Shown one piece after another: positions 1 through 64,000 of a stretch of 64,000 nucleotides of DNA. A program made the translations under genes and the position numbers. Numbering within the stretch: the stretch's first letter is position 1; each line of letters starts with the position of its first letter. The notes below the pieces were generated by a model that searched no databases, was not told the DNA's origin, and saw nothing but the letters and a program-made list of their open reading frames with translations. The DNA comes from Pseudooceanicola algae (GTDB lineage Bacteria; Pseudomonadota; Alphaproteobacteria; Rhodobacterales; Rhodobacteraceae): the NCBI RefSeq assembly GCF_003590145.2, contig NZ_CP060436.1:406001-470000 (forward strand), given 5' to 3'.

Positions 1-1
1 A

Positions 2-337
2 CACCATTGTGCGGCGCGCGGCATCTCTGTGGATATCGAATGGATCAACGGCTACCCGCCCCTGACCAACGACCCCGCAGCGGCGGCACAGGCGTCGAAG
101 GTCCTCTCGGCACAGGGGTCTCCGGTCTCCTGTTCGCAAGCCGAACCGCTCATGGCAGCCGAGGATTTCTCCTACATGCTCAACAAGATTCCGGGTGCCT
201 ACATCTTCTTTGGAATGGCGGTCGAGGGCGAAGACAACCCCATGGTGCACCACCCCGCCTATGACTTCCGCGACGAGTTGATCCCGATCATCGCCGAAAG
301 CATGGTTCGCCTGGTCGAAGCCGAACTTCCGGCTTGA
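2..337 (+). CDS. M20-family amidohydrolase, C-terminal part (5' end outside window)
   Basis: Only the last ~111 codons are present; the frame is open to the window edge. The segment resembles the C-terminal metal-binding half of M20/M20D amidohydrolases (hippurate hydrolase, N-acyl amino acid or peptide deacylases): an AAEDFSYML stretch followed about 30 residues later by VHHPAYDFRDE, the late conserved His/Asp-rich motif of the family. Such enzymes hydrolyse N-acyl or peptide bonds in the cytoplasm with a bound metal pair. The substrate cannot be told from this fragment. It converges on the next gene with a 33-bp gap. Confidence 0.85.
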   Translation, partial: HHCAARGISVDIEWINGYPPLTNDPAAAAQASKVLSAQGSPVSCSQAEPLMAAEDFSYMLNKIPGAYIFFGMAVEGEDNPMVHHPAYDFRDELIPIIAESMVRLVEAELPA

Positions 338-370
338 AGATTTGGTGTTCTGCCCCCGCCGCCATGCCAG

Positions 371-1165
371 CTATCCGAGGTTCATCTGTCGCACCTTCAC
401 AAGCGCGGCCTCCAGACCTTTCGCGATGCTTTCGTCATGACCAGCGGCGCGGGTGGTGCGGAGGCCTTCGGCGATGACACCGTCATAGTCGATGAAGCTT
501 TGAACGATGTCGGGGGCCTCGGCGATGCGGCCCTTCAACAACAGAGCGGCGTTGCAGACAAGGTTTTCGGCCGCGCCTCTGGCCAGGCTCGGGGACAACC
601 CTTGCGATTCTGCCGCTTTGATCAGCGCGGTGGCGAGCAAGGCGGCATAGGCGGGGCCAGCCCCGGATAGGGCTGTCATGACGTCGATCTGGGCTTCTCC
701 GGGCACTTCCGCTTCGGTCCCGATACCTGAGAAAATCGCGCGGGCGAGGCTCTTGTCCGCTTCGCCTGCAGCAGCGGCGGCGGTCCAGGGCGTATAGGAT
801 TGCCCGACTTCGGCCAGGGCATTCGGCAGGGCGCGGATGATGCGCGAGGCGCCGGTTTTTTCGGCAATCTCAGCCGCCAGAACGCCCGCCATGACCGAGA
901 TGACCAGCGCGTCGGGGCAGTGAAAGTTGCCGGCCCGAAAGTCGTCGGGTCGCAGGGACAGGATCACCACATCCGGGCTGGGCGCCTCTGCCAGGTCATG
1001 GTGCCAGGCGACGGGCCAGGCGGTGTAGGCGTTGCTGGGGCCGGATCGGTTCAGGGCGTGAAAGTGTTCGGCATCTGTCAGGCCATTGGCCAGCAGGGCA
1101 GGGCCGATATAGCGGCCAAGCCAGCCACTTGCTCCGACTAGGGCAATCACGGGATTGGGCGGCAT
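371..1165 (-). CDS. pyrroline-5-carboxylate reductase-like NAD(P)-binding oxidoreductase
   Basis: 264 residues. An N-terminal Rossmann motif (VGASGWLG) follows directly after the start. The C-terminal half carries the P5CR dimerisation signature (ALSGAGPAYAALLATALIKA). ProC-type enzymes reduce pyrroline-5-carboxylate to proline with NAD(P)H; this protein is divergent, so it may be a paralogue with another substrate. The start at 1165 is chosen because AAGGAG lies a few bases upstream; an in-frame ATG at 1276 would overlap the preceding kinase gene. It begins 43 bp after the histidine kinase stop on the same strand and may be co-transcribed with the two-component pair. Confidence 0.7.
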   Translation of the reverse strand: MPPNPVIALVGASGWLGRYIGPALLANGLTDAEHFHALNRSGPSNAYTAWPVAWHHDLAEAPSPDVVILSLRPDDFRAGNFHCPDALVISVMAGVLAAEIAEKTGASRIIRALPNALAEVGQSYTPWTAAAAAGEADKSLARAIFSGIGTEAEVPGEAQIDVMTALSGAGPAYAALLATALIKAAESQGLSPSLARGAAENLVCNAALLLKGRIAEAPDIVQSFIDYDGVIAEGLRTTRAAGHDESIAKGLEAALVKVRQMNLG

Positions 1166-1208
1166 GGGCAGGCTCCTTTGGGGTGTCGGTTGCTCCGCAA
1201 GGCGAATT

Positions 1209-2660
1209 TCAGGTCCGGCAAATCTCGAGCATGGCGCGCAATCCATGACGGCCATTGGCAAAGCTGAGGCCGCCACCGTGCTGTTCGGCCACGGCCGTGA
1301 CGATGGTCAGGCCAAGGCCAAACCCATCCACGGCGCCGGCATTGGGGCCGCGCCGGAACGGCTGGATCAGGGCCTCCAACTCTTCGGCCCGCTGCTCCGT
1401 ACCTTCGTCCTCGACGGTGATGCAGGCAAAGCTGGAATCCGCCGTCAGGTCGACCCGCGCGCGCCGGCCGTATTTAAGCGCATTGTCGATCAGGTTCTCC
1501 AGCGCCCGACGCAGCGCGATGGGACGGGCCGTGACCAGCAGGCGCTTTGGTTCGGGCAAGGTCGTGGCCCGGCGCCGCGCCATAAAGACATTGGCGGCAC
1601 TTTCCATCACCCGAGGCTCCGGTGTGACCAGTTCGACCGGGCGGCCCATGTCCTGGTAGTCGTCCACGACGCTTTCCACCAGGGACGTAAGGGAAATCTG
1701 GCGTGGTTCCTCGTGGCTCAGCTCGGAGCGCGTGTAGGTCAGCACACCTTCGATCATACCGGTCATCCGGTCTATATCCGTATCGAATTTCTCGCGCAGA
1801 TCCGCATCCGCGATCAGGGCGGCACGCAGGCGCAGGCGGGTTGCGGGGGTGCCGAGGTCGTGGCTGACCCCGGAAAGGACCAGGGCCCGGCGGGACAATT
1901 GGTCCCGCTCGGCTTCCAGATAGCTGTTCACCGCCTGCACGATGGCATCCAACTCGGCCGGGCCTTCGGCGGCATAGGCCTGGGGGCCGCCAAGCCGGCG
2001 CCGACTGCCGAGGGTCTCGGCGAAGGTCTCGAACCGCGATGCGCTGTCGGTTAGCCGGGTATAGATCGCCGCAAGCGCCAACATGGCAAGGACCAGCCCC
2101 AGCAGGCGCGTGTCGCGCGGCTGGGCTTCGCAACCCCAGATCGGCGCGCCGTCAATCCGCTGCCAGGGGGCATCGCCCATCTGGGCGAAAAGGACAGGGT
2201 GGCTACAGTAATTGGCCAGAAGCCGCGTGATATGGCCCAGCTTTTCCGGGGCAGTCCGCCCGGCGCCCGGTACCAGGTTTGCGACCTCGTATTGCAGATC
2301 GCCAGACAGGATGGCGAGGCGCAGCACGACCCCCCCGAGATCCTCCAGCGAGGCATCCCGGATCGAGACCTGGGCGACGAAGGCGGGCGAGGGCATGCCG
2401 TCGATCGCGGCAAAGGCCCCATCGCGTGCACGTGACTGCTGGCTTGCCGGCACCGGGGTCAGGGTCACGCCGTCGGGCGGCGCCGTGCCGCGCGCCAGGG
2501 AATCATACAGAGTCACTCCGGCGACATAGGCCCGGCCCAGATGGGCTTCCCAGGCGGTGCGGGACCCGAACCAGAGCGCGCCTGCCATGGCACCCGACAG
2601 AAAGGCGGTGCCGGCCCAGATTATCCCAAGGTGCCGCAGGCTGGGGCGCCAGTGCCTCAT
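1209..2660 (-). CDS. membrane sensor histidine kinase
   Basis: 483 residues. Transmembrane segments at about 11-31 and 185-202 enclose a periplasmic sensor loop of ~150 residues with no recognised domain. A linker follows, then a HisKA domain with the phospho-acceptor His267 in SHDLGTP, an N box (ENLIDNALKYG, Asn393), a D box (VEDEG) and a glycine box (GFGLGLTIV). It would autophosphorylate and pass the phosphate to the response regulator encoded immediately upstream, whose stop overlaps this start by 4 bp (ATGA). The H box reads HDLGTP rather than the commoner HELRTP. The signal is unknown. Confidence 0.9.
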   Translation of the reverse strand: MRHWRPSLRHLGIIWAGTAFLSGAMAGALWFGSRTAWEAHLGRAYVAGVTLYDSLARGTAPPDGVTLTPVPASQQSRARDGAFAAIDGMPSPAFVAQVSIRDASLEDLGGVVLRLAILSGDLQYEVANLVPGAGRTAPEKLGHITRLLANYCSHPVLFAQMGDAPWQRIDGAPIWGCEAQPRDTRLLGLVLAMLALAAIYTRLTDSASRFETFAETLGSRRRLGGPQAYAAEGPAELDAIVQAVNSYLEAERDQLSRRALVLSGVSHDLGTPATRLRLRAALIADADLREKFDTDIDRMTGMIEGVLTYTRSELSHEEPRQISLTSLVESVVDDYQDMGRPVELVTPEPRVMESAANVFMARRRATTLPEPKRLLVTARPIALRRALENLIDNALKYGRRARVDLTADSSFACITVEDEGTEQRAEELEALIQPFRRGPNAGAVDGFGLGLTIVTAVAEQHGGGLSFANGRHGLRAMLEICRT

Positions 2661-3388
2661 GCTTCGGCGACCGAGACGTCACTGGCGAGGATATAGCCGG
2701 TGCCACGCAGGGTCTTCAGCATCATCGGCGTCTTGGGGTCGGGTTCGATCTTGGAGCGAAGACGGCCGACCAGCATGTCGATGGCCCTCCCCGAGGTCTC
2801 ACCCGCATCCTCGCTGGCCATGTCGAGGGACCCGGCGATTTCCTCGCGGGTCAGGGGGATGTGCGGATTGGCCAGCAGGACCTTCAGCAGTTCGGTTTCG
2901 CGCCGGGACAGGGCAACCTGAAACCCCTCGGGGCTGCGGACCTCGTCGCGCTTGCCATCATAGGTCCAGCCGCCGAAATCATAGCGCCGGGTCGAGCGGC
3001 GATAGACAAGGGATGGCGTGCGCCTGGCCCGGCCCAGAACGGCGCGCACACGGGCCAGCAGAAGTTTGGGGTTGAAGGGTTTGGCGATGTAGTCATCAGC
3101 CCCGACTTCGTATCCTGCCATGCGCTGATGATCGGCAGACAGGGCCGAGACGAGGATGATCGGCATCTCGTGATCACGCCGCAATTCGGCGCAGATCTCG
3201 ACGCCGCTCTCGTCTCCCAGCATCACGTCGAGAAGGATCAGATCGATCCGCCCGGCGGCCAGGTAGGCGTCGATCTCGGAACGGGTGGCGGCGGAGGAGA
3301 CGAAAAAACCTGACTGGCGGAGAAAATCCGTCAGCATGTCGCGCATCTCCGTGTCGTCATCGACCACCAGAAGTCGTGCGATCGTCAT
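2657..3388 (-). CDS. OmpR/PhoB-family response regulator
   Basis: 243 residues. The receiver domain shows the acidic triad Asp10-12, phospho-acceptor Asp54 in LILLDVMLGD, Ser81 and Lys103 in AKPFNP. A winged-helix DNA-binding domain follows from about residue 140 (SRRETELLKVLLANP, ending GTGYIL). Start 3388 is preferred because a GGGAGG ribosome site lies ~11 nt upstream and the protein then starts MTIARLLVVDDD, as usual for the family. Overlap with the kinase gene implies coupled translation. The ~470-bp region upstream is divergent to the sugar transporter operon, but no target site could be assigned. Confidence 0.9.
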   Translation of the reverse strand: MTIARLLVVDDDTEMRDMLTDFLRQSGFFVSSAATRSEIDAYLAAGRIDLILLDVMLGDESGVEICAELRRDHEMPIILVSALSADHQRMAGYEVGADDYIAKPFNPKLLLARVRAVLGRARRTPSLVYRRSTRRYDFGGWTYDGKRDEVRSPEGFQVALSRRETELLKVLLANPHIPLTREEIAGSLDMASEDAGETSGRAIDMLVGRLRSKIEPDPKTPMMLKTLRGTGYILASDVSVAEA

Positions 3389-3488
3389 GCCCTGCCTTGC
3401 CTCCCCCGGCTGCCTCACGCGTTTTGCGCACATTATGGGACAGGGCCGCACAGCGCAATTGATCGGGGGATGCATCTTCTGCCTATCT

Positions 3489-3651
3489 GGGGGGCGCTGC
3501 CCCCCGCCGCGAAGGCGGCTCCCCCCGGAGTATTTCCGGCCAGATGAAAGAGCCATGTCCTGAGCCTCGGCTCTTTATCATCTGGCCGGAAATACTCCCG
3601 GGGGAGGGCGGCGGACCGCTTTGCGGTGCGCCGTTCGGGGGCAGGGCCCCC
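3489..3651. repeat. long palindromic intergenic repeat, copy A
   Basis: A core inverted repeat (arms 3522-3554 and 3569-3604) runs CCCCCGGAGTATTTCCGGCC / GGCCGGAAATACTC with CAGATGA/TCATCTG inside and AAGAGCC/GGCTCTT near the loop. It is flanked by the G/C palindrome GGGGGGCGCTGCCCCCC (3489-3505) and a related GGGGGCAGGGCCCCC (3637-3651). The same design recurs near 9.2 and 42.3 kb. It lies between the divergent response regulator and sugar transporter genes and holds no gene. It could form a large cruciform or an RNA terminator on either strand. Confidence 0.85.
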
Positions 3652-3689
3652 ATAGAGGCGGCCGTCGGTGATGCCTTTTGTCAGCATTG

Positions 3690-3706
3690 TTGCTGCGCTG
3701 CAGCAA
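3690..3706. promoter_or_regulatory. candidate operator upstream of the sugar ABC operon
   Basis: Perfect inverted repeat TTGCTGC-GCT-GCAGCAA, about 150 bp before the binding-protein start and 66 bp before the candidate -35 box. The size and symmetry fit a LacI/GntR-type operator, but no regulator gene is present in the window to pair it with. A direct repeat GTAACAG-CGT-GTAACAG lies just downstream (about 3717-3733). Confidence 0.4.
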
Positions 3707-3771
3707 ATGCGCCCGAGTAACAGCGTGTAACAGAGGGGCGCAAAATATGGGGCGACGGTAGGTCAGATCTG

Positions 3772-3800
3772 TTGCATGCATCGTCACGGCGGCGTGATTA
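3772..3800 (+). promoter_or_regulatory. candidate sigma-70 promoter of the sugar ABC operon
   Basis: TTGCAT (3772-3777) and TGATTA (3795-3800) with 17 bp between them, ~57 bp upstream of the binding-protein start. The -10 is a weak match, so this is only the best available candidate. Confidence 0.3.
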
Positions 3801-3857
3801 TGCGGCGTCCCCGTCGTGATCGACGGGCAGACGGAATTCCTTGGGAGGATAATCCAG

Positions 3858-5102
3858 ATGAAGATGAAAAACCTGTTCGTGGCCTCGACCGCATTGTCGA
3901 TCGCGGCATTGCCCGTGCTGGCCGATCCGCAAGCCGAAGTCCTGCATTGGTGGACATCCGGCAGCGAAGCCAAATCGGTCGCTGTGCTTCAGGAAGAATT
4001 CGCAGAACGCGGCGGCACCTGGACCGACATGCCCGTGGCGGGCGGCGGCGGCGACGCGGCCATGACGGCACTGCGCGCCCGTGTCCTGTCGGGCAACGCT
4101 CCGACGGCCGTGCAATTGAAAGGCCCGGCGATCCAGGAATGGTATGAAGAAGGCGTGCTGGCCGATATCTCGGACGTGGCCGAGCAGCAGGGCTGGGCCG
4201 ATGTCCTGCCCGATCAGCTTGCCGAGCACATGAAATGCGACGGACATTGGTGCGCTGCGCCGGTCAACGTCCACCGCGTGAACTGGATCTGGGCCAACAA
4301 GGCGATCCTTGACCAGAACGGCGTCGAGATGCCCACCACCTGGGAAGAGTTCAACGCCGCTTCTGACAAGCTGCAGGAAGCCGGCATCACCCCGCTGGCC
4401 CATGGCGGTCAATCCTGGCAGGACGCCACGCTTTTCGAAGCCGTTGTCCTGGGCCATGGGGCGGAGTTCTATCAATCCGCGCTGATCGATCTGGACCCCG
4501 AAGCGCTCGATTCCGAAACGATGGTCGAAGTCTTCGACGAGATGCGCACCCTGCGCGGCTATGTCGACGACAACTTCTCGGGTCGCGACTGGAACCTGGC
4601 CACCGCCATGGTCATGAACGGCGAGGCCGCCTTCCAGATCATGGGTGACTGGGCCAAGGGCGAATTCCTTGCCGCCGGCAAGGTCCCGGGCGAGGATTTC
4701 CTCTGCGGCGCGACGCCGGGTGACGGTTATCTCTACAACGTCGACAGCTTTGCCATGTTCGACGTCGGTGGGGACGAAGACAAGGTTGCCGGGCAGAATC
4801 TGCTGGCGGAACTGATCGTCGGCCCGTCCTTCCAGGAGACCTTCAACCTGAACAAGGGCTCGATCCCGGTGCGCTCCGACGTGTCGCTCGACGATTTCGA
4901 CATGTGCGCGCATATCTCGGCCGAAGACATGGCCAAGGATGCGGCAAGCGGTTCGCTTCTGCCCAGCTATGCCCACGGCATGGCGCTGCGTGGCGAGCCT
5001 GCCGGTGCGATCACCGATGTGGTGACCGCGCATTTCAACTCGGACATGTCTTCGCAAGATGCGGTCCAGATGCTGACCGAGGCCGTCGCCAACGCGATGT
5101 GA
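3858..5102 (+). CDS. sugar ABC transporter substrate-binding protein (CUT1, glucose/mannose type)
   Basis: 414 residues. A Sec signal peptide (basic start, hydrophobic core, probable cleavage after Ala22 in PVLA-DPQ) leads into a family-1 extracellular solute-binding protein (LHWWTSGSEAKSV, VQLKGPAIQEWYEEG, GDWAKGEF). This length and motif set is typical of glucose/mannose-binding proteins of the GtsA type, which capture sugar in the periplasm for the permeases encoded next. Start 3858 follows GGGAGGA at 8 nt. Four Cys in the mature part (CDGHWC, FLCGA, DMCAH) could form disulfides. First gene of a four-gene operon; glucokinase lies further downstream. Confidence 0.9.
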   Translation: MKMKNLFVASTALSIAALPVLADPQAEVLHWWTSGSEAKSVAVLQEEFAERGGTWTDMPVAGGGGDAAMTALRARVLSGNAPTAVQLKGPAIQEWYEEGVLADISDVAEQQGWADVLPDQLAEHMKCDGHWCAAPVNVHRVNWIWANKAILDQNGVEMPTTWEEFNAASDKLQEAGITPLAHGGQSWQDATLFEAVVLGHGAEFYQSALIDLDPEALDSETMVEVFDEMRTLRGYVDDNFSGRDWNLATAMVMNGEAAFQIMGDWAKGEFLAAGKVPGEDFLCGATPGDGYLYNVDSFAMFDVGGDEDKVAGQNLLAELIVGPSFQETFNLNKGSIPVRSDVSLDDFDMCAHISAEDMAKDAASGSLLPSYAHGMALRGEPAGAITDVVTAHFNSDMSSQDAVQMLTEAVANAM

Positions 5103-5174
5103 TCCTTTGATCGATACCTTTGCCGCCCGGCCGGGATCCCCCTGGGCGGGCGGCGCTGAATTGCGGAGCCCCCA

Positions 5175-6047
5175 ATGCAAAACTGGCTAGAGAGACAGGT
5201 CCCCAAAGTGGTCCTGGCACCTACCTTCGCCGCCATCCTCATTTTCGTCTACGGCTTCATCGGCTGGACCGCCTGGGTCTCGCTGACCAACTCCAAGTTG
5301 ATGCCACGGTACGATCTTGTCGGATTCGGCCAATATACCAAGCTTTTCGCCACCCCACGCTGGGACACGGCGATGAACAACCTGTTCATATTCGGCGCGC
5401 TGTTCATCATCATCTCGATGGTGCTGGGCCTTCTGCTGGCGATCTTCCTCGACCAGAAGATCCGGACCGAAGGGGCGATCCGCACGATCTTCCTTTACCC
5501 GATGGCGCTGTCGATGATCGTTACCGGGACCGCGTGGAAGTGGATCCTCAATCCCGGTCTCGGGATTGAAGCCATGGTCCGCGGCTGGGGCTACGAGAAT
5601 TTCACCTTCGACTGGCTGATCAACCCCGACATGGCGATCTATACCATTGTCCTTGCGGGTGTCTGGCAAAGCTCGGGCTTCGTGATGGCGCTGTTCCTGG
5701 CCGGGCTGCGGTCCGTGGACGGCGAGATCATCAAGGCCGCGCAGGTCGATGGCATTCCAACGCACCGGATCTACACGGCGATCATCATCCCCTCGATGGC
5801 ACCGATCTTCCTGTCGGCCTTCATCGTGTTGTCGCACCTTGCCATCAAGAGCTTCGACCTTGTCATCGCGCTGACCGGCGGCGGGCCGGGCTATGCCACG
5901 GACCTGCCGGCCACCTACATGTACGCGATGGCGTTTTCGCGCGGGAACCTGGGTCAGGCGGCAAGTTCGGCCATGATCATGATGGCGGTCGTCTTCGCCA
6001 TCGTCGTTCCCTACCTTTACTCTGAATTGAGGGCGAAACATGACTGA
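5175..6047 (+). CDS. sugar ABC transporter permease, MalF/GtsB-like
   Basis: 290 residues with about six hydrophobic membrane segments, the first near residues 14-35. The cytoplasmic EAA-type coupling loop reads EIIKAAQVDGIPTHRIYTAI and is followed by PSMAPIF, as in CUT1 permeases. It pairs with the next gene to form the inner-membrane channel of the importer. A 72-bp gap separates it from the binding-protein gene; its last bases overlap the next start by 8 bp, indicating translational coupling. Confidence 0.93.
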   Translation: MQNWLERQVPKVVLAPTFAAILIFVYGFIGWTAWVSLTNSKLMPRYDLVGFGQYTKLFATPRWDTAMNNLFIFGALFIIISMVLGLLLAIFLDQKIRTEGAIRTIFLYPMALSMIVTGTAWKWILNPGLGIEAMVRGWGYENFTFDWLINPDMAIYTIVLAGVWQSSGFVMALFLAGLRSVDGEIIKAAQVDGIPTHRIYTAIIIPSMAPIFLSAFIVLSHLAIKSFDLVIALTGGGPGYATDLPATYMYAMAFSRGNLGQAASSAMIMMAVVFAIVVPYLYSELRAKHD

Positions 6048-6948
6048 TACGACCTTCGCCTCCCCCCGCGCCGGCAAACGCGGATCCTCCGGCCGGGCCA
6101 GCCGGATAGCGCTGCGCGTCGGGCTTTATGCGGTGCTGATCGTCTTCGCGATCTGGTATCTGCTGCCGCTCTTCGTGATGTTGACCACCTCGCTCAAATC
6201 GCTGGACGAAATTCGCACCGGGTCGCTTGTGGCGCTGCCGCGCGACGTGACCTTCGAGGCCTGGCGCACCGCCTGGTCCGGGGCCTGTTCCGGGATCAAG
6301 TGCGAGGGTCTGAAGCCCTACATGTGGAACTCGGTCCTGATCGCGGTGCCCGGCGTGGCGCTGTCGACTTTGATCGGGGCGCTCAATGGCTATGTCTTTG
6401 CGCAATGGACCTTCAAGGGGGCCAACCTGCTGTTCGCCCTGTTGCTGTTCGGCTGCTTCATCCCCTTCCAGGTGGTGCTGCTGCCGATGGCGCGGATGCT
6501 GGGTCTGCTCGGCATGGCCGGGACGATCCCCGGACTGATCCTGGTGCACACGGTCTATGGCCTCGGTTTCACCACGCTGTTCTTCCGCAACTACTATGTC
6601 ACCATTCCCTATGAGCTGGTCCGGGCGGCCAAGATCGACGGCGCGGGTTTCTTCCGCATCTTCTGGTCGATCTTCCTGCCGCTGTCGCTGCCGATCATCG
6701 TGGTGACCGTCATCTGGCAATTCACCCAGATCTGGAACGACTTCCTGTTCGGGGTCAGCTTCAGCCAGTCGGGCACCCAGCCGGTGACCGTGGCGCTCAA
6801 CAACATCGTCAATTCGACGACCGGCGTGAAGGAATACAACGTCGACATGGCCGCAGCGATCATTGCCGCCCTGCCGACCCTTCTCGTCTATGTCGTCGCA
6901 GGCAAGTACTTCATCCGCGGCCTCACGGCCGGTTCGGTGAAAGGATAA
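6040..6948 (+). CDS. sugar ABC transporter permease, MalG/GtsC-like
   Basis: 302 residues. The cytoplasmic N-terminus is rich in Gly, Ser and Arg, followed by six predicted membrane segments. The EAA loop is ELVRAAKIDGAGFFRIFWSI with FLPLSLPI behind it, the signature of the second CUT1 permease. Insertions such as WSGACSGIKCEG in the first periplasmic region carry two Cys. It starts inside the end of the previous permease and stops 4 bp before the ATPase gene, so all three are one transcription unit. Confidence 0.93.
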   Translation: MTDTTFASPRAGKRGSSGRASRIALRVGLYAVLIVFAIWYLLPLFVMLTTSLKSLDEIRTGSLVALPRDVTFEAWRTAWSGACSGIKCEGLKPYMWNSVLIAVPGVALSTLIGALNGYVFAQWTFKGANLLFALLLFGCFIPFQVVLLPMARMLGLLGMAGTIPGLILVHTVYGLGFTTLFFRNYYVTIPYELVRAAKIDGAGFFRIFWSIFLPLSLPIIVVTVIWQFTQIWNDFLFGVSFSQSGTQPVTVALNNIVNSTTGVKEYNVDMAAAIIAALPTLLVYVVAGKYFIRGLTAGSVKG

Positions 6949-6952
6949 ACCA

Positions 6953-8050
6953 ATGGCTCCCATCCTCGACATCCAGAACCTCTACAAGAGCTACGGCCAG
7001 ACCGAGATCCTCAAGGATATCAACGTGGCGATCGAACCCGGCGATTTCCTGGTGCTCGTCGGTCCTTCGGGCTGCGGCAAGTCCACGCTGCTGAACTGTA
7101 TCGCCGGGCTGGAACCGATCACCGGCGGGAAGCTCGACATTGCCGGCAAGAACATGACCGATGTCTCGCCCAAGGACCGCGACATCGCCATGGTCTTCCA
7201 AAGCTATGCGCTTTACCCGACGATGACAGTGGCCAAGAACATCACCTTCGGCATGAAGGTGCGCGGCATCGACCAGGCGACCCAGGACAAGAAGCTGAAG
7301 GAAGTGGCCGAACTGTTGCAGATTTCTCCGCTTCTGCACCGCAAGCCGGGTCAGCTTTCGGGTGGTCAGCGTCAACGGGTCGCCATGGGCCGCGCCCTGG
7401 TGCGGGATCCGGCGCTGTTCCTCTTTGACGAACCGCTGTCGAACCTCGACGCCAAGCTGCGGGTCGAGATGCGTACCGAGATCAAGAAGCTGCACCAGAC
7501 GCTGAACGCCTCGATCGTCTACGTCACCCACGACCAGATCGAAGCCATGACCCTGGCCACCAAGATCGTCGTGATGAAGGGCGGCGTGATCCAGCAGATC
7601 GGCACCCCGGCCGAGATCTACAACACGCCGGCGAACCTGTTCGTTGCCGACTTCATGGGCTCTCCCGCGATGAACCTGATCCCGGCCCGTGTGCAGCGCG
7701 ATGGCCATGGTCACCGGATCGAGATCACCCGGATGAAGGGCGAGCCCCTGATCCTGGCGGATTCTCGGCCCCTCGACCTGCCGCAGGATGTCATCATCGG
7801 GCTGCGTCCCGAAGACATCGCCGAAGCGGGCTATCGCTCTGGCGAAGATGTGCAACAGGCCGCCTGCATGGTCGACATGGTCGAACCGGCCGGCGCGGAT
7901 ACCTATGTGGTGTCGCAACTGGGGGGCAAGTCTGTGACGGCGCGGCTGCATGCGGAAACCTCGGCTTTGGCGGGGCGCGAACTGGAGCTGGCTTTCGATC
8001 TGGGCAAGGCGAGCTATTTCGCACCGAAGACCGGCGAGCGGCTGAACTGA
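6953..8050 (+). CDS. sugar ABC transporter ATP-binding protein (UgpC/MsmK type)
   Basis: 365 residues. All ATPase motifs are present: Walker A GPSGCGKST, Q loop VFQSYALYPTMTV, signature LSGGQRQRVAMGRAL, Walker B FLFDEPLSNLD, and the switch His in VTHDQIEAM. A C-terminal TOBE/regulatory region (IGLRPEDI) follows from about residue 235. It powers import through the two upstream permeases on the cytoplasmic face. A strong intrinsic terminator 46 bp after the stop closes the operon. Confidence 0.95.
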   Translation: MAPILDIQNLYKSYGQTEILKDINVAIEPGDFLVLVGPSGCGKSTLLNCIAGLEPITGGKLDIAGKNMTDVSPKDRDIAMVFQSYALYPTMTVAKNITFGMKVRGIDQATQDKKLKEVAELLQISPLLHRKPGQLSGGQRQRVAMGRALVRDPALFLFDEPLSNLDAKLRVEMRTEIKKLHQTLNASIVYVTHDQIEAMTLATKIVVMKGGVIQQIGTPAEIYNTPANLFVADFMGSPAMNLIPARVQRDGHGHRIEITRMKGEPLILADSRPLDLPQDVIIGLRPEDIAEAGYRSGEDVQQAACMVDMVEPAGADTYVVSQLGGKSVTARLHAETSALAGRELELAFDLGKASYFAPKTGERLN

Positions 8051-8096
8051 GCCTGCCTGCGACCGGCGCCGCCGGTTGGGGAAACGTGAACAAGGG

Positions 8097-8129
8097 CGGG
8101 CGCGGGCATCAAGCCGGCGCCCGTTTTTT
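8097..8129 (+). terminator. intrinsic terminator of the sugar ABC operon
   Basis: Stem CGGGCGC / GCGCCCG with an inner GGC/GCC pairing, followed at once by six T. It lies 46 bp after the ATPase stop. Confidence 0.85.
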
Positions 8130-8234
8130 GTTGGTCGGCAAGGATCTGCCCAAGCGGGGCTTCAGGCTTCGGAAGGTGCAACCGAAAGGTGCATTTGCGT
8201 GAGGGTCCCGCTAGGCTTTCTGCAAGGCCCCGCC

Positions 8235-9149
8235 ATGAGGTCGGGCGCAGATCTGCCGAATGAAGGGGCCAGCATCATACCGATCCGATCCACAGGACCC
8301 GCGAACCCCGGGGCGGCCAGCCGGCGCCCATCACGCCGCAGCGCATTCCTGGTGCTTTCCATGGTGCTTGCCCTCTCGGCCTGCGGTCGCCCGCCAGAGG
8401 TCAAGGGCTTGATGAACCCGGCGCCGCTTGACGCCTCCGACCACCGCGCGCCTGGCATCCCGGCCTCCTTCGGCGATACCAGGCCGCATGACTGGTCGGC
8501 GCGCGCGCCTTCGGCCTATCCGGTCCACGGGATCGACGCGGCCCGATACCAGGGTCGCATCGACTGGTCCCGCGCGCAAAGGTCCGGTGTCAGCTTTGCC
8601 TGGTTGAAGGTGACCGAGGGCGGCGATCTTCTGGACCCTGGTTACGCCATCAACGCGCCCCAGGCCCGCGCCGCCGGGGTGCCGGTCGGCGGCTATCATT
8701 TTTACTACTTCTGCCGAACGGCGCGGGAACAGGCCGAATGGTTCATCCGCAACGTCCCCAAACGCGGCGGAGACCTGCCCCCTATGCTGGACATGGAGTG
8801 GAACCACACCTCCCCCACCTGCCAACGCCGCCCGCCGGCCGCAACGGTCCGCGCGGATATCACGACCTTCGCACAGATCGTCGCCCGGCACTACGGCACG
8901 GCTCCCGTGGTCTACACGACACCGGATTTCTACCGTGAAAACGGGCTGGGACAGTTGAGCGGCGTGGAGTTCTTTTTGCGCTCGACCACCGCCCACCCCT
9001 CGGTCAGGTATCCCGAGGAACGGTGGACCTTCTGGCAATATTCCGGCACCGGTGTTGTCCCCGGCGTGAATGGCATCGTCGACCTGAATGCCTTTGCCGG
9101 AGACCGCAGTGACTGGACACGCTGGCTCGGCTCCCGCCGACAACGTTAG
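8235..9149 (+). CDS. GH25-family lysozyme-like lipoprotein
   Basis: 304 residues. A long basic N-terminus leads to a hydrophobic stretch ending in the lipobox LALSAC (Cys50), so the protein should be lipid-anchored. A glycosyl hydrolase family 25 domain follows: HGIDAARYQGRIDW (Asp101), GYHFYYF, and LDMEWN with Asp186 and Glu188 as the probable catalytic pair. GH25 enzymes cleave the glycan chain of peptidoglycan, so a wall-remodelling role is likely. An in-frame frame extends to 8076, but that would run through the terminator; 8235 is the first ATG after it. No clear ribosome site is visible, so the start is uncertain. The downstream region holds palindromic repeat copy B. Confidence 0.8.
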   Translation: MRSGADLPNEGASIIPIRSTGPANPGAASRRPSRRSAFLVLSMVLALSACGRPPEVKGLMNPAPLDASDHRAPGIPASFGDTRPHDWSARAPSAYPVHGIDAARYQGRIDWSRAQRSGVSFAWLKVTEGGDLLDPGYAINAPQARAAGVPVGGYHFYYFCRTAREQAEWFIRNVPKRGGDLPPMLDMEWNHTSPTCQRRPPAATVRADITTFAQIVARHYGTAPVVYTTPDFYRENGLGQLSGVEFFLRSTTAHPSVRYPEERWTFWQYSGTGVVPGVNGIVDLNAFAGDRSDWTRWLGSRRQR

Positions 9150-9187
9150 GTTCGCGATGATGGCGCTGCGTCGGGTTCCGGAGGCCT

Positions 9188-9277
9188 CCGGCGGGAGTAT
9201 TTCGGGCCAGATGACAGGGGAGCGGCTCTTCATCATCTGGCTGGAAATACTCCGGGGGTGAGGGGGCAGCGCCCCCT
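9188..9277. repeat. long palindromic intergenic repeat, copy B
   Basis: Left arm GCGGGAGTATTTCGGGCCAG plus ATGA (9191 on), right arm TCATCTGGCTGGAAATACTC then CGGGGG (9233 on), then the palindrome AGGGGGCAGCGCCCCCT (9261-9277). Same architecture as the copies at 3.5 and 42.3 kb. It fills most of the 322-bp gap between the lysozyme and glucokinase genes and could terminate the former. The remainder (9278-9424) shows no gene. Confidence 0.85.
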
Positions 9278-9424
9278 GCGCGGTTTCCGCGCGTAAGTGG
9301 CTCGACAGGCTTCCTGGGAGGGCCATTGCTTCGGAACCCTGCTGCGAACTGCCTCTTGCTGCGGCGTCGTCCGAGCCTGTTGTTCCTTAAGCACGCTCGG
9401 AGTATTTGCACGGCGCACGGGCTC

Positions 9425-9441
9425 TGTTAGTAGCGCTAACA
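9425..9441. promoter_or_regulatory. candidate LacI-type operator before glk
   Basis: TGTTAGTAGCGCTAACA, a perfect TGTTAG/CTAACA inverted repeat with a 5-bp centre, 30 bp upstream of the glucokinase start. The right half (CGCTAACA) is the usual half-site of LacI-family sugar regulators of alphaproteobacteria. Position so close to the start fits repression. Confidence 0.6.
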
Positions 9442-9471
9442 TAAACGCAGGACCTGCTCCGGGGGAATGGA

Positions 9472-10365
9472 ATGAAACTGGTTTCTGATGTCGGCGGTAC
9501 CAATGTCCGCTTTGCGCTTGCGCAGGGGAATGCAGTCCTGAAGGAGACGATCCGCAGTTTCCGCAATGATGATTTCGCCACCTGGTACGATGTGGCGAAA
9601 CGCTATGTCTCAGAGGCCGGCGATCCGCCTCTGGAAACCATGGCCGTGGCTGTGGCGGGGCCGGTCAACCAGACTCAGGCCCGGCTGACGAACCGGGAAT
9701 GGTATCTGGACGTCCGCGAAATGGACTCCCTGTTCAGCGTGCGCTCCCGCCTGATGAACGACCTCGAAGCGCTTGGCTATTCCGTGCCCTCGCTGACCGA
9801 TGAGGGGTTGTTGCAGATCACGGCCGATTTCGCACCGTTCGGGGATCAGGCCCTGGTCGCGGGGATCGGCACGGGATTCAACGTTTCGCCCGTGGTGATC
9901 CGTCCCGAGGGGCCGATCGTGCCCAAGGCCGAACAGGGGCATGTGCAGCTTGCCTGGCGCAGTCGTGACCGGGTGAGCGCGCTCGCCGGGACCTCGGATC
10001 ACGGCTACGAAACGGTCGAACATCTTTATTCGGGGCGCGGTTTCGACAAACTCTGGCAGCTTTGGTCCGGTGCCTCGGTCGGCGCGGCCGAGGCGATGGC
10101 GGCCGAAGATTTGCAGATGGCTGAATTCGTTCTTCACTACGCCGAACTGATGGCTTTCCTCGCGCAGGATCTGACGCTGGGGTTCCTGCCGGGGCAGGGG
10201 CTGCATTTTTCCGGTGGGGTGGCGCGGGCCGTGCTGACCAAGGGCGGCGCCAAGGCGTTTCGCGTAGCCTATTCCAAGCCGCTGGCGCTGGACACCTGTT
10301 CGCATGTGCCGGTGCGGGTGATCCTGGACGATACGGCAGCCTTGGCAGGGTGCGCAGCAGCCTGA
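9472..10365 (+). CDS. glk: glucokinase
   Basis: 297 residues, bacterial glucokinase family. Phosphate-binding motif DVGGTNVRFA at 6-15, probable catalytic Asp97 in LMNDLEA, the second phosphate site GIGTGFN (131-137), and the sugar-binding EQGH (154-157). It phosphorylates glucose with ATP to glucose 6-phosphate in the cytoplasm, feeding the Entner-Doudoroff route common in this order. The sugar ABC transporter 1.4 kb upstream is the likely supplier of substrate. GGGGGAATGG provides the ribosome site. A LacI-type operator candidate sits just upstream. Confidence 0.92.
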   Translation: MKLVSDVGGTNVRFALAQGNAVLKETIRSFRNDDFATWYDVAKRYVSEAGDPPLETMAVAVAGPVNQTQARLTNREWYLDVREMDSLFSVRSRLMNDLEALGYSVPSLTDEGLLQITADFAPFGDQALVAGIGTGFNVSPVVIRPEGPIVPKAEQGHVQLAWRSRDRVSALAGTSDHGYETVEHLYSGRGFDKLWQLWSGASVGAAEAMAAEDLQMAEFVLHYAELMAFLAQDLTLGFLPGQGLHFSGGVARAVLTKGGAKAFRVAYSKPLALDTCSHVPVRVILDDTAALAGCAAA

Positions 10366-10515
10366 TTGCTGCCGCAGTTCATCGCCTGATGGATGGCATG
10401 GCGGTCCGGGGTATCCCGGCCGCAAGCCCGGCTTTCGACGGTCGAAAGACGACATGCGTGCTGCTGGTGATCGCGGTGCGCAGCCCGCGCATTTCAGGTG
10501 AGGCGATGGAGGAGA

Positions 10516-10590
10516 TGGCAGCCCGTAGGGGAATCGAACCCCTCTTTCCAGGTTGAAAACCTGGCGTCCTAACCGATAGACGAACGGGCC
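10516..10590 (-). tRNA. tRNA-Glu (UUC), downstream copy
   Basis: 75 nt including an encoded CCA. Acceptor stem GGCCCGT/ACGGGCT, anticodon stem CCAGG/CCTGG with loop TTTTCAA giving anticodon UUC, T loop TTCGATT. Identical to the copy at 10708-10782. The 117-bp gap between the copies contains a perfect palindrome TCCAGACC-GG-GGTCTGGA (10626-10643). Confidence 0.97.
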
Positions 10591-10707
10591 ATCTCATGTG
10601 CCTTGCGTTCTACCATCTTCCCGCTTCCAGACCGGGGTCTGGACTGAGCAACATACTGACATCCCGAAGTGTTTCCGAGAGCCTGCCTTGCTGCAGCGCG
10701 GGGAAAA

Positions 10708-10782
10708 TGGCAGCCCGTAGGGGAATCGAACCCCTCTTTCCAGGTTGAAAACCTGGCGTCCTAACCGATAGACGAACGGGCC
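10708..10782 (-). tRNA. tRNA-Glu (UUC), upstream copy
   Basis: 75 nt with encoded CCA, identical base for base to the copy at 10516-10590. The cloverleaf is complete with anticodon UUC. It lies 109 bp after the recJ stop on the same strand, with its own promoter candidate just upstream. Confidence 0.97.
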
Positions 10783-10801
10783 ACGCTTGGCGTGAGGCGG
10801 G

Positions 10802-10829
10802 TTCTATGCAAAGGCCGCTACCGGTGCAA
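10802..10829 (-). promoter_or_regulatory. candidate promoter of the tRNA-Glu pair
   Basis: On the minus strand TTGCAC (10829-10824) and ATAGAA (10807-10802) with 16 bp between, placing a start about 10 nt before the tRNA. Confidence 0.45.
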
Positions 10830-10891
10830 GGGGATTTTTCCGCCCCGGTTCAACTTTTTTCGCCACCTTGCGGGCGGGTCAGAAAGGGCGT

Positions 10892-12637
10892 CTAACCGTC
10901 GCTCGCGGGGGCTGCATCCTCCAGCCGAAGCTGCACGTTGCGGCGTCCGCCCCAGTCGTTGATCTCGAGCTTTCCGGCCAGGTGGAAGGGCCGCCCGCCA
11001 TGCTGTTCCAGCGCCGGTCCGAGCGGCCCGTCATAGGCGCCAAAGCAGATCGCCTCGACCCGCTTGCCCATGCCGTCGTTGAAGCTGATCTTCAGGTGGG
11101 TGTCGCCGATACGTTTGGCAAAGCTGATCTTCTGGCCGGCAAAGGCAAAGCGCGGGGCAGGGGCCGAGGCGCCGTAGGGCCCGGCCGCTTCCAGCTGGTC
11201 GACCAGTTCGGGGGTGGCGGCACCGGGCATCAGCAACCCGTCGATCTTCAGGTCGCCCGGGCCGGCCGATCCTGCGCCCTGCTTTTCAAGCAGCTCGGAC
11301 AGGCGCGCCATCGCGGCTTCCAGCTTGTCACGGGCCACGGTCAGACCGGCGGCCATCTTGTGCCCGCCGCCCTTTATCAGCAGCCCTTCGGCGGCCAGCT
11401 TCTGGATGCTCGCGCCAAGGTCGACCCCGGTCACGGACCGCCCCGATCCCTTGCCTTCGTCACCGTCCATCCCGATCACGATGGCGGGGCGGTTGGTGGC
11501 CTCCTTCAGGCGCGAGGCGACGATGCCGACCACGCCGGGGTGCCAGCCTTCGCCCGCCGCCCAGACAAGCGGCGCGTCCAGGCCGCGCTCTTCGGCCTGG
11601 ACCATGGCGGCTGCGCGGACTTCGGCCTCGATCTCGCGGCGTTCGGTGTTCAGCTCGTCCAGGCGCTCGGCCATGGCGCGGGCCTCGACGGGTTCGTCGC
11701 TGGCCAGCAGCCGCGCGCCAAGGTCGGCCTGCCCGATGCGCCCGCCGGCGTTGACGCGCGGGCCCAGCAGGAAGCCAAGGTGATAGGCTGCAGGCGCGGT
11801 GTTCATCCGTGCGCAATCGGCCAGGGCGGTCAGGCCGGGGCGTTCGCGCCGCCCCATGACCCGAAGCCCCTGCCGGACCAGCGCGCGGTTGACGCCGATC
11901 AGCGGGGCGACATCGGCCACGGTCGCCAGTGCCACCAGGTCGAGCATGGCCATAAGGTCCGGGCCCTTGGCGCCTTCGTCGCGCATCTGGCGATTGGCCT
12001 CGACCAGCATCAGGAACACTACGGCGGCGGCACACAGATGGGCCAGCGCGCCGGTTTCGTCCTGTCGGTTGGGGTTCACGACGCCGATGCACTCGGGCAG
12101 GGTCTCGGAGCCAAGGTGGTGGTCCAGGATCACCACGTCGCAGGGCGCGGCGGCGACCGGTCCGTGGCTGAGCGTGCCGCAGTCGACGCAGATGATCAGG
12201 TCGTGCTGGGCGCCAAGCGCCTGCATGGCGGGCACGTTGGGGCCATAGCCTTCATCGATCCGGTCCGGGACATACAGCGTCGCGGTGCGCCCCATCTGGC
12301 GCAGCCAGTCGATCAGAAGCGCGGCCGAACTGCCGCCATCCACGTCGTAATCCGCGAAGATGGCGATCCTTTCGCGCTGTCGGACTGCGCGCAGGAACCG
12401 CGCCGCCACGGTCTCCATATCCAGCAGGGACCGGGGATCGGGCAGCAGATCCTGCAGGCGTGGTTCAAGAAAGGCCGCGGTCTCGCCCGGTCCCACGCCG
12501 CGCCGGGCCAGGATGCGGCACAGGGCTTCGGGCAGGTGATCGCTTTGCACCAGGGCCGCTGCCTGGCGTTCGATCCCGGCCGTAGGTCCGATCCAGCGCC
12601 GCCCGGTCAGAGAGGAGTCCACGTCCAGAAAGCTCAT
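10892..12637 (-). CDS. recJ: single-stranded-DNA-specific exonuclease RecJ
   Basis: 581 residues. DHH phosphoesterase motifs are in order: DYDVDG (Asp96/98/100), ICVDCG, LDHH (172-174), and the DHHA1 portion with NAGGRIG and KGGGHKMAAG. A C-terminal OB-like region follows. RecJ degrades single-stranded DNA 5' to 3' in recombination and mismatch repair, using Mn/Mg. The ATG at 12637 is preferred to one five codons upstream because GAGGAAAACAG precedes it at the right distance. It follows hom on the same strand after a 169-bp gap without a gene. Confidence 0.95.
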   Translation of the reverse strand: MSFLDVDSSLTGRRWIGPTAGIERQAAALVQSDHLPEALCRILARRGVGPGETAAFLEPRLQDLLPDPRSLLDMETVAARFLRAVRQRERIAIFADYDVDGGSSAALLIDWLRQMGRTATLYVPDRIDEGYGPNVPAMQALGAQHDLIICVDCGTLSHGPVAAAPCDVVILDHHLGSETLPECIGVVNPNRQDETGALAHLCAAAVVFLMLVEANRQMRDEGAKGPDLMAMLDLVALATVADVAPLIGVNRALVRQGLRVMGRRERPGLTALADCARMNTAPAAYHLGFLLGPRVNAGGRIGQADLGARLLASDEPVEARAMAERLDELNTERREIEAEVRAAAMVQAEERGLDAPLVWAAGEGWHPGVVGIVASRLKEATNRPAIVIGMDGDEGKGSGRSVTGVDLGASIQKLAAEGLLIKGGGHKMAAGLTVARDKLEAAMARLSELLEKQGAGSAGPGDLKIDGLLMPGAATPELVDQLEAAGPYGASAPAPRFAFAGQKISFAKRIGDTHLKISFNDGMGKRVEAICFGAYDGPLGPALEQHGGRPFHLAGKLEINDWGGRRNVQLRLEDAAPASDG

Positions 12638-12806
12638 CTGTTTTCCTCGCATATCGCACTGTTCAGGGGCCGGAGCCGGCCGGCAAAGGGCGCGACAGTC
12701 GCCGGGCCCGAGGGCACAGATTTCTCTTTGCCCGCCGGCACCCGGCTAAAAGCCCGCCCGAATACCGCAAGCCGAAAACCCGAACCAATAGGCTGGGGCG
12801 CGCAGC

Positions 12807-14108
12807 CTAGACCGTCTCGATCCGCAGCGCGACGGGGTCGCCTTCGACGACGCCGGTGCCGGTCATGGCTACCAGGGCTTCGTCCAGCAGTTTGCGTTGT
12901 GTCTTGTGGGTCACGATCAGCACCGGGGCACGGCCGCCGGTATGGTCGTATTGCCGCATCCGGTGGATCGAGACGCCCGCTTCGCCCAGGACCGTAGCGA
13001 TCTTGGCCAGGGCGCCGGGTTTGTCCTGAAGGGTCAGGCGCACGTAATAGGGGGCCGGCGTGGTTGAGGTCGCGGGCACGGCGTCTTCCAGCGAGGCGGC
13101 GGGCTGACCGAAGACCGGCAGGCGGAAGCCACGTGCAATGTCGCAAAGGTCGCCCAGAACGGCAGAGGCCGTTGGCCCCTCGCCCGCACCGGCGCCGCGC
13201 AGCACGATCTGGCCGACCGCGTCGCCTTCCAGCACCACCATGTTGGTGCCGCCTTCCAGCTGCCCCAGCGGGCTGGTCGCGGGCACCAGGCAGGGCGCCA
13301 TGCGCTGTTCCAGCCCGCGCCCGGTCATCTGGCTGACGCCGAGCAGCTTGATGCGATAGCCCATGTCCTCGGCGGCGCGAATGTCGTCGATGGTGATGCG
13401 CCCAATTCCTTCCAGCTCCATCGCGTCGAAGGAGACCCGCGTGCCGAAGGCGACCGAAGCCAGCAGCGCCAGCTTGTGACCGGCGTCGATACCGCCCACG
13501 TCCAGCTGCGGATCGGCCTCGAGGTAGCCAAGGTCGGCGGCTTCCTGGAAGACGATGTCATAGGGCAGGCCCGCCGATTGCATCCGCGTCAGGATGTAAT
13601 TGCAGGTGCCGTTCATCACGCCGATGACGCGCTGGATACGGTTGCCCGCAAGGCCTTCGGTCAGGGATTTCACCACCGGGATGCCCCCGGCAACGGCCGC
13701 TTCGAAGCGGATCACCCGCCCGGCGTCTTCGGCCAGTTCGGCCAGCGCCTGCCCGTGGATCGCCAGCATCGCCTTGTTGGCGGTGACCACGTCCTTGCCG
13801 GCCTTCAGCGCCGCTTCGGTCGCGGCCTTGGCCGGCCCGTCGGAGCCGCCCATCAGTTCGACGAAGACATCCACATCGTCGCGGGTGGCCAGGGCGACAG
13901 GATCGTCTTCCCAGGCGTAGCTGTCCAGCGAGATGCCGCGATCCTTGCCCCGGTTGCGGGCCGAAACCGCGCTCACGGTGATCTCGCGCCCGGTGCGGGC
14001 GCTCAGCATGGCGGCTTCCTTGCGCAGGATTTTCAACACGCCGGTGCCGACCGTCCCGAGGCCGGCAATTCCCAACCTGAGGGGCGCGGGGCGCAAAGGC
14101 TCGCTCAT
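12807..14108 (-). CDS. hom: homoserine dehydrogenase
   Basis: 433 residues. N-terminal NAD(P)-binding motif GIAGLGTVGTG, catalytic domain with TANKAMLA, GVMNGTCNYILT and EADPQLDVGGIDAGHKLALLA, then a C-terminal ACT domain from about residue 350 (LTLQDKPGALAKIATVLGEA) that normally confers threonine feedback. It reduces aspartate semialdehyde to homoserine for threonine and methionine synthesis. The start at 14108 follows AGGAG at 7-8 nt; the longer frame to 14189 has no ribosome site. Confidence 0.96.
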   Translation of the reverse strand: MSEPLRPAPLRLGIAGLGTVGTGVLKILRKEAAMLSARTGREITVSAVSARNRGKDRGISLDSYAWEDDPVALATRDDVDVFVELMGGSDGPAKAATEAALKAGKDVVTANKAMLAIHGQALAELAEDAGRVIRFEAAVAGGIPVVKSLTEGLAGNRIQRVIGVMNGTCNYILTRMQSAGLPYDIVFQEAADLGYLEADPQLDVGGIDAGHKLALLASVAFGTRVSFDAMELEGIGRITIDDIRAAEDMGYRIKLLGVSQMTGRGLEQRMAPCLVPATSPLGQLEGGTNMVVLEGDAVGQIVLRGAGAGEGPTASAVLGDLCDIARGFRLPVFGQPAASLEDAVPATSTTPAPYYVRLTLQDKPGALAKIATVLGEAGVSIHRMRQYDHTGGRAPVLIVTHKTQRKLLDEALVAMTGTGVVEGDPVALRIETV

Positions 14109-14280
14109 TGCAGTTCTCCTGATTACCCGGGTCTTTCCGAGGCAACGGCCTATCGCCTTCCGTGCAGCCTTGCAACGCGGCTTTTGCACGGATGGACCGG
14201 GCAGGGGGCCGGATCCGGGGGCGTTCGTCAGGCGGGAGGGCCGCCCGTGGTCAGTCGGCGGTCAGGCAGAGGCCCGCCAT

Positions 14281-14625
14281 TCAGCTGTCGAATTCATAGT
14301 CCTGCAGCGCGCTGGCGCGGCGGCGCAGCGCCTCGGCCCGCGACAGAAGCGCGTCGTCGTCCTGTTCCGCGATCCGGGGCTGGGCGGCGCCGCTGGCAAG
14401 TATGCGGCTGGCCGGGATCAGCGTCGGATAGGGCGCCGCGCGCGCTTCCTGCGAGATAGGCGTATCCAGTTCGGAGGGCCGGTCACACCCCGTCAGCCCC
14501 ACCAGAAGCAGTGCGGCGCAGGCGCTGGTCCATCGATCTGCCCGACGGCGGACACCAGCATGGTTCTGACGACTGACCTGATGATCGGCACGCTCCGCTG
14601 TCCGGTCCGCCGTCAGGATCGGCAT
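14281..14625 (-). CDS. small predicted lipoprotein
   Basis: 114 residues from the ATG at 14625 (130 if the ATG at 14673 is used; neither has a convincing ribosome site). A hydrophobic stretch SACAALLLVGLTGC ends in a lipobox Cys, followed by a polar mature part rich in Ala, Arg and Glu ending LQDYEFDS. No domain was recognised. It lies upstream of hom on the same strand (172-bp gap) and is divergent to the membrane protein at 14784. Reality as a gene rests mainly on the lipobox. Confidence 0.5.
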   Translation of the reverse strand: MPILTADRTAERADHQVSRQNHAGVRRRADRWTSACAALLLVGLTGCDRPSELDTPISQEARAAPYPTLIPASRILASGAAQPRIAEQDDDALLSRAEALRRRASALQDYEFDS

Positions 14626-14783
14626 CAGGGTCAGGGCCTTCCGGCAGGAAATGAGGCGGGGCAAGGCGATCATGTTCCAGCAGTGCCTCAGCTTCGCCGG
14701 CTTGGCAAGAAGCGCCTCTCGCTTTTGGGCAGAGGCTGCGGTAAGGGCAGGGATCTGACCAGCGGGAAGACGGGGACGATGTG

Positions 14784-15293
14784 ATGACAGATGAGGTTCT
14801 GGCCCGGATAGATGCCAGCCCGGCGCGGCGCTTTTTCGGCGTCGGCGTGCTCGTGCTTCTGGCTGTGGCGGTGGGCAATATCGCCATGATGCCCGACAGC
14901 GCCAGTTTCGGACGCCGCATCCCGCTGTTTGCCGTGGCCGCCGTCCTGGTGTTCGGGGCCTGGTCGATGTCGAAGGCAACCGCCCTGGGGCTGGAATATA
15001 CCGCGCAGGGCCTTCGGGACAGCTCGGGGCGCATGATCGCGCCCGAGGCGCTGATCCTGTCGGTGGATCGTGGCACTTTCGCCTTCAAGCCGTCGAACGG
15101 TTTCGTGCTGCGGCTGTCCTCTGCGCCGGGCCTCATGTTCCGCCCCGGTCTGTACTGGCGGATCGGCAAGCGGGCCGGCATCGGTGGCGTCCTGCGCGGG
15201 GCCGAGACGCGGGCCATGGCGGACATGATCACCCTGCGGCTGATGGAGCGCGACAGCGCAGCGGCGCAGGCAGGCAACGACCCCGCCAGCTGA
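14784..15293 (+). CDS. conserved-type hypothetical membrane protein, PH-domain-like
   Basis: 169 residues. Two hydrophobic segments near residues 18-36 and 47-63 are followed by a soluble domain (GLEYTAQGLRDSSGRMIAPE, then FVLRLSSAPGLMFRPGLYWRIG) that resembles the bacterial PH-like domains of small membrane proteins. I infer an inner-membrane protein with a cytoplasmic domain; function unknown. Two adjacent ATGs (14781, 14784) could serve as start. Confidence 0.65.
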   Translation: MTDEVLARIDASPARRFFGVGVLVLLAVAVGNIAMMPDSASFGRRIPLFAVAAVLVFGAWSMSKATALGLEYTAQGLRDSSGRMIAPEALILSVDRGTFAFKPSNGFVLRLSSAPGLMFRPGLYWRIGKRAGIGGVLRGAETRAMADMITLRLMERDSAAAQAGNDPAS

Positions 15294-15553
15294 GGGCTGA
15301 CCCGGCGCCGTGCTGCAGTGCGGAACGCCGATGCTCTCTGTATCAATCATCTCAACAGGTTGGCGCGCCTTACCCATGCGGCAGTGCGGCGCAAGCCCGG
15401 AGTTTCGCCCGCATCCGCCGCCCGGGGTTGCCATTTGTGACCATGGCCAAGCAAGGTACCGGTGAACGGCAGTTTTTAATGGAACCATCACGGATTTGGT
15501 CCATCTTGCCGCCAAAGCCACTTGTTTGGCCAACCACCTGTTGGAGGGATAGG

Positions 15554-16984
15554 ATGCAACCTGTCAAGGAACCCGGTTTCCGCCAGAGCGTCGAGCTCAT
15601 GTTCAACCGGGCCGTCGCGCTGACGGATCTCAGCCCCGGTCTGGAAGAAAAGATCCGCGTCTGCAACGCGACCTATACGGTGCGCTTCGGGGTGCGCCTG
15701 CGCGGCAGCATCCATACCTTCACCGGCTATCGTTCAGTCCATTCCGAACATATGGAACCAGTCAAGGGCGGCATCCGCTATGCCCTGTCCGTCAACCAGA
15801 ACGAGGTCGAGGCGCTGGCTGCGCTGATGACTTTCAAATGTGCCCTGGTCGAGGCGCCCTTCGGCGGCTCCAAGGGCGGGCTCTGCATCGACCCGCGCGA
15901 ATGGGACGATCACGAGCTGGAACAGATCACCCGTCGCTTTGCCTATGAACTGATCAAGCGCGACATGATCAACCCGGCTCAGAACGTGCCCGCGCCTGAT
16001 ATGGGCACCGGCGAACGGGAAATGGCCTGGATGGCCGATCAATATGCGCGGATGAACACCACCGACATCAACGCCAGGGCCTGCGTCACCGGCAAGCCGC
16101 TGAATGCCGGCGGGATTGCCGGCCGGGTCGAGGCAACGGGGCGCGGCGTGCAATATGCGCTGCGCGAATTCTTCCGCGAACCGGCGGATGTTGCCAAGGC
16201 AGGCCTGACCGGTGGGTTGGACGGCAAGCGCGTGATCGTTCAGGGCCTTGGCAACGTCGGCTATCACGCGGCGCATTTCCTCAGCACCGAAGACGGGGCG
16301 AAGATCACCGGCGTGATCGAACGCGACGGCGCACTTTATGCCGAGGAAGGCCTGAACATCGACGCGCTGCGCGACTGGATCAGCACTCATGGCGGCGTGA
16401 AGGGCTTCCCCGAAGGGCAATATGTGGCGGATGGTGCCTCTGTCCTCGAAGAAGACTGCGACATTCTTATTCCGGCCGCCCTGGAAGGGGTGATAAACCT
16501 TGGCAACGCCGCCCGCATCATGGCCCCGCTGATCGTCGAGGCCGCCAACGGTCCGATCACCGCCGGGGCCGATGAAATCCTGCGCCACAAGGGGACGGTC
16601 GTCATCCCGGATCTTTACGTGAACGCGGGCGGTGTCACGGTGTCCTACTTCGAATGGGTCAAGAACCTCGGCCATATCCGCTTTGGTCGCATGGGCCGTC
16701 GCCAGGAAGAATCACGTCACCAGCTGATCGTGGACGAGCTGGAACGCCTGTCTGCCGACAGCGGCGTCGGCTGGCAGCTTTCCCCCGGTTTCAAGGAAAA
16801 GTACCTGCGCGGCGCAGGAGAGCTTGAACTGGTGCGCTCCGGCCTGGACGATACGATGCGGGTGGCGCTGCAGAACATGCGCGAAGTCTGGCATGGCCGC
16901 AGCGATGTCGAGGACCTGCGTACATCGGCCTATCTGGTGGCGATCGACCGCGTTGCGGCCAGTTACCGCGCCAAGGGTCTCTGA
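15554..16984 (+). CDS. glutamate dehydrogenase (Glu/Leu/Phe/Val family)
   Basis: 476 residues. The catalytic region holds PFGGSKGGL (Lys107) and VPAPDMGTGEREMAWM. The NAD(P)-binding motif GLGNVG is at 231-236 and NAGGVTVSYFEW closes the C-terminal domain. It interconverts glutamate and 2-oxoglutarate plus ammonium. Start 15554 follows TTGGAGGGATAGG. Length and motifs fit the Rhodobacterales GdhA group; cofactor preference cannot be stated. A very long perfect hairpin follows the stop. Confidence 0.93.
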   Translation: MQPVKEPGFRQSVELMFNRAVALTDLSPGLEEKIRVCNATYTVRFGVRLRGSIHTFTGYRSVHSEHMEPVKGGIRYALSVNQNEVEALAALMTFKCALVEAPFGGSKGGLCIDPREWDDHELEQITRRFAYELIKRDMINPAQNVPAPDMGTGEREMAWMADQYARMNTTDINARACVTGKPLNAGGIAGRVEATGRGVQYALREFFREPADVAKAGLTGGLDGKRVIVQGLGNVGYHAAHFLSTEDGAKITGVIERDGALYAEEGLNIDALRDWISTHGGVKGFPEGQYVADGASVLEEDCDILIPAALEGVINLGNAARIMAPLIVEAANGPITAGADEILRHKGTVVIPDLYVNAGGVTVSYFEWVKNLGHIRFGRMGRRQEESRHQLIVDELERLSADSGVGWQLSPGFKEKYLRGAGELELVRSGLDDTMRVALQNMREVWHGRSDVEDLRTSAYLVAIDRVAASYRAKGL

Positions 16985-17006
16985 GGTCCGGAATCCTGAC
17001 GTCGAA

Positions 17007-17069
17007 TATCTGGCGCCACGCGCCGCGCCGGGCCCTCGATGGGCCCGGCGCGGCGCGTGGCGCCAGATA
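17007..17069. repeat. perfect 29-bp inverted repeat (giant hairpin) after glutamate dehydrogenase
   Basis: Arms 17007-17035 and 17041-17069 are exact reverse complements, starting TATCTGGCGCCACGC on the left, with a 5-nt loop TCGAT. It begins 23 bp after the glutamate dehydrogenase stop and 61 bp before the convergent flavodoxin-like stop, so it may be a bidirectional terminator, though neither side has a T tract. Confidence 0.9.
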
Positions 17070-17129
17070 GTGTGCGGGGCATGACGTTCTGATCGGAGGG
17101 ACTCCGCCATACGCCGCCGGTTTCCCGGT

Positions 17130-17621
17130 TCAGGCGCTGTGGCGGTAGCGGATCACGCAGCGTTCCAGGAAATGCTCGATCTTGCTGCCCCAGTTTTCCC
17201 TCGCGATTTCCGGTGACGTCAGATGCAGTTGCGCGACCGGATCGCGGCCCGTCAGGCTTTCGAGTTCGGCAAATACGCCATCGGCGGAATCGTCATCGTG
17301 CGAGGTGCAGAGAAAGGCGATCCGATCCGGCAGGGCGGGGCGCATTTCCAGCCATTGCCGCAGCGCCGGGGCGATATGGCTTTGGCAGGCCGGCGTGCCA
17401 AGGATCATGAGGTCACTGCGATGCCAGGGCTGATCGGGTACGAGGATACCGGGCTGCTTGGGACGCAGCGCCGAGATCTTGCGGCGCAGCGCGGCCCTGA
17501 CACCGGTTTCCGGGTCCGGGGCTTCGATTTCATGCAACTGGGCGCCCAGTTGCCAGGCTAGCTCTTCGGCGACCGTCAAAGTTTCACCGGCCGAACCGTC
17601 GAGCAGGATACGGCATGTCAT
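17130..17621 (-). CDS. flavodoxin-like protein
   Basis: 163 residues. The N-terminus CRILLDGSAGETLTVAEELA resembles the FMN phosphate loop of flavodoxin-fold proteins (here GSAGET). Later parts include DLMILGTPACQ and AFLCTSHDDDS, compatible with a flavin-binding alpha/beta fold. Possible roles are electron transfer or flavodoxin-type reductase activity; no partner is visible. Start 17621 follows GGGGGAAAGCA. Divergent to soxB, convergent with glutamate dehydrogenase. Confidence 0.6.
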   Translation of the reverse strand: MTCRILLDGSAGETLTVAEELAWQLGAQLHEIEAPDPETGVRAALRRKISALRPKQPGILVPDQPWHRSDLMILGTPACQSHIAPALRQWLEMRPALPDRIAFLCTSHDDDSADGVFAELESLTGRDPVAQLHLTSPEIARENWGSKIEHFLERCVIRYRHSA

Positions 17622-17864
17622 TGCTTTCCCCCAATCGTCACGGAAGTGATGCCGATCCATCACCGAAGTGTCATCCGCCGAAAGGCGCTCTGGACGCTTT
17701 GCAGGCCATTTCCGCCTGATTTTACTTCATGTCGATTAAATTTACGGCATTTGCATTCCATGGATTGCCTCTGCGGCGCCATGTTGCTTTGCTCCGGATG
17801 AGAACAGGCGCCGGGCAGGGGCTGCGCGGGATGCGGAGTCCTGGTCGGCAAGAAGGAGCAGCGC

Positions 17865-19130
17865 ATGGCGGGACTCGGGCGATTTTCCGGTCTTCGGGTC
17901 CTGAAGGAAGGGGTCTCCGGCAATCGGGGCTGGGCGCCGCAGTGGCGCGATCCGGCGCCGAAACCGGCCTATGACATCGTGATCATCGGCGGGGGTGGGC
18001 ACGGGCTGGCGACGGCCTTTTACCTGGCGCAGGCACATGGGCTGAAGAACGTCGCGGTGCTGGAAAAGGGCTATCTCGGCGGCGGCAATGTCGGGCGCAA
18101 CACGACCATCGTGCGGGCCAATTACTTTCTGCCGGGCAATTCCGAATTCTATTCCCATTCCCTGAAGCTTTGGGAAGGGCTGGAACAGACGTTGAATTAC
18201 AACGTCATGCACAGCCAGCGGGGGCTGATCAACCTGTTCCATTCCGATGGTCAGCGTGACGCCTTCTGCCGGCGTGGCAATGCCATGGTGAACCAGGGCG
18301 ACGATGCCGAGTTGCTGGACCGCGACGGGGTGCGGCGGCATCTGCCCTATCTCGATTTCGATCAGGCGCGCTTTCCGATCCACGGTGGGCTGCTGCACCG
18401 GCGCGGCGGCACCGCGCGTCATGACGCGGTGGCCTGGGGCTATGCCCGTGGGGCTTCGGACCGGGGCGTCGATCTGATCCAGAATTGCGAAGTCACCGGC
18501 ATCGATACCGAGGCCGGCCGGGTCACCGGTGTGCAGACCAGCCGGGGCGCGATCCGCGCCCGCAAGGTGGCGATCGTGACCGCCGGACGATCCGGGCAGG
18601 TGGCGGCCATGGCCGGTCTGCGCCTGCCGATCGAAAGCCATGTGTTGCAGGCCTTCGTGACCGAAGGGGTGAAGCCGGTGATCGACCACGTTGTCAGCTT
18701 CGGCATGGGCCATTTCTACATCAGCCAGTCCGACAAGGGCGGACTGGTCTTTGGCGGCGATCTCGATTTCTATCCCTCCTATGCACAGCGCGGCAACCTG
18801 CCGATGCAGGAGCATGTGATGGAGGCCGCTATGACCCTGATGCCGATGATCGGAAAGGCTCGGGTATTGCGGTCCTGGGGCGGGATCATGGACATGACGC
18901 CGGATGGTTCGCCGATCATCGACAAGTCGGGGATCGAGGGGCTCTACCTTGATTGCGGCTGGTGCTACGGCGGCTTCAAGGCGGTGCCGGGATCGGGGTT
19001 CGCGCTGGCGCATCTGATTGCCACCGACCGCCCCCACGACAGCGCCGCAAAGCTGCGGCTGGACCGGTTCCGCGACGGTCATGGACTGATGGACGAAGAA
19101 GGGACCGGCGCGCAGCACAACCTGCACTGA
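17865..19130 (+). CDS. soxB: sarcosine oxidase, beta subunit
   Basis: 421 residues, heterotetrameric sarcosine oxidase beta chain. Dinucleotide-binding motif IGGGGHGLATA at 41-51; flavin-site region FPIHGGLLHRRGGTARHDA with His173 and His186, one of which should carry the covalent FMN by analogy with characterised enzymes; C-terminal MDMTPDGSPIIDKS and CGWCYGGFKAVPGSG. With SoxD, A and G it oxidises sarcosine to glycine, giving methylene-tetrahydrofolate (or formaldehyde) and H2O2. AAGGAG precedes the start. First gene of the soxBDAG operon. Confidence 0.95.
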   Translation: MAGLGRFSGLRVLKEGVSGNRGWAPQWRDPAPKPAYDIVIIGGGGHGLATAFYLAQAHGLKNVAVLEKGYLGGGNVGRNTTIVRANYFLPGNSEFYSHSLKLWEGLEQTLNYNVMHSQRGLINLFHSDGQRDAFCRRGNAMVNQGDDAELLDRDGVRRHLPYLDFDQARFPIHGGLLHRRGGTARHDAVAWGYARGASDRGVDLIQNCEVTGIDTEAGRVTGVQTSRGAIRARKVAIVTAGRSGQVAAMAGLRLPIESHVLQAFVTEGVKPVIDHVVSFGMGHFYISQSDKGGLVFGGDLDFYPSYAQRGNLPMQEHVMEAAMTLMPMIGKARVLRSWGGIMDMTPDGSPIIDKSGIEGLYLDCGWCYGGFKAVPGSGFALAHLIATDRPHDSAAKLRLDRFRDGHGLMDEEGTGAQHNLH

Positions 19131-19187
19131 AGCCGGAAAGGGATACCGTATGATCCTGCTGGAAAACGATGGAACAAGGGCCCCCGA

Positions 19188-19466
19188 ATGCGTCTGACCT
19201 GTCCCCATTGCGGGTCCCGCGACCTGCGCGAATTCACCTTTCGCGGGGCCGTTCTGGCACGGCCCGAGGCCGCAAGCGGCGACACCCCGGCGGAGGAATG
19301 GTCGAAGGATTGGCACGGCTATCTGCATCTGCGCGACAATCCGGCGGGCCTGTCGCGCGAATACTGGTCCCATGAGATGGGCTGCGCGGCTTTCCTTGTC
19401 GTCACCCGCGACACCCGCACCCATGAGGTCCATTCCGTCACCCTGGCAGTGGAGACTCCGGCATGA
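19188..19466 (+). CDS. soxD: sarcosine oxidase, delta subunit
   Basis: 92 residues. It opens MRLTCPHCGSRDLREF, a CPHCG zinc-binding knuckle characteristic of the delta chain, and continues with WHGYLHLRDNPAG and EYWSHEMGC, whose His and Cys may complete the zinc site. It is a small structural subunit of the heterotetramer. It overlaps the alpha subunit gene by 4 bp (ATGA). Confidence 0.95.
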   Translation: MRLTCPHCGSRDLREFTFRGAVLARPEAASGDTPAEEWSKDWHGYLHLRDNPAGLSREYWSHEMGCAAFLVVTRDTRTHEVHSVTLAVETPA

Positions 19467-22408
19467 GGCTGTCGTCGGGTGGGCTGATCGACCGCGACGC
19501 CCCGGTCACCTTCCGGTTCGAGGGGCGCGATTATACCGGCCTTGCGGGGGATACGCTGGCCTCGGCGCTGATGGCGAACGGGGTGGGCGTGCTGGCGCGC
19601 AGTTTCAAGTACCACCGCCCGCGCGGCGTGTTTTCCGCCGGCAGTGAAGAACCCAATGCCCTCGTGACCATCGGGCGCGGCGCTGCGGCAGAGCCAAATG
19701 TCCGTGCCACGATGCAGGAGATCCACACCGGGCTGGAAGCCTTCGGTCAGAACGCCTGGCCTTCGGTTGCCTTCGACGTGATGGAGATCAATGACCTTGC
19801 CGCCGATTTCCTAGGTGCTGGATTTTACTACAAGACCTTCATGTGGCCCAAAAAGGCCTGGGAAAAGCTGTATGAGCCGCTGATCCGCCGGGCAGCGGGG
19901 CTGGGGGCGCTGTCGGGCGCGCATGACCCGGATCCCAACGAAAAGGCCTTTGCCCATTGCGATCTGCTGGTGATCGGGGCGGGGCCGTCCGGGTTGATGG
20001 CGGCCTGGACGGCGGCGCAGGCCGGGGCGGATGTCATCCTTTGCGACGAGGATGCGCGCCCGGGTGGTCGCTTGCTGGCCGAGGTCGAACAGATCGACGG
20101 CGCCCCGGCGCTGGCCTGGGTGGCGCGCATGGTCGCGGCCCTGCGCGCCATGGACAACGTCCGCCTCATGACCCGCACCACCGTGACCGGCGTTTACGAC
20201 GGCGGCACCTTTGGGGCGTTGGAGCGGGTCTCGCGCCACGCCCCCCGTGCCCCGCTGGCGCCAGTCGATTGTTTCTGGCGCATTCAGGCCCGGCGCACGA
20301 TCCTGGCGGCGGGGGCCATCGAGCGCCCGATCGCCCTGACCAACAACGACCGCCCCGGCGTCATGCTGGCCGGGGCCCTGCGCGCCTATGTGAACCGCTA
20401 TGCGGTCGCGCCGGGGCGTGCAGTGACGGTCTTTGGCAACAATGATGATGCGCATCGCACCGCCCGCGACCTGCTTGCCGCCGGGGTGCATGTGGCCGCC
20501 CTTGTCGATGCCCGGCCCGAGGCCGTGACCGATCTGCCGGTGCCCTTCCACGCGGGTGCGGTCGTTTCGGCAGTCTTCGGGCATACCAAGGTCGAAGCGG
20601 TGGCGATCCGAGAGGCCTCGGGCCGGGAACACAAGCTGCAATGCGATTGCCTTGCGCTGTCGGGGGGCTGGAACCCGTCGATCCATCTGACCTGTCACCT
20701 GAATGGGCGGCCCGTCTGGGATGAAACCCTTGCTGCTTTTTTGGCCCAACCGGGTGCGGTACCGGGCCTGTTCCCGGCCGGGGCGGCGGCGGGGGTCTTT
20801 TCGACCGCCGATTGCCTGGCGTCGGGGGCAGAGCAGGCCTGCGTGGCGCTGCGCGACCTTGGGCTTAAGGCGCCGGACCCCTCGCTGCCGGAGGCCGAAC
20901 AGCGCGGGTATAGCATCACCCCGCTCTGGCAGGTGCCGGGGCGCGGGCGCAAACCGGGGCGCGCATGGCTGGATCTGCAGAACGACGTGACCGTGAAGGA
21001 CGTGCGCGGCGCGGCGACGGAAAATTTCCGCTCGGTCGAGCACATGAAGCGCTATACCACCCAGGGCATGGCCCCCGATCAGGGCAAGACGTCGAATATC
21101 GGCGCGCTTGCGGTGCTGGCCGATGCCACCGGGCGCGACCTGCCGCAGACCGGGACGACCACCTATCGCCCACCCTTCGTGCCCGTACCCATTGCGGCGA
21201 TGGGGGCAGGGGGGCGCGGGACCGGCTTTGCCCCGCAGCGATTCACCACCAGTCACGATGCCTCGGTCACCATGAACGCCCCGATGATCGAGGCGGGGCT
21301 GTGGTATCGCCCCGGATACTTCCCCCGCGCGGGCGAAGTCACCTGGCGCCAGGCCTGCGACCGAGAGGTCCTGATGGTGCGCAACCATGTCGGCATCTGC
21401 GATGTCTCGACCCTGGGCAAGATCGACATTCAGGGGCGGGATGCGGCGCGGTTCCTCGACTTCGTCTATACCAACCGGTTTTCGACGCTGAAGCAGGGCC
21501 GGGTGCGCTATGGCCTGATGTTGCGCGAAGATGGCCATGTCATGGACGATGGCACCACGGCGCGGCTGGGGCCGGATCACTATGTCATGACCACGACAAC
21601 CGCCGCCGCCGGGCAGGTGATGCTGCACCTCGAATTCGCGGCCCAGGTGCTGCGGCCCGACTGGGACGTGCACCTGGCCTCGGTCACCGAACAATGGGCG
21701 CAATTCGCCGTTGCCGGGCCGCAATCGCGCGCCCTGTTGCAGGACCTGCTGGGCATGGACCTGTCGCCGGCGGCCTTCCCCTTCATGGCCTGCGGTGCGG
21801 TGGAGGTCGGCGGGGTCGGGGGGCGGTTGTTCCGGATCTCCTTCTCGGGGGAACTGGCCTATGAAATCGCGGTCCCGGCGCGCTATGGCGAAAGCCTGTT
21901 CCGCCAGTTGGTCGCGCGGGCCGAGGCGCTGGACGGCGGGGCCTACGGGATGGAGGCGCTGAACATCCTGCGGCTGGAAAAGGGCCTGCTGACCCATGCC
22001 GAACTGCATGGCCGCACCACAGCCTTCGACCTTGGCCTGCAGCGGATGATGTCACAAGCCAAACCCTTTATCGGTCAGGCTGCTGCCTCCCGCCCCGGTC
22101 TGATAGATGGCGAACGCGAACAGCTTGTCGGGCTGCGGCCGGTCGGAACGGTCAAGCAGATGACCGCCGGGGCCTTCCTGTTCGAAGAAGACGCCGCGCC
22201 GCAGCGCCAAAATGCCCAAGGGTACATCACCTCGGCCGGGTTTTCCCCGACGCTGCAAAGCACCCTTGCCCTCGGGTTTCTTGCGAACGGGCCGGACCGG
22301 CATGGCGAAACCCTGCGCATGGTGGATCATCTGCGCGGCGTCGTCGCGCTCTGCGAGGTGTGCGATCCCGTGTTCCTTGACCCGGAAGGAGACCGCGCCC
22401 GTGGCTGA
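19463..22408 (+). CDS. soxA: sarcosine oxidase, alpha subunit
   Basis: 981 residues. An N-terminal ferredoxin-like segment (residues ~12-72, SFKYHRPRGVFSAG) precedes an NAD-binding pyridine nucleotide-disulfide oxidoreductase domain (VIGAGPSGLMA at 170-180, AAGAIERPIALTNNDRPGV). The last ~370 residues form aminomethyltransferase (GcvT-like) folate domains (FSGELAYEIAVPARYGE, EALNILRLEKGL). The subunit binds NAD and tetrahydrofolate, so the methyl carbon leaves as 5,10-methylene-THF. It is coupled to soxD upstream and soxG downstream by short overlaps. Confidence 0.96.
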   Translation: MRLSSGGLIDRDAPVTFRFEGRDYTGLAGDTLASALMANGVGVLARSFKYHRPRGVFSAGSEEPNALVTIGRGAAAEPNVRATMQEIHTGLEAFGQNAWPSVAFDVMEINDLAADFLGAGFYYKTFMWPKKAWEKLYEPLIRRAAGLGALSGAHDPDPNEKAFAHCDLLVIGAGPSGLMAAWTAAQAGADVILCDEDARPGGRLLAEVEQIDGAPALAWVARMVAALRAMDNVRLMTRTTVTGVYDGGTFGALERVSRHAPRAPLAPVDCFWRIQARRTILAAGAIERPIALTNNDRPGVMLAGALRAYVNRYAVAPGRAVTVFGNNDDAHRTARDLLAAGVHVAALVDARPEAVTDLPVPFHAGAVVSAVFGHTKVEAVAIREASGREHKLQCDCLALSGGWNPSIHLTCHLNGRPVWDETLAAFLAQPGAVPGLFPAGAAAGVFSTADCLASGAEQACVALRDLGLKAPDPSLPEAEQRGYSITPLWQVPGRGRKPGRAWLDLQNDVTVKDVRGAATENFRSVEHMKRYTTQGMAPDQGKTSNIGALAVLADATGRDLPQTGTTTYRPPFVPVPIAAMGAGGRGTGFAPQRFTTSHDASVTMNAPMIEAGLWYRPGYFPRAGEVTWRQACDREVLMVRNHVGICDVSTLGKIDIQGRDAARFLDFVYTNRFSTLKQGRVRYGLMLREDGHVMDDGTTARLGPDHYVMTTTTAAAGQVMLHLEFAAQVLRPDWDVHLASVTEQWAQFAVAGPQSRALLQDLLGMDLSPAAFPFMACGAVEVGGVGGRLFRISFSGELAYEIAVPARYGESLFRQLVARAEALDGGAYGMEALNILRLEKGLLTHAELHGRTTAFDLGLQRMMSQAKPFIGQAAASRPGLIDGEREQLVGLRPVGTVKQMTAGAFLFEEDAAPQRQNAQGYITSAGFSPTLQSTLALGFLANGPDRHGETLRMVDHLRGVVALCEVCDPVFLDPEGDRARG

Positions 22409-22955
22409 TCCCCTGATCCTGAGCGCCCAGAATGCCCTGCCGCAAGGCGAGGCGGCGCGGCTGGCCGGCACCGCGATCACGGTGCTGCCGATGGCGCGGC
22501 TGACCTCGCTGATGGCGGGGAGGCAAGTGGGCGACCTGGCGGAGGCCCTGCAGCGGGTCTATGGGCTGGCATTGCCGGAGTCGGGGCGCTCGGCGCGCAA
22601 CGGGACGGCAGAGATCAAATGGTTCGGGCATCGTCACTACCTGCTGATCGGCGCGGACCCTGCGCCGCTGGCGCAACTGGCTGCAATGACCGATCAATCC
22701 GACGCCTGGGCCACGGTCCTGATCGAGGGGCCAAAGGCGCGCGATGTGCTGGCCCGGCTCTGCCCGCTGGATCTGCGGGCCGCCCGCTTTGTTCCCGGCG
22801 CCACGGCGCGCAGCGAGATCCGGCACATGATGGCCAGCGTGACGCGGGTGTCCGAGGACGGGTTCCGCCTGATGGTCTTCCGCTCCATGGGCCAGACCCT
22901 GCTGTCCGAACTGCGCGCGACACTGACCATGGTTGCGGCCCGGCCTTCCGCTTGA
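22401..22955 (+). CDS. soxG: sarcosine oxidase, gamma subunit
   Basis: 184 residues from a GTG at 22401, with AGGAGA 8-9 nt upstream and an 8-bp overlap with soxA. The protein is a short GcvT-like chain typical of the gamma subunit (IKWFGHRHYLLIGADP, LIEGPKARDVLARLCPLDL, EDGFRLMVFRSMGQTLL). It completes the heterotetramer. Unlike many relatives, no folate-processing or serine hydroxymethyltransferase gene follows; the next gene is dnaG. Confidence 0.92.
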   Translation: MADPLILSAQNALPQGEAARLAGTAITVLPMARLTSLMAGRQVGDLAEALQRVYGLALPESGRSARNGTAEIKWFGHRHYLLIGADPAPLAQLAAMTDQSDAWATVLIEGPKARDVLARLCPLDLRAARFVPGATARSEIRHMMASVTRVSEDGFRLMVFRSMGQTLLSELRATLTMVAARPSA

Positions 22956-22957
22956 TC

Positions 22958-22993
22958 CGCGCCCCGGCCTGACCGACGCCCAGGCCGGGCGCG
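22958..22993 (+). terminator. terminator-like hairpin after soxG
   Basis: CGCGCCCCGGCCTG pairs with CAGGCCGGGCGCG (one bulged C), only 2 bp after the soxG stop. There is no clear T run, so termination by this element is inferred. Confidence 0.5.
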
Positions 22994-23077
22994 CCTCTCC
23001 GCTTGGGGCCGCCGAATTGATCGCGGCGGCGCAATGGTGCTCTGGACTCGGGCGCTGCGAGGGCAGATATTTGGCCT

Positions 23078-25042
23078 ATGAAGCTCGACCCCTCGTTCAT
23101 GGATGAATTGCACAACCGTATCTCGCTGGCGCAGGTGGCGGGGCGCAAGCTCATGTGGGATCAGCGCAAGTCGCAGCCGGGCAAGGGCGACCTGTGGGCA
23201 CCATGTCCCTTCCATCAGGAAAAGACCGCCAGCTTTCATGTCGATGACCGCAAGGGGTTCTATTACTGCTTTGGTTGCCACGAGAAAGGCGATGCGATTT
23301 CCTTCGTGCGCAAGACCGAGAACGTCGAGTTCATGGAAGCGATCGAGATCCTGGCGCGCGAGGCCGGCATGCAGATGCCCGCGCGCGACCCCCAGGCCGC
23401 CAAGAAGGCGGAAAAGCGCGCCTCGCTGACCGAGATCATGGAGCAGGCGGTGAACTACTTCGGCCTCTCCCTGCGCGGCGGCGCCGGAAAGATGTCGCGG
23501 GATTACCTGACCCATCGCGGATTGGACGAGGCGGCGATCCAACGCTGGGATCTGGGCTTTGCGCCGGGGGCCTGGCAAGCGCTTTGGGATCATCTGATCA
23601 ACAAGGGCAATGCGCCGGACGACCTGCTGGCCTGCGGGCTGGCCAAGCCGTCCAGCAAGGGTGGCAAGCCCTATGACACTTTCCGCAACCGGATCATGTT
23701 CCCGATCCGCGATACCCGTGGGCGCTGCATCGCCTTCGGTGGCCGGGCGATGGACCCCGATGACAACGCGAAATACCTGAACTCGCCGGAAACCCAGTTG
23801 TTCGACAAGGGGCGTACCCTTTACAACCACGGTCCCGCGCGCGAGGCGGTCGGCAAGGGCCAGCCGCTGATCGTGGCCGAGGGCTACATGGATGTGATTG
23901 CCTTGGCCGAGGCCGGGTTCACCGGGGCCGTCGCGCCGCTGGGGACGGCCGTGACGGAACACCAGCTCGACATGCTGTGGCGGATCACGCCGGAACCGGT
24001 TTTTGCCATGGATGGCGACAAGGCGGGTCTGCGGGCAGCGCAGAAGGTCATCGACCTGGCGCTGCCAAAGCTTCAGGTCGGCCGCTCGGTCCGTTTCGTG
24101 TTGCTGGCCGATGGTCAGGACCCCGACGAACTGCTGAAGGCCAAGGGGCCGGGCGCGATGCAGAAGCTGATCGACGAGGCGCTGTCGCTGGCCGAGCTTC
24201 TGTGGCTGCGGGAAACCGGCGGCAAGCGTTTCGACAGCCCGGATCGTCGCGCGGCGCTGGATGCGGCCCTGCGCGCCGCGACCCGGCAGATCCCCGACGA
24301 AGGGCTGCGGTACCACTATGATCAGGCGTTGCGTGAAAAGACGCGCGAACTGTTCCGCCCGGTGCGCAAGCCGGGGCAGGCTGGCGCGCGCGCGCCCTAT
24401 CGGCCCGGCAGCCCGCGCTGGCAGCCGCCGGCGGTACCGCAGGACACGACGAAGAACTCCCTTCTGGCCTCCGAAGACGGCGTGCATCTGGACAGCCTGC
24501 GCGAAGCGGTGATCCTGGCCACGCTGATCGTCACCCCGGCCGTGGCGGCGGATTTCGAAAGCGGGATCGAACGCCTTGCGTGCCGCGAGGCCGATCATGC
24601 CGCCCTTCGCGATGCGATCCTGACCCATGCCGGGCAGGGGGCCGAGGCCCTGCGCGGCGAAATCACCGCCCGGCTCGGCGCGGCAGCCCTTGACGAACTG
24701 CTGGCGCGAACCCATGTGGCCTTGTGTCCTCCGGTACGTTTTCCGGGAGACGAGGAGCGGGCCCGCATGACCGTGGCCGAGGAACTTGCCAAGCTGCATT
24801 CGGACCGGGCCCTACGGGCCGAGATCGCCGAGGCCGAGGAAGACATCCTTGGTGCGGAGGACGAGGCGATGACATGGCGGCTTGGTCAGGCGGCGCAGGC
24901 GCGCAGCAATGCCAGCCGCAGCAACAACGAGGATCGTGCGGAATATGATCTTGGCGAGAACGGCGCGCGAATCAATCGCGAGGAACGAACTGCCCTCGAT
25001 GCGTTGCTTCAGTCGATTCGCTATCAGAAACCGCAACGTTGA
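23078..25042 (+). CDS. dnaG: DNA primase
   Basis: 654 residues. N-terminal CHC2 zinc ribbon with Cys43, His46, Cys64 and Cys67 (CPFHQEK, YYCFGC). The catalytic core has FRNRIMFPIRDTRGRCIAFGGR and the TOPRIM motifs VAEGYMDVIALAEAG and FAMDGDKAGLRAA. The C-terminal helicase-interaction part is acidic and Ala-rich. It makes RNA primers for replication forks. The dnaG-rpoD order is the standard macromolecular synthesis arrangement. Confidence 0.97.
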   Translation: MKLDPSFMDELHNRISLAQVAGRKLMWDQRKSQPGKGDLWAPCPFHQEKTASFHVDDRKGFYYCFGCHEKGDAISFVRKTENVEFMEAIEILAREAGMQMPARDPQAAKKAEKRASLTEIMEQAVNYFGLSLRGGAGKMSRDYLTHRGLDEAAIQRWDLGFAPGAWQALWDHLINKGNAPDDLLACGLAKPSSKGGKPYDTFRNRIMFPIRDTRGRCIAFGGRAMDPDDNAKYLNSPETQLFDKGRTLYNHGPAREAVGKGQPLIVAEGYMDVIALAEAGFTGAVAPLGTAVTEHQLDMLWRITPEPVFAMDGDKAGLRAAQKVIDLALPKLQVGRSVRFVLLADGQDPDELLKAKGPGAMQKLIDEALSLAELLWLRETGGKRFDSPDRRAALDAALRAATRQIPDEGLRYHYDQALREKTRELFRPVRKPGQAGARAPYRPGSPRWQPPAVPQDTTKNSLLASEDGVHLDSLREAVILATLIVTPAVAADFESGIERLACREADHAALRDAILTHAGQGAEALRGEITARLGAAALDELLARTHVALCPPVRFPGDEERARMTVAEELAKLHSDRALRAEIAEAEEDILGAEDEAMTWRLGQAAQARSNASRSNNEDRAEYDLGENGARINREERTALDALLQSIRYQKPQR

Positions 25043-25090
25043 TTTGAAAAGAACAGGGTTCCTCAAGAAATTCAGGGTAAACGGGTGTGC

Positions 25091-25171
25091 GAATCGCGCA
25101 AACGCGATATTGATTCGGACCAACCGAATCGCATGTCGGATGATTCGCTCAGGCGAATCACTTAACGAATC
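25091..25171. promoter_or_regulatory. cluster of six GANTC sites with two palindromes, dnaG-rpoD gap
   Basis: GAATC/GATTC at 25091, 25112, 25126, 25142, 25155 and 25167; two more lie in the dnaG end (24969, 25015). Four of them form perfect inverted repeats: GATTCGG-ACCAA-CCGAATC (25112-25130) and GATTCGC-TCAG-GCGAATC (25142-25159). GANTC is the CcrM methylation site of alphaproteobacteria. The position 66-146 bp before the rpoD start suggests a methylation-sensitive promoter or a repressor site; a structured 5' leader is the alternative. Confidence 0.65.
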
Positions 25172-25236
25172 ATCTGCTGTGTACCGGACCTGCCGTCCGG
25201 CGCCCCGCCCCGGACCCATTGCCTAGGAGTATCGCC

Positions 25237-27216
<1,980 letters not shown>

Positions 27217-27255
27217 TCGAACGGGTTCTCAGGCCGACGTCATGCACCGAACAAG

Positions 27256-27285
27256 AAGGCCGCCCCGATCAGGGCGGCCTTTTTT
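27256..27285 (+). terminator. intrinsic terminator of rpoD
   Basis: AAGGCCGCCC pairs with GGGCGGCCTT around a 6-nt loop, followed by TTTTT, 40 bp after the rpoD stop. Confidence 0.93.
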
Positions 27286-27442
27286 GATGCCTCTGGCCAG
27301 ACGTGACGGCTGCGCAGTCCAGGGTTGGCCGCGGCAAACGTGGGGGTGTTGCACGTCTCGGTGCAGGCGCCTCTGAAAAGATTGCCGCTCCCTTTCCACC
27401 GAAGCACGCGAGTTGCCCGGGAGCACCCGAAGACACCCTGGT

Positions 27443-27940
27443 CTAGCTATCCTCCGGGAATGTCTCGATCGTCAGGGTGGCCTCGCAATTGCGGTTCTCG
27501 TAGGTGCCGATCCAGATGTCATAAAGCCCATCCGACGGGTTGGTCAGGTGGATCTGGGCATCGTATTGGCCATCGTCATCGTCGAAGAACCAATTGCCCG
27601 CCCCGGTATTGATCAGCAGCACCGTGTCGCAGTCGCCCACGGCGGTGAAGCGCAGGTCGAAATCCCGCGTCTTCCGGTAGTGCAGTTCGAAATCCGGGGG
27701 GGCGGCGACATGGCCGGTGGTGAAGGGGCCATTGAAATCGCATCGATCGAGGTCCTGGTCCCCCCCGGCGATGACAGCGAAGGCAACTGCGTTCCACAGG
27801 TCATCGGAACTGTAGTAGAGGTCCTCTCCGTCCTCTTCGACATCAGGACAGGCGATGGCCGCACTGGCCAGCAAGGTCAGGGTGAGGGCGGTCAACCCGC
27901 CGAAAACTCGGTGCATCATCATCGCGTCGTTCTTTCCCAT
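27443..27940 (-). CDS. secreted hypothetical protein, PPC-like domain
   Basis: 165 residues from the ATG at 27940 (an ATG at 27922 is an alternative). A Sec signal (VFGGLTALTLTLLASAAIAC) precedes an acidic mature part. The C-terminal half (FDLRFTAVGDCDTVLLIN, GNWFFDDDDGQYDAQIHL, GLYDIWIGTYENRNCEATL) resembles the bacterial pre-peptidase C-terminal (PPC) beta-sandwich domain. Five Cys in the mature part may form disulfides, and the Cys of ASAAIAC might instead mark a lipoprotein. Function unknown; a secreted or periplasmic binding module is a reasonable guess. Confidence 0.65.
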   Translation of the reverse strand: MGKNDAMMMHRVFGGLTALTLTLLASAAIACPDVEEDGEDLYYSSDDLWNAVAFAVIAGGDQDLDRCDFNGPFTTGHVAAPPDFELHYRKTRDFDLRFTAVGDCDTVLLINTGAGNWFFDDDDGQYDAQIHLTNPSDGLYDIWIGTYENRNCEATLTIETFPEDS

Positions 27941-28318
27941 CTGTGCCCCATACCGATCCGTGACCCATCCCAATGGCCCCATTTCCCAGGGTCCGCCCCG
28001 TGAAAAGGGGCCGTTTGTCCTGTCATTAGGCAGGCAGCCGCATTCCGGGCCGCGGGTCATGGCCTGCCCAGAGCGGATAAGGGACCGTGACCGAAAATTC
28101 TGAGCCCGCGGTTAATGCAATCGGGAATGCCCCGACAATTGAGGCGACCGCGAGAGCCCCGCGTTGCCCGGACCTTGGGTATTTCGGCCTTTCGCTGCCA
28201 CCGCACCCCATACCGGGTCCTTTCGCGGCCCGTCTGTCAAGGAAGTGTCATGCGCTCTTGATACCTAGCGCCCAAGAAGCCGGGCCGCGCCCCGGTCGCC
28301 CCCTCAGGAGTACCCTTC
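27941..28318. other. 378-bp divergent intergenic region
   Basis: No gene was seen between the secreted protein and the ABC binding-protein gene. Near the right end, TCAAG and CTTGA (about 28238-28262) form an inverted repeat 15 bp apart, overlapping a weak promoter-like pair GTCAAG ... TGATAC. CTCAGGAG gives the ribosome site for the downstream gene. No confident operator. Confidence 0.4.
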
Positions 28319-29299
28319 ATGAAGACCTTGTTCGCCTTTGCCGCCGCCACCCTTCTGGGCGCCGTTTCGGTTCACGCGCAGGATGTCAGCGGCAAGCTGG
28401 TCCTTTACACCTCGCAGCCCAACGAGGACGCGCAGAAGACCGTGGATGCCTTCATGGCCGCCTATCCCGATGTCACGGTGGACTGGGTGCGCGACGGCAC
28501 GACACAGGTCATGGCCAAGCTGGCCGCTGAATTCCAGGCCGGCGCGCCGCAGCCCGACGTGCTGCTGATCGCCGACAGCGTCACCATGGAAAGCCTGAAG
28601 TCCGAAGACCGGCTGATGGCCTATCCGGGCGCGGATACCTCGGCCTATGAGAGCGGCGTGATGGACCCCGAAGGCTATTGGTTCGCCACCAAGCTGATCA
28701 CCACGGGTATCATCTACAACACCGCCGCGCCGATGCAGCCGACCTCATACAGGGATCTGCTGAGCGAAGAAGCCAAGGGCAAGATTGCCATGCCTTCGCC
28801 GCTGACCTCGGGGGCCGCAACGATCCACATGGATGCGCTGACCTCCAACCCGACGCTCGGCTGGGACTTCTACGAAGCGCTGGCCGATCAGGGCGCCAAC
28901 CCGCAGGGCGGCAATGGCGGCACTTACAAGGCAATTGCCGGCGGTGAAAAGCTTTATGGTTTCGTCGTCGACTTCCTGCCGATCCGCGAAGCGGTCAAGG
29001 GTGCGCCGGTGCGTTTCGTCTTCCCCGAAGAAGGCGTCTCGGCCGTGTCAGAACCCGTCGCGATCCTGTCGACCGCCCAGAACCCCGATGCAGCCCGGGC
29101 CTTTGTCGATTTCCTGATCTCGACCGAAGGTCAGGAACTGGCGTCGGACATGGGTTATCTGCCCGCACACCCCGGTGTCGCGGCGCCCGAAGGCTTTCCG
29201 GCGCGCGACCAGATCCACCTGATGGAATTCGATCCCGCGAAGGCCCTGAAGAACGACATGGCCAACAAGCAGCGGTTCATGGACATCTTCGGCGGCTGA
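28319..29299 (+). CDS. ABC transporter substrate-binding protein, ferric/phosphonate cluster
   Basis: 326 residues. Signal peptide to about residue 20 (SVHAQD). The mature domain starts GKLVLYTSQPNEDAQKTVDAF, as in FbpA/AfuA/PhnS-type binding proteins, with DVLLIADSVTMESLK and PVAILSTAQNPDAARAFVDFL. The consecutive Tyr-Tyr pair that binds ferric iron in FbpA is absent: the equivalent stretch reads GGEKLYGFVVDFLP. Iron(III) is therefore not assured; an organic phosphonate, polyamine or thiamine-like ligand is possible. AGGAG precedes the start. It is followed by a fused permease. Confidence 0.85.
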   Translation: MKTLFAFAAATLLGAVSVHAQDVSGKLVLYTSQPNEDAQKTVDAFMAAYPDVTVDWVRDGTTQVMAKLAAEFQAGAPQPDVLLIADSVTMESLKSEDRLMAYPGADTSAYESGVMDPEGYWFATKLITTGIIYNTAAPMQPTSYRDLLSEEAKGKIAMPSPLTSGAATIHMDALTSNPTLGWDFYEALADQGANPQGGNGGTYKAIAGGEKLYGFVVDFLPIREAVKGAPVRFVFPEEGVSAVSEPVAILSTAQNPDAARAFVDFLISTEGQELASDMGYLPAHPGVAAPEGFPARDQIHLMEFDPAKALKNDMANKQRFMDIFGG

Positions 29300-29306
29300 C
29301 CCCGGA

Positions 29307-31010
29307 ATGATCCGCAATGCCCTGCGCGGCGAGGGAATATCCCTCGCCGCGCTTTGCCTTTTCGCGCTCCTGCTGTTCGTCATGCCGCTGGGGTTGTTGT
29401 TCCGACTCGGGCTGGCCCCGGACGGGGTGCCCAGCCTTGCGCCGCTGGCCGGGGCGCTGGAATCCGATGCAGTGCGCAGGGCGCTGTGGCGGTCACTGGT
29501 CAGCGCCAGCCTTTCGGGGGCCGGGGCACTGGTGATCGGCACGGCGCTGGCGCTGGCCATCGGGTTGACGGATCTGCGGCGCAAGGGCGCACAGGTCTTC
29601 GTGTTGCTGCTGCCGATGATGATCCCGCCGCATGTGACGGCCATCGCCTGGATCCAGGCGCTTGGGCCCGCCTCGCCGATCCTGCTGGCGCTCGGCATCG
29701 CGCCCGAGCCGGGATCGACCCATCCGCTGTATTCCGGGGCGGGGGTGATCCTGCTGCTGACCCTGCAACATGCGCCGCTGGTCTTTCTGGTGGTGCTCTC
29801 GGCCCTGCGTGGCCTGCCGCGCGAACTGACCGAAGCCGCCCGCCTTGCCGGTGCGCGGCCCAACCGGTTGCTGGCGCGCATCCTCTTGCCGTTGCTGGCG
29901 CCGGCGCTGCTGGCGGGGTTCACGCTGGCCTTCATCTCGGCGCTCGGGAATTTCGGCATTCCGGCGCTGCTGGGGATACCGGCGCGCTATACCACGCTGC
30001 CCGTGCTGATCTGGCGACGGCTGGCAAGCTTCGGGCCGGGCGTGCTGGGCGATGTGGCGATGATCTCGATGCTGCTGGCGCTGGTGGCGGTGGTGGCGAT
30101 CTGGCTGCAGGGGCGGCTGCAACGGCGCCTGCGCTCGGGGTTGATCGGGCTGGCCCAGGCGCCGATGCTGATCCGGCTCGGGGCCTGGCGCGGACCGGTG
30201 GCCGGGGCGCTGGTGGTCTACATGCTGATGACGCTGGCGCTGCCGCTTGCCGCCCTGATCTCGACCGCGCTGGTGCCGACCTATGGTGTGCGCCTGACAT
30301 TCGATACCGCGACCCTGGCGAATTTCGGCGAAGTGCTGCTGCGTCAGTCGGTGACCCTGCGGGCCTTTGCCAATTCGGCCATGGCAGCGGGGCTGGCGGG
30401 GCTGTTGTTGGCCGGGCTGTCGGTGCTGCTGGCGCATCAGGCGGGGCGTCGCGGGCGGGGGCCACGCCGCACGGCCGGTGGGATCTTCGTGCTGGCCGAA
30501 ATCGCCTATGCGATCCCCGGGCTGGTGATCTCCATCGCCTTCATCCTGGCCTTCATCCGCCCGATCCCCTTCACCGGTCTGTCGCTGTACAATACGCTGG
30601 CGATCATCTGCCTTGCCTACCTGACCGCCTTCTTCTCGGTCGCGCTCAAGCCCGTGGCGGCGGCCTATGGCCAGCTTGATCCGGGGATCGAGGACGCCGC
30701 CCGCGTGTCGGGCGCGCGCTTCGGGCGCCGACTGTGGCGGATCATCCTGCCGCTGCTTGCCCCGGCGGCCGGGTCCGGGGCAATCCTTGTCTTCCTGACC
30801 GCCTATAACGAGGTGACGGTCTCGGCGTTGCTCTGGTCGACGGGGAACGAGACCATCGGCACCGTGATCTTCAACTACGAAGACGGCGGATATACGGTGC
30901 TGGCCGCAGCCATGGCCAGCGTGACCGTGGCGGTGACGGTCCTGCTGATGCTGTTGCTGGATTGGCTGGGGCGGCGCCTGCCGCCGGGCGTGGTGCCCTG
31001 GCGGCTTTAG
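29307..31010 (+). CDS. ABC transporter permease, two fused membrane domains (FbpB/PhnV-like)
   Basis: 567 residues, about twelve hydrophobic segments. Two EAA coupling loops mark the duplicated permease domains: ELTEAARLAGARPNRLLARI with LLPLLAPALL, and GIEDAARVSGARFGRRLWRI with ILPLLAPAAG. This fused architecture is typical of ferric and 2-aminoethylphosphonate importers. It starts 7 bp after the binding-protein stop. Its stop is 6 bp from the convergent stop of the ATPase gene, so the ATPase is not part of the same transcript. Confidence 0.92.
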   Translation: MIRNALRGEGISLAALCLFALLLFVMPLGLLFRLGLAPDGVPSLAPLAGALESDAVRRALWRSLVSASLSGAGALVIGTALALAIGLTDLRRKGAQVFVLLLPMMIPPHVTAIAWIQALGPASPILLALGIAPEPGSTHPLYSGAGVILLLTLQHAPLVFLVVLSALRGLPRELTEAARLAGARPNRLLARILLPLLAPALLAGFTLAFISALGNFGIPALLGIPARYTTLPVLIWRRLASFGPGVLGDVAMISMLLALVAVVAIWLQGRLQRRLRSGLIGLAQAPMLIRLGAWRGPVAGALVVYMLMTLALPLAALISTALVPTYGVRLTFDTATLANFGEVLLRQSVTLRAFANSAMAAGLAGLLLAGLSVLLAHQAGRRGRGPRRTAGGIFVLAEIAYAIPGLVISIAFILAFIRPIPFTGLSLYNTLAIICLAYLTAFFSVALKPVAAAYGQLDPGIEDAARVSGARFGRRLWRIILPLLAPAAGSGAILVFLTAYNEVTVSALLWSTGNETIGTVIFNYEDGGYTVLAAAMASVTVAVTVLLMLLLDWLGRRLPPGVVPWRL

Positions 31011-31016
31011 GGTGGT

Positions 31017-32036
31017 CTAGGCGGGCAGGGCCCAGGCCTGCTTGATGGCGATCTGCAGGGTCTCGCCGTCTGTCACGCGTGCATCGCTGCGAAACGGCAG
31101 CGCCTCGGCCAGACCTTGCACACGCAGCGCGCCTTCCCAGCCGCCCCCGCGGTAAAAGACCTGTTCGGCGCAGGCCGGAATGTTGCCGCTGCCGAGGTCC
31201 AGATCGCGGGGGCGCAGTACCACCTGGCCCGGACCCTTGCGCGGCCCGCCCGACAGGGCCACGCGGATCGGCCCAAGATCGGCCGTCGCCCCGTCAAGGC
31301 GCGCCTCGAGCAGCGCGGCACGGCCGATGAAGCGCGCCACATGGGCGGTTTCGGGGCGGTCATGAATGTCTTCGGGCGCGCCGACCTGCACGAAACGCCC
31401 GGCCTCCATCACCGCGATGCGGTCGGCCAGCGCCATGGCTTCGCGCTGATCATGGGTGATGTAGATCACCGTCGCGCCCGAGGCCTTGTGAAAGGCCAGA
31501 AGCTCTTCTTCCATGCGGTTGCGCAGATGCGGGTCAAGGTTGGCCAGAGGTTCGTCCATCAGCACCAGCCCCGATCCGCTGGCAAGACAGCGGGCCAGGG
31601 CGACGCGCTGACGCTGGCCGCCCGACAGGTCGGCGGGCTTGCGATCCGCGTGCTCGGTCAGGGAGACGGTCCTAAGGTGCTGGTCCGCGCCTGTCCGTGC
31701 CGCCTGCCGCCCCAACCCGTCGCACTCCAGCGGAAAGGCCACGTTATCCCGCACGCTCATATGCGGCCAGAGCGCATAGGTCTGAAAGACGACCGCCACA
31801 TCGCGTTCCTCGGGCGGGACATGCAGGCCGGGTGCCGAGACCGCTGTGCCGCCAAGGGATATCGTGCCGCGATCCAGTGGCTCCAGCCCCGCGATCAGCC
31901 GCAGCAACGTGGACTTGCCACAGCCCGAGGGGCCGAGCACCACAAAGAACTCGCCGGCCTCGATCCGGGTGGTGATGCCGTCCACCGCCGGTTTGCCGGC
32001 GAATAGCTTTGCCGTCTCGCTCAGATCCACCGACAT
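31017..32036 (-). CDS. ABC transporter ATP-binding protein, ferric/spermidine type
   Basis: 339 residues. Walker A GPSGCGKSTLLRL, Q loop VFQTYALWPHMSV, signature LSGGQRQRVALARCL, Walker B LVLMDEPLANLD, switch ITHDQREAMALAD, and a C-terminal TOBE-like part (GQVVLRPRDLDLG). It almost certainly powers the adjacent permease although encoded on the other strand. ATG 32036 is chosen for the GGGAGG ribosome site; the longer frame to 32096 lacks one. The separate promoter implies that the ATPase dose is set independently of the permease. Confidence 0.92.
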   Translation of the reverse strand: MSVDLSETAKLFAGKPAVDGITTRIEAGEFFVVLGPSGCGKSTLLRLIAGLEPLDRGTISLGGTAVSAPGLHVPPEERDVAVVFQTYALWPHMSVRDNVAFPLECDGLGRQAARTGADQHLRTVSLTEHADRKPADLSGGQRQRVALARCLASGSGLVLMDEPLANLDPHLRNRMEEELLAFHKASGATVIYITHDQREAMALADRIAVMEAGRFVQVGAPEDIHDRPETAHVARFIGRAALLEARLDGATADLGPIRVALSGGPRKGPGQVVLRPRDLDLGSGNIPACAEQVFYRGGGWEGALRVQGLAEALPFRSDARVTDGETLQIAIKQAWALPA

Positions 32037-32295
32037 GCGGGGCCTCCCATAGCCGAACCTTCGGGTCGGGATAGGGCCGCGCCCAGAGGCGCGCAAGTCG
32101 CGGCCAAGTGAAGTTTTTGCGACAGGGGCAGGGCGGTGACTTGGCAGGGGGCAGAGGGGGGCGATGGGGCGCCGGGCAGGCTAAGGTCGTAAGCGGCTGG
32201 ACTATTCTTTGCCCCGCCCGGGGCTTGCGCTTGGCGCGGTCGCGCAGCATGGTCCGGGCTTGTGGACCTTGAAGCCGACAAAGACGGAGCCGCCG

Positions 32296-33507
32296 ATGAC
32301 CGCCCCCACCCGATGGACCGACCTTGCCCCGCACCAGGCCTGGTTGCGCAATCAGGCCGACCGCCTTCTGAGCCTGTTCGAAGCCACCGCAATCGACCCC
32401 CACGGCGGGTTCTTTACGCTCGACAGCCAGGGCCGGCCAAACGAGGACGACGGGTTCCGCCAGCTTCACGATACCACGCGGATGATCCACTGTTTTGCCC
32501 TGGCCGAGCTGATGGGCCGCCCCGGCGCCCATGTGATCGTCGGGCACGGGCTTGATTTCCTGCGCAATTTCCACGCCGACGACAAGCTGGGCGGCTATGC
32601 CTGGAACGCGCGGAACGACGGTGCCATGGCAGGCAACAAGACGGCCTATGGCCATGCCTTCACGCTGCTGGCGGCCTCGACCGCGCGGCTGGCCGGGCAT
32701 GACACCGACGACCTGCTGAAGGACGTGACCGAGGTCATCGACACCCGGTTCTGGGAAGAAAGCGCTGGCGCGGTGACCGAGGAATTCGCGCTCGATTGGG
32801 CGCCCTACCCTGAGTATCGCGGCCAGAACTGCAACATGCACATGACCGAAGCCCTGATGGCGGCCTACGAGGCCACGGGCGATGTCACCTACCTCAAGAA
32901 GGCCGAGCGGATCGCGGGGCTGCTGATCAATATCCATGCCCGCGCCCATGACTGGCGGGTGGTCGAGCATTTCGATGCCAACTGGCGCCCGGATACCGAA
33001 TATGACGGGGATCCGATGTTCCGTCCCGCCGGGGTCACGCCGGGGCATGGGCTGGAATGGGTGCGCCTGCTGGTTCAGCTGTATCGTACCAGTGGCGGGT
33101 CCCAGGACTGGATGATCGAAGCGGCGCGGGGCCTGTTTGCCCGCGCGATTGCCGATGGCTGGGACAGCACCGGCGGCGGGCTGGTCTATACGACCGATTT
33201 CGCCGGGAAACCGCTGGTCCGGGACCGCTACTGGTGGCCGGTCTGCGAAGGCATCGGCGCGGCCCATGCGCTGCGCGGCCTCGATCCGCAGGCCGAAGAC
33301 TGGTACCGCCGGTTCTGGGATTTTGCCGCCACGCGGCTGATCGACCATGAGAACGGTGGTTGGTTCCCGCAACTGGATGACAAGGGATGCCCATCGCAGG
33401 ATCCCTTCTTCGGCAAGCCCGACCTCTACCATGCGCTTCAGGCCTGCCTGGTGCCGCTCTGGCCGGTGGAAAATTCCGTCGCCGGGAACCTGTTGCGCGG
33501 TCAGTGA
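32296..33507 (+). CDS. AGE-family sugar epimerase/isomerase
   Basis: 403 residues, the usual length of the N-acylglucosamine 2-epimerase superfamily (mannose isomerase, sulfoquinovose isomerase YihS, cellobiose epimerase). Visible features of the alpha/alpha-barrel are GGFFTLDSQGRP, DTTRMIHCFALAELMG, GHAFTLLAAS, NMHMTEALMAAYEATGD, TPGHGLEWVRLL, YWWPVCEGIGAAHAL and NGGWFPQLDDKG, which supply the His residues used for aldose-ketose isomerisation. The closest match by eye is the D-mannose isomerase/YihS subgroup. ATG 32296 follows CGGAG. Monocistronic; divergent to the ABC ATPase. Confidence 0.85.
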   Translation: MTAPTRWTDLAPHQAWLRNQADRLLSLFEATAIDPHGGFFTLDSQGRPNEDDGFRQLHDTTRMIHCFALAELMGRPGAHVIVGHGLDFLRNFHADDKLGGYAWNARNDGAMAGNKTAYGHAFTLLAASTARLAGHDTDDLLKDVTEVIDTRFWEESAGAVTEEFALDWAPYPEYRGQNCNMHMTEALMAAYEATGDVTYLKKAERIAGLLINIHARAHDWRVVEHFDANWRPDTEYDGDPMFRPAGVTPGHGLEWVRLLVQLYRTSGGSQDWMIEAARGLFARAIADGWDSTGGGLVYTTDFAGKPLVRDRYWWPVCEGIGAAHALRGLDPQAEDWYRRFWDFAATRLIDHENGGWFPQLDDKGCPSQDPFFGKPDLYHALQACLVPLWPVENSVAGNLLRGQ

Positions 33508-33518
33508 TCCGCGAACCA

Positions 33519-33544
33519 GCAGCGTCGGACCTGTCCGGCGCTGC
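33519..33544 (+). terminator. terminator-like hairpin after the AGE-family gene
   Basis: GCAGCG-T-CGGAC-CT-GTCCG-G-CGCTGC forms a tight 11-pair hairpin with one mismatch, 11 bp after the stop. No T run follows. Confidence 0.5.
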
Positions 33545-33673
33545 GCCCTGAACTGCGCGGGCAGGGGACCCGGAGCTACAGGACCGGAATCGTCAAAAGG
33601 CCCAAACGCCAAAAGGTCCGTCGTGACCGCTGGCATTGCCTGCGGACCCTTACGGATACCTTTTGGTGATTTT

Positions 33674-33748
33674 TGGAGCGGGCGAAGAGATTCGAACTCT
33701 CGACCCTAACCTTGGCAAGGTTATGCTCTACCCCTGAGCTACGCCCGC
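33674..33748 (-). tRNA. tRNA-Gly (GCC), downstream copy
   Basis: 75 nt with encoded CCA. Acceptor GCGGGCG/CGCCCGC, anticodon loop TTGCCAA (GCC), T loop TTCGAAT. Identical to the copy at 33938-34012. Confidence 0.97.
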
Positions 33749-33764
33749 TCTCTGACGTGGCGCC

Positions 33765-33793
33765 GAAATACGCGGTAGGACGGGGCGGCGCAA
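33765..33793 (-). promoter_or_regulatory. candidate promoter of the downstream tRNA-Gly
   Basis: Minus strand TTGCGC (33793-33788), 17 bp, TATTTC (33770-33765), 16 bp before the tRNA. Confidence 0.45.
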
Positions 33794-33937
33794 GCAGAAA
33801 TTTCGGCCTTTTCGGGCAAATTTTTCGGGGCCGATCATTCTGGTGATCTGCGGGCCCAAGGCCCCTGAAAACGCGAAAAACCCCCGTGCATCGCGCTGTT
33901 GCGCCATGTTCGGAGGATCGCTGATCTTCAGTAAAAT

Positions 33938-34012
33938 TGGAGCGGGCGAAGAGATTCGAACTCTCGACCCTAACCTTGGCAAGGTTATGCTCTACCCCTG
34001 AGCTACGCCCGC
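33938..34012 (-). tRNA. tRNA-Gly (GCC), upstream copy
   Basis: 75 nt with encoded CCA, identical to the copy at 33674-33748; anticodon GCC. The 189 bp between the copies hold a promoter candidate but no gene. Confidence 0.97.
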
Positions 34013-34032
34013 ATCCATTGGGTGAGGCACGA

Positions 34033-34059
34033 TGTATAAAGAAGCCCGCTGCGCCGCAA
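34033..34059 (-). promoter_or_regulatory. candidate promoter of the upstream tRNA-Gly
   Basis: Minus strand TTGCGG (34059-34054) and TATACA (34038-34033); the 15-bp spacing is short, so confidence is limited. Confidence 0.35.
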
Positions 34060-34135
34060 GAGGAAATTTGACCACGGGCCAAGAAATTATCCGGGGCGGT
34101 TGCCGGTCCCGGCAAGGGCGTATCGGGGGGACTGT

Positions 34136-34164
34136 CCCCACTGCGCAGCCTTTGCGCAGCGGGG
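34136..34164 (-). terminator. terminator-like hairpin downstream of ohr
   Basis: CTGCGCA-GCCTT-TGCGCAG with outer CCCC/GGGG pairing, just after the ohr stop on the minus strand. No T tract. Confidence 0.4.
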
Positions 34165-34174
34165 GCAGGGGAGG

Positions 34175-34597
34175 TCACGCGCGGTTCAGCGTCACTTCGA
34201 CATTGCCGCGAATGGCGTTGGAATAGGGGCAGACCTCATGCGCTTTCTCCAGCAGGGCATCGGCGGTTTCCGCGTCGACGCCGGGCAACGAAACGCTGAG
34301 CGTGACCACCAGGCCAAAGCCCGCGCCGTCCTTGCCGATACCGACCTCAGCAGTGGCGCTGGCGTCATCTGTCAAGGCGACCTTCTGCTTGCCGGCGACC
34401 AGTTTGAGGGCCGACATGAAGCAGGCCGCATAGCCGGTGGCGAACAGTTGTTCGGGGTTGGTGCCCTCGCCGCCTGCGCCGCCAAGTTCCTTGGGGGTGA
34501 CAAGCTTGACCGACAGTGTGCCGTCTTCGGTGTCTGCGGTGCCGTCGCGGCCGCCGGTTGCGGTGGCGCGGGTCGAATAAAGCGGAGTGATGGACAT
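34175..34597 (-). CDS. ohr: organic hydroperoxide resistance protein (Ohr/OsmC family)
   Basis: 140 residues. The two redox Cys of Ohr are present: Cys59 in YAACFMSAL and Cys123 in EVCPYSNA, together with Glu50 in NPEQLFATGY. The enzyme reduces organic hydroperoxides with thiol electrons (lipoyl-linked in characterised members). It is divergent to the ohrR regulator with a 121-bp shared promoter region that contains a 22-bp near-perfect palindrome, the expected operator layout. Expression should rise when peroxide oxidises OhrR. Confidence 0.94.
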   Translation of the reverse strand: MSITPLYSTRATATGGRDGTADTEDGTLSVKLVTPKELGGAGGEGTNPEQLFATGYAACFMSALKLVAGKQKVALTDDASATAEVGIGKDGAGFGLVVTLSVSLPGVDAETADALLEKAHEVCPYSNAIRGNVEVTLNRA

Positions 34598-34620
34598 GGT
34601 ATCCCTTTCCGTGGCTGAAA

Positions 34621-34642
34621 ATTATGTCGTGCACGATATAAT
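34621..34642. promoter_or_regulatory. OhrR operator candidate 1
   Basis: 22-bp palindrome with outer ATTAT/ATAAT and inner TCGTGCACGA; only one of eleven pairs mismatches. It lies 23 bp upstream of the ohr start in the divergent region. Confidence 0.7.
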
Positions 34643-34690
34643 AATCCGGAATGCCGCAGTTTCAACCGGTGGCAGGGCCTGTATTGCAAA

Positions 34691-34712
34691 TAAATCGTGT
34701 GCGACCTATTTA
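34691..34712. promoter_or_regulatory. OhrR operator candidate 2
   Basis: Degenerate second copy: outer TAAAT/ATTTA with the core TCGTGTGCGA, matching the core of the first site at 8 of 10 positions. It abuts the ohrR ribosome site, so it would give autorepression. Confidence 0.5.
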
Positions 34713-34718
34713 AGGGGG

Positions 34719-35204
34719 ATGACAGAATTGCTTCCCGACCCCCCGAAAACGCCGGATCAGGGTGATCAGATCCCGGCACCGACCGAAGCACTGATCTGCT
34801 TCAACCTCTATGCGGCCAGTCATGCCTTCATCCGGCTTTACACGCCGCATCTGGACCGTTTGGCGCTGACCTATCCGCAGTTCCTGGTGCTGTTGCTGCT
34901 GCATGACCGGGATGGTCAGCAGGTGGGGGAGCTGGGGCGCGCCCTTTCGATGGAAACCAACACCCTGTCACCGCTGTTGAAACGGCTGGGTGATATGGGG
35001 CTGATCACACGACAAAGGTCGAAGAAAGATGCGCGCCGGGTAGCGATCTGCCTGACAGATGCAGGGCGCACCAAGGCCACAGCCGTGGCCGATGTGCCGG
35101 GCTGCATCGCGCGCGAAAAGGGTTTGAGTGCCGATGGCTATCGCCACACGCTCGAGATGTTGAAGGCCCTGCGCGGCTGGATCGACGCTTCGCCGCAGGC
35201 CTAG
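34719..35204 (+). CDS. ohrR: MarR-family organic hydroperoxide sensor OhrR
   Basis: 161 residues from ATG 34719. Peroxide-sensing Cys27 lies in ALICFNLYAASHAF, as in OhrR proteins (Cys near residue 15-25). The winged helix follows with YPQFLVLLLLHDRDGQQVGELG, the recognition helix METNTLSPLLKRL, and the wing RQRSKKDARRVAICLT. Reduced OhrR represses ohr and itself. The AAGGGGG ribosome site touches the ATG directly, which is too close; a TTG three codons later (34728) has normal spacing and may be the true start. Confidence 0.92.
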   Translation: MTELLPDPPKTPDQGDQIPAPTEALICFNLYAASHAFIRLYTPHLDRLALTYPQFLVLLLLHDRDGQQVGELGRALSMETNTLSPLLKRLGDMGLITRQRSKKDARRVAICLTDAGRTKATAVADVPGCIAREKGLSADGYRHTLEMLKALRGWIDASPQA

Positions 35205-35207
35205 GGG

Positions 35208-35912
35208 TCAACGCAGGGGCGCGCGCCAGCCGGCGGCCAGCGCCTCTGCCTCGGAGCAGAACCAGCGCTCACCGTGATCGGTGGAGATTCGCGTCGCCGC
35301 ATAGCTGCGCGAATAGGGCGTGTGATAGATCCGTTCGCCGCTTCGCGAGATATTGCCCTTGATCGGGCAGTTTTCCGGCGTGACCTGGCTGGCGCTGTTC
35401 CAGCGGCTGGCGCGGAAATCCCATGGTGTTTGCGGCGTGCCACGCGCCCAGAGGCCGCGACCGGCGGCGCGGGCCTCGTCCTCCAGCGGCAGGTAGTCGC
35501 GAGAATAGCGCACGAAGGCCATGGCGTGGCCATTCGCGATCATCGTCCCGCCAAGATCGACCTTGCCGGCAAAGCAATGGGCCAGAAGTCGGTCATAGGC
35601 ATCATATTCAGCGCCCGTGCAGGTGATCTGCCGGCCCGAGGTGATCCGCTGCATGAAGGCGGTGGACTGCTGGCCGCAGGGCAGGCCATTGCAACTTTGC
35701 GCGCTTTCGGGGGCATCGATACCGAACAGGCGGATCTTGGTGCCTGCGATGTCCAGCGTGTCGCCATCCACCACGCGCGCCGCGCCGGTGACGGAAAACT
35801 CGGCCCTCGCGATCTGAGGCACCGACGCAAGCGACAGGGCCGAAACGGTCAGGGCGGCAAGAGACAGGGCACCGCGCAGAATGGCGGGCCGCAGGGCGGT
35901 CAGGGGGAACAT
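35208..35912 (-). CDS. secreted thermonuclease-like (SNase) protein
   Basis: 234 residues. A Sec signal (cleavage after about residue 37, ARA-EF) precedes an SNase-like domain with VVDGDTLDI (Asp49, Asp51), IRLFGIDAPES (Arg61, Asp66, Glu69) and YDRLLAHC (Arg108), the full set for calcium-dependent phosphodiester cleavage. The C-terminus (HTPYSRSYAATRI, WFCSEAEALAAGWR) resembles the Excalibur-like tail often fused to such nucleases. Probable periplasmic or extracellular nuclease. Its stop is 4 bp from the convergent ohrR stop. Confidence 0.85.
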   Translation of the reverse strand: MFPLTALRPAILRGALSLAALTVSALSLASVPQIARAEFSVTGAARVVDGDTLDIAGTKIRLFGIDAPESAQSCNGLPCGQQSTAFMQRITSGRQITCTGAEYDAYDRLLAHCFAGKVDLGGTMIANGHAMAFVRYSRDYLPLEDEARAAGRGLWARGTPQTPWDFRASRWNSASQVTPENCPIKGNISRSGERIYHTPYSRSYAATRISTDHGERWFCSEAEALAAGWRAPLR

Positions 35913-36006
35913 GGCAGATCTCGCAAGGCAGGGCGTTAACGAAGGTTAACACCTCGACGCCCGGCTCTGCATCCGCAAAAGACCGGAAGGGTTAAGGGGG
36001 GGCAGC

Positions 36007-36035
36007 AAAAAGGCCCGCCTGGTCAGGGCGGGCCT
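36007..36035 (-). terminator. intrinsic terminator of pyc
   Basis: On the minus strand AAGGCCCGCCC pairs with GGCGGGCCTT around a short loop and is followed by TTT, 24 bp after the pyruvate carboxylase stop. Confidence 0.88.
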
Positions 36036-36058
36036 TGGTCGTCGTCAGCGGCGGCGGA

Positions 36059-39000
36059 TCAGTCTTCGTATTCGATCAGCAGATCCTTGGCGTCGATCTG
36101 CCCGCCGGGGGTCACATGCACGGCCTTGATGACGCCGGAGCGGTCCGCATGAAGGCCGGTTTCCATCTTCATCGCCTCGATGGTCAGCAGCAGGTCGCCT
36201 TCCTTGACGGCCTGACCGGCGGTCACCCCGATCGAGGCGACGACACCGGGCATGGGTGCTGCCAGATGGGCGTTGTTGGTCGGATCGGCCTTGGGCCGCG
36301 CCGCGGAGGCGCCGGTGATCGACCGGTCCGGCACCCGCACGACACGCGGCTGGCCATTCAGTTCGAAGAACACCCGGACCTCGCCATCTTCATGGGTTTC
36401 CCCGACGGCCTGCAGGCGGATCTCCAGGGTCTTGCCGGGGTCGATCTCGGCCGAGATCTGTTCGCCGGGATCCATGCCGTAGAAGAAGGTCTTGGTGGGC
36501 AGGGTGCGCACCGGGCCATACATCTCGTGCCGGACGGCGTAGTCGGTGAAGACCTTGGGGTACATGATGTAGGAATTGAGATCCTCGTCATCGATCTCCC
36601 GCCCTTCCAGCTTGTCCGAGACTTCTTTCCGGGTCGCTTCCAGATCAATGGGGGGCAGGTGCTTGCCGGGGCGGTCAAGGTTGGGTTTGTCGCCCTTCAG
36701 GATCTTCTTCACTAGCGGCGCCGGGAACCCGCCGGGAGGTTGGCCGAGGTTGCCACGCATCATGTCGATCACCGAGTCGGGGAAGGAGATATCCCGCTTG
36801 GGATCTTCGACCTCGGCGCGCGAAATGTCCTGGCTGACCATCATCAGGGCCATGTCGCCCACCACCTTGGACGATGGCGTGACCTTCACGATGTCACCGA
36901 ACATCTGGTTCACCTGGGCATAGGTATGCGCGACCTCGTGCCAGCGTTCCTCAAGCCCCATGGAGCGCGCCTGGGCCTTGAGGTTGGTGAACTGACCACC
37001 GGGCATTTCGTGCAGATAGACCTCGGAGGCGGGGGCCTGCATGCCACTTTCAAAGGCGATGTACTGCCCGCGCACGGCTTCCCAGTAATCGCTCATCAAG
37101 CGGATCTGTTCGATGTCTAGGCCGGTGTCGCGGTCCGTATGGGCCAGCGCCTCGACGATGGAGCCCATGGTCGGCTGCGAGGTATTCCCCGAAAGCGCAT
37201 CCATGGCGCAATCGGCGGCATCGACGCCCATTTCGGCTGCCGCCAGGATCGTCGCCCCCGCGATGCCGCTGGTGTCATGGGTATGGAAGTGGATCGGGAT
37301 GCCGATTTCGTCCTTCAGTGCCTTGATCAGCACGCGGGCGGCGGCGGGTTTCAGCAGCCCGGCCATGTCCTTGAGCCCAAGGACATGGGCACCGGCGGCC
37401 TCAAGCTCCTTGGCCATGCCGACATAGTACTTCAGGTCGTACTTGGCCCGGTCGGGGTTCAGGATATCGCCGGTGTAGCAGACCGTGCCTTCGCAGATCT
37501 TTCCGGTCTCCACCACGGCATCCATGGCGACGCGCATGTTCTCGACCCAGTTGAGGCTGTCGAAGACGCGGAAGACATCCATGCCGGTTTCGGCGGCCTG
37601 CTTGACAAAGCTTTCCACGGCGTTGTCGGGATAATTGGTATAGCCGACACCGTTGGAGCCGCGCAGCAGCATCTGGGTCATGATGTTGGGGCAGGCGGCG
37701 CGGATGTCGCGCAGGCGCTGCCAGGGGTCTTCCTGCAGGAACCGGAAGGCCACGTCGAAGGTCGCGCCGCCCCAGCATTCAAGGCTGAACAGTTGCGGCA
37801 GGTTGCTGGCATAGACCGGCGCGGCGCGGATCATGTCGATCGAGCGCATCCGCGTGGCAAGCAGCGACTGGTGACCGTCGCGCATGGTGGTGTCGGTGAT
37901 CAGAAGCTGCTTCTGCGCCAGCATCCAGTCCGCCACGGCCTTTGGTCCCTTGGTATCGAGCAGGGACCGCGTGCCAGCTGGGATCGCATCGCTCATTTGT
38001 GCCGGGGGGCGCGGCGTCTTGAAGCCCTCGGGCAGGGCAGCGCGCCCCTTGGTTTCGGGGTGACCGTTGACGGTGATGTCGGCGATGTAGGTCAGCACCT
38101 TGGTGCCGCGGTCCTGGGTGACCTTGAACTCGAAAAGCTCGGGCGTCGTATCGATGAACTTGGTGGTGTACTGGTTGCTCAGGAAGGTCGGGTGCTTCAG
38201 CAGGTTCTGCACGAAGGCGATGTTGGTGCTGACACCCCGGATGCGGAATTCCCGCAGCGCGCGATCCATCCGGGCGATGGCCTTTTCGGGCGTCTGGGCC
38301 TTGGCGGTGACCTTCACCAGCAGCGAATCGTAATAGCGTGTGATGACGCCACCGGAATAGGCGGTGCCTCCGTCCAGGCGAATGCCCATGCCGGTCGCGG
38401 TGCGATAGGCGGTGATGCGGCCGTAGTCGGGGATGAAGTTGTTCTGCGGGTCCTCGGTGGTGATCCGGGTCTGCAAGGCGTGGCCGGTCAGGCGCACGTC
38501 GTACTGGCTGGCCTTGCCGGTGGCGGCGGCCAGGCTCTTGCCCTCGGCAATCAGGATCTGGGCCTGCACGATGTCGATGCCGGTCACTTCCTCGGTGACG
38601 GTATGTTCGACCTGCACGCGGGGGTTGACCTCGATGAAGTAGAACTTGCCGCTGTCCATATCCATCAGGAACTCGACCGTGCCGGCGCATTCGTAGTTCA
38701 CATGGGCACAGATCTTGCGCCCCAATTCGCAGATCTCTTCGCGCTGCGCCTCGGACAGGTAGGGGGCAGGGGCGCGTTCAACGACCTTCTGGTTGCGGCG
38801 CTGGACGGAACAATCGCGTTCGTAAAGGTGATAGATCGTGCCCTGCTTGTCGCCCAGGATCTGGACCTCGACATGGCGGGCGCGGATGATCATCTTTTCA
38901 AGGTAGCCTTCGCCATTGCCGAAGGCGGCCTCGGCCTCGCGGCGACCCTCAAGCACCTTTTCCTTCAGTTCCTCGGGGCCGTTGATCGGGCGCATGCCGC

Positions 39001-39505
39001 GTCCGCCGCCGCCCCAGCTGGCCTTCAGCATCAGGGGATAGCCGACCGCCTCGGCTTCGGCCTTGATGGCGTCGAAGTCATCGCCCAGCACCTCGGTCGC
39101 GGGGATCACCGGCACGCCGGCTTCGACCGCGACACGCCGCGCGCTGGCCTTGTCGCCAAGGGCGCGCATGGTGGCGGCTTTCGGCCCGATAAAGGTGATT
39201 CCGGCCGCGTCGCAGGCATCGACGAATTCGGGGTTTTCCGACAGCAGGCCATAGCCCGGGTGAATGGCATCCGCCCCGGACATCTTGGCGACACGGATGA
39301 TTTCGGGGATCGACAGATAGGCGGCCACGGGACCGAGGCCCTCGCCGATCCGGTAGGCTTCGTCGGACTTGAAGCGATGCAGGCTCAGCTTGTCCTCTTC
39401 GGCATAGACCGCGACGGTCTTCTTGCCCATCTCGTTCGCGGCACGCATGATCCGGATGGCGATTTCGCCCCGGTTCGCGATGAGGATCTTTTGAAAATCA
39501 GCCAT
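36059..39505 (-). CDS. pyc: pyruvate carboxylase
   Basis: 1148 residues, the normal single-chain length. N-terminal biotin carboxylase domain (FQKILIANRGEIAIRI, SWGGGGRGMRPI, YFIEVNPRVQVEHTVTEE), central carboxyltransferase domain (TTMRDGHQSLLATRMRS, HTHDTSGIAGATIL), then the C-terminal biotinyl domain with EAMKMETGLHADRSG carrying the biotin Lys. It converts pyruvate, bicarbonate and ATP to oxaloacetate, the main anaplerotic step in these bacteria. ATG 39505 is used because GGGAG lies upstream. Monocistronic, ending in an intrinsic terminator. Confidence 0.98.
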   Translation of the reverse strand: MADFQKILIANRGEIAIRIMRAANEMGKKTVAVYAEEDKLSLHRFKSDEAYRIGEGLGPVAAYLSIPEIIRVAKMSGADAIHPGYGLLSENPEFVDACDAAGITFIGPKAATMRALGDKASARRVAVEAGVPVIPATEVLGDDFDAIKAEAEAVGYPLMLKASWGGGGRGMRPINGPEELKEKVLEGRREAEAAFGNGEGYLEKMIIRARHVEVQILGDKQGTIYHLYERDCSVQRRNQKVVERAPAPYLSEAQREEICELGRKICAHVNYECAGTVEFLMDMDSGKFYFIEVNPRVQVEHTVTEEVTGIDIVQAQILIAEGKSLAAATGKASQYDVRLTGHALQTRITTEDPQNNFIPDYGRITAYRTATGMGIRLDGGTAYSGGVITRYYDSLLVKVTAKAQTPEKAIARMDRALREFRIRGVSTNIAFVQNLLKHPTFLSNQYTTKFIDTTPELFEFKVTQDRGTKVLTYIADITVNGHPETKGRAALPEGFKTPRPPAQMSDAIPAGTRSLLDTKGPKAVADWMLAQKQLLITDTTMRDGHQSLLATRMRSIDMIRAAPVYASNLPQLFSLECWGGATFDVAFRFLQEDPWQRLRDIRAACPNIMTQMLLRGSNGVGYTNYPDNAVESFVKQAAETGMDVFRVFDSLNWVENMRVAMDAVVETGKICEGTVCYTGDILNPDRAKYDLKYYVGMAKELEAAGAHVLGLKDMAGLLKPAAARVLIKALKDEIGIPIHFHTHDTSGIAGATILAAAEMGVDAADCAMDALSGNTSQPTMGSIVEALAHTDRDTGLDIEQIRLMSDYWEAVRGQYIAFESGMQAPASEVYLHEMPGGQFTNLKAQARSMGLEERWHEVAHTYAQVNQMFGDIVKVTPSSKVVGDMALMMVSQDISRAEVEDPKRDISFPDSVIDMMRGNLGQPPGGFPAPLVKKILKGDKPNLDRPGKHLPPIDLEATRKEVSDKLEGREIDDEDLNSYIMYPKVFTDYAVRHEMYGPVRTLPTKTFFYGMDPGEQISAEIDPGKTLEIRLQAVGETHEDGEVRVFFELNGQPRVVRVPDRSITGASAARPKADPTNNAHLAAPMPGVVASIGVTAGQAVKEGDLLLTIEAMKMETGLHADRSGVIKAVHVTPGGQIDAKDLLIEYED

Positions 39506-39850
39506 GTTCACTCCCTTGGTACAGCCTTGCAGCCCGTGGCGCAGCCTCCCGCCCCGTCCCGACAGGAAACGCTACGCCGCGCTGCAGCGCAAGCGGGATT
39601 GTCGCAAAACTTTTGATTGCGCTACCGGTTGCAGGAAATCGCCTGATACGGGACCTGGGGCGCAATGCAGGGTCGAAACGCGCCCGGGCGGCGCCAAAAT
39701 GGTGCGGAATCTATCCAATTCGATTCCCGGGCATCTGTCAGGCTCCATTCGGGCGCTTCTGCTGGAACGGGATTTTGACGGCGTCATTTCACCTTGGAAC
39801 GTATGGGGAACGGCAGTTGGCAAGGCAGACGTGGCGCGGTATGATGTGCC

Positions 39851-42193
39851 ATGAGCTCTTATTCCGAAGATGACGCGTTCGAAGCCGCAGTTCCCTTGTC
39901 GCGCCAGGCCATGGCCGCGCGTCCGACACCCTATCTCGACGATCTGAATCCGGCGCAACGCGAAGCGGTCGAAACGCTGGACGGGCCGGTGCTGATGCTG
40001 GCCGGGGCAGGGACGGGCAAGACCAAGGCGCTGACCTCGCGCATTGTGCACCTGCTGAACACAGGGCGGGCGCGTCCCAATGAAATCCTGTCGGTGACTT
40101 TCACCAACAAGGCGGCGCGGGAGATGAAGACCCGCGTTGGCCGGATGTTGGGCGAAACCGTCGAGGGCATGCCCTGGATGGGCACCTTTCACGCTATCTG
40201 CGTCAAGCTGCTGCGCCGTCACGCCGAACTGGTCGGACTGAAATCGAACTTCACCATCCTCGACATGGATGACCAGTTGCGTCTGCTCAAGCAGCTGGTG
40301 CGCGCCAGCAACATTGACGAAAAACGCTGGCCGCCGCGTCAGCTTGCCGGGTTGATCGACAGCTGGAAGAACCGCGCCTGGACCCCGGCCCATGTCCCCG
40401 CCGCCGAGGCCTCGGCCTATAACAACCGTGGAACCGAGCTTTACGATCAGTATCAGCGCCGCCTGCTGGAACTGAACGCCGTCGATTTCGGTGACCTGCT
40501 GCTGCACATGGTGACGATTTTCCAGAGCCACGACGATGTGCTGTCCCAGTACCAACGCTGGTTCAAGTACATCCTCGTCGACGAATATCAGGATACCAAC
40601 GTGGCTCAATACCTGTGGCTGCGGCTGCTGGCGGGCGGGCACAAGAACATCTGCTGCGTCGGGGACGACGACCAGTCGATCTATGGCTGGCGGGGTGCCG
40701 AGGTTGGCAACATCCTGCGGTTCGAAAAGGATTTTCCCGGCGCCAAGGTGGTGCGGCTGGAACAGAACTACCGCTCGACCCCACATATCCTGTCGGCCGC
40801 CTCGGCGGTGATCCGGGGCAACGAAGGGCGCCTTGGCAAGGAGCTCTGGACCGAGGCGGAAGAGGGAGAAAAGCTGCGGCTGATCGGCCATTGGGATGGC
40901 GATGAAGAGGCCCGCTGGGTTGGGGACGAGATCGAGGCGATGCAGCGTGGCACCCGCGGTATGGCGCCCTTCGGCCTTGATACCATGGCGATCCTGGTCC
41001 GCGCCTCGCACCAGATGCGCGCCTTCGAGGATCGCTTCCTGACCATCGGTCTGCCTTACCGGGTCATCGGCGGCCCGCGTTTCTACGAGCGGTTGGAGAT
41101 CCGCGATGCCATGGCCTATTTCCGTCTGGCCGTGTCGCCCGCCGATGACCTGGCCTTTGAGAGGATCATCAACACCCCCAAGCGTGGTCTCGGCGACAAG
41201 GCCCAGCAAAAGATCCAGATGACGGCGCGCGACCATGGCGTGCCGTTGCTTGATGGCGCACGGATCCTGCTGCAACAGGCCGGAATCAGCGGCAAGGGCG
41301 CGGGACAGTTGCGCCTGTTCATCGAGGGTATGGACCGCTGGGGCGGCCTGGTGAACAGCCCGGACCTGTCGCACATGGACCTTGCGGGGATGATTCTGGA
41401 CGAATCGGGCTACACCGAGATGTGGCAGAACGACAAGACGCCAGAGGCGCCAGGGCGGCTCGAGAACCTCAAGGAACTGGTCAAGGCCCTCGAGAACTTC
41501 GAGAACCTGCAAGGGTTCCTCGAACATGTCAGCCTGATCATGGATAACGAGAAAGAGACCGATGGCGAAAAGGTCTCGGTCATGACGCTGCACGCGGCCA
41601 AGGGGCTGGAGTTTCCGGCCGTGTTTCTACCAGGCTGGGAAGACGGGCTTTTCCCGAGCCAGCGCAGCATGGATGAAACAGGCCGCAAGGGTCTAGAGGA
41701 AGAACGCCGGCTTGCCTATGTGGGAATCACTCGGGCCGAACAGGTCTGCACGATTTCCTTTGCAGGCAATCGCCGGGTCTTCGGTCAGTGGCAAAGCCAG
41801 TTGCCATCGCGATTTATCGACGAATTGCCCGCCAAGGACGTCGAGGTCCTGACGCCACCCGGCCTATATGGCGGCGGGTTCGGCGCCGCGGTGCAAAGCA
41901 CGGTGGATGTCCGCGCCTCGGAAGCGGACGGCTATGATTCCCCCGGCTGGAAGCGCATGCAGTCGCGCGCCAGCAGCCGCCCTATGTCGCAACCGCGCGA
42001 GACCCGAAGTTCGGTGATCGACGCCGAAGCGATCAGCGCCTTTGCCATAGGCGAACGGGTCTTCAATCAGAAATACGGCTACGGCGAAGTACTGGGTATT
42101 GAAGGCAACAAACTGGAAGTGGCCTTCGACAAGTCCGGCATCAAGAAGGTCGTGGCAAGTTTCCTCAGCACGCCGGACGACATCCCCTTCTGA
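39851..42193 (+). CDS. UvrD/PcrA-type DNA helicase II
   Basis: 780 residues, superfamily 1A. Helicase motifs in order: NPAQREAVETL (Q motif), LAGAGTGKTKAL (Walker A), LSVTFTNKAAREMK (Ia), VDEYQDTN (II), GDDDQSIYGWRGAE (III), LEQNYRST (IV), VMTLHAAKGLEFP (V) and AYVGITRAEQ (VI). The tail ends with a Tudor-like segment (GERVFNQKYGYGEVLGIEG). It unwinds DNA 3' to 5' in nucleotide excision and mismatch repair. uvrD and pcrA cannot be separated by eye. Repeat copy C follows. Confidence 0.94.
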   Translation: MSSYSEDDAFEAAVPLSRQAMAARPTPYLDDLNPAQREAVETLDGPVLMLAGAGTGKTKALTSRIVHLLNTGRARPNEILSVTFTNKAAREMKTRVGRMLGETVEGMPWMGTFHAICVKLLRRHAELVGLKSNFTILDMDDQLRLLKQLVRASNIDEKRWPPRQLAGLIDSWKNRAWTPAHVPAAEASAYNNRGTELYDQYQRRLLELNAVDFGDLLLHMVTIFQSHDDVLSQYQRWFKYILVDEYQDTNVAQYLWLRLLAGGHKNICCVGDDDQSIYGWRGAEVGNILRFEKDFPGAKVVRLEQNYRSTPHILSAASAVIRGNEGRLGKELWTEAEEGEKLRLIGHWDGDEEARWVGDEIEAMQRGTRGMAPFGLDTMAILVRASHQMRAFEDRFLTIGLPYRVIGGPRFYERLEIRDAMAYFRLAVSPADDLAFERIINTPKRGLGDKAQQKIQMTARDHGVPLLDGARILLQQAGISGKGAGQLRLFIEGMDRWGGLVNSPDLSHMDLAGMILDESGYTEMWQNDKTPEAPGRLENLKELVKALENFENLQGFLEHVSLIMDNEKETDGEKVSVMTLHAAKGLEFPAVFLPGWEDGLFPSQRSMDETGRKGLEEERRLAYVGITRAEQVCTISFAGNRRVFGQWQSQLPSRFIDELPAKDVEVLTPPGLYGGGFGAAVQSTVDVRASEADGYDSPGWKRMQSRASSRPMSQPRETRSSVIDAEAISAFAIGERVFNQKYGYGEVLGIEGNKLEVAFDKSGIKKVVASFLSTPDDIPF

Positions 42194-42233
42194 AGGGACC
42201 CGGTCGCGGTCCGCCTTTCTTTAAGTGTTGGAA

Positions 42234-42377
42234 GGGGGCGCTGCCCCCAATCGTGCCTGCGGCCCGATCCCCCCGGAGTATTTCCAGCTAGGTGAATAAG
42301 CACGGCGCGTCTCGCTCACCTGGCGCGAAATACTCCGGGGGAATTGAGGCCGCAGGCCTCAAGGGGGCAGCGCCCCT
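42234..42377. repeat. long palindromic intergenic repeat, copy C
   Basis: GGGGGCGCTGCCCCC (42234-42248), then CCCCCCGGAGTATTTCCAG (from 42269) and the opposed GCGAAATACTCCGGGGG (about 42324-42341), GAGGCCGCAGGCCTC, and finally GGGGGCAGCGCCCC. The inner arms are more diverged (CTAGGTGA/TCACCTGG) than in copies A and B. It lies between uvrD and the hairpin array and can terminate uvrD transcription. Confidence 0.82.
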
Positions 42378-42400
42378 GAAATTTACATGTCCTGAAAATG

Positions 42401-42440
42401 AAAAACGGCGGTGCCAGGGAGGAGGAGAGGCACCGCCGTT
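42401..42440 (-). terminator. intrinsic terminator of the hairpin array
   Basis: The last CCUCCUCCC hairpin has a 12-bp stem and runs into TTTTT (42405-42401) on the minus strand. It is the only hairpin of the ten with a T run, so it should be the transcript end. Confidence 0.85.
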
Positions 42441-42474
42441 CGTTTGACGACCGCTCAGGGAGGAGGAGAGAGCG
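42404..42474 (-). ncRNA. array unit 5 (weak + terminating hairpin)
   Basis: Hairpin CGCTC/GAGCG (42452-42474), then the perfect 12-bp stem AACGGCGGTGCC/GGCACCGCCGTT (42404-42440). Confidence 0.75.
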
Positions 42475-42493
42475 ATCGGTCTGTTGCCAGGTT

Positions 42494-42564
42494 CCGGCAG
42501 GGCCAGGGAGGAGGAGAGGCCCTGCCGGTCTTGGCATCACCGCTCAGGGAGGAGGAGAGAGCGG
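42494..42564 (-). ncRNA. array unit 4 (weak + strong hairpin)
   Basis: Hairpin CCGCTC/GAGCGG (42540-42564), then the perfect 11-bp stem CCGGCAGGGCC/GGCCCTGCCGG (42494-42528). Its stems repeat unit 2 exactly. Confidence 0.75.
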
Positions 42565-42605
42565 CGAATTTTTTGCGAAGCGTAACCCTGCTTCGGGGAT
42601 GAGGT

Positions 42606-42673
42606 CCGGTGATGCCAGGGAGGAGGAGAGGCATCACCGGGAAACACGACCGCTCAGGGAGGAGGAGAGAGCG
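42606..42673 (-). ncRNA. array unit 3 (weak + strong hairpin)
   Basis: Hairpin CGCTC/GAGCG (42651-42673), then the perfect 11-bp stem CCGGTGATGCC/GGCATCACCGG (42606-42640). Confidence 0.75.
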
Positions 42674-42692
42674 ACCGATCTTTGGCCAGTGT

Positions 42693-42763
42693 CCGGCAGG
42701 GCCAGGGAGGAGGAGAGGCCCTGCCGGTCTTGGCATCACCGCTCAGGGAGGAGGAGAGAGCGG
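42693..42763 (-). ncRNA. array unit 2 (weak + strong hairpin)
   Basis: Hairpin CCGCTC/GAGCGG (42739-42763) followed on the minus strand by the perfect 11-bp stem CCGGCAGGGCC/GGCCCTGCCGG (42693-42727). Same stems as unit 4, 199 bp away. Confidence 0.75.
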
Positions 42764-42803
42764 CGAATTCTTTTCGAAGCGTAACCCCGCTTCGGGGATA
42801 GGT

Positions 42804-42872
42804 GCGACGATGCCAGGGAGGAGGAGAGGCATCGTCGCTGGTCTCAGAGGGCCCAGGGAGGAGGAGAGGGCC
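42804..42872 (-). ncRNA. array unit 1 (weak + strong hairpin)
   Basis: Hairpin GGCCC/GGGCC (42850-42872), then the 11-bp perfect stem GCGACGATGCC/GGCATCGTCGC (42804-42838). First unit after the DUF1127 stop; its weak stem differs from the GCTC type of the other units. Confidence 0.75.
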
Positions 42873-42890
42873 GCCTGATCTCGGTGTTCT

Positions 42891-43112
42891 TCAGGCCGGT
42901 TGTCCGTAGGCTTGTTGATAGGCCACGGTCCGGATCAGCGAGCGGCGCAACCCAAGGTCGCTAAGCTCGCGGTTATTCATGGACGACAGTTCGTCCAGGC
43001 ACTTGCGATAGGCCGCGTAACGGGCGTAGCGTTCGCCAATCTGGGCGAAGAGGCGCACCAAGAGGGTCTGGCCTTCGTTTGCCTGACCTTGATATCCGGT
43101 TGCCATTGCCAT
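42891..43112 (-). CDS. DUF1127 small protein (CcaF1-like)
   Basis: 73 residues. The C-terminal half RKCLDELSSMNNRELSDLG followed by LRRSLIRTVAY is the DUF1127 signature (W/L-R-EL-x-M-x-DRELxDIG pattern). Members are often small, basic, stress-induced RNA-binding or regulatory proteins; in Rhodobacter sphaeroides the homologue next to CcsR1-4 is CcaF1, reported to bind RNA. GAAGGA sits 8 nt before the ATG at 43112. Its 3' end runs straight into the hairpin array on the same strand, so mRNA and sRNAs probably come from one precursor. Confidence 0.88.
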   Translation of the reverse strand: MAMATGYQGQANEGQTLLVRLFAQIGERYARYAAYRKCLDELSSMNNRELSDLGLRRSLIRTVAYQQAYGQPA

Positions 43113-43424
43113 CGTTTCGATCCTTCGTCTCGCATCTCTGTCTGCGGCGTCTTGACTGTCCGTGCCGATCTCGTTGGCGCTAACTGCCTTGCTGCTGTTG
43201 ACCTCAATTTAGCTATTTGCTGCGTTTGCACAATGGACGCTTGATCAACGCCGCTATGCAGAAAGTGCATAAGAAGCGTTGACCTAAGATTAACGGATTT
43301 CAACTTTAAGATGAAAGGGGCCGTGTCGTCTCGGGGAGGGGCTGCAAATGGCAGGTCAGCACGGCTGCCCTTGCCCATTGCGTCGAAAATGCGCACCTAT
43401 GCAGGCATATCGAAGGAGAAAACC
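43113..43424. promoter_or_regulatory. divergent promoter region between DUF1127 and mrp
   Basis: Relatively AT-rich 312 bp without a gene. It contains the inverted repeat TATGCA-GAAAG-TGCATA (43255-43271) and the palindrome TTGATCAA (43241-43248). If the array resembles the Rhodobacter system, an RpoH-type promoter should lie on the minus strand; I could not identify one with confidence (the best -35-like motifs are TTGTGC near 43227 and GTTGAAA near 43300). Confidence 0.4.
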
Positions 43425-44519
43425 TTGCCTGTTACGCGTGATGACATCCTTAGCGAACTCAAGCGACTTGGCCTGCCGGATGGTGGCGACCTGGTTTCGG
43501 CGGACATGATCCGTGCTCTTGTGGTCGAGGGCACCAGCGTGCGCTTCGTCATCGAGGCTCCGGACCCCGAGACCGCAAGGCGGATGGAATCGATCCGCGC
43601 CGCCGCTGAAAAGCTGGTGTCCGACATGGCGGGTGTCGACAAGGTCAGCGTCGCCCTCACGGCGCATGGCCCTGCGCCGCAGCCGTCACGTGCCCCGACG
43701 GGCAATGCGGAACCCCCCAGCCTGAAGATCGGCGGCCACCCGAAGCCGCAGAATGCCCCGATGAAGCCATCGGGGGTGAAGCGCATTCTTGCGATTGCCT
43801 CCGGCAAGGGCGGGGTGGGCAAATCGACCGTCTCGGCCAATCTCGCGGTGGCCCTGACGCGCGCCGGCAAGAAGGTTGGTCTGCTTGATGCCGATATATA
43901 CGGTCCCTCGCAGCCGCGCATGATGGGGGCGACGAAACGGGTCGCCTCGGCGGATGGCAAGACAATCGACCCGCTGCATCTGCATGGGGTCACCATGATG
44001 TCCATCGGTTTGATGATGGAAGAAGACAAGGCCGTGGTCTGGCGCGGGCCGATGCTGATGGGCGCCTTGCAGCAGATGCTGGGGCAGGTAAACTGGGGCG
44101 AGCTTGACGTGCTGATCGTCGACCTGCCGCCGGGCACTGGCGATGTGCAGCTGACCCTGTGCCAGCGCGCCGAATTGTCGGGCGCCATCATCGTTTCGAC
44201 CCCGCAGGATGTGGCGCTGCTGGATGCGCGCAAGGCCATCGACATGTTCCATACCCTGAAGACCCCGGTCATCGGGCTGATCGAGAACATGTCGGTCTTC
44301 ATCTGCCCTCATTGTGGTGGAGAAAGTCATCCATTCGGTCATGGCGGCGTCGCTGCCGAGGCCGAGAAGATGGGCGTGCCGTTGCTTGGTGCACTGCCGC
44401 TGGATCTGGACACCCGGCTTTCGGGTGATGGCGGGACCCCGGTCGCCCTGGGTGAGGGCAAGCAGGCGCAGGCCTTTGCACAGCTGGCCGAGGGGTTGAT
44501 CCGCGGCGGCATGGTCTGA
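43425..44519 (+). CDS. mrp: Mrp/ApbC-family iron-sulfur carrier ATPase
   Basis: 364 residues from a TTG at 43425, preceded by AAGGAG at 8 nt; an ATG at 43389 is in frame but has no ribosome site. An N-terminal MIP18-like (DUF59) domain is followed by the deviant Walker A SGKGGVGKSTVSANLA, LLDADIYGPSQPRMM, DVLIVDLPPGTGDVQLTL, and the C-terminal CPHC pair (VFICPHCGG) that holds the transferable [4Fe-4S] cluster. It assembles or delivers Fe-S clusters in the cytoplasm. Confidence 0.95.
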   Translation: MPVTRDDILSELKRLGLPDGGDLVSADMIRALVVEGTSVRFVIEAPDPETARRMESIRAAAEKLVSDMAGVDKVSVALTAHGPAPQPSRAPTGNAEPPSLKIGGHPKPQNAPMKPSGVKRILAIASGKGGVGKSTVSANLAVALTRAGKKVGLLDADIYGPSQPRMMGATKRVASADGKTIDPLHLHGVTMMSIGLMMEEDKAVVWRGPMLMGALQQMLGQVNWGELDVLIVDLPPGTGDVQLTLCQRAELSGAIIVSTPQDVALLDARKAIDMFHTLKTPVIGLIENMSVFICPHCGGESHPFGHGGVAAEAEKMGVPLLGALPLDLDTRLSGDGGTPVALGEGKQAQAFAQLAEGLIRGGMV

Positions 44520-44525
44520 GGCATC

Positions 44526-44566
44526 GCCTCAGGATGATCCGGGGGTTTCCCCCGGGTGGCTGAGGC
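44526..44566 (+). terminator. nested terminator-like hairpin after mrp
   Basis: Outer stem GCCTCA/TGAGGC encloses CCGGGGG-TTT-CCCCCGG, 7 bp after the mrp stop. There is no T run after it; a second inverted repeat, ATCACG ... CGTGAT, follows at about 44573-44606. Confidence 0.55.
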
Positions 44567-45074
44567 AAAGATATCACGCTGCCGCGGATTTCAGACGGCG
44601 CGTGATGTCAAATCCCCAGGCCCCGGCTAGAAGAAAAGAGCGTGACGGCGGGCCGGACGGGTCTTGCCGTCGCTCGGCATCTGGAGGCGGTCTTGCGGCG
44701 TAAGCCCAACCCTTCAGCTAAGCGCGCATCCGGTGGAGCATGCGAATCACTGCCCCGTGAAGCCCGGTTTTGGGCGGAATTCGGATCAAGCAGCCCAGGA
44801 TTTCACCGGAAATCCGACTCTCTGAAAAAAAGTTGGGAACGGCTGGTCCTGGATGGGACCGGCAGGGGCAGGCCCGTATCACCCCTGTGGTGCCACCACA
44901 TGTGGTGCAGAAAAATCACGCAATCGCAATTTGAAGTATTTCCCCCGTCGAATCGGACTCGCAGGTCCTCGGTCGAGGTTGTGCAATCTGCGCTATGGAT
45001 GGGCGGAGTACCACCCATTCCCGGCAGATAATGGTTGATCCCCATCCATTCCCATGGCATCCAAGACTTACTGA
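44567..45074. other. gene-free region upstream of the dcw leader
   Basis: About 500 bp in which short open frames lack ribosome sites and family resemblance. It holds a perfect 14-bp palindrome CACCACATGTGGTG (44894-44907) preceded by an overlapping TGGTG-C-CACCA, and an imperfect inverted repeat GGATGGGCGG ... CCACCCATTCC (44997-45022). It probably carries the promoter(s) and regulatory sites for the dcw cluster. Confidence 0.45.
45035..45057 (+). promoter_or_regulatory. possible dcw promoter region with MraZ-box-like repeat
   Basis: TTGATC (45035-45040) is a -35-like box 17 bp before CATCCA. Inside the spacer, the minus strand reads TGGGA-ATGGA-TGGGG (45054-45040): two TGGGN units with 10-bp period, the pattern of MraZ-binding repeats. 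Orientation is opposite to the known E. coli case and there is no clear third unit. Confidence 0.3.
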
Positions 45075-45281
45075 AGAGGACAGGAAGTCAGAGGCGCTAA
45101 GACCTCGTAAGAAAAGACTTTCCTGACAGTGGTTCATACAGGCACCGCACTCCTCGAACGATGAGATCCGGCGTGCGGGGCGAGCAGCATCCCCCCAGGT
45201 GGCCGCGCGCAGCTGGACATACCCGGTGACGGGACGAGGGCGGCGGATAGGGCAGTGGCAGCAGCTCCTATCCGCCGTTTT
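45075..45281 (+). ncRNA. UpsM-like leader sRNA upstream of mraZ
   Basis: In Rhodobacter sphaeroides the dcw operon has a long 5' leader in which premature intrinsic termination yields the abundant sRNA UpsM (about 200 nt). Here a strong terminator ends 62 bp before mraZ, and the preceding ~200 nt hold no gene but do hold a hairpin CCGCAC/GTGCGG (45145-45178). The 5' end given is only back-projected from the length of UpsM and is not seen in the sequence. Confidence 0.6.
45241..45281 (+). terminator. attenuator-type terminator before mraZ
   Basis: CGGCGGATAGG and CCTATCCGCCG are perfect 11-bp arms around a 15-nt loop, followed by TTTT. It lies between the likely promoter and mraZ with no gene before it on this strand since mrp 720 bp upstream, so read-through must occur for dcw expression. 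Confidence 0.88.
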
Positions 45282-45343
45282 CCGTTTCAGGGGGCCCATT
45301 TGGGCATTGGATGAAGCAGGGGGAATAAGGGGCCAGCGGGACC

Positions 45344-45895
45344 TTGCGCAGCAACAGGTTCAGAGGCGAAGAGGAGCTCCGGCTCGACGGGAAGGCCAGG
45401 ATGTCCATCCCGGTCAACTTCCGTCGTATCCTTGAAAAGCAGGACCCCGATTGCGTCGAGCGTCTTCAAGGTGCTCCGGATGCCAAGCTGAACCCCACTG
45501 TCATTGTTGTCTACGGCGCCCATCTGGATGGCTATCTGGAGTGTTATTCGGTCAGCACCATGGCCGAGGTCGAGAACATGATCGACGCCTTGCCCGATGC
45601 CGATCCGCGCAAGGATCCGATGATCGACATGTTCCTGACCCATTCCCATGATGTCACGGTCGATGACACCGGCCGCATCGTCCTGCCGCAGAAGTTGCGC
45701 GAGAAGATCGGGCTGGATCAGCAGAACCCGGCCTATATCAAGGGCACCGCCAAGACGTTCCAGCTTTGGAATTTGGCCGAATACGAACGCCGCCATGGTC
45801 CACGCGACACCGCTGGCACCGTGCCCGCCTTCAATCCCAAGGCCGTCTTCGACGAGTTGCGCGATCAACTGGCCGCGCAGCCGAAGGAGGGCTGA
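45344..45895 (+). CDS. mraZ: MraZ transcriptional regulator
   Basis: 183 residues; starts at a TTG (45344), the only possible start since an in-frame stop lies at 45326. Two SpoVT/AbrB-like swapped-hairpin halves are visible: N-terminal NRFRGEEELRLDGKARMSIP and central HDVTVDDTGRIVLPQKLRE. MraZ forms rings that bind TGGG-type repeats and usually represses its own dcw operon. First gene of the cluster; rsmH follows after 3 bp. The weak TTG start suggests low synthesis. Confidence 0.93.
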   Translation: MRSNRFRGEEELRLDGKARMSIPVNFRRILEKQDPDCVERLQGAPDAKLNPTVIVVYGAHLDGYLECYSVSTMAEVENMIDALPDADPRKDPMIDMFLTHSHDVTVDDTGRIVLPQKLREKIGLDQQNPAYIKGTAKTFQLWNLAEYERRHGPRDTAGTVPAFNPKAVFDELRDQLAAQPKEG

Positions 45896-45898
45896 GTC

Positions 45899-46918
45899 GT
45901 GAGCGATCCCGAAACCGGCCGCGCCCCCCATGTTCCCGTCTTGCTTGGTCCGCTGCTGCAGGCTGTCGCGCCCGTGGCAGGCACCTGGCTTGACGGTACA
46001 TTCGGGGCTGGGGGCTATGCCCGTGGGCTGCTGGAGGCGGGCGCCGACAAGGTGATCGGCGTCGACCGCGACCCGCTCGCCATCGAGATGGCGCAGCCCT
46101 GGGCCAGTGACTACGGCGACCGTTTGCAAATCGTGCAGGCCAACTTTGCAAATCTTGACGAGGTGGCGACCGGCCTCGACGGGGTGGTGCTGGACCTTGG
46201 TGTCAGCTCCATGCAGCTGGACCTGGCCGAGCGCGGCTTTTCCTTCATGCGCGACGGGCCGCTGGACATGCGGATGAGCCAGGATGGCCCCTCGGCGGCG
46301 GATTTCGTCAACGAGATGAGCGAAGAGGACCTCGCCGACATTCTTTACCTTTATGGCGAAGAACGCGCCTCGCGTCGGATTGCCAAGGCGATCGCCCGCG
46401 AGCGGGCCGAGGGCCCGATCGCCACCACCGGCCAGTTGGCCACCATCGTCGAAAGCTGCCTGCCTCGTGCGCGCCCCGGTCAGTCGCATCCGGCCACGCG
46501 CAGCTTTCAGGGGCTGCGGATTGCGGTGAACGACGAATACGGCGCCCTTGCCGAAGGGTTGATGGCCGCCGAACGCGCGTTGAAACCCGGCGGGGCCCTG
46601 GCGGTCGTGACCTTCCATTCCATCGAGGACCGAATGGTCAAACGGTTCTTCCAGATGCGGACGGGCGGCACCGGGCGGGCCAACCGCTATGCCCCCGAGG
46701 CCGAAGAAGAAGTTGCCGCCTTCACCCAGAAAACCCGCAAGGGTATCGGCGCTGACGAAGCGGAATTGTCGGTGAACCCGCGGTCGCGCTCGGCCCGGCT
46801 GCGCGTCGGGTTCCGCACCAAAAGCCCGGCTGAAGAGATCGACCGGGCGGCCATGGGCATGCCGGGGGCCAGCAAGGCCGGGAAGACCAGCAAGGGTCGA
46901 AAAGGAAGACGGGGATGA
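45899..46918 (+). CDS. rsmH: 16S rRNA m4C1402 methyltransferase
   Basis: 339 residues from a GTG at 45899, with AGGAGG in the end of mraZ upstream. SAM-binding motif [15 protein letters not shown], then [39 protein letters not shown] and [16 protein letters not shown], all diagnostic of RsmH/MraW. It N4-methylates C1402 in the ribosomal P site. The C-terminus is Lys/Gly-rich and overlaps ftsL by 4 bp. Confidence 0.96.
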
Positions 46919-47274
46919 GATCGCTTTTGTTCGTGCTCAGCGCCATGGGGCTGATCGGGCTCGCTTTCTGGGCCTACCGTGAGAACTACGAGACCAAGGC
47001 CGCGATTACCGAAGCGGTGAACATGCAGGATGATATTGCCGCCGCCCGTGCGCGTCTGTCGATGCTGCGGGCCGAATGGGCCTATCTGAACCGCCCCGAC
47101 CGACTGCGCGCCCTGGCCGAGGCCAACTTTGGCCCGCTCGGCCTGCAGCCACTGGATGCCGCGCAATTCGGGGTCGTGGCGCAGGTGCGCTTTCCCCCCG
47201 CTGAAACCCTTCGGGTCATAAACCGCAGCGTCGAGGTGTCGTCGCTGAACCAGCACGCGGACGCGGGCCAATGA
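46915..47274 (+). CDS. ftsL: cell division protein FtsL
   Basis: 119 residues. One membrane segment at about residues 3-19 ([19 protein letters not shown]), then a coiled-coil-prone stretch ([36 protein letters not shown]-like), the Rhodobacterales pattern of FtsL. It forms the FtsQLB subcomplex at the septum. Four-bp overlaps with rsmH and ftsI. Confidence 0.88.
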
Positions 47275-49055
47275 CCCGCACCCCGCTGCGCCCCCTGGCC
47301 CGCATCCTCGAGGCCCGCAGCCGGGGCGTCAATCCGGACGTCATCGAACGCGAGAACATGCGCCTGCGCCACGAGGAGATGCGCGACACCTCGCGCGCCC
47401 GTGCCGAAGGGCGTCTTCTTGTGCTGGGCGCGGTCTTTTTCTGTGCCTTTTCCGTGGTCGGCCTGCGCATGGGCGGCATGGCAAGCTCGGTCCCCGAGGA
47501 ACCCCGCGCCTCGGCCAGTGGCGCCGGGATCGAGGCGCAGCGCGGCGATATCATCGACCGCGACGGGCGCATCCTTGCGACCAACATGGAAACCTATTCG
47601 CTATACGCCCATCCCCATCAGATGATCTATCCAGAGGTCGCGGCGCGGGAATTGGCGCGGATCTTCCCCGAGCTGGACGAAGATTCGCTGAAGCGGCGCT
47701 TTACCGGCAATGGCAAATTCTACTGGATCCGCCGCACCATGTCCCCCGAACAGCGCCAGGCGGTGCATGACATCGGCGATCCGGGGCTGCTGTTCGGCCC
47801 GCGCGACATGCGGCTTTATCCCAACGGGCCCATTGCGGGCCATATCCTTGGCGGCACCAGCTATGGCACCCAGGATGTCCGCTGGGCCGAGATCAAGGGC
47901 TCGGCCGGGGTCGAACATTACTTTGACGCCGCCCTGCGTGATCCGGCCAACGGCGGGGCGCCGCTGCAATTGTCCATCGATCTGACGGTTCAGGCCGCAT
48001 TGGAGCAGGTGCTGGACGGCGGCATGAAGCTGATGAATTCCAAGGGCGCCGCCGCGGTGCTGATGGATATTCACACCGGCGAGATCATTTCGATGGCCTC
48101 GCTGCCCGATTTCGACCCCAACGACCGTCCGCATCTTCCGACCTCGGGGCATCCCGACGACAGCCCGTTGTTTGATCGTGCGGTGCAGGGGGTCTATGAA
48201 CTCGGCTCGGTCTTCAAGCCCTTCACCATCGCCGATTCGCTGGAACTGGGGCTGGTGTCCCCGGACAGCATGATCGACATTCGCGGCCCCATCACCTGGG
48301 GCCGGTTCCGCATCCGGGACGACCATTACCTTGGCACCAGTGCGGATGTGACCAAGATCCTCGTGGAAAGCTCCAACATCGGGACGGCGCGCATCAGCCA
48401 GATGATCGGGGCGCAGCGGCAGCAGGAATTCCTGCGCAAGCTGGGCCTTTTCGATCCGGCCCCGGTCGAGCTGTCCGAAGCCGAGGTGACCAAGCCCAAT
48501 TACCAGTCGAACTGGTCCGAACTGACGACGATGACCGTGTCCTATGGTCACGGCATGTCGGTCACGCCGCTTCACCTTGCGACGGCCTATGCGGCGATTG
48601 CCAATGGCGGTCGCCTGATCCAGCCGACACTGCTGAAGCGTGAAACGCCCCAGGTCGGCGAGAGGGTCATGTCTGAAAACACCGCCGCCACAGTGCGCCG
48701 GATGCTGCGCCTTGTGGTCACCGAAGGGACCGCCAGTTTCGGCGACGTGCCCGGCTATGATGTCGGGGGCAAGACCGGCACCGCGAACAAGCTGAAGCCC
48801 TCGGGCGGCTATTACGAGGACAAGACCATCGGTACCTTCGCCTCGATCTTCCCGATCCGGGATCCGAAATATGCGTTGGTGGTGATGCTCGACGAACCCT
48901 CGACCCATATCTATGGCCAGGACCGCCGCACCGCCGGCTGGACGGCCGTTCCCGTCGCCGCCGAACTGATCCGCCGCATCGGTCCGCTGCTGGGGCTGCG
49001 CCCCTACATTGAACCCGCAAGTGGGGCTGCTATAACGCAGGCGTCGTCCCACTGA
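47271..49055 (+). CDS. ftsI: penicillin-binding protein 3 (septal transpeptidase)
   Basis: 594 residues. Cytoplasmic Arg-rich N-terminus, membrane anchor around 48-66, PBP dimerisation domain (QRGDIIDRDGRILATN), and the transpeptidase triad: Ser313/Lys316 in GSVFKPF, SSN at 367-369, KTGT at 501-504. It cross-links septal peptidoglycan with FtsW. Overlaps ftsL by 4 bp; 42 bp before murE. Confidence 0.96.
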   Translation: MTRTPLRPLARILEARSRGVNPDVIERENMRLRHEEMRDTSRARAEGRLLVLGAVFFCAFSVVGLRMGGMASSVPEEPRASASGAGIEAQRGDIIDRDGRILATNMETYSLYAHPHQMIYPEVAARELARIFPELDEDSLKRRFTGNGKFYWIRRTMSPEQRQAVHDIGDPGLLFGPRDMRLYPNGPIAGHILGGTSYGTQDVRWAEIKGSAGVEHYFDAALRDPANGGAPLQLSIDLTVQAALEQVLDGGMKLMNSKGAAAVLMDIHTGEIISMASLPDFDPNDRPHLPTSGHPDDSPLFDRAVQGVYELGSVFKPFTIADSLELGLVSPDSMIDIRGPITWGRFRIRDDHYLGTSADVTKILVESSNIGTARISQMIGAQRQQEFLRKLGLFDPAPVELSEAEVTKPNYQSNWSELTTMTVSYGHGMSVTPLHLATAYAAIANGGRLIQPTLLKRETPQVGERVMSENTAATVRRMLRLVVTEGTASFGDVPGYDVGGKTGTANKLKPSGGYYEDKTIGTFASIFPIRDPKYALVVMLDEPSTHIYGQDRRTAGWTAVPVAAELIRRIGPLLGLRPYIEPASGAAITQASSH

Positions 49056-49097
49056 GATGACGGGAGAAGGGGCAAGAGGCCCCGGAAAGGCGCAGCG

Positions 49098-50609
49098 ATG
49101 ACATCGGGACACGAGGCTTCGGGACAGGCTGCAAAATCGCTGACAGAGCTCGGGTTGACGGCCCGGGGGGGGCGCAGCGCGCAGGTCACCGGCCTGGCGG
49201 TCGACAGTCGCGAGGTTGAAGACGGCTTCCTGTTCGCGGCCATGCCCGGCACCCGGATCCATGGCGCCGAATTCACCGAAACGGCGCTGGCCAACGGGGC
49301 GATTGCCCTGCTGACGGATGCCGAAGGCGCGCGGATCGCCGCGCCCGCCCTTGCCGCCTCGGCGCGCGAGATCGCGCTGATTGTTGCCGAAGATCCCCGC
49401 CAGGCGCTGGCCTGTGCGGCCTCTCTCTGGTTCGGGGCGCAACCGCGTGTCGTCGTCGCCATCACCGGCACCAATGGCAAGACCTCGGTCGCGACCTTCC
49501 TGCGCCAGATCTGGCAGGCGCTCGGCGCGCAGGCCATCAACCTTGGCACCACCGGGGTCGAGGGCGACTTCAGCCGCCCCTTGCATCACACCACGCCCGA
49601 ACCCCTGACCCTGCACCGCGTGCTGGCCGAAGCCGCCGCCGCCGGGATCACCCATTGCGCGATGGAGGCCTCGTCCCACGGGTTGGCCCAACGTCGCCTC
49701 GACGGCGTCATGCTGACCGCCGGGGGGTTCACCAACCTGACCCAGGATCACCTCGATTATCACGCCGATCTCAACGACTATTTCCGCGCCAAGGCCGGGT
49801 TGTTCATCCGTGTTCTGCCGCCCGAAGGCCATGCGGTCATCAACCTCGACGGGGAAAAGGGCGCCGACATGGTCTCCGAGGCCGAGGCGCGTGGCCTTGA
49901 CGTGATGAGCGTCGGCATGGCCCCCCTGGCCGAGATGCAGGTCAGGGCGCGGCGTTTCGATCCGCAAGGCCAGGTGCTGCGTCTGGCCTTCAATGGTCAG
50001 GATTATCAGATCAATCTGCCGCTGATTGGCGATTTCCAGGGCGAAAACGTGCTGGTGGCCGCCGGCCTGGCGCTGCTGACGGGCTACCCCCCGGAAGAAG
50101 TCTTTCCGGTACTGGACCATCTTCAGGGCGTGCGTGGCCGGATGCAGCTGGCCGCCTCGCGGGCCAACGGGGCTTCGGTCTTTGTCGATTTCGCGCATAC
50201 GCCCGATGCGGTGGCCACGGCCCTGCAATCCCTGCGCCCTCATGTGATGGGCCGGATCATCGCGCTGATCGGGGCGGGCGGCGACCGGGATCGGACCAAG
50301 CGTCCCCTGATGGGGCAGGCGGCGGCGGAACATGCCGATCTGGTCTTTGTGACCGACGACAACCCCCGCTCTGAAGACCCGGCAGCCATCCGTCAGGAAG
50401 TCATGCTCGGCTGTCCCGAGGCGACCGAGATCGCCGACCGGGCCGAGGCGATCCTGCGCGCGGTCGATGCGCTTGGACCCGGGGATGCGCTGCTGATCTG
50501 CGGCAAGGGGCATGAAACCGGACAGATCGTCGGCGATACGGTCTTTCCCTTCGATGATGTCGAACAGGCCTCGGTCGCGGTGGCAGCCCTTGACGGGAGG
50601 CTGGCATGA
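49098..50609 (+). CDS. murE: UDP-MurNAc-L-Ala-D-Glu--meso-DAP ligase
   Basis: 503 residues. ATP-binding AITGTNGKTSVATF, central domain LTQDHLDYHADLNDYFRAK, and the DNPRSEDP motif whose Asn/Arg selects meso-diaminopimelate, so the organism has DAP-type peptidoglycan. It adds the third residue of the stem peptide. Overlaps murF by 4 bp. Confidence 0.97.
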   Translation: MTSGHEASGQAAKSLTELGLTARGGRSAQVTGLAVDSREVEDGFLFAAMPGTRIHGAEFTETALANGAIALLTDAEGARIAAPALAASAREIALIVAEDPRQALACAASLWFGAQPRVVVAITGTNGKTSVATFLRQIWQALGAQAINLGTTGVEGDFSRPLHHTTPEPLTLHRVLAEAAAAGITHCAMEASSHGLAQRRLDGVMLTAGGFTNLTQDHLDYHADLNDYFRAKAGLFIRVLPPEGHAVINLDGEKGADMVSEAEARGLDVMSVGMAPLAEMQVRARRFDPQGQVLRLAFNGQDYQINLPLIGDFQGENVLVAAGLALLTGYPPEEVFPVLDHLQGVRGRMQLAASRANGASVFVDFAHTPDAVATALQSLRPHVMGRIIALIGAGGDRDRTKRPLMGQAAAEHADLVFVTDDNPRSEDPAAIRQEVMLGCPEATEIADRAEAILRAVDALGPGDALLICGKGHETGQIVGDTVFPFDDVEQASVAVAALDGRLA

Positions 50610-52039
50610 TCGAAACGCTCTGGACCTCGGCTGCCGCGGCGCGGGCCACGGGCGGCACGGTGACGCAAAGCTTCACGGCCTCCGGGATTTCCATCGACAC
50701 CCGGGCGCTGGAACGCGGCGATCTGTTCGTGGCGCTGAAGGATGTGCGCGACGGCCATGATTTCGTGGCTCAGGCGCTGGAAAAGGGCGCGGCGGCGGCA
50801 TTGGTCAGCCACCGGCCCGAAGGGCTGCCCGACGACGCGCCGCTGCTGATCGTGCCGGATGTGCTCGAGGGGCTCGAGGCGCTGGCCGCCGCCGCCCGGC
50901 GCCGGATGCAGGGCAAGGTCGTCGCGGTCACCGGATCGGCGGGCAAGACATCGACCAAGGAAATGCTGCGCGACGTGATCGGCGATCAGGCCCGCGTCCA
51001 TGTGGCCGAAGCCAGTTACAACAACCATTGGGGCGTGCCCCTGACGCTGGCCCGAATGCCGCGCGAGACCGAAATCGCGGTGATCGAGATCGGCATGAAC
51101 CATCCCGGTGAAATCGAACCGCTGGCGCGTCTGGCCCGGCCCCATGTTGCCCTGATCACCACCATCGCGCCTGCACACCTTGAGGCCTTCCCTTCGGTCG
51201 AGGCGATTGCCGAGGAAAAGGCCACGATCTTCAAGGGGCTGGTGCGCGGCGGTGTGGCGGTCATCAACGGCGATCTGCCGACCACGGGCCTGATGGTGGC
51301 GCGGGCACGGGCCGAACGGGCGCGGGTGCTGCGGTTCGGCGAAAGCCGGGGCTGCCATCATCGCCTGACAGAGGTGATGTTCACCGACAGATGCCTTGTC
51401 TGCCATGCGCGCGCCTGGCGCACGCCGGTGACCTACAAGGTCTCGGCCACGGGGCGGCATTTCGCGATGAACGGGCTGGCGGTGCTGGCCGTGGCCCATG
51501 TGCTGGGTCTGGACCGGGCGCTGGCCCTGTCCTCGATCGGGCGATGGACGCCCCCGGCGGGGCGGGGGCTGCGCCAGTGGCGGGTGCTCGACCCGCTGGA
51601 CCGGGCGCTGAGCTTTGAACTGATCGACGACGCCTTTAACGCCAACCCGGTCTCGATGGCTGCAGCACTGGATGTGCTGGCCGCCTCGAACCCGCGCGAC
51701 AACCTTGGCCGGTTTTCCGAAGGCCGCCGCATCGCCATCCTGGGCGAGATGCTGGAGCTTGGCCCGCAGGAGGCCGAGATGCACCGCGCCCTGGCCGATC
51801 TGCCGGCGCTGAACGACATTGACCTGATCCATTGCGTCGGGCCGCGCATGCGCGCCTTCTACGAAGCGCTTCCCGATCACCGGCGCGGCCGGTTCGAAGA
51901 AACCGTGACTCCGCTGTCACGCGACCCGATGCGGCTGGTCGACGCCGGCGATGTCGTGCTCATCAAGGGCTCCAAGGGGTCCAGGGTGTCGCTGCTGGTT
52001 GACGCCCTGCGCAAACTCAGCCATCCGGCCGAGGAATGA
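50606..52039 (+). CDS. murF: UDP-MurNAc-tripeptide--D-Ala-D-Ala ligase
   Basis: 477 residues. SIDTRALERGDLFVAL N-terminal domain, ATP motif VTGSAGKTSTKEML, HWGVPLTLARMP and IEIGMNHPGEIEPLA in the core, and the C-terminal ADP-binding domain (DDAFNANPVSMAAALD, AILGEMLELG). It completes the UDP-MurNAc-pentapeptide. An odd Cys/His cluster (GCHHRL, RCLVCHARAW) sits at about residues 251-273, in the loop between core and C-terminal domain. Confidence 0.96.
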   Translation: MIETLWTSAAAARATGGTVTQSFTASGISIDTRALERGDLFVALKDVRDGHDFVAQALEKGAAAALVSHRPEGLPDDAPLLIVPDVLEGLEALAAAARRRMQGKVVAVTGSAGKTSTKEMLRDVIGDQARVHVAEASYNNHWGVPLTLARMPRETEIAVIEIGMNHPGEIEPLARLARPHVALITTIAPAHLEAFPSVEAIAEEKATIFKGLVRGGVAVINGDLPTTGLMVARARAERARVLRFGESRGCHHRLTEVMFTDRCLVCHARAWRTPVTYKVSATGRHFAMNGLAVLAVAHVLGLDRALALSSIGRWTPPAGRGLRQWRVLDPLDRALSFELIDDAFNANPVSMAAALDVLAASNPRDNLGRFSEGRRIAILGEMLELGPQEAEMHRALADLPALNDIDLIHCVGPRMRAFYEALPDHRRGRFEETVTPLSRDPMRLVDAGDVVLIKGSKGSRVSLLVDALRKLSHPAEE

Positions 52040-52112
52040 CGGGACAGCGATCCCGTGAACTGCCCCGGACCTGCCATCTGGTCAGCCCCGAGGAACAAGA
52101 AGGACTACGCAG

Positions 52113-53195
52113 ATGCTGTATTGGCTGACCAGCTTGTCGGATGGCGGGGATGTTTTCAACCTGTTCCGCTATATCACCTTTCGTGCCGGTGGTGCCTTTC
52201 TGACGGCGCTGATCTTCGGCTTCCTGTTCGGGCGGCCGCTGATCGACGTGTTGCGCCGTCGTCAGGGCAAGGGCCAGCCGATCCGCGATGACGGTCCCGA
52301 AGGGCACCTGATGAAGGCCGGCACGCCGACCATGGGCGGTTTGCTGATCGTGGGGGCGCTGGTGACATCGACCCTGCTCTGGGCGCGGCTCGACAATGCC
52401 TATATCTGGCTGGTGCTTTTCGTGACCATGGCCTTTGGCCTGATCGGCTTTGCGGATGATTATGCCAAGGTCTCCAAGCAGAACACCGCCGGGGTCTCGG
52501 GCAAGCTGCGGCTGGCGCTCGGCTTCGGCATCGCGCTGATCGCCACCCTCTGGGCGACCTGGCTGCATCCCGAGGACCTGCAATCGCAACTCGCGCTGCC
52601 GATCTTCAAGGACGTTCTGGTCAACCTCGGCTGGCTGTTCCTGCCCTTCGCGATGTTCGTCATCGTGGGCGCTGCCAATGCGGTGAACCTGACCGACGGG
52701 CTGGACGGGCTGGCGATCATGCCGGTGATGATCGCCTCTTCGGCGCTTGGGATCATCGCCTATACCGTCGGGCGCACCGACTTTACCGAATACCTCGGGC
52801 TGCATTACGTACCCGGCTCGGGCGAGATCATCATCTTTGTCGCCGGGCTTGTTGGCGGGGGCCTCGGGTTCCTGTGGTACAACGCGCCCCCCGCTGCTGT
52901 CTTCATGGGCGATACGGGCAGCCTTGCCCTGGGCGGCGCGCTTGGCGCCATCGCGGTGGTGACCAAGCACGAGATCGTGCTGGGCATCGTCGGCGGCCTT
53001 TTCGTGGTCGAGGCGCTTTCGGTGATCATCCAGGTCGCCTATTTCAAGCGCACCGGTAAACGGGTCTTCCTGATGGCGCCGATCCACCACCATTACGAAA
53101 AGAAGGGCTGGGCCGAGCCGCAGATCGTCATCCGGTTCTGGATCATCTCGCTGATCCTGGCGATCATCGGCCTTGCGACACTGAAGCTGCGCTAA
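52113..53195 (+). CDS. mraY: phospho-MurNAc-pentapeptide transferase
   Basis: 360 residues, about ten membrane segments. Diagnostic sites are [13 protein letters not shown], the Asp-rich [41 protein letters not shown], and the cytoplasmic HHH loop [10 protein letters not shown]. It transfers phospho-MurNAc-pentapeptide to undecaprenyl phosphate, giving lipid I at the inner membrane. A 73-bp gap separates it from murF. Confidence 0.97.
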
Positions 53196-53234
53196 GGCGC
53201 GCGCGGGCCTGCCTGACATGTGAAAGGGACGAAG

Positions 53235-54656
53235 ATGATTGCGGTGCCGGGGTTCGAAGGACAGAAGGTGGCGGTGCTGGGGCTTGGCCGGTCCGGCCGG
53301 GCGACGGTACGGTCCCTGCAGGCTGGTGGCGCGACTGTCGTTGCCTGGGATGACGGGGCCGATGCGGCCAGTATCGCGGCCGGTGAAGGCATCGCGCTGG
53401 TTGATCTGACGCAGCCCGGTACCTTCGAGGACATCGCCTGTCTCGTGACCTCGCCCGGTATCCCGCATCTTTATCCCGCGCCTCATCCCGTGATTGCCGC
53501 CGCGCTGGCCGCCGGGGTGCCCGTCGACAATGACATCGGCCTGTTCTTCCGCTCGCTCGGCCGGGCGGATTGGGATCGCTTCGATCAGGCGCCCCGGGTG
53601 GTCGCGGTCACCGGGTCGAACGGGAAATCCACCACCTCCGCGCTGATCGCCCATATCCTGACCGAAGCGGGGCGCGAGGTGCAACTGGCCGGCAATATCG
53701 GGCGCGGTGTGCTGGATATCGACCCGCCCGAAGACGGCGGGATCGTGGTGCTGGAACTGTCCTCCTACCAGACCGAGCTTGCCAGGTCCCTGACGCCGGA
53801 TGTGGCGGTCTTTACCAATCTCTCCCCCGATCACCTGGATCGCCATGGTGGGCCGGGGGGCTATTTCGCGGCCAAGCGGCGGCTGTTCGCCGAGGGCGGT
53901 CCGGATCGCTGCGTGATCGGCGTGGACGAGGTCGAAGGCCGCTTTCTGGCCGGGCAATTGTCCGAAGGGCCGGCGGATGACCGGGTGATCCGGATCTCGT
54001 CGGGGCAGAAGCTGGGCGGGCCGGGCTGGGCGATCTTTGCCCGCAAGGGGTTCCTGTCGGAATATCGCAAGGGCCGTCAGATCGCCTCTGTCGATCTGCG
54101 CAGCGTGGCGGGTCTGCCGGGGGCGCATAACCACCAGAACGCCTGCGCGGCCTTTGCCGTGGCGCGCACCCTTGGTCTTGGTCCGCGTCCCATCGAGGCG
54201 GCGTTCCACAGTTTCCAGGGGTTGCCGCACCGCAGCCAGCTGATCGCAGAGGCCGATGGCGTCCGCTTCGTCAACGACAGCAAGGCCACCAATATCGATT
54301 CCGCCCGACAGGCATTGATGGCGTTTCGCAAGATCCGCTGGATCTGTGGCGGCCTGCAGAAGGAAGGCGCGATCGACCCGCTTCTTGAGGCGACAGGGCA
54401 GGTGCGCAAGGCCTATGTCATCGGGCGTGAGGCGGCGCATTTCGCCATGCAGCTGAAGGGCCTGCAGGTCGATGTCTGCGGCGACATGGCGACCGCCGTT
54501 GCCCGCGCCACGGCCGATGCCGAACCGGGCGACACGGTGCTTCTGGCCCCGGCCACAGCCAGTTTCGATCAATACGACAGCTTTGAGCGCCGGGGCGAGG
54601 ATTTTGCCGCCGAGGTCGAGGCCTGTCTTGCAACCCGCGCAACGGTCAAGGGCTGA
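53235..54656 (+). CDS. murD: UDP-MurNAc-L-Ala--D-Glu ligase
   Basis: 473 residues from ATG 53235, with AAAGGGACG just upstream; a GTG five codons earlier overlaps that ribosome site. Motifs: [62 protein letters not shown] and FVNDSKATN. It adds D-Glu to UDP-MurNAc-L-Ala. It is the last gene of the first dcw block; the next gene converges with only 22 bp between stops. Confidence 0.95.
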
Positions 54657-54678
54657 CAGGGCGCGCGCTGGCCCCGTT

Positions 54679-55854
54679 TCAGCCTTGGATGGCGCGGGCG
54701 GCGGCCATGGCCGATGACCAGGCCCATTGGAAATTATAGCCCCCCAGCCAGCCGGTCACATCGACGCATTCACCGATGAAATACAGGCCGGGGTGGGCGT
54801 GGCTTTGCAGGCTGCGCGATGACAGCGCCTCGGTCGAGACGCCGCCACGGGTAACTTCGGCGGTGCGGTAGCCTTCGCTGCCGGCGGGCCGCAGGCGCCA
54901 CTGGCTCAGGCGGTCGCAAAGCGCACCGAGCGCCGCATCTGATTGATCCGCAAGATTGCCCTCCAACTGCCAGTCCGCCGCCAGGTAATCGGACAGGCGC
55001 GCGGGCAACAGCATGTCGAGGCTACGGGTCAGACTGCGGTTGCCCACCTTGCGCCGCGCGCCGCGCAGGGTGGCAAGGGCCTGCCCGCCGGGGGTCAGGT
55101 CGATGGTGATTTCTGCGCCTTCCTGCCAATAGGAAGAGGCCTGCAGGATCGCCGGACCGGACAAGCCGCGATGGGTGAACAGCAACGCTTCGGCAAAGGT
55201 GGTGGCTCCGGCAGTGACCCGTGCGGGCAGGGCTACGCCGGGCAGGCCCGCAAAGCGGTCCGGCGCGAAGGTCAGGGGAACAAGGGCCGGGGCCCTCTCT
55301 GTCACCGGCAGGTCCATCTGGCGGGCAAGGTCATGGGCAAAGCCGGTCGCGCCCATCTTGGGGATCGACTTGCCCCCCGTCGCCAGCACCAGGTTGCGGG
55401 TCGTCACCAGCTGACGGGCGTTGCCACGTACCAGCGTCAGGCCATAGCCGTCCGCAAGCCGTGTGATGTCCTCGGCACTGGTGGACAGGCTGATCTCGGC
55501 CCCGGCGCGCCCGACCAGCCCCAGCAGCATGTCGATGATCTGCTGAGCGCTGCCGTCGCAGAACAATTGCCCCAGCGTCTTTTCGTGCCAGGCGATGCCA
55601 TGTTCCGATACCAGAGAGATGAAATCCCACTGCGTGTACCGGGCCAGCGCGCTTTTGGCGAAATGCGGATTGGCGGAAAGGAAGTTCTCCGGCCCCGTCC
55701 CGGTATTGGTGAAATTGCAGCGCCCCCCACCCGAGATGCGGATCTTTTCGCCCGGTTTCTTCGCGTGATCGACCAGTAGAACCCGGCCGCCGCAATGGGC
55801 TGCACACATCAGGCCTGCAGCGCCGGCCCCCAGAATGATCGTATCGTAATCCAT
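54679..55854 (-). CDS. HI0933/BaiN-family FAD-dependent oxidoreductase
   Basis: 391 residues. N-terminal FAD motif IILGAGAAGLMCAAHCGGRV, the family hallmark RISGGGRCNFTNT, FALSALARYTQ-like segment, VLATGGKSIPKMGATGFAHDLA, and C-terminal VTRGGVSTEALSSRSLQSH followed by LYFIGECVDVTGWLGGYNFQWAWSSA-type ending. These flavoproteins are widespread; BaiN reduces steroids in gut clostridia, but the physiological substrate in proteobacteria is unknown. It lies on the opposite strand inside the dcw cluster and must have its own promoter. Confidence 0.9.
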   Translation of the reverse strand: MDYDTIILGAGAAGLMCAAHCGGRVLLVDHAKKPGEKIRISGGGRCNFTNTGTGPENFLSANPHFAKSALARYTQWDFISLVSEHGIAWHEKTLGQLFCDGSAQQIIDMLLGLVGRAGAEISLSTSAEDITRLADGYGLTLVRGNARQLVTTRNLVLATGGKSIPKMGATGFAHDLARQMDLPVTERAPALVPLTFAPDRFAGLPGVALPARVTAGATTFAEALLFTHRGLSGPAILQASSYWQEGAEITIDLTPGGQALATLRGARRKVGNRSLTRSLDMLLPARLSDYLAADWQLEGNLADQSDAALGALCDRLSQWRLRPAGSEGYRTAEVTRGGVSTEALSSRSLQSHAHPGLYFIGECVDVTGWLGGYNFQWAWSSAMAAARAIQG

Positions 55855-55994
55855 GCCCCTGCCTTAGCGATCAGGCCGGGCAACGCAAGGGGGCGTCGGG
55901 ACGCTTGCGATCCGGGCGGGCCGAACCAGTGGGCGGAAACGCGAAATGGCAGACCATCGGGGGCCTGCCATTTCCGAAAAGTCACCCAAAAGGC

Positions 55995-56387
55995 TCAAAG
56001 CGTGGTGTAGAGCGCTTCCATGCTGTCGCCAAGACCGGCCTGCAGCGCCGCGTCGCGGCTTTCGGTATCGGGGTACCAGAATTCGATGGTCATCAGGGTG
56101 CCGCCCTCGGGGTGGACAATCATCAGCATGGTGCAGAGAACGTCGATATTGCCCATGACCTTGTTGTAGACGATGCGACCCGGCGCCTGCATTTCCTGCA
56201 CGCTATGGCCGGGGGTGGCGGTGTCGGCGGTCAGTTTGCCGAAAAGGTCATCACGCTGGCCGGCAAAGCGGCGATAGATGCGGATCCGGTTGCCGCTGAA
56301 GGCAGATACCATGGCGGGACCATGACCCTGGTCGATGGGGGCTGCATCACCTGCGCCTGCGGCAACGCCGGAAATCATCATGTTCAC
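55995..56387 (-). CDS. short SRPBCC/AHSA1-like hypothetical protein
   Basis: 130 residues from the ATG at 56387 (no good ribosome site; other ATGs at 56381 and 56312 are possible). The region IRIYRRFAGQRDDLFGKLTADT resembles the first helix of SRPBCC/AHSA1 ligand-binding domains, and VMGNIDVLCTMLMIVHPEGGTLMTIEFWYP with SRDAALQAGLGDSMEAL the C-terminal strands and helix. It is shorter than usual (about 140-160), so it may be a reduced or diverged member. Function unknown. Confidence 0.55.
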   Translation of the reverse strand: MNMMISGVAAGAGDAAPIDQGHGPAMVSAFSGNRIRIYRRFAGQRDDLFGKLTADTATPGHSVQEMQAPGRIVYNKVMGNIDVLCTMLMIVHPEGGTLMTIEFWYPDTESRDAALQAGLGDSMEALYTTL

Positions 56388-56624
56388 AGGCTTGTCTCAC
56401 TCTGGAAAAAGAGGCGGTGGAAAGAGGCCCGGAAAGGGGCCGAAAAATCATTGGACCATGCGGTCCCCCGACCCGCCGGGAATTGCCTGTCTGGCAGGCC
56501 AATGTGCCATAGCTAGAAGCGGCAGCCCGCCCTGGTCAAGCCCTGCCGGCGGTTCTGAGCCCCGGTGCGGCGCGAGGGCCGCATTCGCGCTGGCCCCATT
56601 GCATAAAAACGGGTACAGTTTCAG
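56388..56624. other. gap between SRPBCC-like gene and ftsW
   Basis: Gene-free stretch that should contain a promoter for the second dcw block, since the two preceding genes are on the other strand. An AT-rich patch (TTGCATAAAAACGGGTACAG, near 56599-56618) is the best promoter location. Confidence 0.35.
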
Positions 56625-56666
56625 CAGATCCCGCAAAGGGACAGGCAGATCCCGTCAAGGGGCAGA
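56625..56666. repeat. two 21-bp tandem repeats before ftsW
   Basis: CAGATCCCGCAAAGGGACAGG (56625-56645) is followed directly by CAGATCCCGTCAAGGGGCAGA (56646-56666), 17 of 21 identical. They end 42 bp before the ftsW start. Exactly two helical turns per unit suggests binding sites for a regulator on one DNA face. Confidence 0.75.
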
Positions 56667-56708
56667 CAGCGGCTGCAGGGCCGTCCGAGATCGAGGCGCA
56701 GGCAAGAC

Positions 56709-57875
56709 ATGACAGAGATGGTCTACGGCACCGTCCCGCACAGGGATGGCGAGCCGATTATTCCCAAATGGTGGCGGACGATCGACAAGCTCACGCTGAG
56801 CTGTATCCTCGGCCTGTGCGGTATCGGCCTTTTGCTGGGCTTCGCGGCCTCGCCGCCGCTGGCCGAGCGCAACGGGCTGGCGCCCTTCTACTACGTCACG
56901 CGTCAGGCCTTCTTCGGCACGCTGGCGGTCGGGGTGATGTTCGTCACCTCGATGCTGACACCCAACATGGTGCGGCGCCTGTCGGTGATCGGCTTCGGCT
57001 TTGCCTTCCTGGCGCTGGCCTTCCTGCCGGTCTTCGGGACCGATTTCGGCAAGGGGGCGGTGCGCTGGTATTCGCTCGGTTTCGCCTCGGTCCAGCCGTC
57101 GGAGTTTCTGAAACCCGTCTTCGTCGTGGTCGCGGCCTGGCTGATGGCCGCCTCGCAGGAGATCAATGGCCCACCGGGGCGCATGCTGTCCTTCGGCCTG
57201 ACCCTTGCCGTGGTGCTGATGCTCGTGGCGCAACCCGATTTCGGTCAGGGCAGCCTTGTGCTGTTTGGCTGGGCCGTGATGTATTTTGTCGCCGGTGCGC
57301 CGCTGCTGCTGCTGGTCGGGATCGCAGGTCTGGTCGTCATGGGTGGGACGGTGGCCTACGGCAATTCCGAACACTTCGCCCGCCGTATCGATGGGTTCCT
57401 GAACCAGGAAGTCGATCCGACCACCCAGCTTGGCTATGCCGAGAACGCCATCCGCGAAGGCGGTTTCTTTGGCGTTGGGATCGGTGAAGGCCAGGTAAAG
57501 ATGTCGCTGCCCGATGCCCATACCGATTTCATCATCGCCGTCGCGGCCGAGGAATACGGGCTGGTGCTGGTGGCGATCATCATCGCGCTTTACGGCACCA
57601 TCGTGCTGCGCAGTTTCACCCGGCTGATGCGCGAACGCGATCCCTTTACCCGGCTGGCGGGCACCGGCCTTGCGGCCATGTTCGGCGTGCAGGCGATCAT
57701 CAACATGGGCGTCGCCGTCCGTCTGCTGCCGGCCAAGGGCATGACGCTGCCCTTCGTCAGCTACGGTGGGTCCTCGCTGATCGCGGGGGGTATTGCCGTC
57801 GGCATGCTGCTGGCCTTCACCCGGACCCGGCCACAGGGCCAGATCGGAGACATCCTCTCCGGCCGCACACGTTAA
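56709..57875 (+). CDS. ftsW: septal peptidoglycan glycosyltransferase FtsW
   Basis: 388 residues, SEDS family with about ten membrane segments. Key stretches are FGTDFGKGAVRWYSLG (SEDS core), QPSEFLKPVFVVVAAW, the catalytic-Asp region VAQPDFGQGSLV, and the C-terminal LPFVSYGGSSLIAGG. It polymerises lipid II at the septum as partner of FtsI. GAGGCGCAGG serves as ribosome site. It starts the second dcw block. Confidence 0.95.
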   Translation: MTEMVYGTVPHRDGEPIIPKWWRTIDKLTLSCILGLCGIGLLLGFAASPPLAERNGLAPFYYVTRQAFFGTLAVGVMFVTSMLTPNMVRRLSVIGFGFAFLALAFLPVFGTDFGKGAVRWYSLGFASVQPSEFLKPVFVVVAAWLMAASQEINGPPGRMLSFGLTLAVVLMLVAQPDFGQGSLVLFGWAVMYFVAGAPLLLLVGIAGLVVMGGTVAYGNSEHFARRIDGFLNQEVDPTTQLGYAENAIREGGFFGVGIGEGQVKMSLPDAHTDFIIAVAAEEYGLVLVAIIIALYGTIVLRSFTRLMRERDPFTRLAGTGLAAMFGVQAIINMGVAVRLLPAKGMTLPFVSYGGSSLIAGGIAVGMLLAFTRTRPQGQIGDILSGRTR

Positions 57876-57890
57876 ACCAAGGGGCCCGCA

Positions 57891-59021
57891 ATGCCGTTGC
57901 TGATGATTGCCGCCGGGGGGACCGGCGGCCACATGTTTCCCGCGCAAAGCCTGGCCGAGGCCATGCTGGCGCGAGGCTGGCAGGTAAAGCTGGCCACCGA
58001 TGCGCGCGGCGCGCGCTATGCCGGCGGCTTCCCCGATGCCGTGGAGGTCCAGGAAATGTCCTCGGCCACCTTCGCGCGGGGCGGTGTGCTCGCGCGGGCC
58101 GTGGTGCCGCTGCGCATCGGGGCAGGGGCGCTTGGCGCGACGCTCCGGATGATGAAGGAAAAGCCCGACGTGGTGGTCGGTTTCGGCGGCTACCCGGCGA
58201 TCCCGGCCATGGCGGCGGCGACCCTTCTGCGCATTCCGCGCATGATCCATGAACAGAACGGCGTGCTGGGGCGGGTGAATCAGGTCTTTGCCAGCCGCGT
58301 CGACCGGATCTGCTGCGGCACCTGGCCGACGACCCTGCCGGGCGGGGCCTCGCTGCCCGAAGGGACCGAGATCTATCACACCGGCAACCCGGTGCGCCGG
58401 GCGGTGCATGACCGCGAAGGCGCCCCCTATATCCCGCCCGGTGATTACCCCATGGCGATGCTGGTCATGGGCGGCAGCCAGGGCGCGCGCATCCTGTCGG
58501 ATGTGGTGCCCGAAGCCATCGCCGCCCTTCCGGAACCGCAACGCTCGCATATCCGGGTGAGCCATCAGGCCCGCCCCGAGGATCTTGAGCGGGTCACGGC
58601 CTTTTACGCCGAGGCGGGCATCAACGCCGATGTGCAAAGTTTCTTCGACGATGTGCCCAACCGCCTGTCCGAAGCGCAGCTGGTCATCACCCGCTCCGGG
58701 GCTTCGACCGTGGCCGATATATCGGTCATCGGGCGGCCCGCGATCCTTGTGCCCTTTGCTGCTGCTGCTGCGGATCATCAGACTGCCAATGCCCGTGGCC
58801 TGACCGAAGCCGGTGCCGCGATCATGATCCCGGAAAGCCAGTTGACGGCGCAAAGCCTGACCGAACAGATCCGGCTGGTGCTGGACAACCCCGTGGGATC
58901 GCAACAGATGGCGCGGGCCGCGCTGGCCTGTGGCAAGCCCGATGCGGCAGAGACCCTGGCGGATCTGGTCGAGGACCTGATCGACCCCGCCAACAAGACC
59001 GAAAGAGGGACCCAGACATGA
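57891..59021 (+). CDS. murG: UDP-GlcNAc:lipid I GlcNAc transferase
   Basis: 376 residues, GT28 family. [20 protein letters not shown] at the start, [40 protein letters not shown], and the donor site [23 protein letters not shown]. It turns lipid I into lipid II on the cytoplasmic membrane face. Overlaps murC by 4 bp. Confidence 0.97.
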
Positions 59022-60421
59022 ATGCTGCGACCAAACTGCCCGGCGACGTCGGCGCGATCCATTTCGTCGGCATCGGCGGTATCGGCATGTCGGGCATTGC
59101 CGAAGTGCTGCTGAATCACGGCTATTCGGTGCAGGGATCGGACCTGAAGCGGTCCGAGATCACCGAAAGGCTGGAAGGACTGGGGGCGCTGGTCTTCGAA
59201 GGGCAGCGGGCCGAGAACCTTGAGAACGCTCAGGTCGTGGTGATTTCCTCGGCGATCAAGCCCGGCAACCCGGAGCTTGACGAAGCCCGCCGTCAGGGCC
59301 TGCCAGTGGTGCGCCGGGCGGAAATGCTGGCCGAGTTGATGCGGCTGAAGTCCAACATCGCCGTCGCCGGCACCCATGGCAAGACCACGACCACCACCAT
59401 GGTCGCCACACTGCTGGATGCGGGCGGCCTCGATCCGACGGTGATCAACGGTGGGATCATCCATGCCTATGGCTCAAACGCGCGCGTTGGCCTCGGAGAA
59501 TGGATGGTGGTCGAGGCCGATGAAAGCGACGGCACCTTCAACCGCCTGCCCGCAACCATCGCCATCGTGACCAATATCGACCCCGAGCATATGGATCACT
59601 GGGGCGATTTCGACAGCCTGCGCAAGGGCTTCCTCGATTTCGTCTCCAACATCCCTTTCTACGGCATCGCCGTTTGCTGCACCGACCATCCGGAGGTGCA
59701 GGCGCTGGTCGGCAAGATCACCGACCGCCGCGTCGTGACCTTCGGCTTCAACGCCCAGGCCGATGTGCGCGCGGTGAACCTGACCTACAAGGCGGGCGTG
59801 GCGCATTTCGACATCGCGCTGCAGGCCGAAGGGGCAAGGATCGAAGGCTGCAGCCTGCCGATGCCCGGGGATCACAACGTTTCCAACGCGCTGTCGGGGG
59901 TCGCCGTGGCGCGGCATCTCGGCATGAAAGCGGACGAGATCCGCGCCGCATTGGCCGCCTTCGGGGGCGTCAACCGGCGTTTTACCCGCGTAGGCGAGGT
60001 CGACGGGGTGGCAGTGATCGACGACTATGGCCACCACCCGGTGGAAATCGCCGCGGTTCTCAAGGCTGCGCGCCAAGCCTGCGATGGTCGGGTGATCGCC
60101 GTCCATCAACCGCACCGCTATTCGCGCCTGCATTCGCTGTTTGACGATTTCTGCGCCTGTTTCAACGATGCGGACGTGGTCGCGATCGCCGAGGTCTATG
60201 CCGCCGGAGAGGACCCGATCCCCGGTGCCTCCCGCGACGATCTGGTGGCCGGGCTGATCCGCCATGGCCATCGCCATGCGCGCGCCATCACTTCGGAAGA
60301 CGACCTGGTGGGGCTGGTGCGCGAGCAGGCGCAGCCCGGTGACATGGTGGTCTGCCTCGGGGCGGGGACGATTTCGACCTGGGCGAACAACCTGCCGATT
60401 CGTCTGGCCGAACCTGCCTGA
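59018..60421 (+). CDS. murC: UDP-MurNAc--L-alanine ligase
   Basis: 467 residues. [73 protein letters not shown] and [12 protein letters not shown], all standard MurC motifs. It starts stem-peptide synthesis. A 355-bp gap follows. Confidence 0.97.
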
Positions 60422-60776
60422 CCCGATCGGCCGGCAGCGCAGGCCGCTTTGCCGCGCAATGCCTCCGGTGCCTGTTGGTGGCCGGTTTGCGGCTGTCGGG
60501 CTGGCAAGGACTTCCCTGACGGAAGGTTCGGCAATGCCGTTCCTGTCCGGCTGCCTGTTTCCGCGTCTTACCTTCTGTCCGAGAATCACCCCCGGGGGCG
60601 GTTTTCCGAGGTAAAGACCCAATAATTCCTTGTTCGGGCAGCCACTTGTCAGTACCTTGTGTAATTAGGCAACAGGCAAAATAATATCGGCAGCCAGGGT
60701 AAGAACCGACGCAAATGTGGCTTTTTTGCAGAGGTTTCCTAGCCAGTCGGATGGGCAGTGGCAAAACAAAATGTTC
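60422..60776. other. 355-bp gap between murC and the DUF2484 gene
   Basis: No gene. The left half is GC-rich and includes CCCCCGGGGG (about 60591-60600). The right half (about 60615-60775) is distinctly AT-richer (ATAATTCCTTGTTC, TAATTAGG, AAAATAATATCGG, GGCTTTTTTGC), unlike its surroundings, and probably holds a promoter for the murB/ddl/ftsQ part. Confidence 0.4.
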
Positions 60777-61034
60777 ATGAGTGAATCTTTTCTACTCCTG
60801 ATGCTCTGGGGGCTTGGCGCTCTTGCGGCCGGGTATCTGGGTAATCAAGGGGCGCCCCGGCGCGGGCAGAGGCAGCGGCTTGCGGCGCTGACGGGAACCG
60901 GCATTCCGGTGCTCGGCTATATCACCGCGCAGCATGGGCCCTGGGTCGGGTTGCTGGTGCTGCTGCTGGGGTTTGCCGTGCTGGCGGCGCTGATGGCGCG
61001 GGTGCTGCAACGCGTCGACGGCTCTCCGGGCTGA
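60777..61034 (+). CDS. DUF2484 small membrane protein
   Basis: 85 residues from ATG 60777 (another ATG two codons earlier). Three hydrophobic segments (ESFLLLMLWGLGALAAGYLG, TGIPVLGYITAQHGPWVGLL, LLLGFAVLAALMARVL). The pattern matches DUF2484, a family found between murC and murB in Rhodobacterales. Role unknown; its constant place suggests an accessory envelope function. Confidence 0.75.
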   Translation: MSESFLLLMLWGLGALAAGYLGNQGAPRRGQRQRLAALTGTGIPVLGYITAQHGPWVGLLVLLLGFAVLAALMARVLQRVDGSPG

Positions 61035-61043
61035 TCGGGCCGC

Positions 61044-61340
61044 GTGTTCGTCGCGATCCTGACCCCTTATCTGCCGCTGGTCGTGGCGCTGATCTTTTCC
61101 CGGCTCGGCTATGCGCTTCTGCGCGGGCGGAGCCTTGTGCTGTCGCTGGTCTTGCCGCTGCTGTGCCTTGGGGCCTTCATCGGGGCGGATGCACTGGGCC
61201 AGGGGCTGCCCTATGATGGCGTGCTGATGGCTTCTGCCATCGCGGCGATGCTGGGCAGTCTGCTGGGGCTTTTCGTGGCCCTGATCGTCGGGATCTTCAC
61301 CTCGCGGCCCCAGACCGCGCGCTACGTCCGCGGGCGCTGA
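61044..61340 (+). CDS. small integral membrane protein
   Basis: 98 residues from a GTG at 61044, 9 bp after the DUF2484 stop. Three hydrophobic segments ([63 protein letters not shown]) and a basic C-terminus ([12 protein letters not shown]). No family recognised; I see no strong ribosome site, so translation may be coupled to the previous gene. Confidence 0.6.
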
Positions 61341-61404
61341 GCCACGCGGGACTTGCGATGGGGCAGGGGCATTGCTAGGCCAGCCGCGACGCGAAGGAGA
61401 CGCC

Positions 61405-62361
61405 ATGCCCCATAGCCCCGACAACAAGACGGATCAGCCGCAGGACATTCCGGTCCGGGGGCGGCTTGGCATCGATCAGGACCTGTCCAGACTGACCTGG
61501 CTGCGCGCAGGTGGACCTGCGGATGTCCTGTTTCAGCCCGCTGATACCGAAGATCTGGCGCAGTTTCTGGCCGCATTGGATCCTGTTGTGCCGGTCTTTC
61601 CCATGGGTGTCGGCAGCAATCTGATCGTGCGCGATGGGGGTATCCGTGGCGTGGTGATCCGGCTGGGGCGCGGCTTCAACGCGATCACCTGCGCGGAGGG
61701 TCAGGTGGTGGCGGGTGCGGCGGCGCTGGATGCGCATGTGGCGATCCGCGCGGGTGAAGCGGGCATCGACCTTGGTTTTCTGCGCACTATTCCCGGTTCC
61801 ATCGGCGGCGCACTGCGGATGAACGCGGGCTGCTATGGCTCCTATGTCGCCGATGTCTTTCGCTCGGCCCGCGCGGTGACCCGCGACGGTCGGATCGTCG
61901 AGTTGGGCGCGGCGGATCTGGCCTTTGCCTATCGCCAGACGGATCTTGCGCCGGGCTGGGTCATCACCGAGGTCACCTTGCAGGGGCCCCAGGTCGCGCC
62001 CGAGGATCTGGCAGCCGCGATGGCCGACCAACTTGCCCGTCGGGATGCCAGCCAACCCACCAAGGCGCGCAGCGCGGGATCGACCTTTCGCAACCCGGCG
62101 GGGTTCTCGTCGACGGGGCGGGCCGATGATGTGCATGACCTCAAGGCCTGGAAGCTGATTGACGAAGCCGGCCTGCGCGGGCATCGGCGCGGTGGTGCGC
62201 AGATGAGCGAAAAGCATTCGAATTTCATGATCAATACCGGCGGCGCGACGGGCGCCGACCTGGAAGGTCTGGGCGAGGAAGTCCGAAAAAAGGTTTTTAA
62301 TGACCGGGGAATAGAGCTAGAGTGGGAAATCATGCGGGTCGGCGATCCGGCGCCGGAATAG
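61405..62361 (+). CDS. murB: UDP-N-acetylenolpyruvoylglucosamine reductase
   Basis: 318 residues from ATG 61405 with AAGGAG at 5-6 nt; the upstream TTG at 61372 has no ribosome site. FAD-binding region [37 protein letters not shown], catalytic Ser in [12 protein letters not shown], and [12 protein letters not shown]. It reduces the enolpyruvyl ether to UDP-MurNAc with NADPH. Confidence 0.95.
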
Positions 62362-62571
62362 GCGCTGATCGCGAAATTGCCCGCCGGATCTCCGGTTCAG
62401 GTTCTTGGTGGATACACATCTTCCCCCGATTGCGGTAAGGCCGGAACAAGATCGAAGAAAAGAGCCCCTTCAGGGGTCGTCTTCGCGGCCCGCGGGCCAG
62501 AGCAGCGGAAAGGGCGCCAAGCCCTTCGGATAACAGGGCCAAAAGGCCCGATGAAAAATTGAGGCGCGAAC

Positions 62572-63492
62572 GTGGGTCTGTCGAGCAGGGCAACCCCGAA
62601 AGTGGCAGTTCTCATGGGTGGACCCTCGGCCGAGCGCGAGGTTTCTCTGTCCAGTGGTCGGGAATGCGCTGTCGCTTTGCGGGATGAAGGGTACGAGGTG
62701 GCCGAGCTGATCGCGGATGTCGATCTGCCGGCCCGTCTGGCCGAAATCGATCCCGATGTCGTCTTCAACGCCCTGCATGGCCGCTGGGGCGAAGATGGAT
62801 GCGTACAGGGCCTGCTGGAATGGCTGCGCATTCCCTATACACATTCCGGCGTGCTGGCCTCGTCGCTGGCGATGGACAAGGAACGGACCAAGGCGATCTA
62901 TGCCTCGGTCGGACTGCCCATAGCCGAAAGCCTCGTTGCCACTGCTCCCGAGATCATGGCTGCGCATCTGATGACGCCGCCCTACGTGGTGAAACCCTAT
63001 AACGAAGGGTCCTCGGTCGGTGTCTATATGGTGCCGGACGGCAGCAACACGCCGCCGCAACTTGCCCCCGACATGCCCGAAACCCTGATGGTCGAAAAAT
63101 TCGCACCGGGGCGCGAGCTGACCGTGTCGGTGCTGGGCGAAACACCGCTTTGCGTGACCGAGATCTTCACTGAAGGCTGGTACGATTACGCGGCCAAGTA
63201 TCAACCCGGCGGGTCGCGCCATGTCTGCCCGGCCCAGATCCCCGCGGACATCGCGCAGATCTGCCTCGACTACGCCCTGAAGGCGCATCGGGTGCTGGGC
63301 TGTCGTGGCCTGTCGCGCACCGATTTCCGCTGGGACGACAGCAAGGGGGCCGAAGGGCTGATCCTGCTGGAAACCAATACCCAGCCGGGCATGACGCCGA
63401 CCTCGTTGTCGCCGGAACATGCCCAGGCGCAGGGGATGTCCTTTGGCGCGCTTTGCCGCTGGCTGGTCGAGGATGCCTCATGCGAGAGATAA
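62572..63492 (+). CDS. ddl: D-alanine--D-alanine ligase
   Basis: 306 residues from a GTG at 62572 preceded by TTGAGG. ATP-grasp fold: VLMGGPSAEREVSLSSG, ALHGRWGEDGCVQGLLE, PYNEGSSVGVYMV, and ETNTQPGMTPTSLSPEHA. It makes the D-Ala-D-Ala used by MurF. The 210-bp gap before it contains two small hairpins, CCCCT-TC-AGGGG (near 62463-62474) and GGGCC-AAAA-GGCCC (62536-62549), the latter just before the ribosome site. Overlaps ftsQ by 13 bp. Confidence 0.95.
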   Translation: MGLSSRATPKVAVLMGGPSAEREVSLSSGRECAVALRDEGYEVAELIADVDLPARLAEIDPDVVFNALHGRWGEDGCVQGLLEWLRIPYTHSGVLASSLAMDKERTKAIYASVGLPIAESLVATAPEIMAAHLMTPPYVVKPYNEGSSVGVYMVPDGSNTPPQLAPDMPETLMVEKFAPGRELTVSVLGETPLCVTEIFTEGWYDYAAKYQPGGSRHVCPAQIPADIAQICLDYALKAHRVLGCRGLSRTDFRWDDSKGAEGLILLETNTQPGMTPTSLSPEHAQAQGMSFGALCRWLVEDASCER

Positions 63493-64000
63493 GGGCCTAT
63501 CACCCCGCCCATTCCGGCCAGGCGCCGCGCGGGGCGCGAACACAGGCGCCGCGGCGTGCCGATCCGGCCCCGTCGCGCTGGTCCTACCGCAAGGAACGGC
63601 TGATGCTGACGCCGGGCTTCCGGCTGTTGCTGCGGGTGATCCTGCCGCTGGTGCTGGTGCTGGCCATTGCGGCGATCTATTTCCACAGCGATGCCCGCCG
63701 TCTTGCCATGATCGAGATGGTCGAGGGCTGGAAGACCGACTTCCAGGACCGTCCCCAGTTCATGGTCGCCCGGCTCGAAGTCGCCGGGGCTTCGGCGGGG
63801 ACCGAAACCGCGATCCGTACCGCGGCTGCCACGGATTTGCCGAAATCCTCCTTTGCGCTGGACCTCGATATGCTCAAGGCGCGGGTCGAGACGCTGCCGG
63901 CCGTGGCCGAAGCCTCGGTCCAGGTGCGCAGTGGCGGGGTGCTTTACATTGCGATCACCGAACGGGTGCCGGTGGCGTTGCTCCGCCGGGCGGATGCGCT
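63480..64000 (+). CDS. ftsQ: cell division protein FtsQ, N-terminal part (runs off window)
   Basis: 173 complete codons are present. A basic cytoplasmic tail of ~48 residues (GARTQAPRRADPAPSRWSYRKE) is followed by a membrane anchor (LLLRVILPLVLVLAIAAIYF, about residues 49-68), then the POTRA domain start (FMVARLEVAGASA) and the FtsQ/DivIB domain (VAEASVQVRSGGVLYIAITERVPVAL). It bridges FtsK to FtsL/FtsB at the septum. The start lies inside the ddl end. Confidence 0.93.
   Translation, partial: MREIRAYHPAHSGQAPRGARTQAPRRADPAPSRWSYRKERLMLTPGFRLLLRVILPLVLVLAIAAIYFHSDARRLAMIEMVEGWKTDFQDRPQFMVARLEVAGASAGTETAIRTAAATDLPKSSFALDLDMLKARVETLPAVAEASVQVRSGGVLYIAITERVPVALLRRADA

Follow-up and report, generated by a model that had tools for sequence, protein, structure and literature searches.

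The window, by which we mean the whole 64 kb stretch of DNA analysed, contains a DUF1127 gene followed on the same strand by an array of hairpins (Table 1). In the array region, 42401-42872 on the minus strand, there are ten hairpins whose loops are all the same 13 nt. The 13-mer TCTCCTCCTCCCT is confined to the array within the 64 kb, with 10 copies on the minus strand between 42416 and 42867 and 0 on the plus strand. Each copy is held in a stem with arms of 9-15 nt, and the stems of hairpins 1, 4 and 10 contain one internal mismatch each. Stem strength alternates strictly, hairpins 1, 3, 5, 7 and 9 being weak and hairpins 2, 4, 6, 8 and 10 strong. Together with the spacings between successive motif hairpins (40, 70, 41, 48, 39, 71, 41, 48 and 41), this alternation resolves the array into five two-hairpin units. 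A TTTTT run is found directly after hairpin 10 only, and from their sequence the two likely form the terminator. An initial annotation of this DNA had described the ten identical loops, the five units of a weak and a strong stem and the single terminal T run, and all three descriptions were borne out. It had also stated that the stems vary but keep pairing. This was found to be so across loci, as detailed below, but in the window the repetition of stems is partly due to an internal duplication, one copy carrying hairpins 3-5 and the other hairpins 7-9, so that the window alone offers fewer than ten independent stems. Two linker hairpins without the motif are predicted between units, which brings the number of predicted hairpins to about twelve, ten of them carrying the motif.

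In the genome to which the window belongs (4.09 Mb, four contigs), CCTCCTCCCT was found in 16 copies, of which the array accounts for 10. The six other copies were considered as further loop hairpins and rejected, as their stems do not exceed 4 pairs and they seem to be chance occurrences. Plus-strand open reading frames across the array were set aside, by eye, as translations of the repeats. Besides the array, CCCCGGAGTATTT is present in five copies in the window when one mismatch is allowed, against 0.04 expected from shuffling. The copies form two inverted pairs and one single (42271-42340, 3523-3602 and 9245-9257), and one inverted pair is located directly behind the array terminator, between GGGGGC-rich and GCCCCC-rich stretches. 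Elsewhere in the window, tRNA-Glu(ttc) and tRNA-Gly(gcc) each occur twice as near neighbours (10516-10782 and 33674-34012), and the two members of each pair have the same Rfam score.

Table 1. Features of the array locus and its upstream region, in window coordinates
Feature	Coordinates	Strand	Basis and remarks
Operator-like element (putative)	43246..43269; TGCA-N6-GCAT 43256-43269, overlapping TGCATAGCGGCGTTG 43246-43260	-	like LsrB/VtlR sites
Promoter-like TTGTGC-N16-TAAATT (putative)	43206..43233	-	genus alignment
DUF1127 gene, 73 aa	42891..43112	-	Pfam PF06568, E=2.8e-9; CcaF1-like by position
Unit 1, hairpins 1 and 2	42799..42882; loops 42855-42867, 42815-42827	-	CcsR1 49.2 bits (cut-off 65.3)
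Linker hairpin, units 1/2	42775..42797	-	CCCC-GAAGC-GGGG-TTAC-GCTTC; possible H-type pseudoknot; predicted fold
Unit 2, hairpins 3 and 4	42688..42770; loops 42745-42757, 42704-42716	-	CcsR1 40.0 bits
Unit 3, hairpins 5 and 6	42601..42680; loops 42656-42668, 42617-42629	-	CcsR1 36.0 bits
Linker hairpin, units 3/4	42576..42598	-	same type as 42775..42797; predicted fold
Unit 4, hairpins 7 and 8	42489..42576; loops 42546-42558, 42505-42517	-	CcsR1 40.7 bits
Unit 5, hairpins 9 and 10	42400..42487; loops 42457-42469, 42416-42428	-	CcsR1 51.5 bits; ar14 match
Internal duplication	42447..42799; copies 42646-42799 and 42447-42600	-	154 nt, 94% identical, shift 199

Judged by its sequence, the locus is a CcsR/ar14 (cuckoo) RNA locus. 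The Rfam ar14 model (RF02344) matched at 42400-42534 with 60.2 bits, above its cut-off of 58.8, and two further stretches scored under the cut-off at 56.5 and 48.6 bits. With a permissive threshold, the CcsR1 model (RF02791) gave one match per unit, five in total (E 1.2e-11 to 4.5e-7). The initial annotation had named the CcsR/cuckoo family and the DUF1127 neighbour, and it had pointed to a covariance search as a check. Both the family and the neighbour held. In the search all five units align to CcsR1, although none of the scores, 36.0-51.5 bits, reaches the cut-off of 65.3. Two CcsR features are present, namely tandem units with two CCUCCUCCC loops each and a DUF1127 gene immediately upstream on the same strand, at the position of ccaF1. 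The stand-alone three-hairpin form of ar14 was not found: ten motif hairpins, arranged in pairs, lie behind a protein gene, which is why the locus is called ar14-related and not an NfeR1 orthologue. No match to ar15/AbcR (RF02345) above cut-off was found in the same genome, the best reaching 18.1 bits against a cut-off of 40 (E 0.5), and weak ar15 matches were also seen in 8 of 14 control genomes. The cuckoo RNA family, with the CIN1 locus, was reportedly modelled with 2-4 hairpins per RNA by Reinkensmeier and Giegerich in 2015. The locus belongs to a known kind of RNA, of which the array is a new, longish example. What may be new is the range of array lengths, the linker element and an LsrB/VtlR-like operator.

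Conservation across the family

Stem pairing across loci is well supported. For each of the two hairpin kinds, 55 hairpins were compared, from the window and from 54 pairs chosen by hand among 119 candidates; the loci had been picked by the exact 13-mer, so the invariance of the loop in this set is by construction. In the strong hairpin (11 pairs), 87.1% of the cells were paired compared with 58.9% after shuffling, and 165 cells had changed on both sides compared with 49.8. In the same way, the weak hairpin (6 pairs counted) showed 89.0% of cells paired against 60.3%, and 92 two-sided changes against 30.2. The values for pairing, two-sided cells and covariation score were reached by 0 of 500 shuffles for both hairpin kinds, whereas 72 and 133 of 500 reached a less fine measure, the number of pairs with at least one two-sided change.

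The pair architecture is visible in other arrays too, where 620 of 928 loops are the same 13-mer as in the window. Where two successive hairpins were 35-46 apart, the second was the stronger one in 395 of 457 pairs (46 weaker, 16 equal); at spacings of 58-90 the order was mostly the opposite, with 213 of 237 weaker, 13 stronger and 11 equal. In 78 of 121 arrays no hairpin was stronger than the last. TTTT followed the last hairpin in 76 of the 121 and was absent in 45, compared with 29 of 791 inner hairpins.

At least two adjacent CCTCCTCCC motifs were found in 228 of 296 genomes of the family, with the reversed control pattern also matching in a minority of genomes, most of them array-bearing. 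This figure misses variant loops, as 11 of 20 pattern-negative genomes had ar14 matches at E up to 0.01, none above cut-off, and the loci of five pattern-negative genomes show at least two CTCCTCCC motifs. The loci examined contain 161 arrays with at least two motifs, and for 126 of them a DUF1127 match lies no more than 400 nt upstream, on the same strand. These linked arrays hold from 2 to 26 motifs, with a median of 7 (n=125, duplicate L157 dropped). Ten or more motifs were present in 29 of the 125, exactly ten in 10 and fewer than ten in 96, and ten motifs are therefore not exceptional for a DUF1127-linked array. The sizes are exact motif counts, 10 of the 126 arrays may be cut by the end of the locus, and the set of loci, counted among the matches listed, is biased by the search patterns. 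The largest arrays contain 26 motifs (L028) and 23 motifs (L129, Primorskyibacter flagellatus CGMCC 1.12644). Three-motif units exist beside two-motif units. They make up most of the 26-motif array (L028 387-1557, reversed locus, units of about 140 nt), and they form an array of 14 motifs (L074 7483-7972, units of 110 nt). The 23-motif array (L129 3851-5190, reversed locus) has a period of 118.

In the genus of the window, arrays of 6, 10, 12, 14 or 16 motifs were observed; exceptions are L295 with 3 (probably a contig end), L296 with 5 (a gap) and L306 (two loops read twice), and L312 and L313 are separate two-motif loci. With the 154-nt duplication, these sizes suggest that array length changes by whole units. 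Of the 35 arrays without an upstream DUF1127 match, 18 have two motifs. Ten two-motif loci of this kind have no clear T-run (L071, L110, L112, L114, L115, L116, L118, L124, L137 and L153), and in five of the ten the first hairpin is preceded by TTTCCTGG and followed by CCGGAAAT; L118 and L124 are both in Alloyangia pacifica KcN7-14, beside the DUF1127 array L061. Other loci without a DUF1127 match contain two separate clusters, of three motifs each in L052, L083, L103 (Devosia) and L098, and of three and two motifs in L076; they are perhaps the rhizobial ar14 form, duplicated.

Linker folds are a feature of the long spacers. A folding energy below -2 kcal/mol was obtained for 99.6% of the 227 distinct long spacers, whose median z is -1.76 and of which 77% are at z < -1, whereas short and mid spacers have a median z of 0; seven of the 227 contain the motif with at most one mismatch and are overlooked loop hairpins. 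From the 50 distinct genus spacers, 19 were chosen by eye as one type; most of them read CCCC-GRAGC-nGGGT-nA-GCYYC. Their inner helix had 13 cells changed on both sides against 3.7 after shuffling. Their CCC/GGG helix was paired in 98.2% of cells but is nearly invariant, with 3 further pair types, under the shuffled mean of 4.8, which makes a pseudoknot compatible with the data and not proven. In general, a long spacer is predicted to form a small additional hairpin, which in the genus may be a pseudoknot. The linker pattern matched 20 times in the genus and its reversed control 4 times; 14 of the 20 lie in arrays and include the sequences from which the pattern was drawn.

Upstream element and candidate targets

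Upstream of the DUF1127 genes, the genus alignment showed a TTATGCA-N5-TGCATAGCnGCnTTG block and then TTGTGCA; in this alignment L295 has no DUF1127 match, and the chosen start cut the block in L298, L107 and L302. A consensus scan of 42300-43450 found no sigma-70 site. Within the block lies TGCA-N6-GCAT, the sequence that PMC10746234 reports for the LsrB site in front of NfeR1. It was found in 112 of 136 upstream regions of array-linked DUF1127 genes, in 2 of 136 shuffles and in 17 of 67 unlinked DUF1127 genes. The reverse complement of the window element, CAACGCCGCTATGCA, agrees with the VtlR motif CAATGCAGCCATGCA, as quoted in PMC12595884, at 12 of 15 positions; its three mismatches place the window itself outside the counts that allow up to two. 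Under that limit, CAATGCAGCCATGCA matched 87 of 136 linked regions, 1 of 136 shuffles and 1 of 67 unlinked genes, and the genus-generalised CAAYGCNGCYATGCA, with at most one mismatch, matched 110 of 136, 1 of 136 and 2 of 67. Without the 11 genus rows, the linked counts were 83 of 125 (CAATGCAGCCATGCA) and 99 of 125 (CAAYGCNGCYATGCA); duplicate genes had been removed, and the rows are related sequences. All 120 of 120 linked matches with up to two mismatches lie on one strand, and in 109 of 111 aligned rows the element is followed by a TTGTG/TTGCG box. Near arrays without a DUF1127 match, the VtlR motif was found, at up to two mismatches, in 4 of 32 checkable cases.

These observations suggest that transcription may be under a LysR-type regulator similar to LsrB/VtlR, which would act alongside RpoH sigma factors or in their place. 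That the element is instead part of an RpoH-type promoter, or the site of another regulator, has a chance only somewhat short of even. The ccaF1-CcsR promoter of Rhodobacter sphaeroides is described as RpoHI/RpoHII-dependent (PMC10253847), and besides the three mismatches of the window copy, the core, GCAT-N3-TG-N3-T according to PMC7486931, is GCAT-N3-GG-N3-T in the window. The fairly frequent occurrence of TGCA-N6-GCAT at unlinked DUF1127 genes points the same way. Against this stand its near absence from shuffles, its T-N11-A form, the single strand and the position ahead of the box, a combination that we judge to be more in keeping with a LysR site than with sigma hexamers. Among the literature matches listed, which left subscription papers largely outside and included PMC7486931 and PMC11975290, none was found to tie LsrB/VtlR to CcsR or to a Rhodobacter DUF1127 gene.

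The C-rich loop motif is complementary to Shine-Dalgarno (SD) sequences, in agreement with the proposal of the initial annotation that the loops could pair with such regions. The loop-complementary GGGAGGA occurs 3-10 nt ahead of an ATG at 65 places in the same genome, against 11 for the reversed pattern. Of the 52 resulting open reading frames of at least 60 aa, 26 match solute-binding-protein families of Pfam (DctP 10, SBP_bac_1 5, TctC 4, Peripla_BP_6 3, NMT1 2, NMT1_3 1 and Peripla_BP_4 1). In the control HGGAGGA, in which the first G is replaced (153 matches, 70 places examined), 2 of 54 such frames were solute-binding (Fisher 2.5e-8). The control places among the matches listed reach up to about 2.9 Mb of contig 1; within the first ~2.9 Mb of this contig, 16 of 37 GGGAGGA genes are solute-binding (Fisher 4e-6), and in the first 673 kb the counts are 5 of 9 GGGAGGA genes and 0 of 22 controls. 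Nevertheless, a co-evolution test on the SD regions of DctP genes failed. GGGAGG was present at 13 of 30 DctP loci from array genomes and at 10 of 30 from genomes without an ar14 match (p=0.6), best-scoring DctP loci per search only, which suggests a feature general to DctP-type genes. It was also present at 6 of 15 DctP loci from pattern-negative genomes with an ar14 match, the pattern-negative genomes being an unclean control given their ar14 matches.

The start region of the DUF1127 gene in the window is without GGAGG. In the 20 nt ahead of the start, GGAGG was found in 0 of 123 linked genes (0 of 141 in a larger set) and in 1 of 68 unlinked ones. Self-avoidance by the DUF1127 mRNA was considered and set aside as suggestive only, GGAGG being almost absent from the unlinked genes too. 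In the coding sequence, the ratio of observed to expected GGAG is 0.37 in linked genes, 0.61 in unlinked genes and 0.50 in 51 annotated plasmid genes. The parts of the arrays outside the loops are likewise poor in GGAGG, with 12 copies against 61 expected, which is what free loops would require. In the start regions of 140 distinct linked genes, GGAGG occurs 0 times, GGAG 3 times and AGGA 19 times. AAAG, which is able to pair with 16S rRNA, is found ahead of 44 of 141 linked genes.

Interpretation and relation to known systems

It is probable that the locus consists of five tandem two-hairpin units, each a trans-acting anti-SD small RNA (sRNA), in the 3' part of the DUF1127 mRNA, and that the number of units sets the dose. 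One mRNA would carry the five units and a single terminal terminator. One transcript, processing by RNase E with a part for CcaF1, Hfq binding and stress control would be as described for R. sphaeroides, where ccaF1 and CcsR1-4 are co-transcribed from an RpoHI/RpoHII promoter (Figure 1 legend of PMC10253847) and a model of precursor and RNase E processing has been published (PMC10253847, PMC8625941). CcaF1 is reported to bind RNA (PMC10253847, PMC8307010) and to promote CcsR maturation (PMC10253847), with which it interferes when over-produced (PMC8307010). Each released unit would show two CCUCCUCCC loops that pair with the SD regions of targets and block translation, as NfeR1 does according to PMC10746234. 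Loops of one sequence would act redundantly, so that dose follows unit number and would rise and fall by duplication and loss of units, and transcription may be driven by an LsrB/VtlR-like LysR regulator, in addition to RpoH or in its place.

This reading draws on the ar14 match above cut-off, the below-cut-off CcsR1 match to every unit, the covariation, the DUF1127 gene upstream of most arrays, the pair pattern by spacing, the placement of TTTT and the unit-wise array lengths of the genus. The excess of solute-binding genes behind GGGAGGA, the lack of an ar15/AbcR match above cut-off and the upstream element also argue for it. Against it count the DctP comparison, the missing TTTT behind more than a third of last hairpins, the three mismatches to the VtlR 15-mer together with the RpoHI/RpoHII promoter of R. 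sphaeroides, and the CcsR target named there, flhR, which is not a solute-binding protein (PMC8307010).

The repetition of identical sites would also suit protein titration, in which the C-rich loops serve mainly to bind and tie up a protein with affinity for RNA, be it Hfq, the DUF1127 protein or some other, while base pairing with mRNAs plays a minor part; the gene next to the array is similar to that of CcaF1, whose RNA binding and effect on CcsR maturation were mentioned above. We regard titration as improbable, since mutation of the three NfeR1 motifs abolished ntrB repression (PMC10746234), the motif is complementary to SD sequences, and most linked arrays hold fewer motifs than the window. 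The sponge that the initial annotation had offered, beside a dosage effect, as a reading of the multiplicity found no support: nothing in the data tells it apart from simple dosage, and NfeR1, which carries this motif as well, is reported to block translation (PMC10746234). Marginally less credible again is a role mainly in cis, on the stability or 3' end of the DUF1127 mRNA or as feedback on its own start. In 121 of the 126 linked arrays the first motif does follow the DUF1127 stop codon by 16-74 nt, and AGGA ahead of the start is rarer in linked DUF1127 genes (19 of 141) than in unlinked ones (33 of 68), counts that, like those of GGAGG, are not independent because the linked genes are orthologous. 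But the lack of SD complementarity at the DUF1127 start disfavours feedback, and two-motif relatives exist without an upstream DUF1127 match. As for a selfish or random repeat without function, the tandem duplication is evident, but covariation and conservation speak so strongly against it, together with the conserved neighbour, the terminator, the pair pattern and the adjacent motifs in most genomes, that this explanation was dropped as having a negligible chance.

Beyond the preferred reading of trans-acting anti-SD units, a wider proposal is put forward tentatively, and we hold it to be rather doubtful. The DUF1127-linked arrays of the Rhodobacteraceae could be the counterpart of AbcR/NfeR1, in which an LsrB/VtlR-type switch controls one transcript of identical anti-SD sRNAs, tunable by duplication from 2 to 26 loops and released at linker pseudoknots, and thereby dampens many periplasmic solute-binding proteins. 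If the element is an LsrB/VtlR-type operator, Rhodobacteraceae CcsR and rhizobial AbcR/NfeR1 share one control logic. This logic, if true, would join a redox- or nutrient-linked LysR protein, anti-SD sRNAs, nutrient-uptake targets and DUF1127 proteins, and the series of 2 to 26 loops would be evolution's own experiment in sRNA dosage.

Among known systems, AbcR1 and AbcR2 (ar15) resemble the array in the aSD1 motif CUCCUCCC, and their targets include mRNAs of periplasmic ABC-transporter components (PMC8844928); AbcR1 is activated by LsrB/VtlR (PMC10746234, PMC7486931). They differ in that ar15 has no above-cut-off match in the genome of the window. In R. sphaeroides, RS0680a has two hairpins of the CCUCCUCCC kind (PMC3927594). 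The CcsR RNAs of this species, which bind Hfq (PMC8307010), share with the window the same-strand DUF1127 gene upstream, the units with CCUCCUCCC loops and the terminator after the last unit. There are four units in R. sphaeroides and five in the window, and the predicted linker hairpins and the LsrB/VtlR-like site are window features that the available portions of the R. sphaeroides CcsR accounts do not mention. Finally, ar14/NfeR1 of Sinorhizobium meliloti shares the loop motif and the TGCA-N6-GCAT site upstream (PMC10746234). It has three CCUCCUCCC hairpins, and pairing is how it silences both ntrB and mRNAs for periplasmic substrate-binding proteins (PMC10746234, PMC8844928). NfeR1 is described as a single Hfq-independent three-hairpin sRNA with its own promoter, whereas the window holds a pair-based array behind a protein gene.
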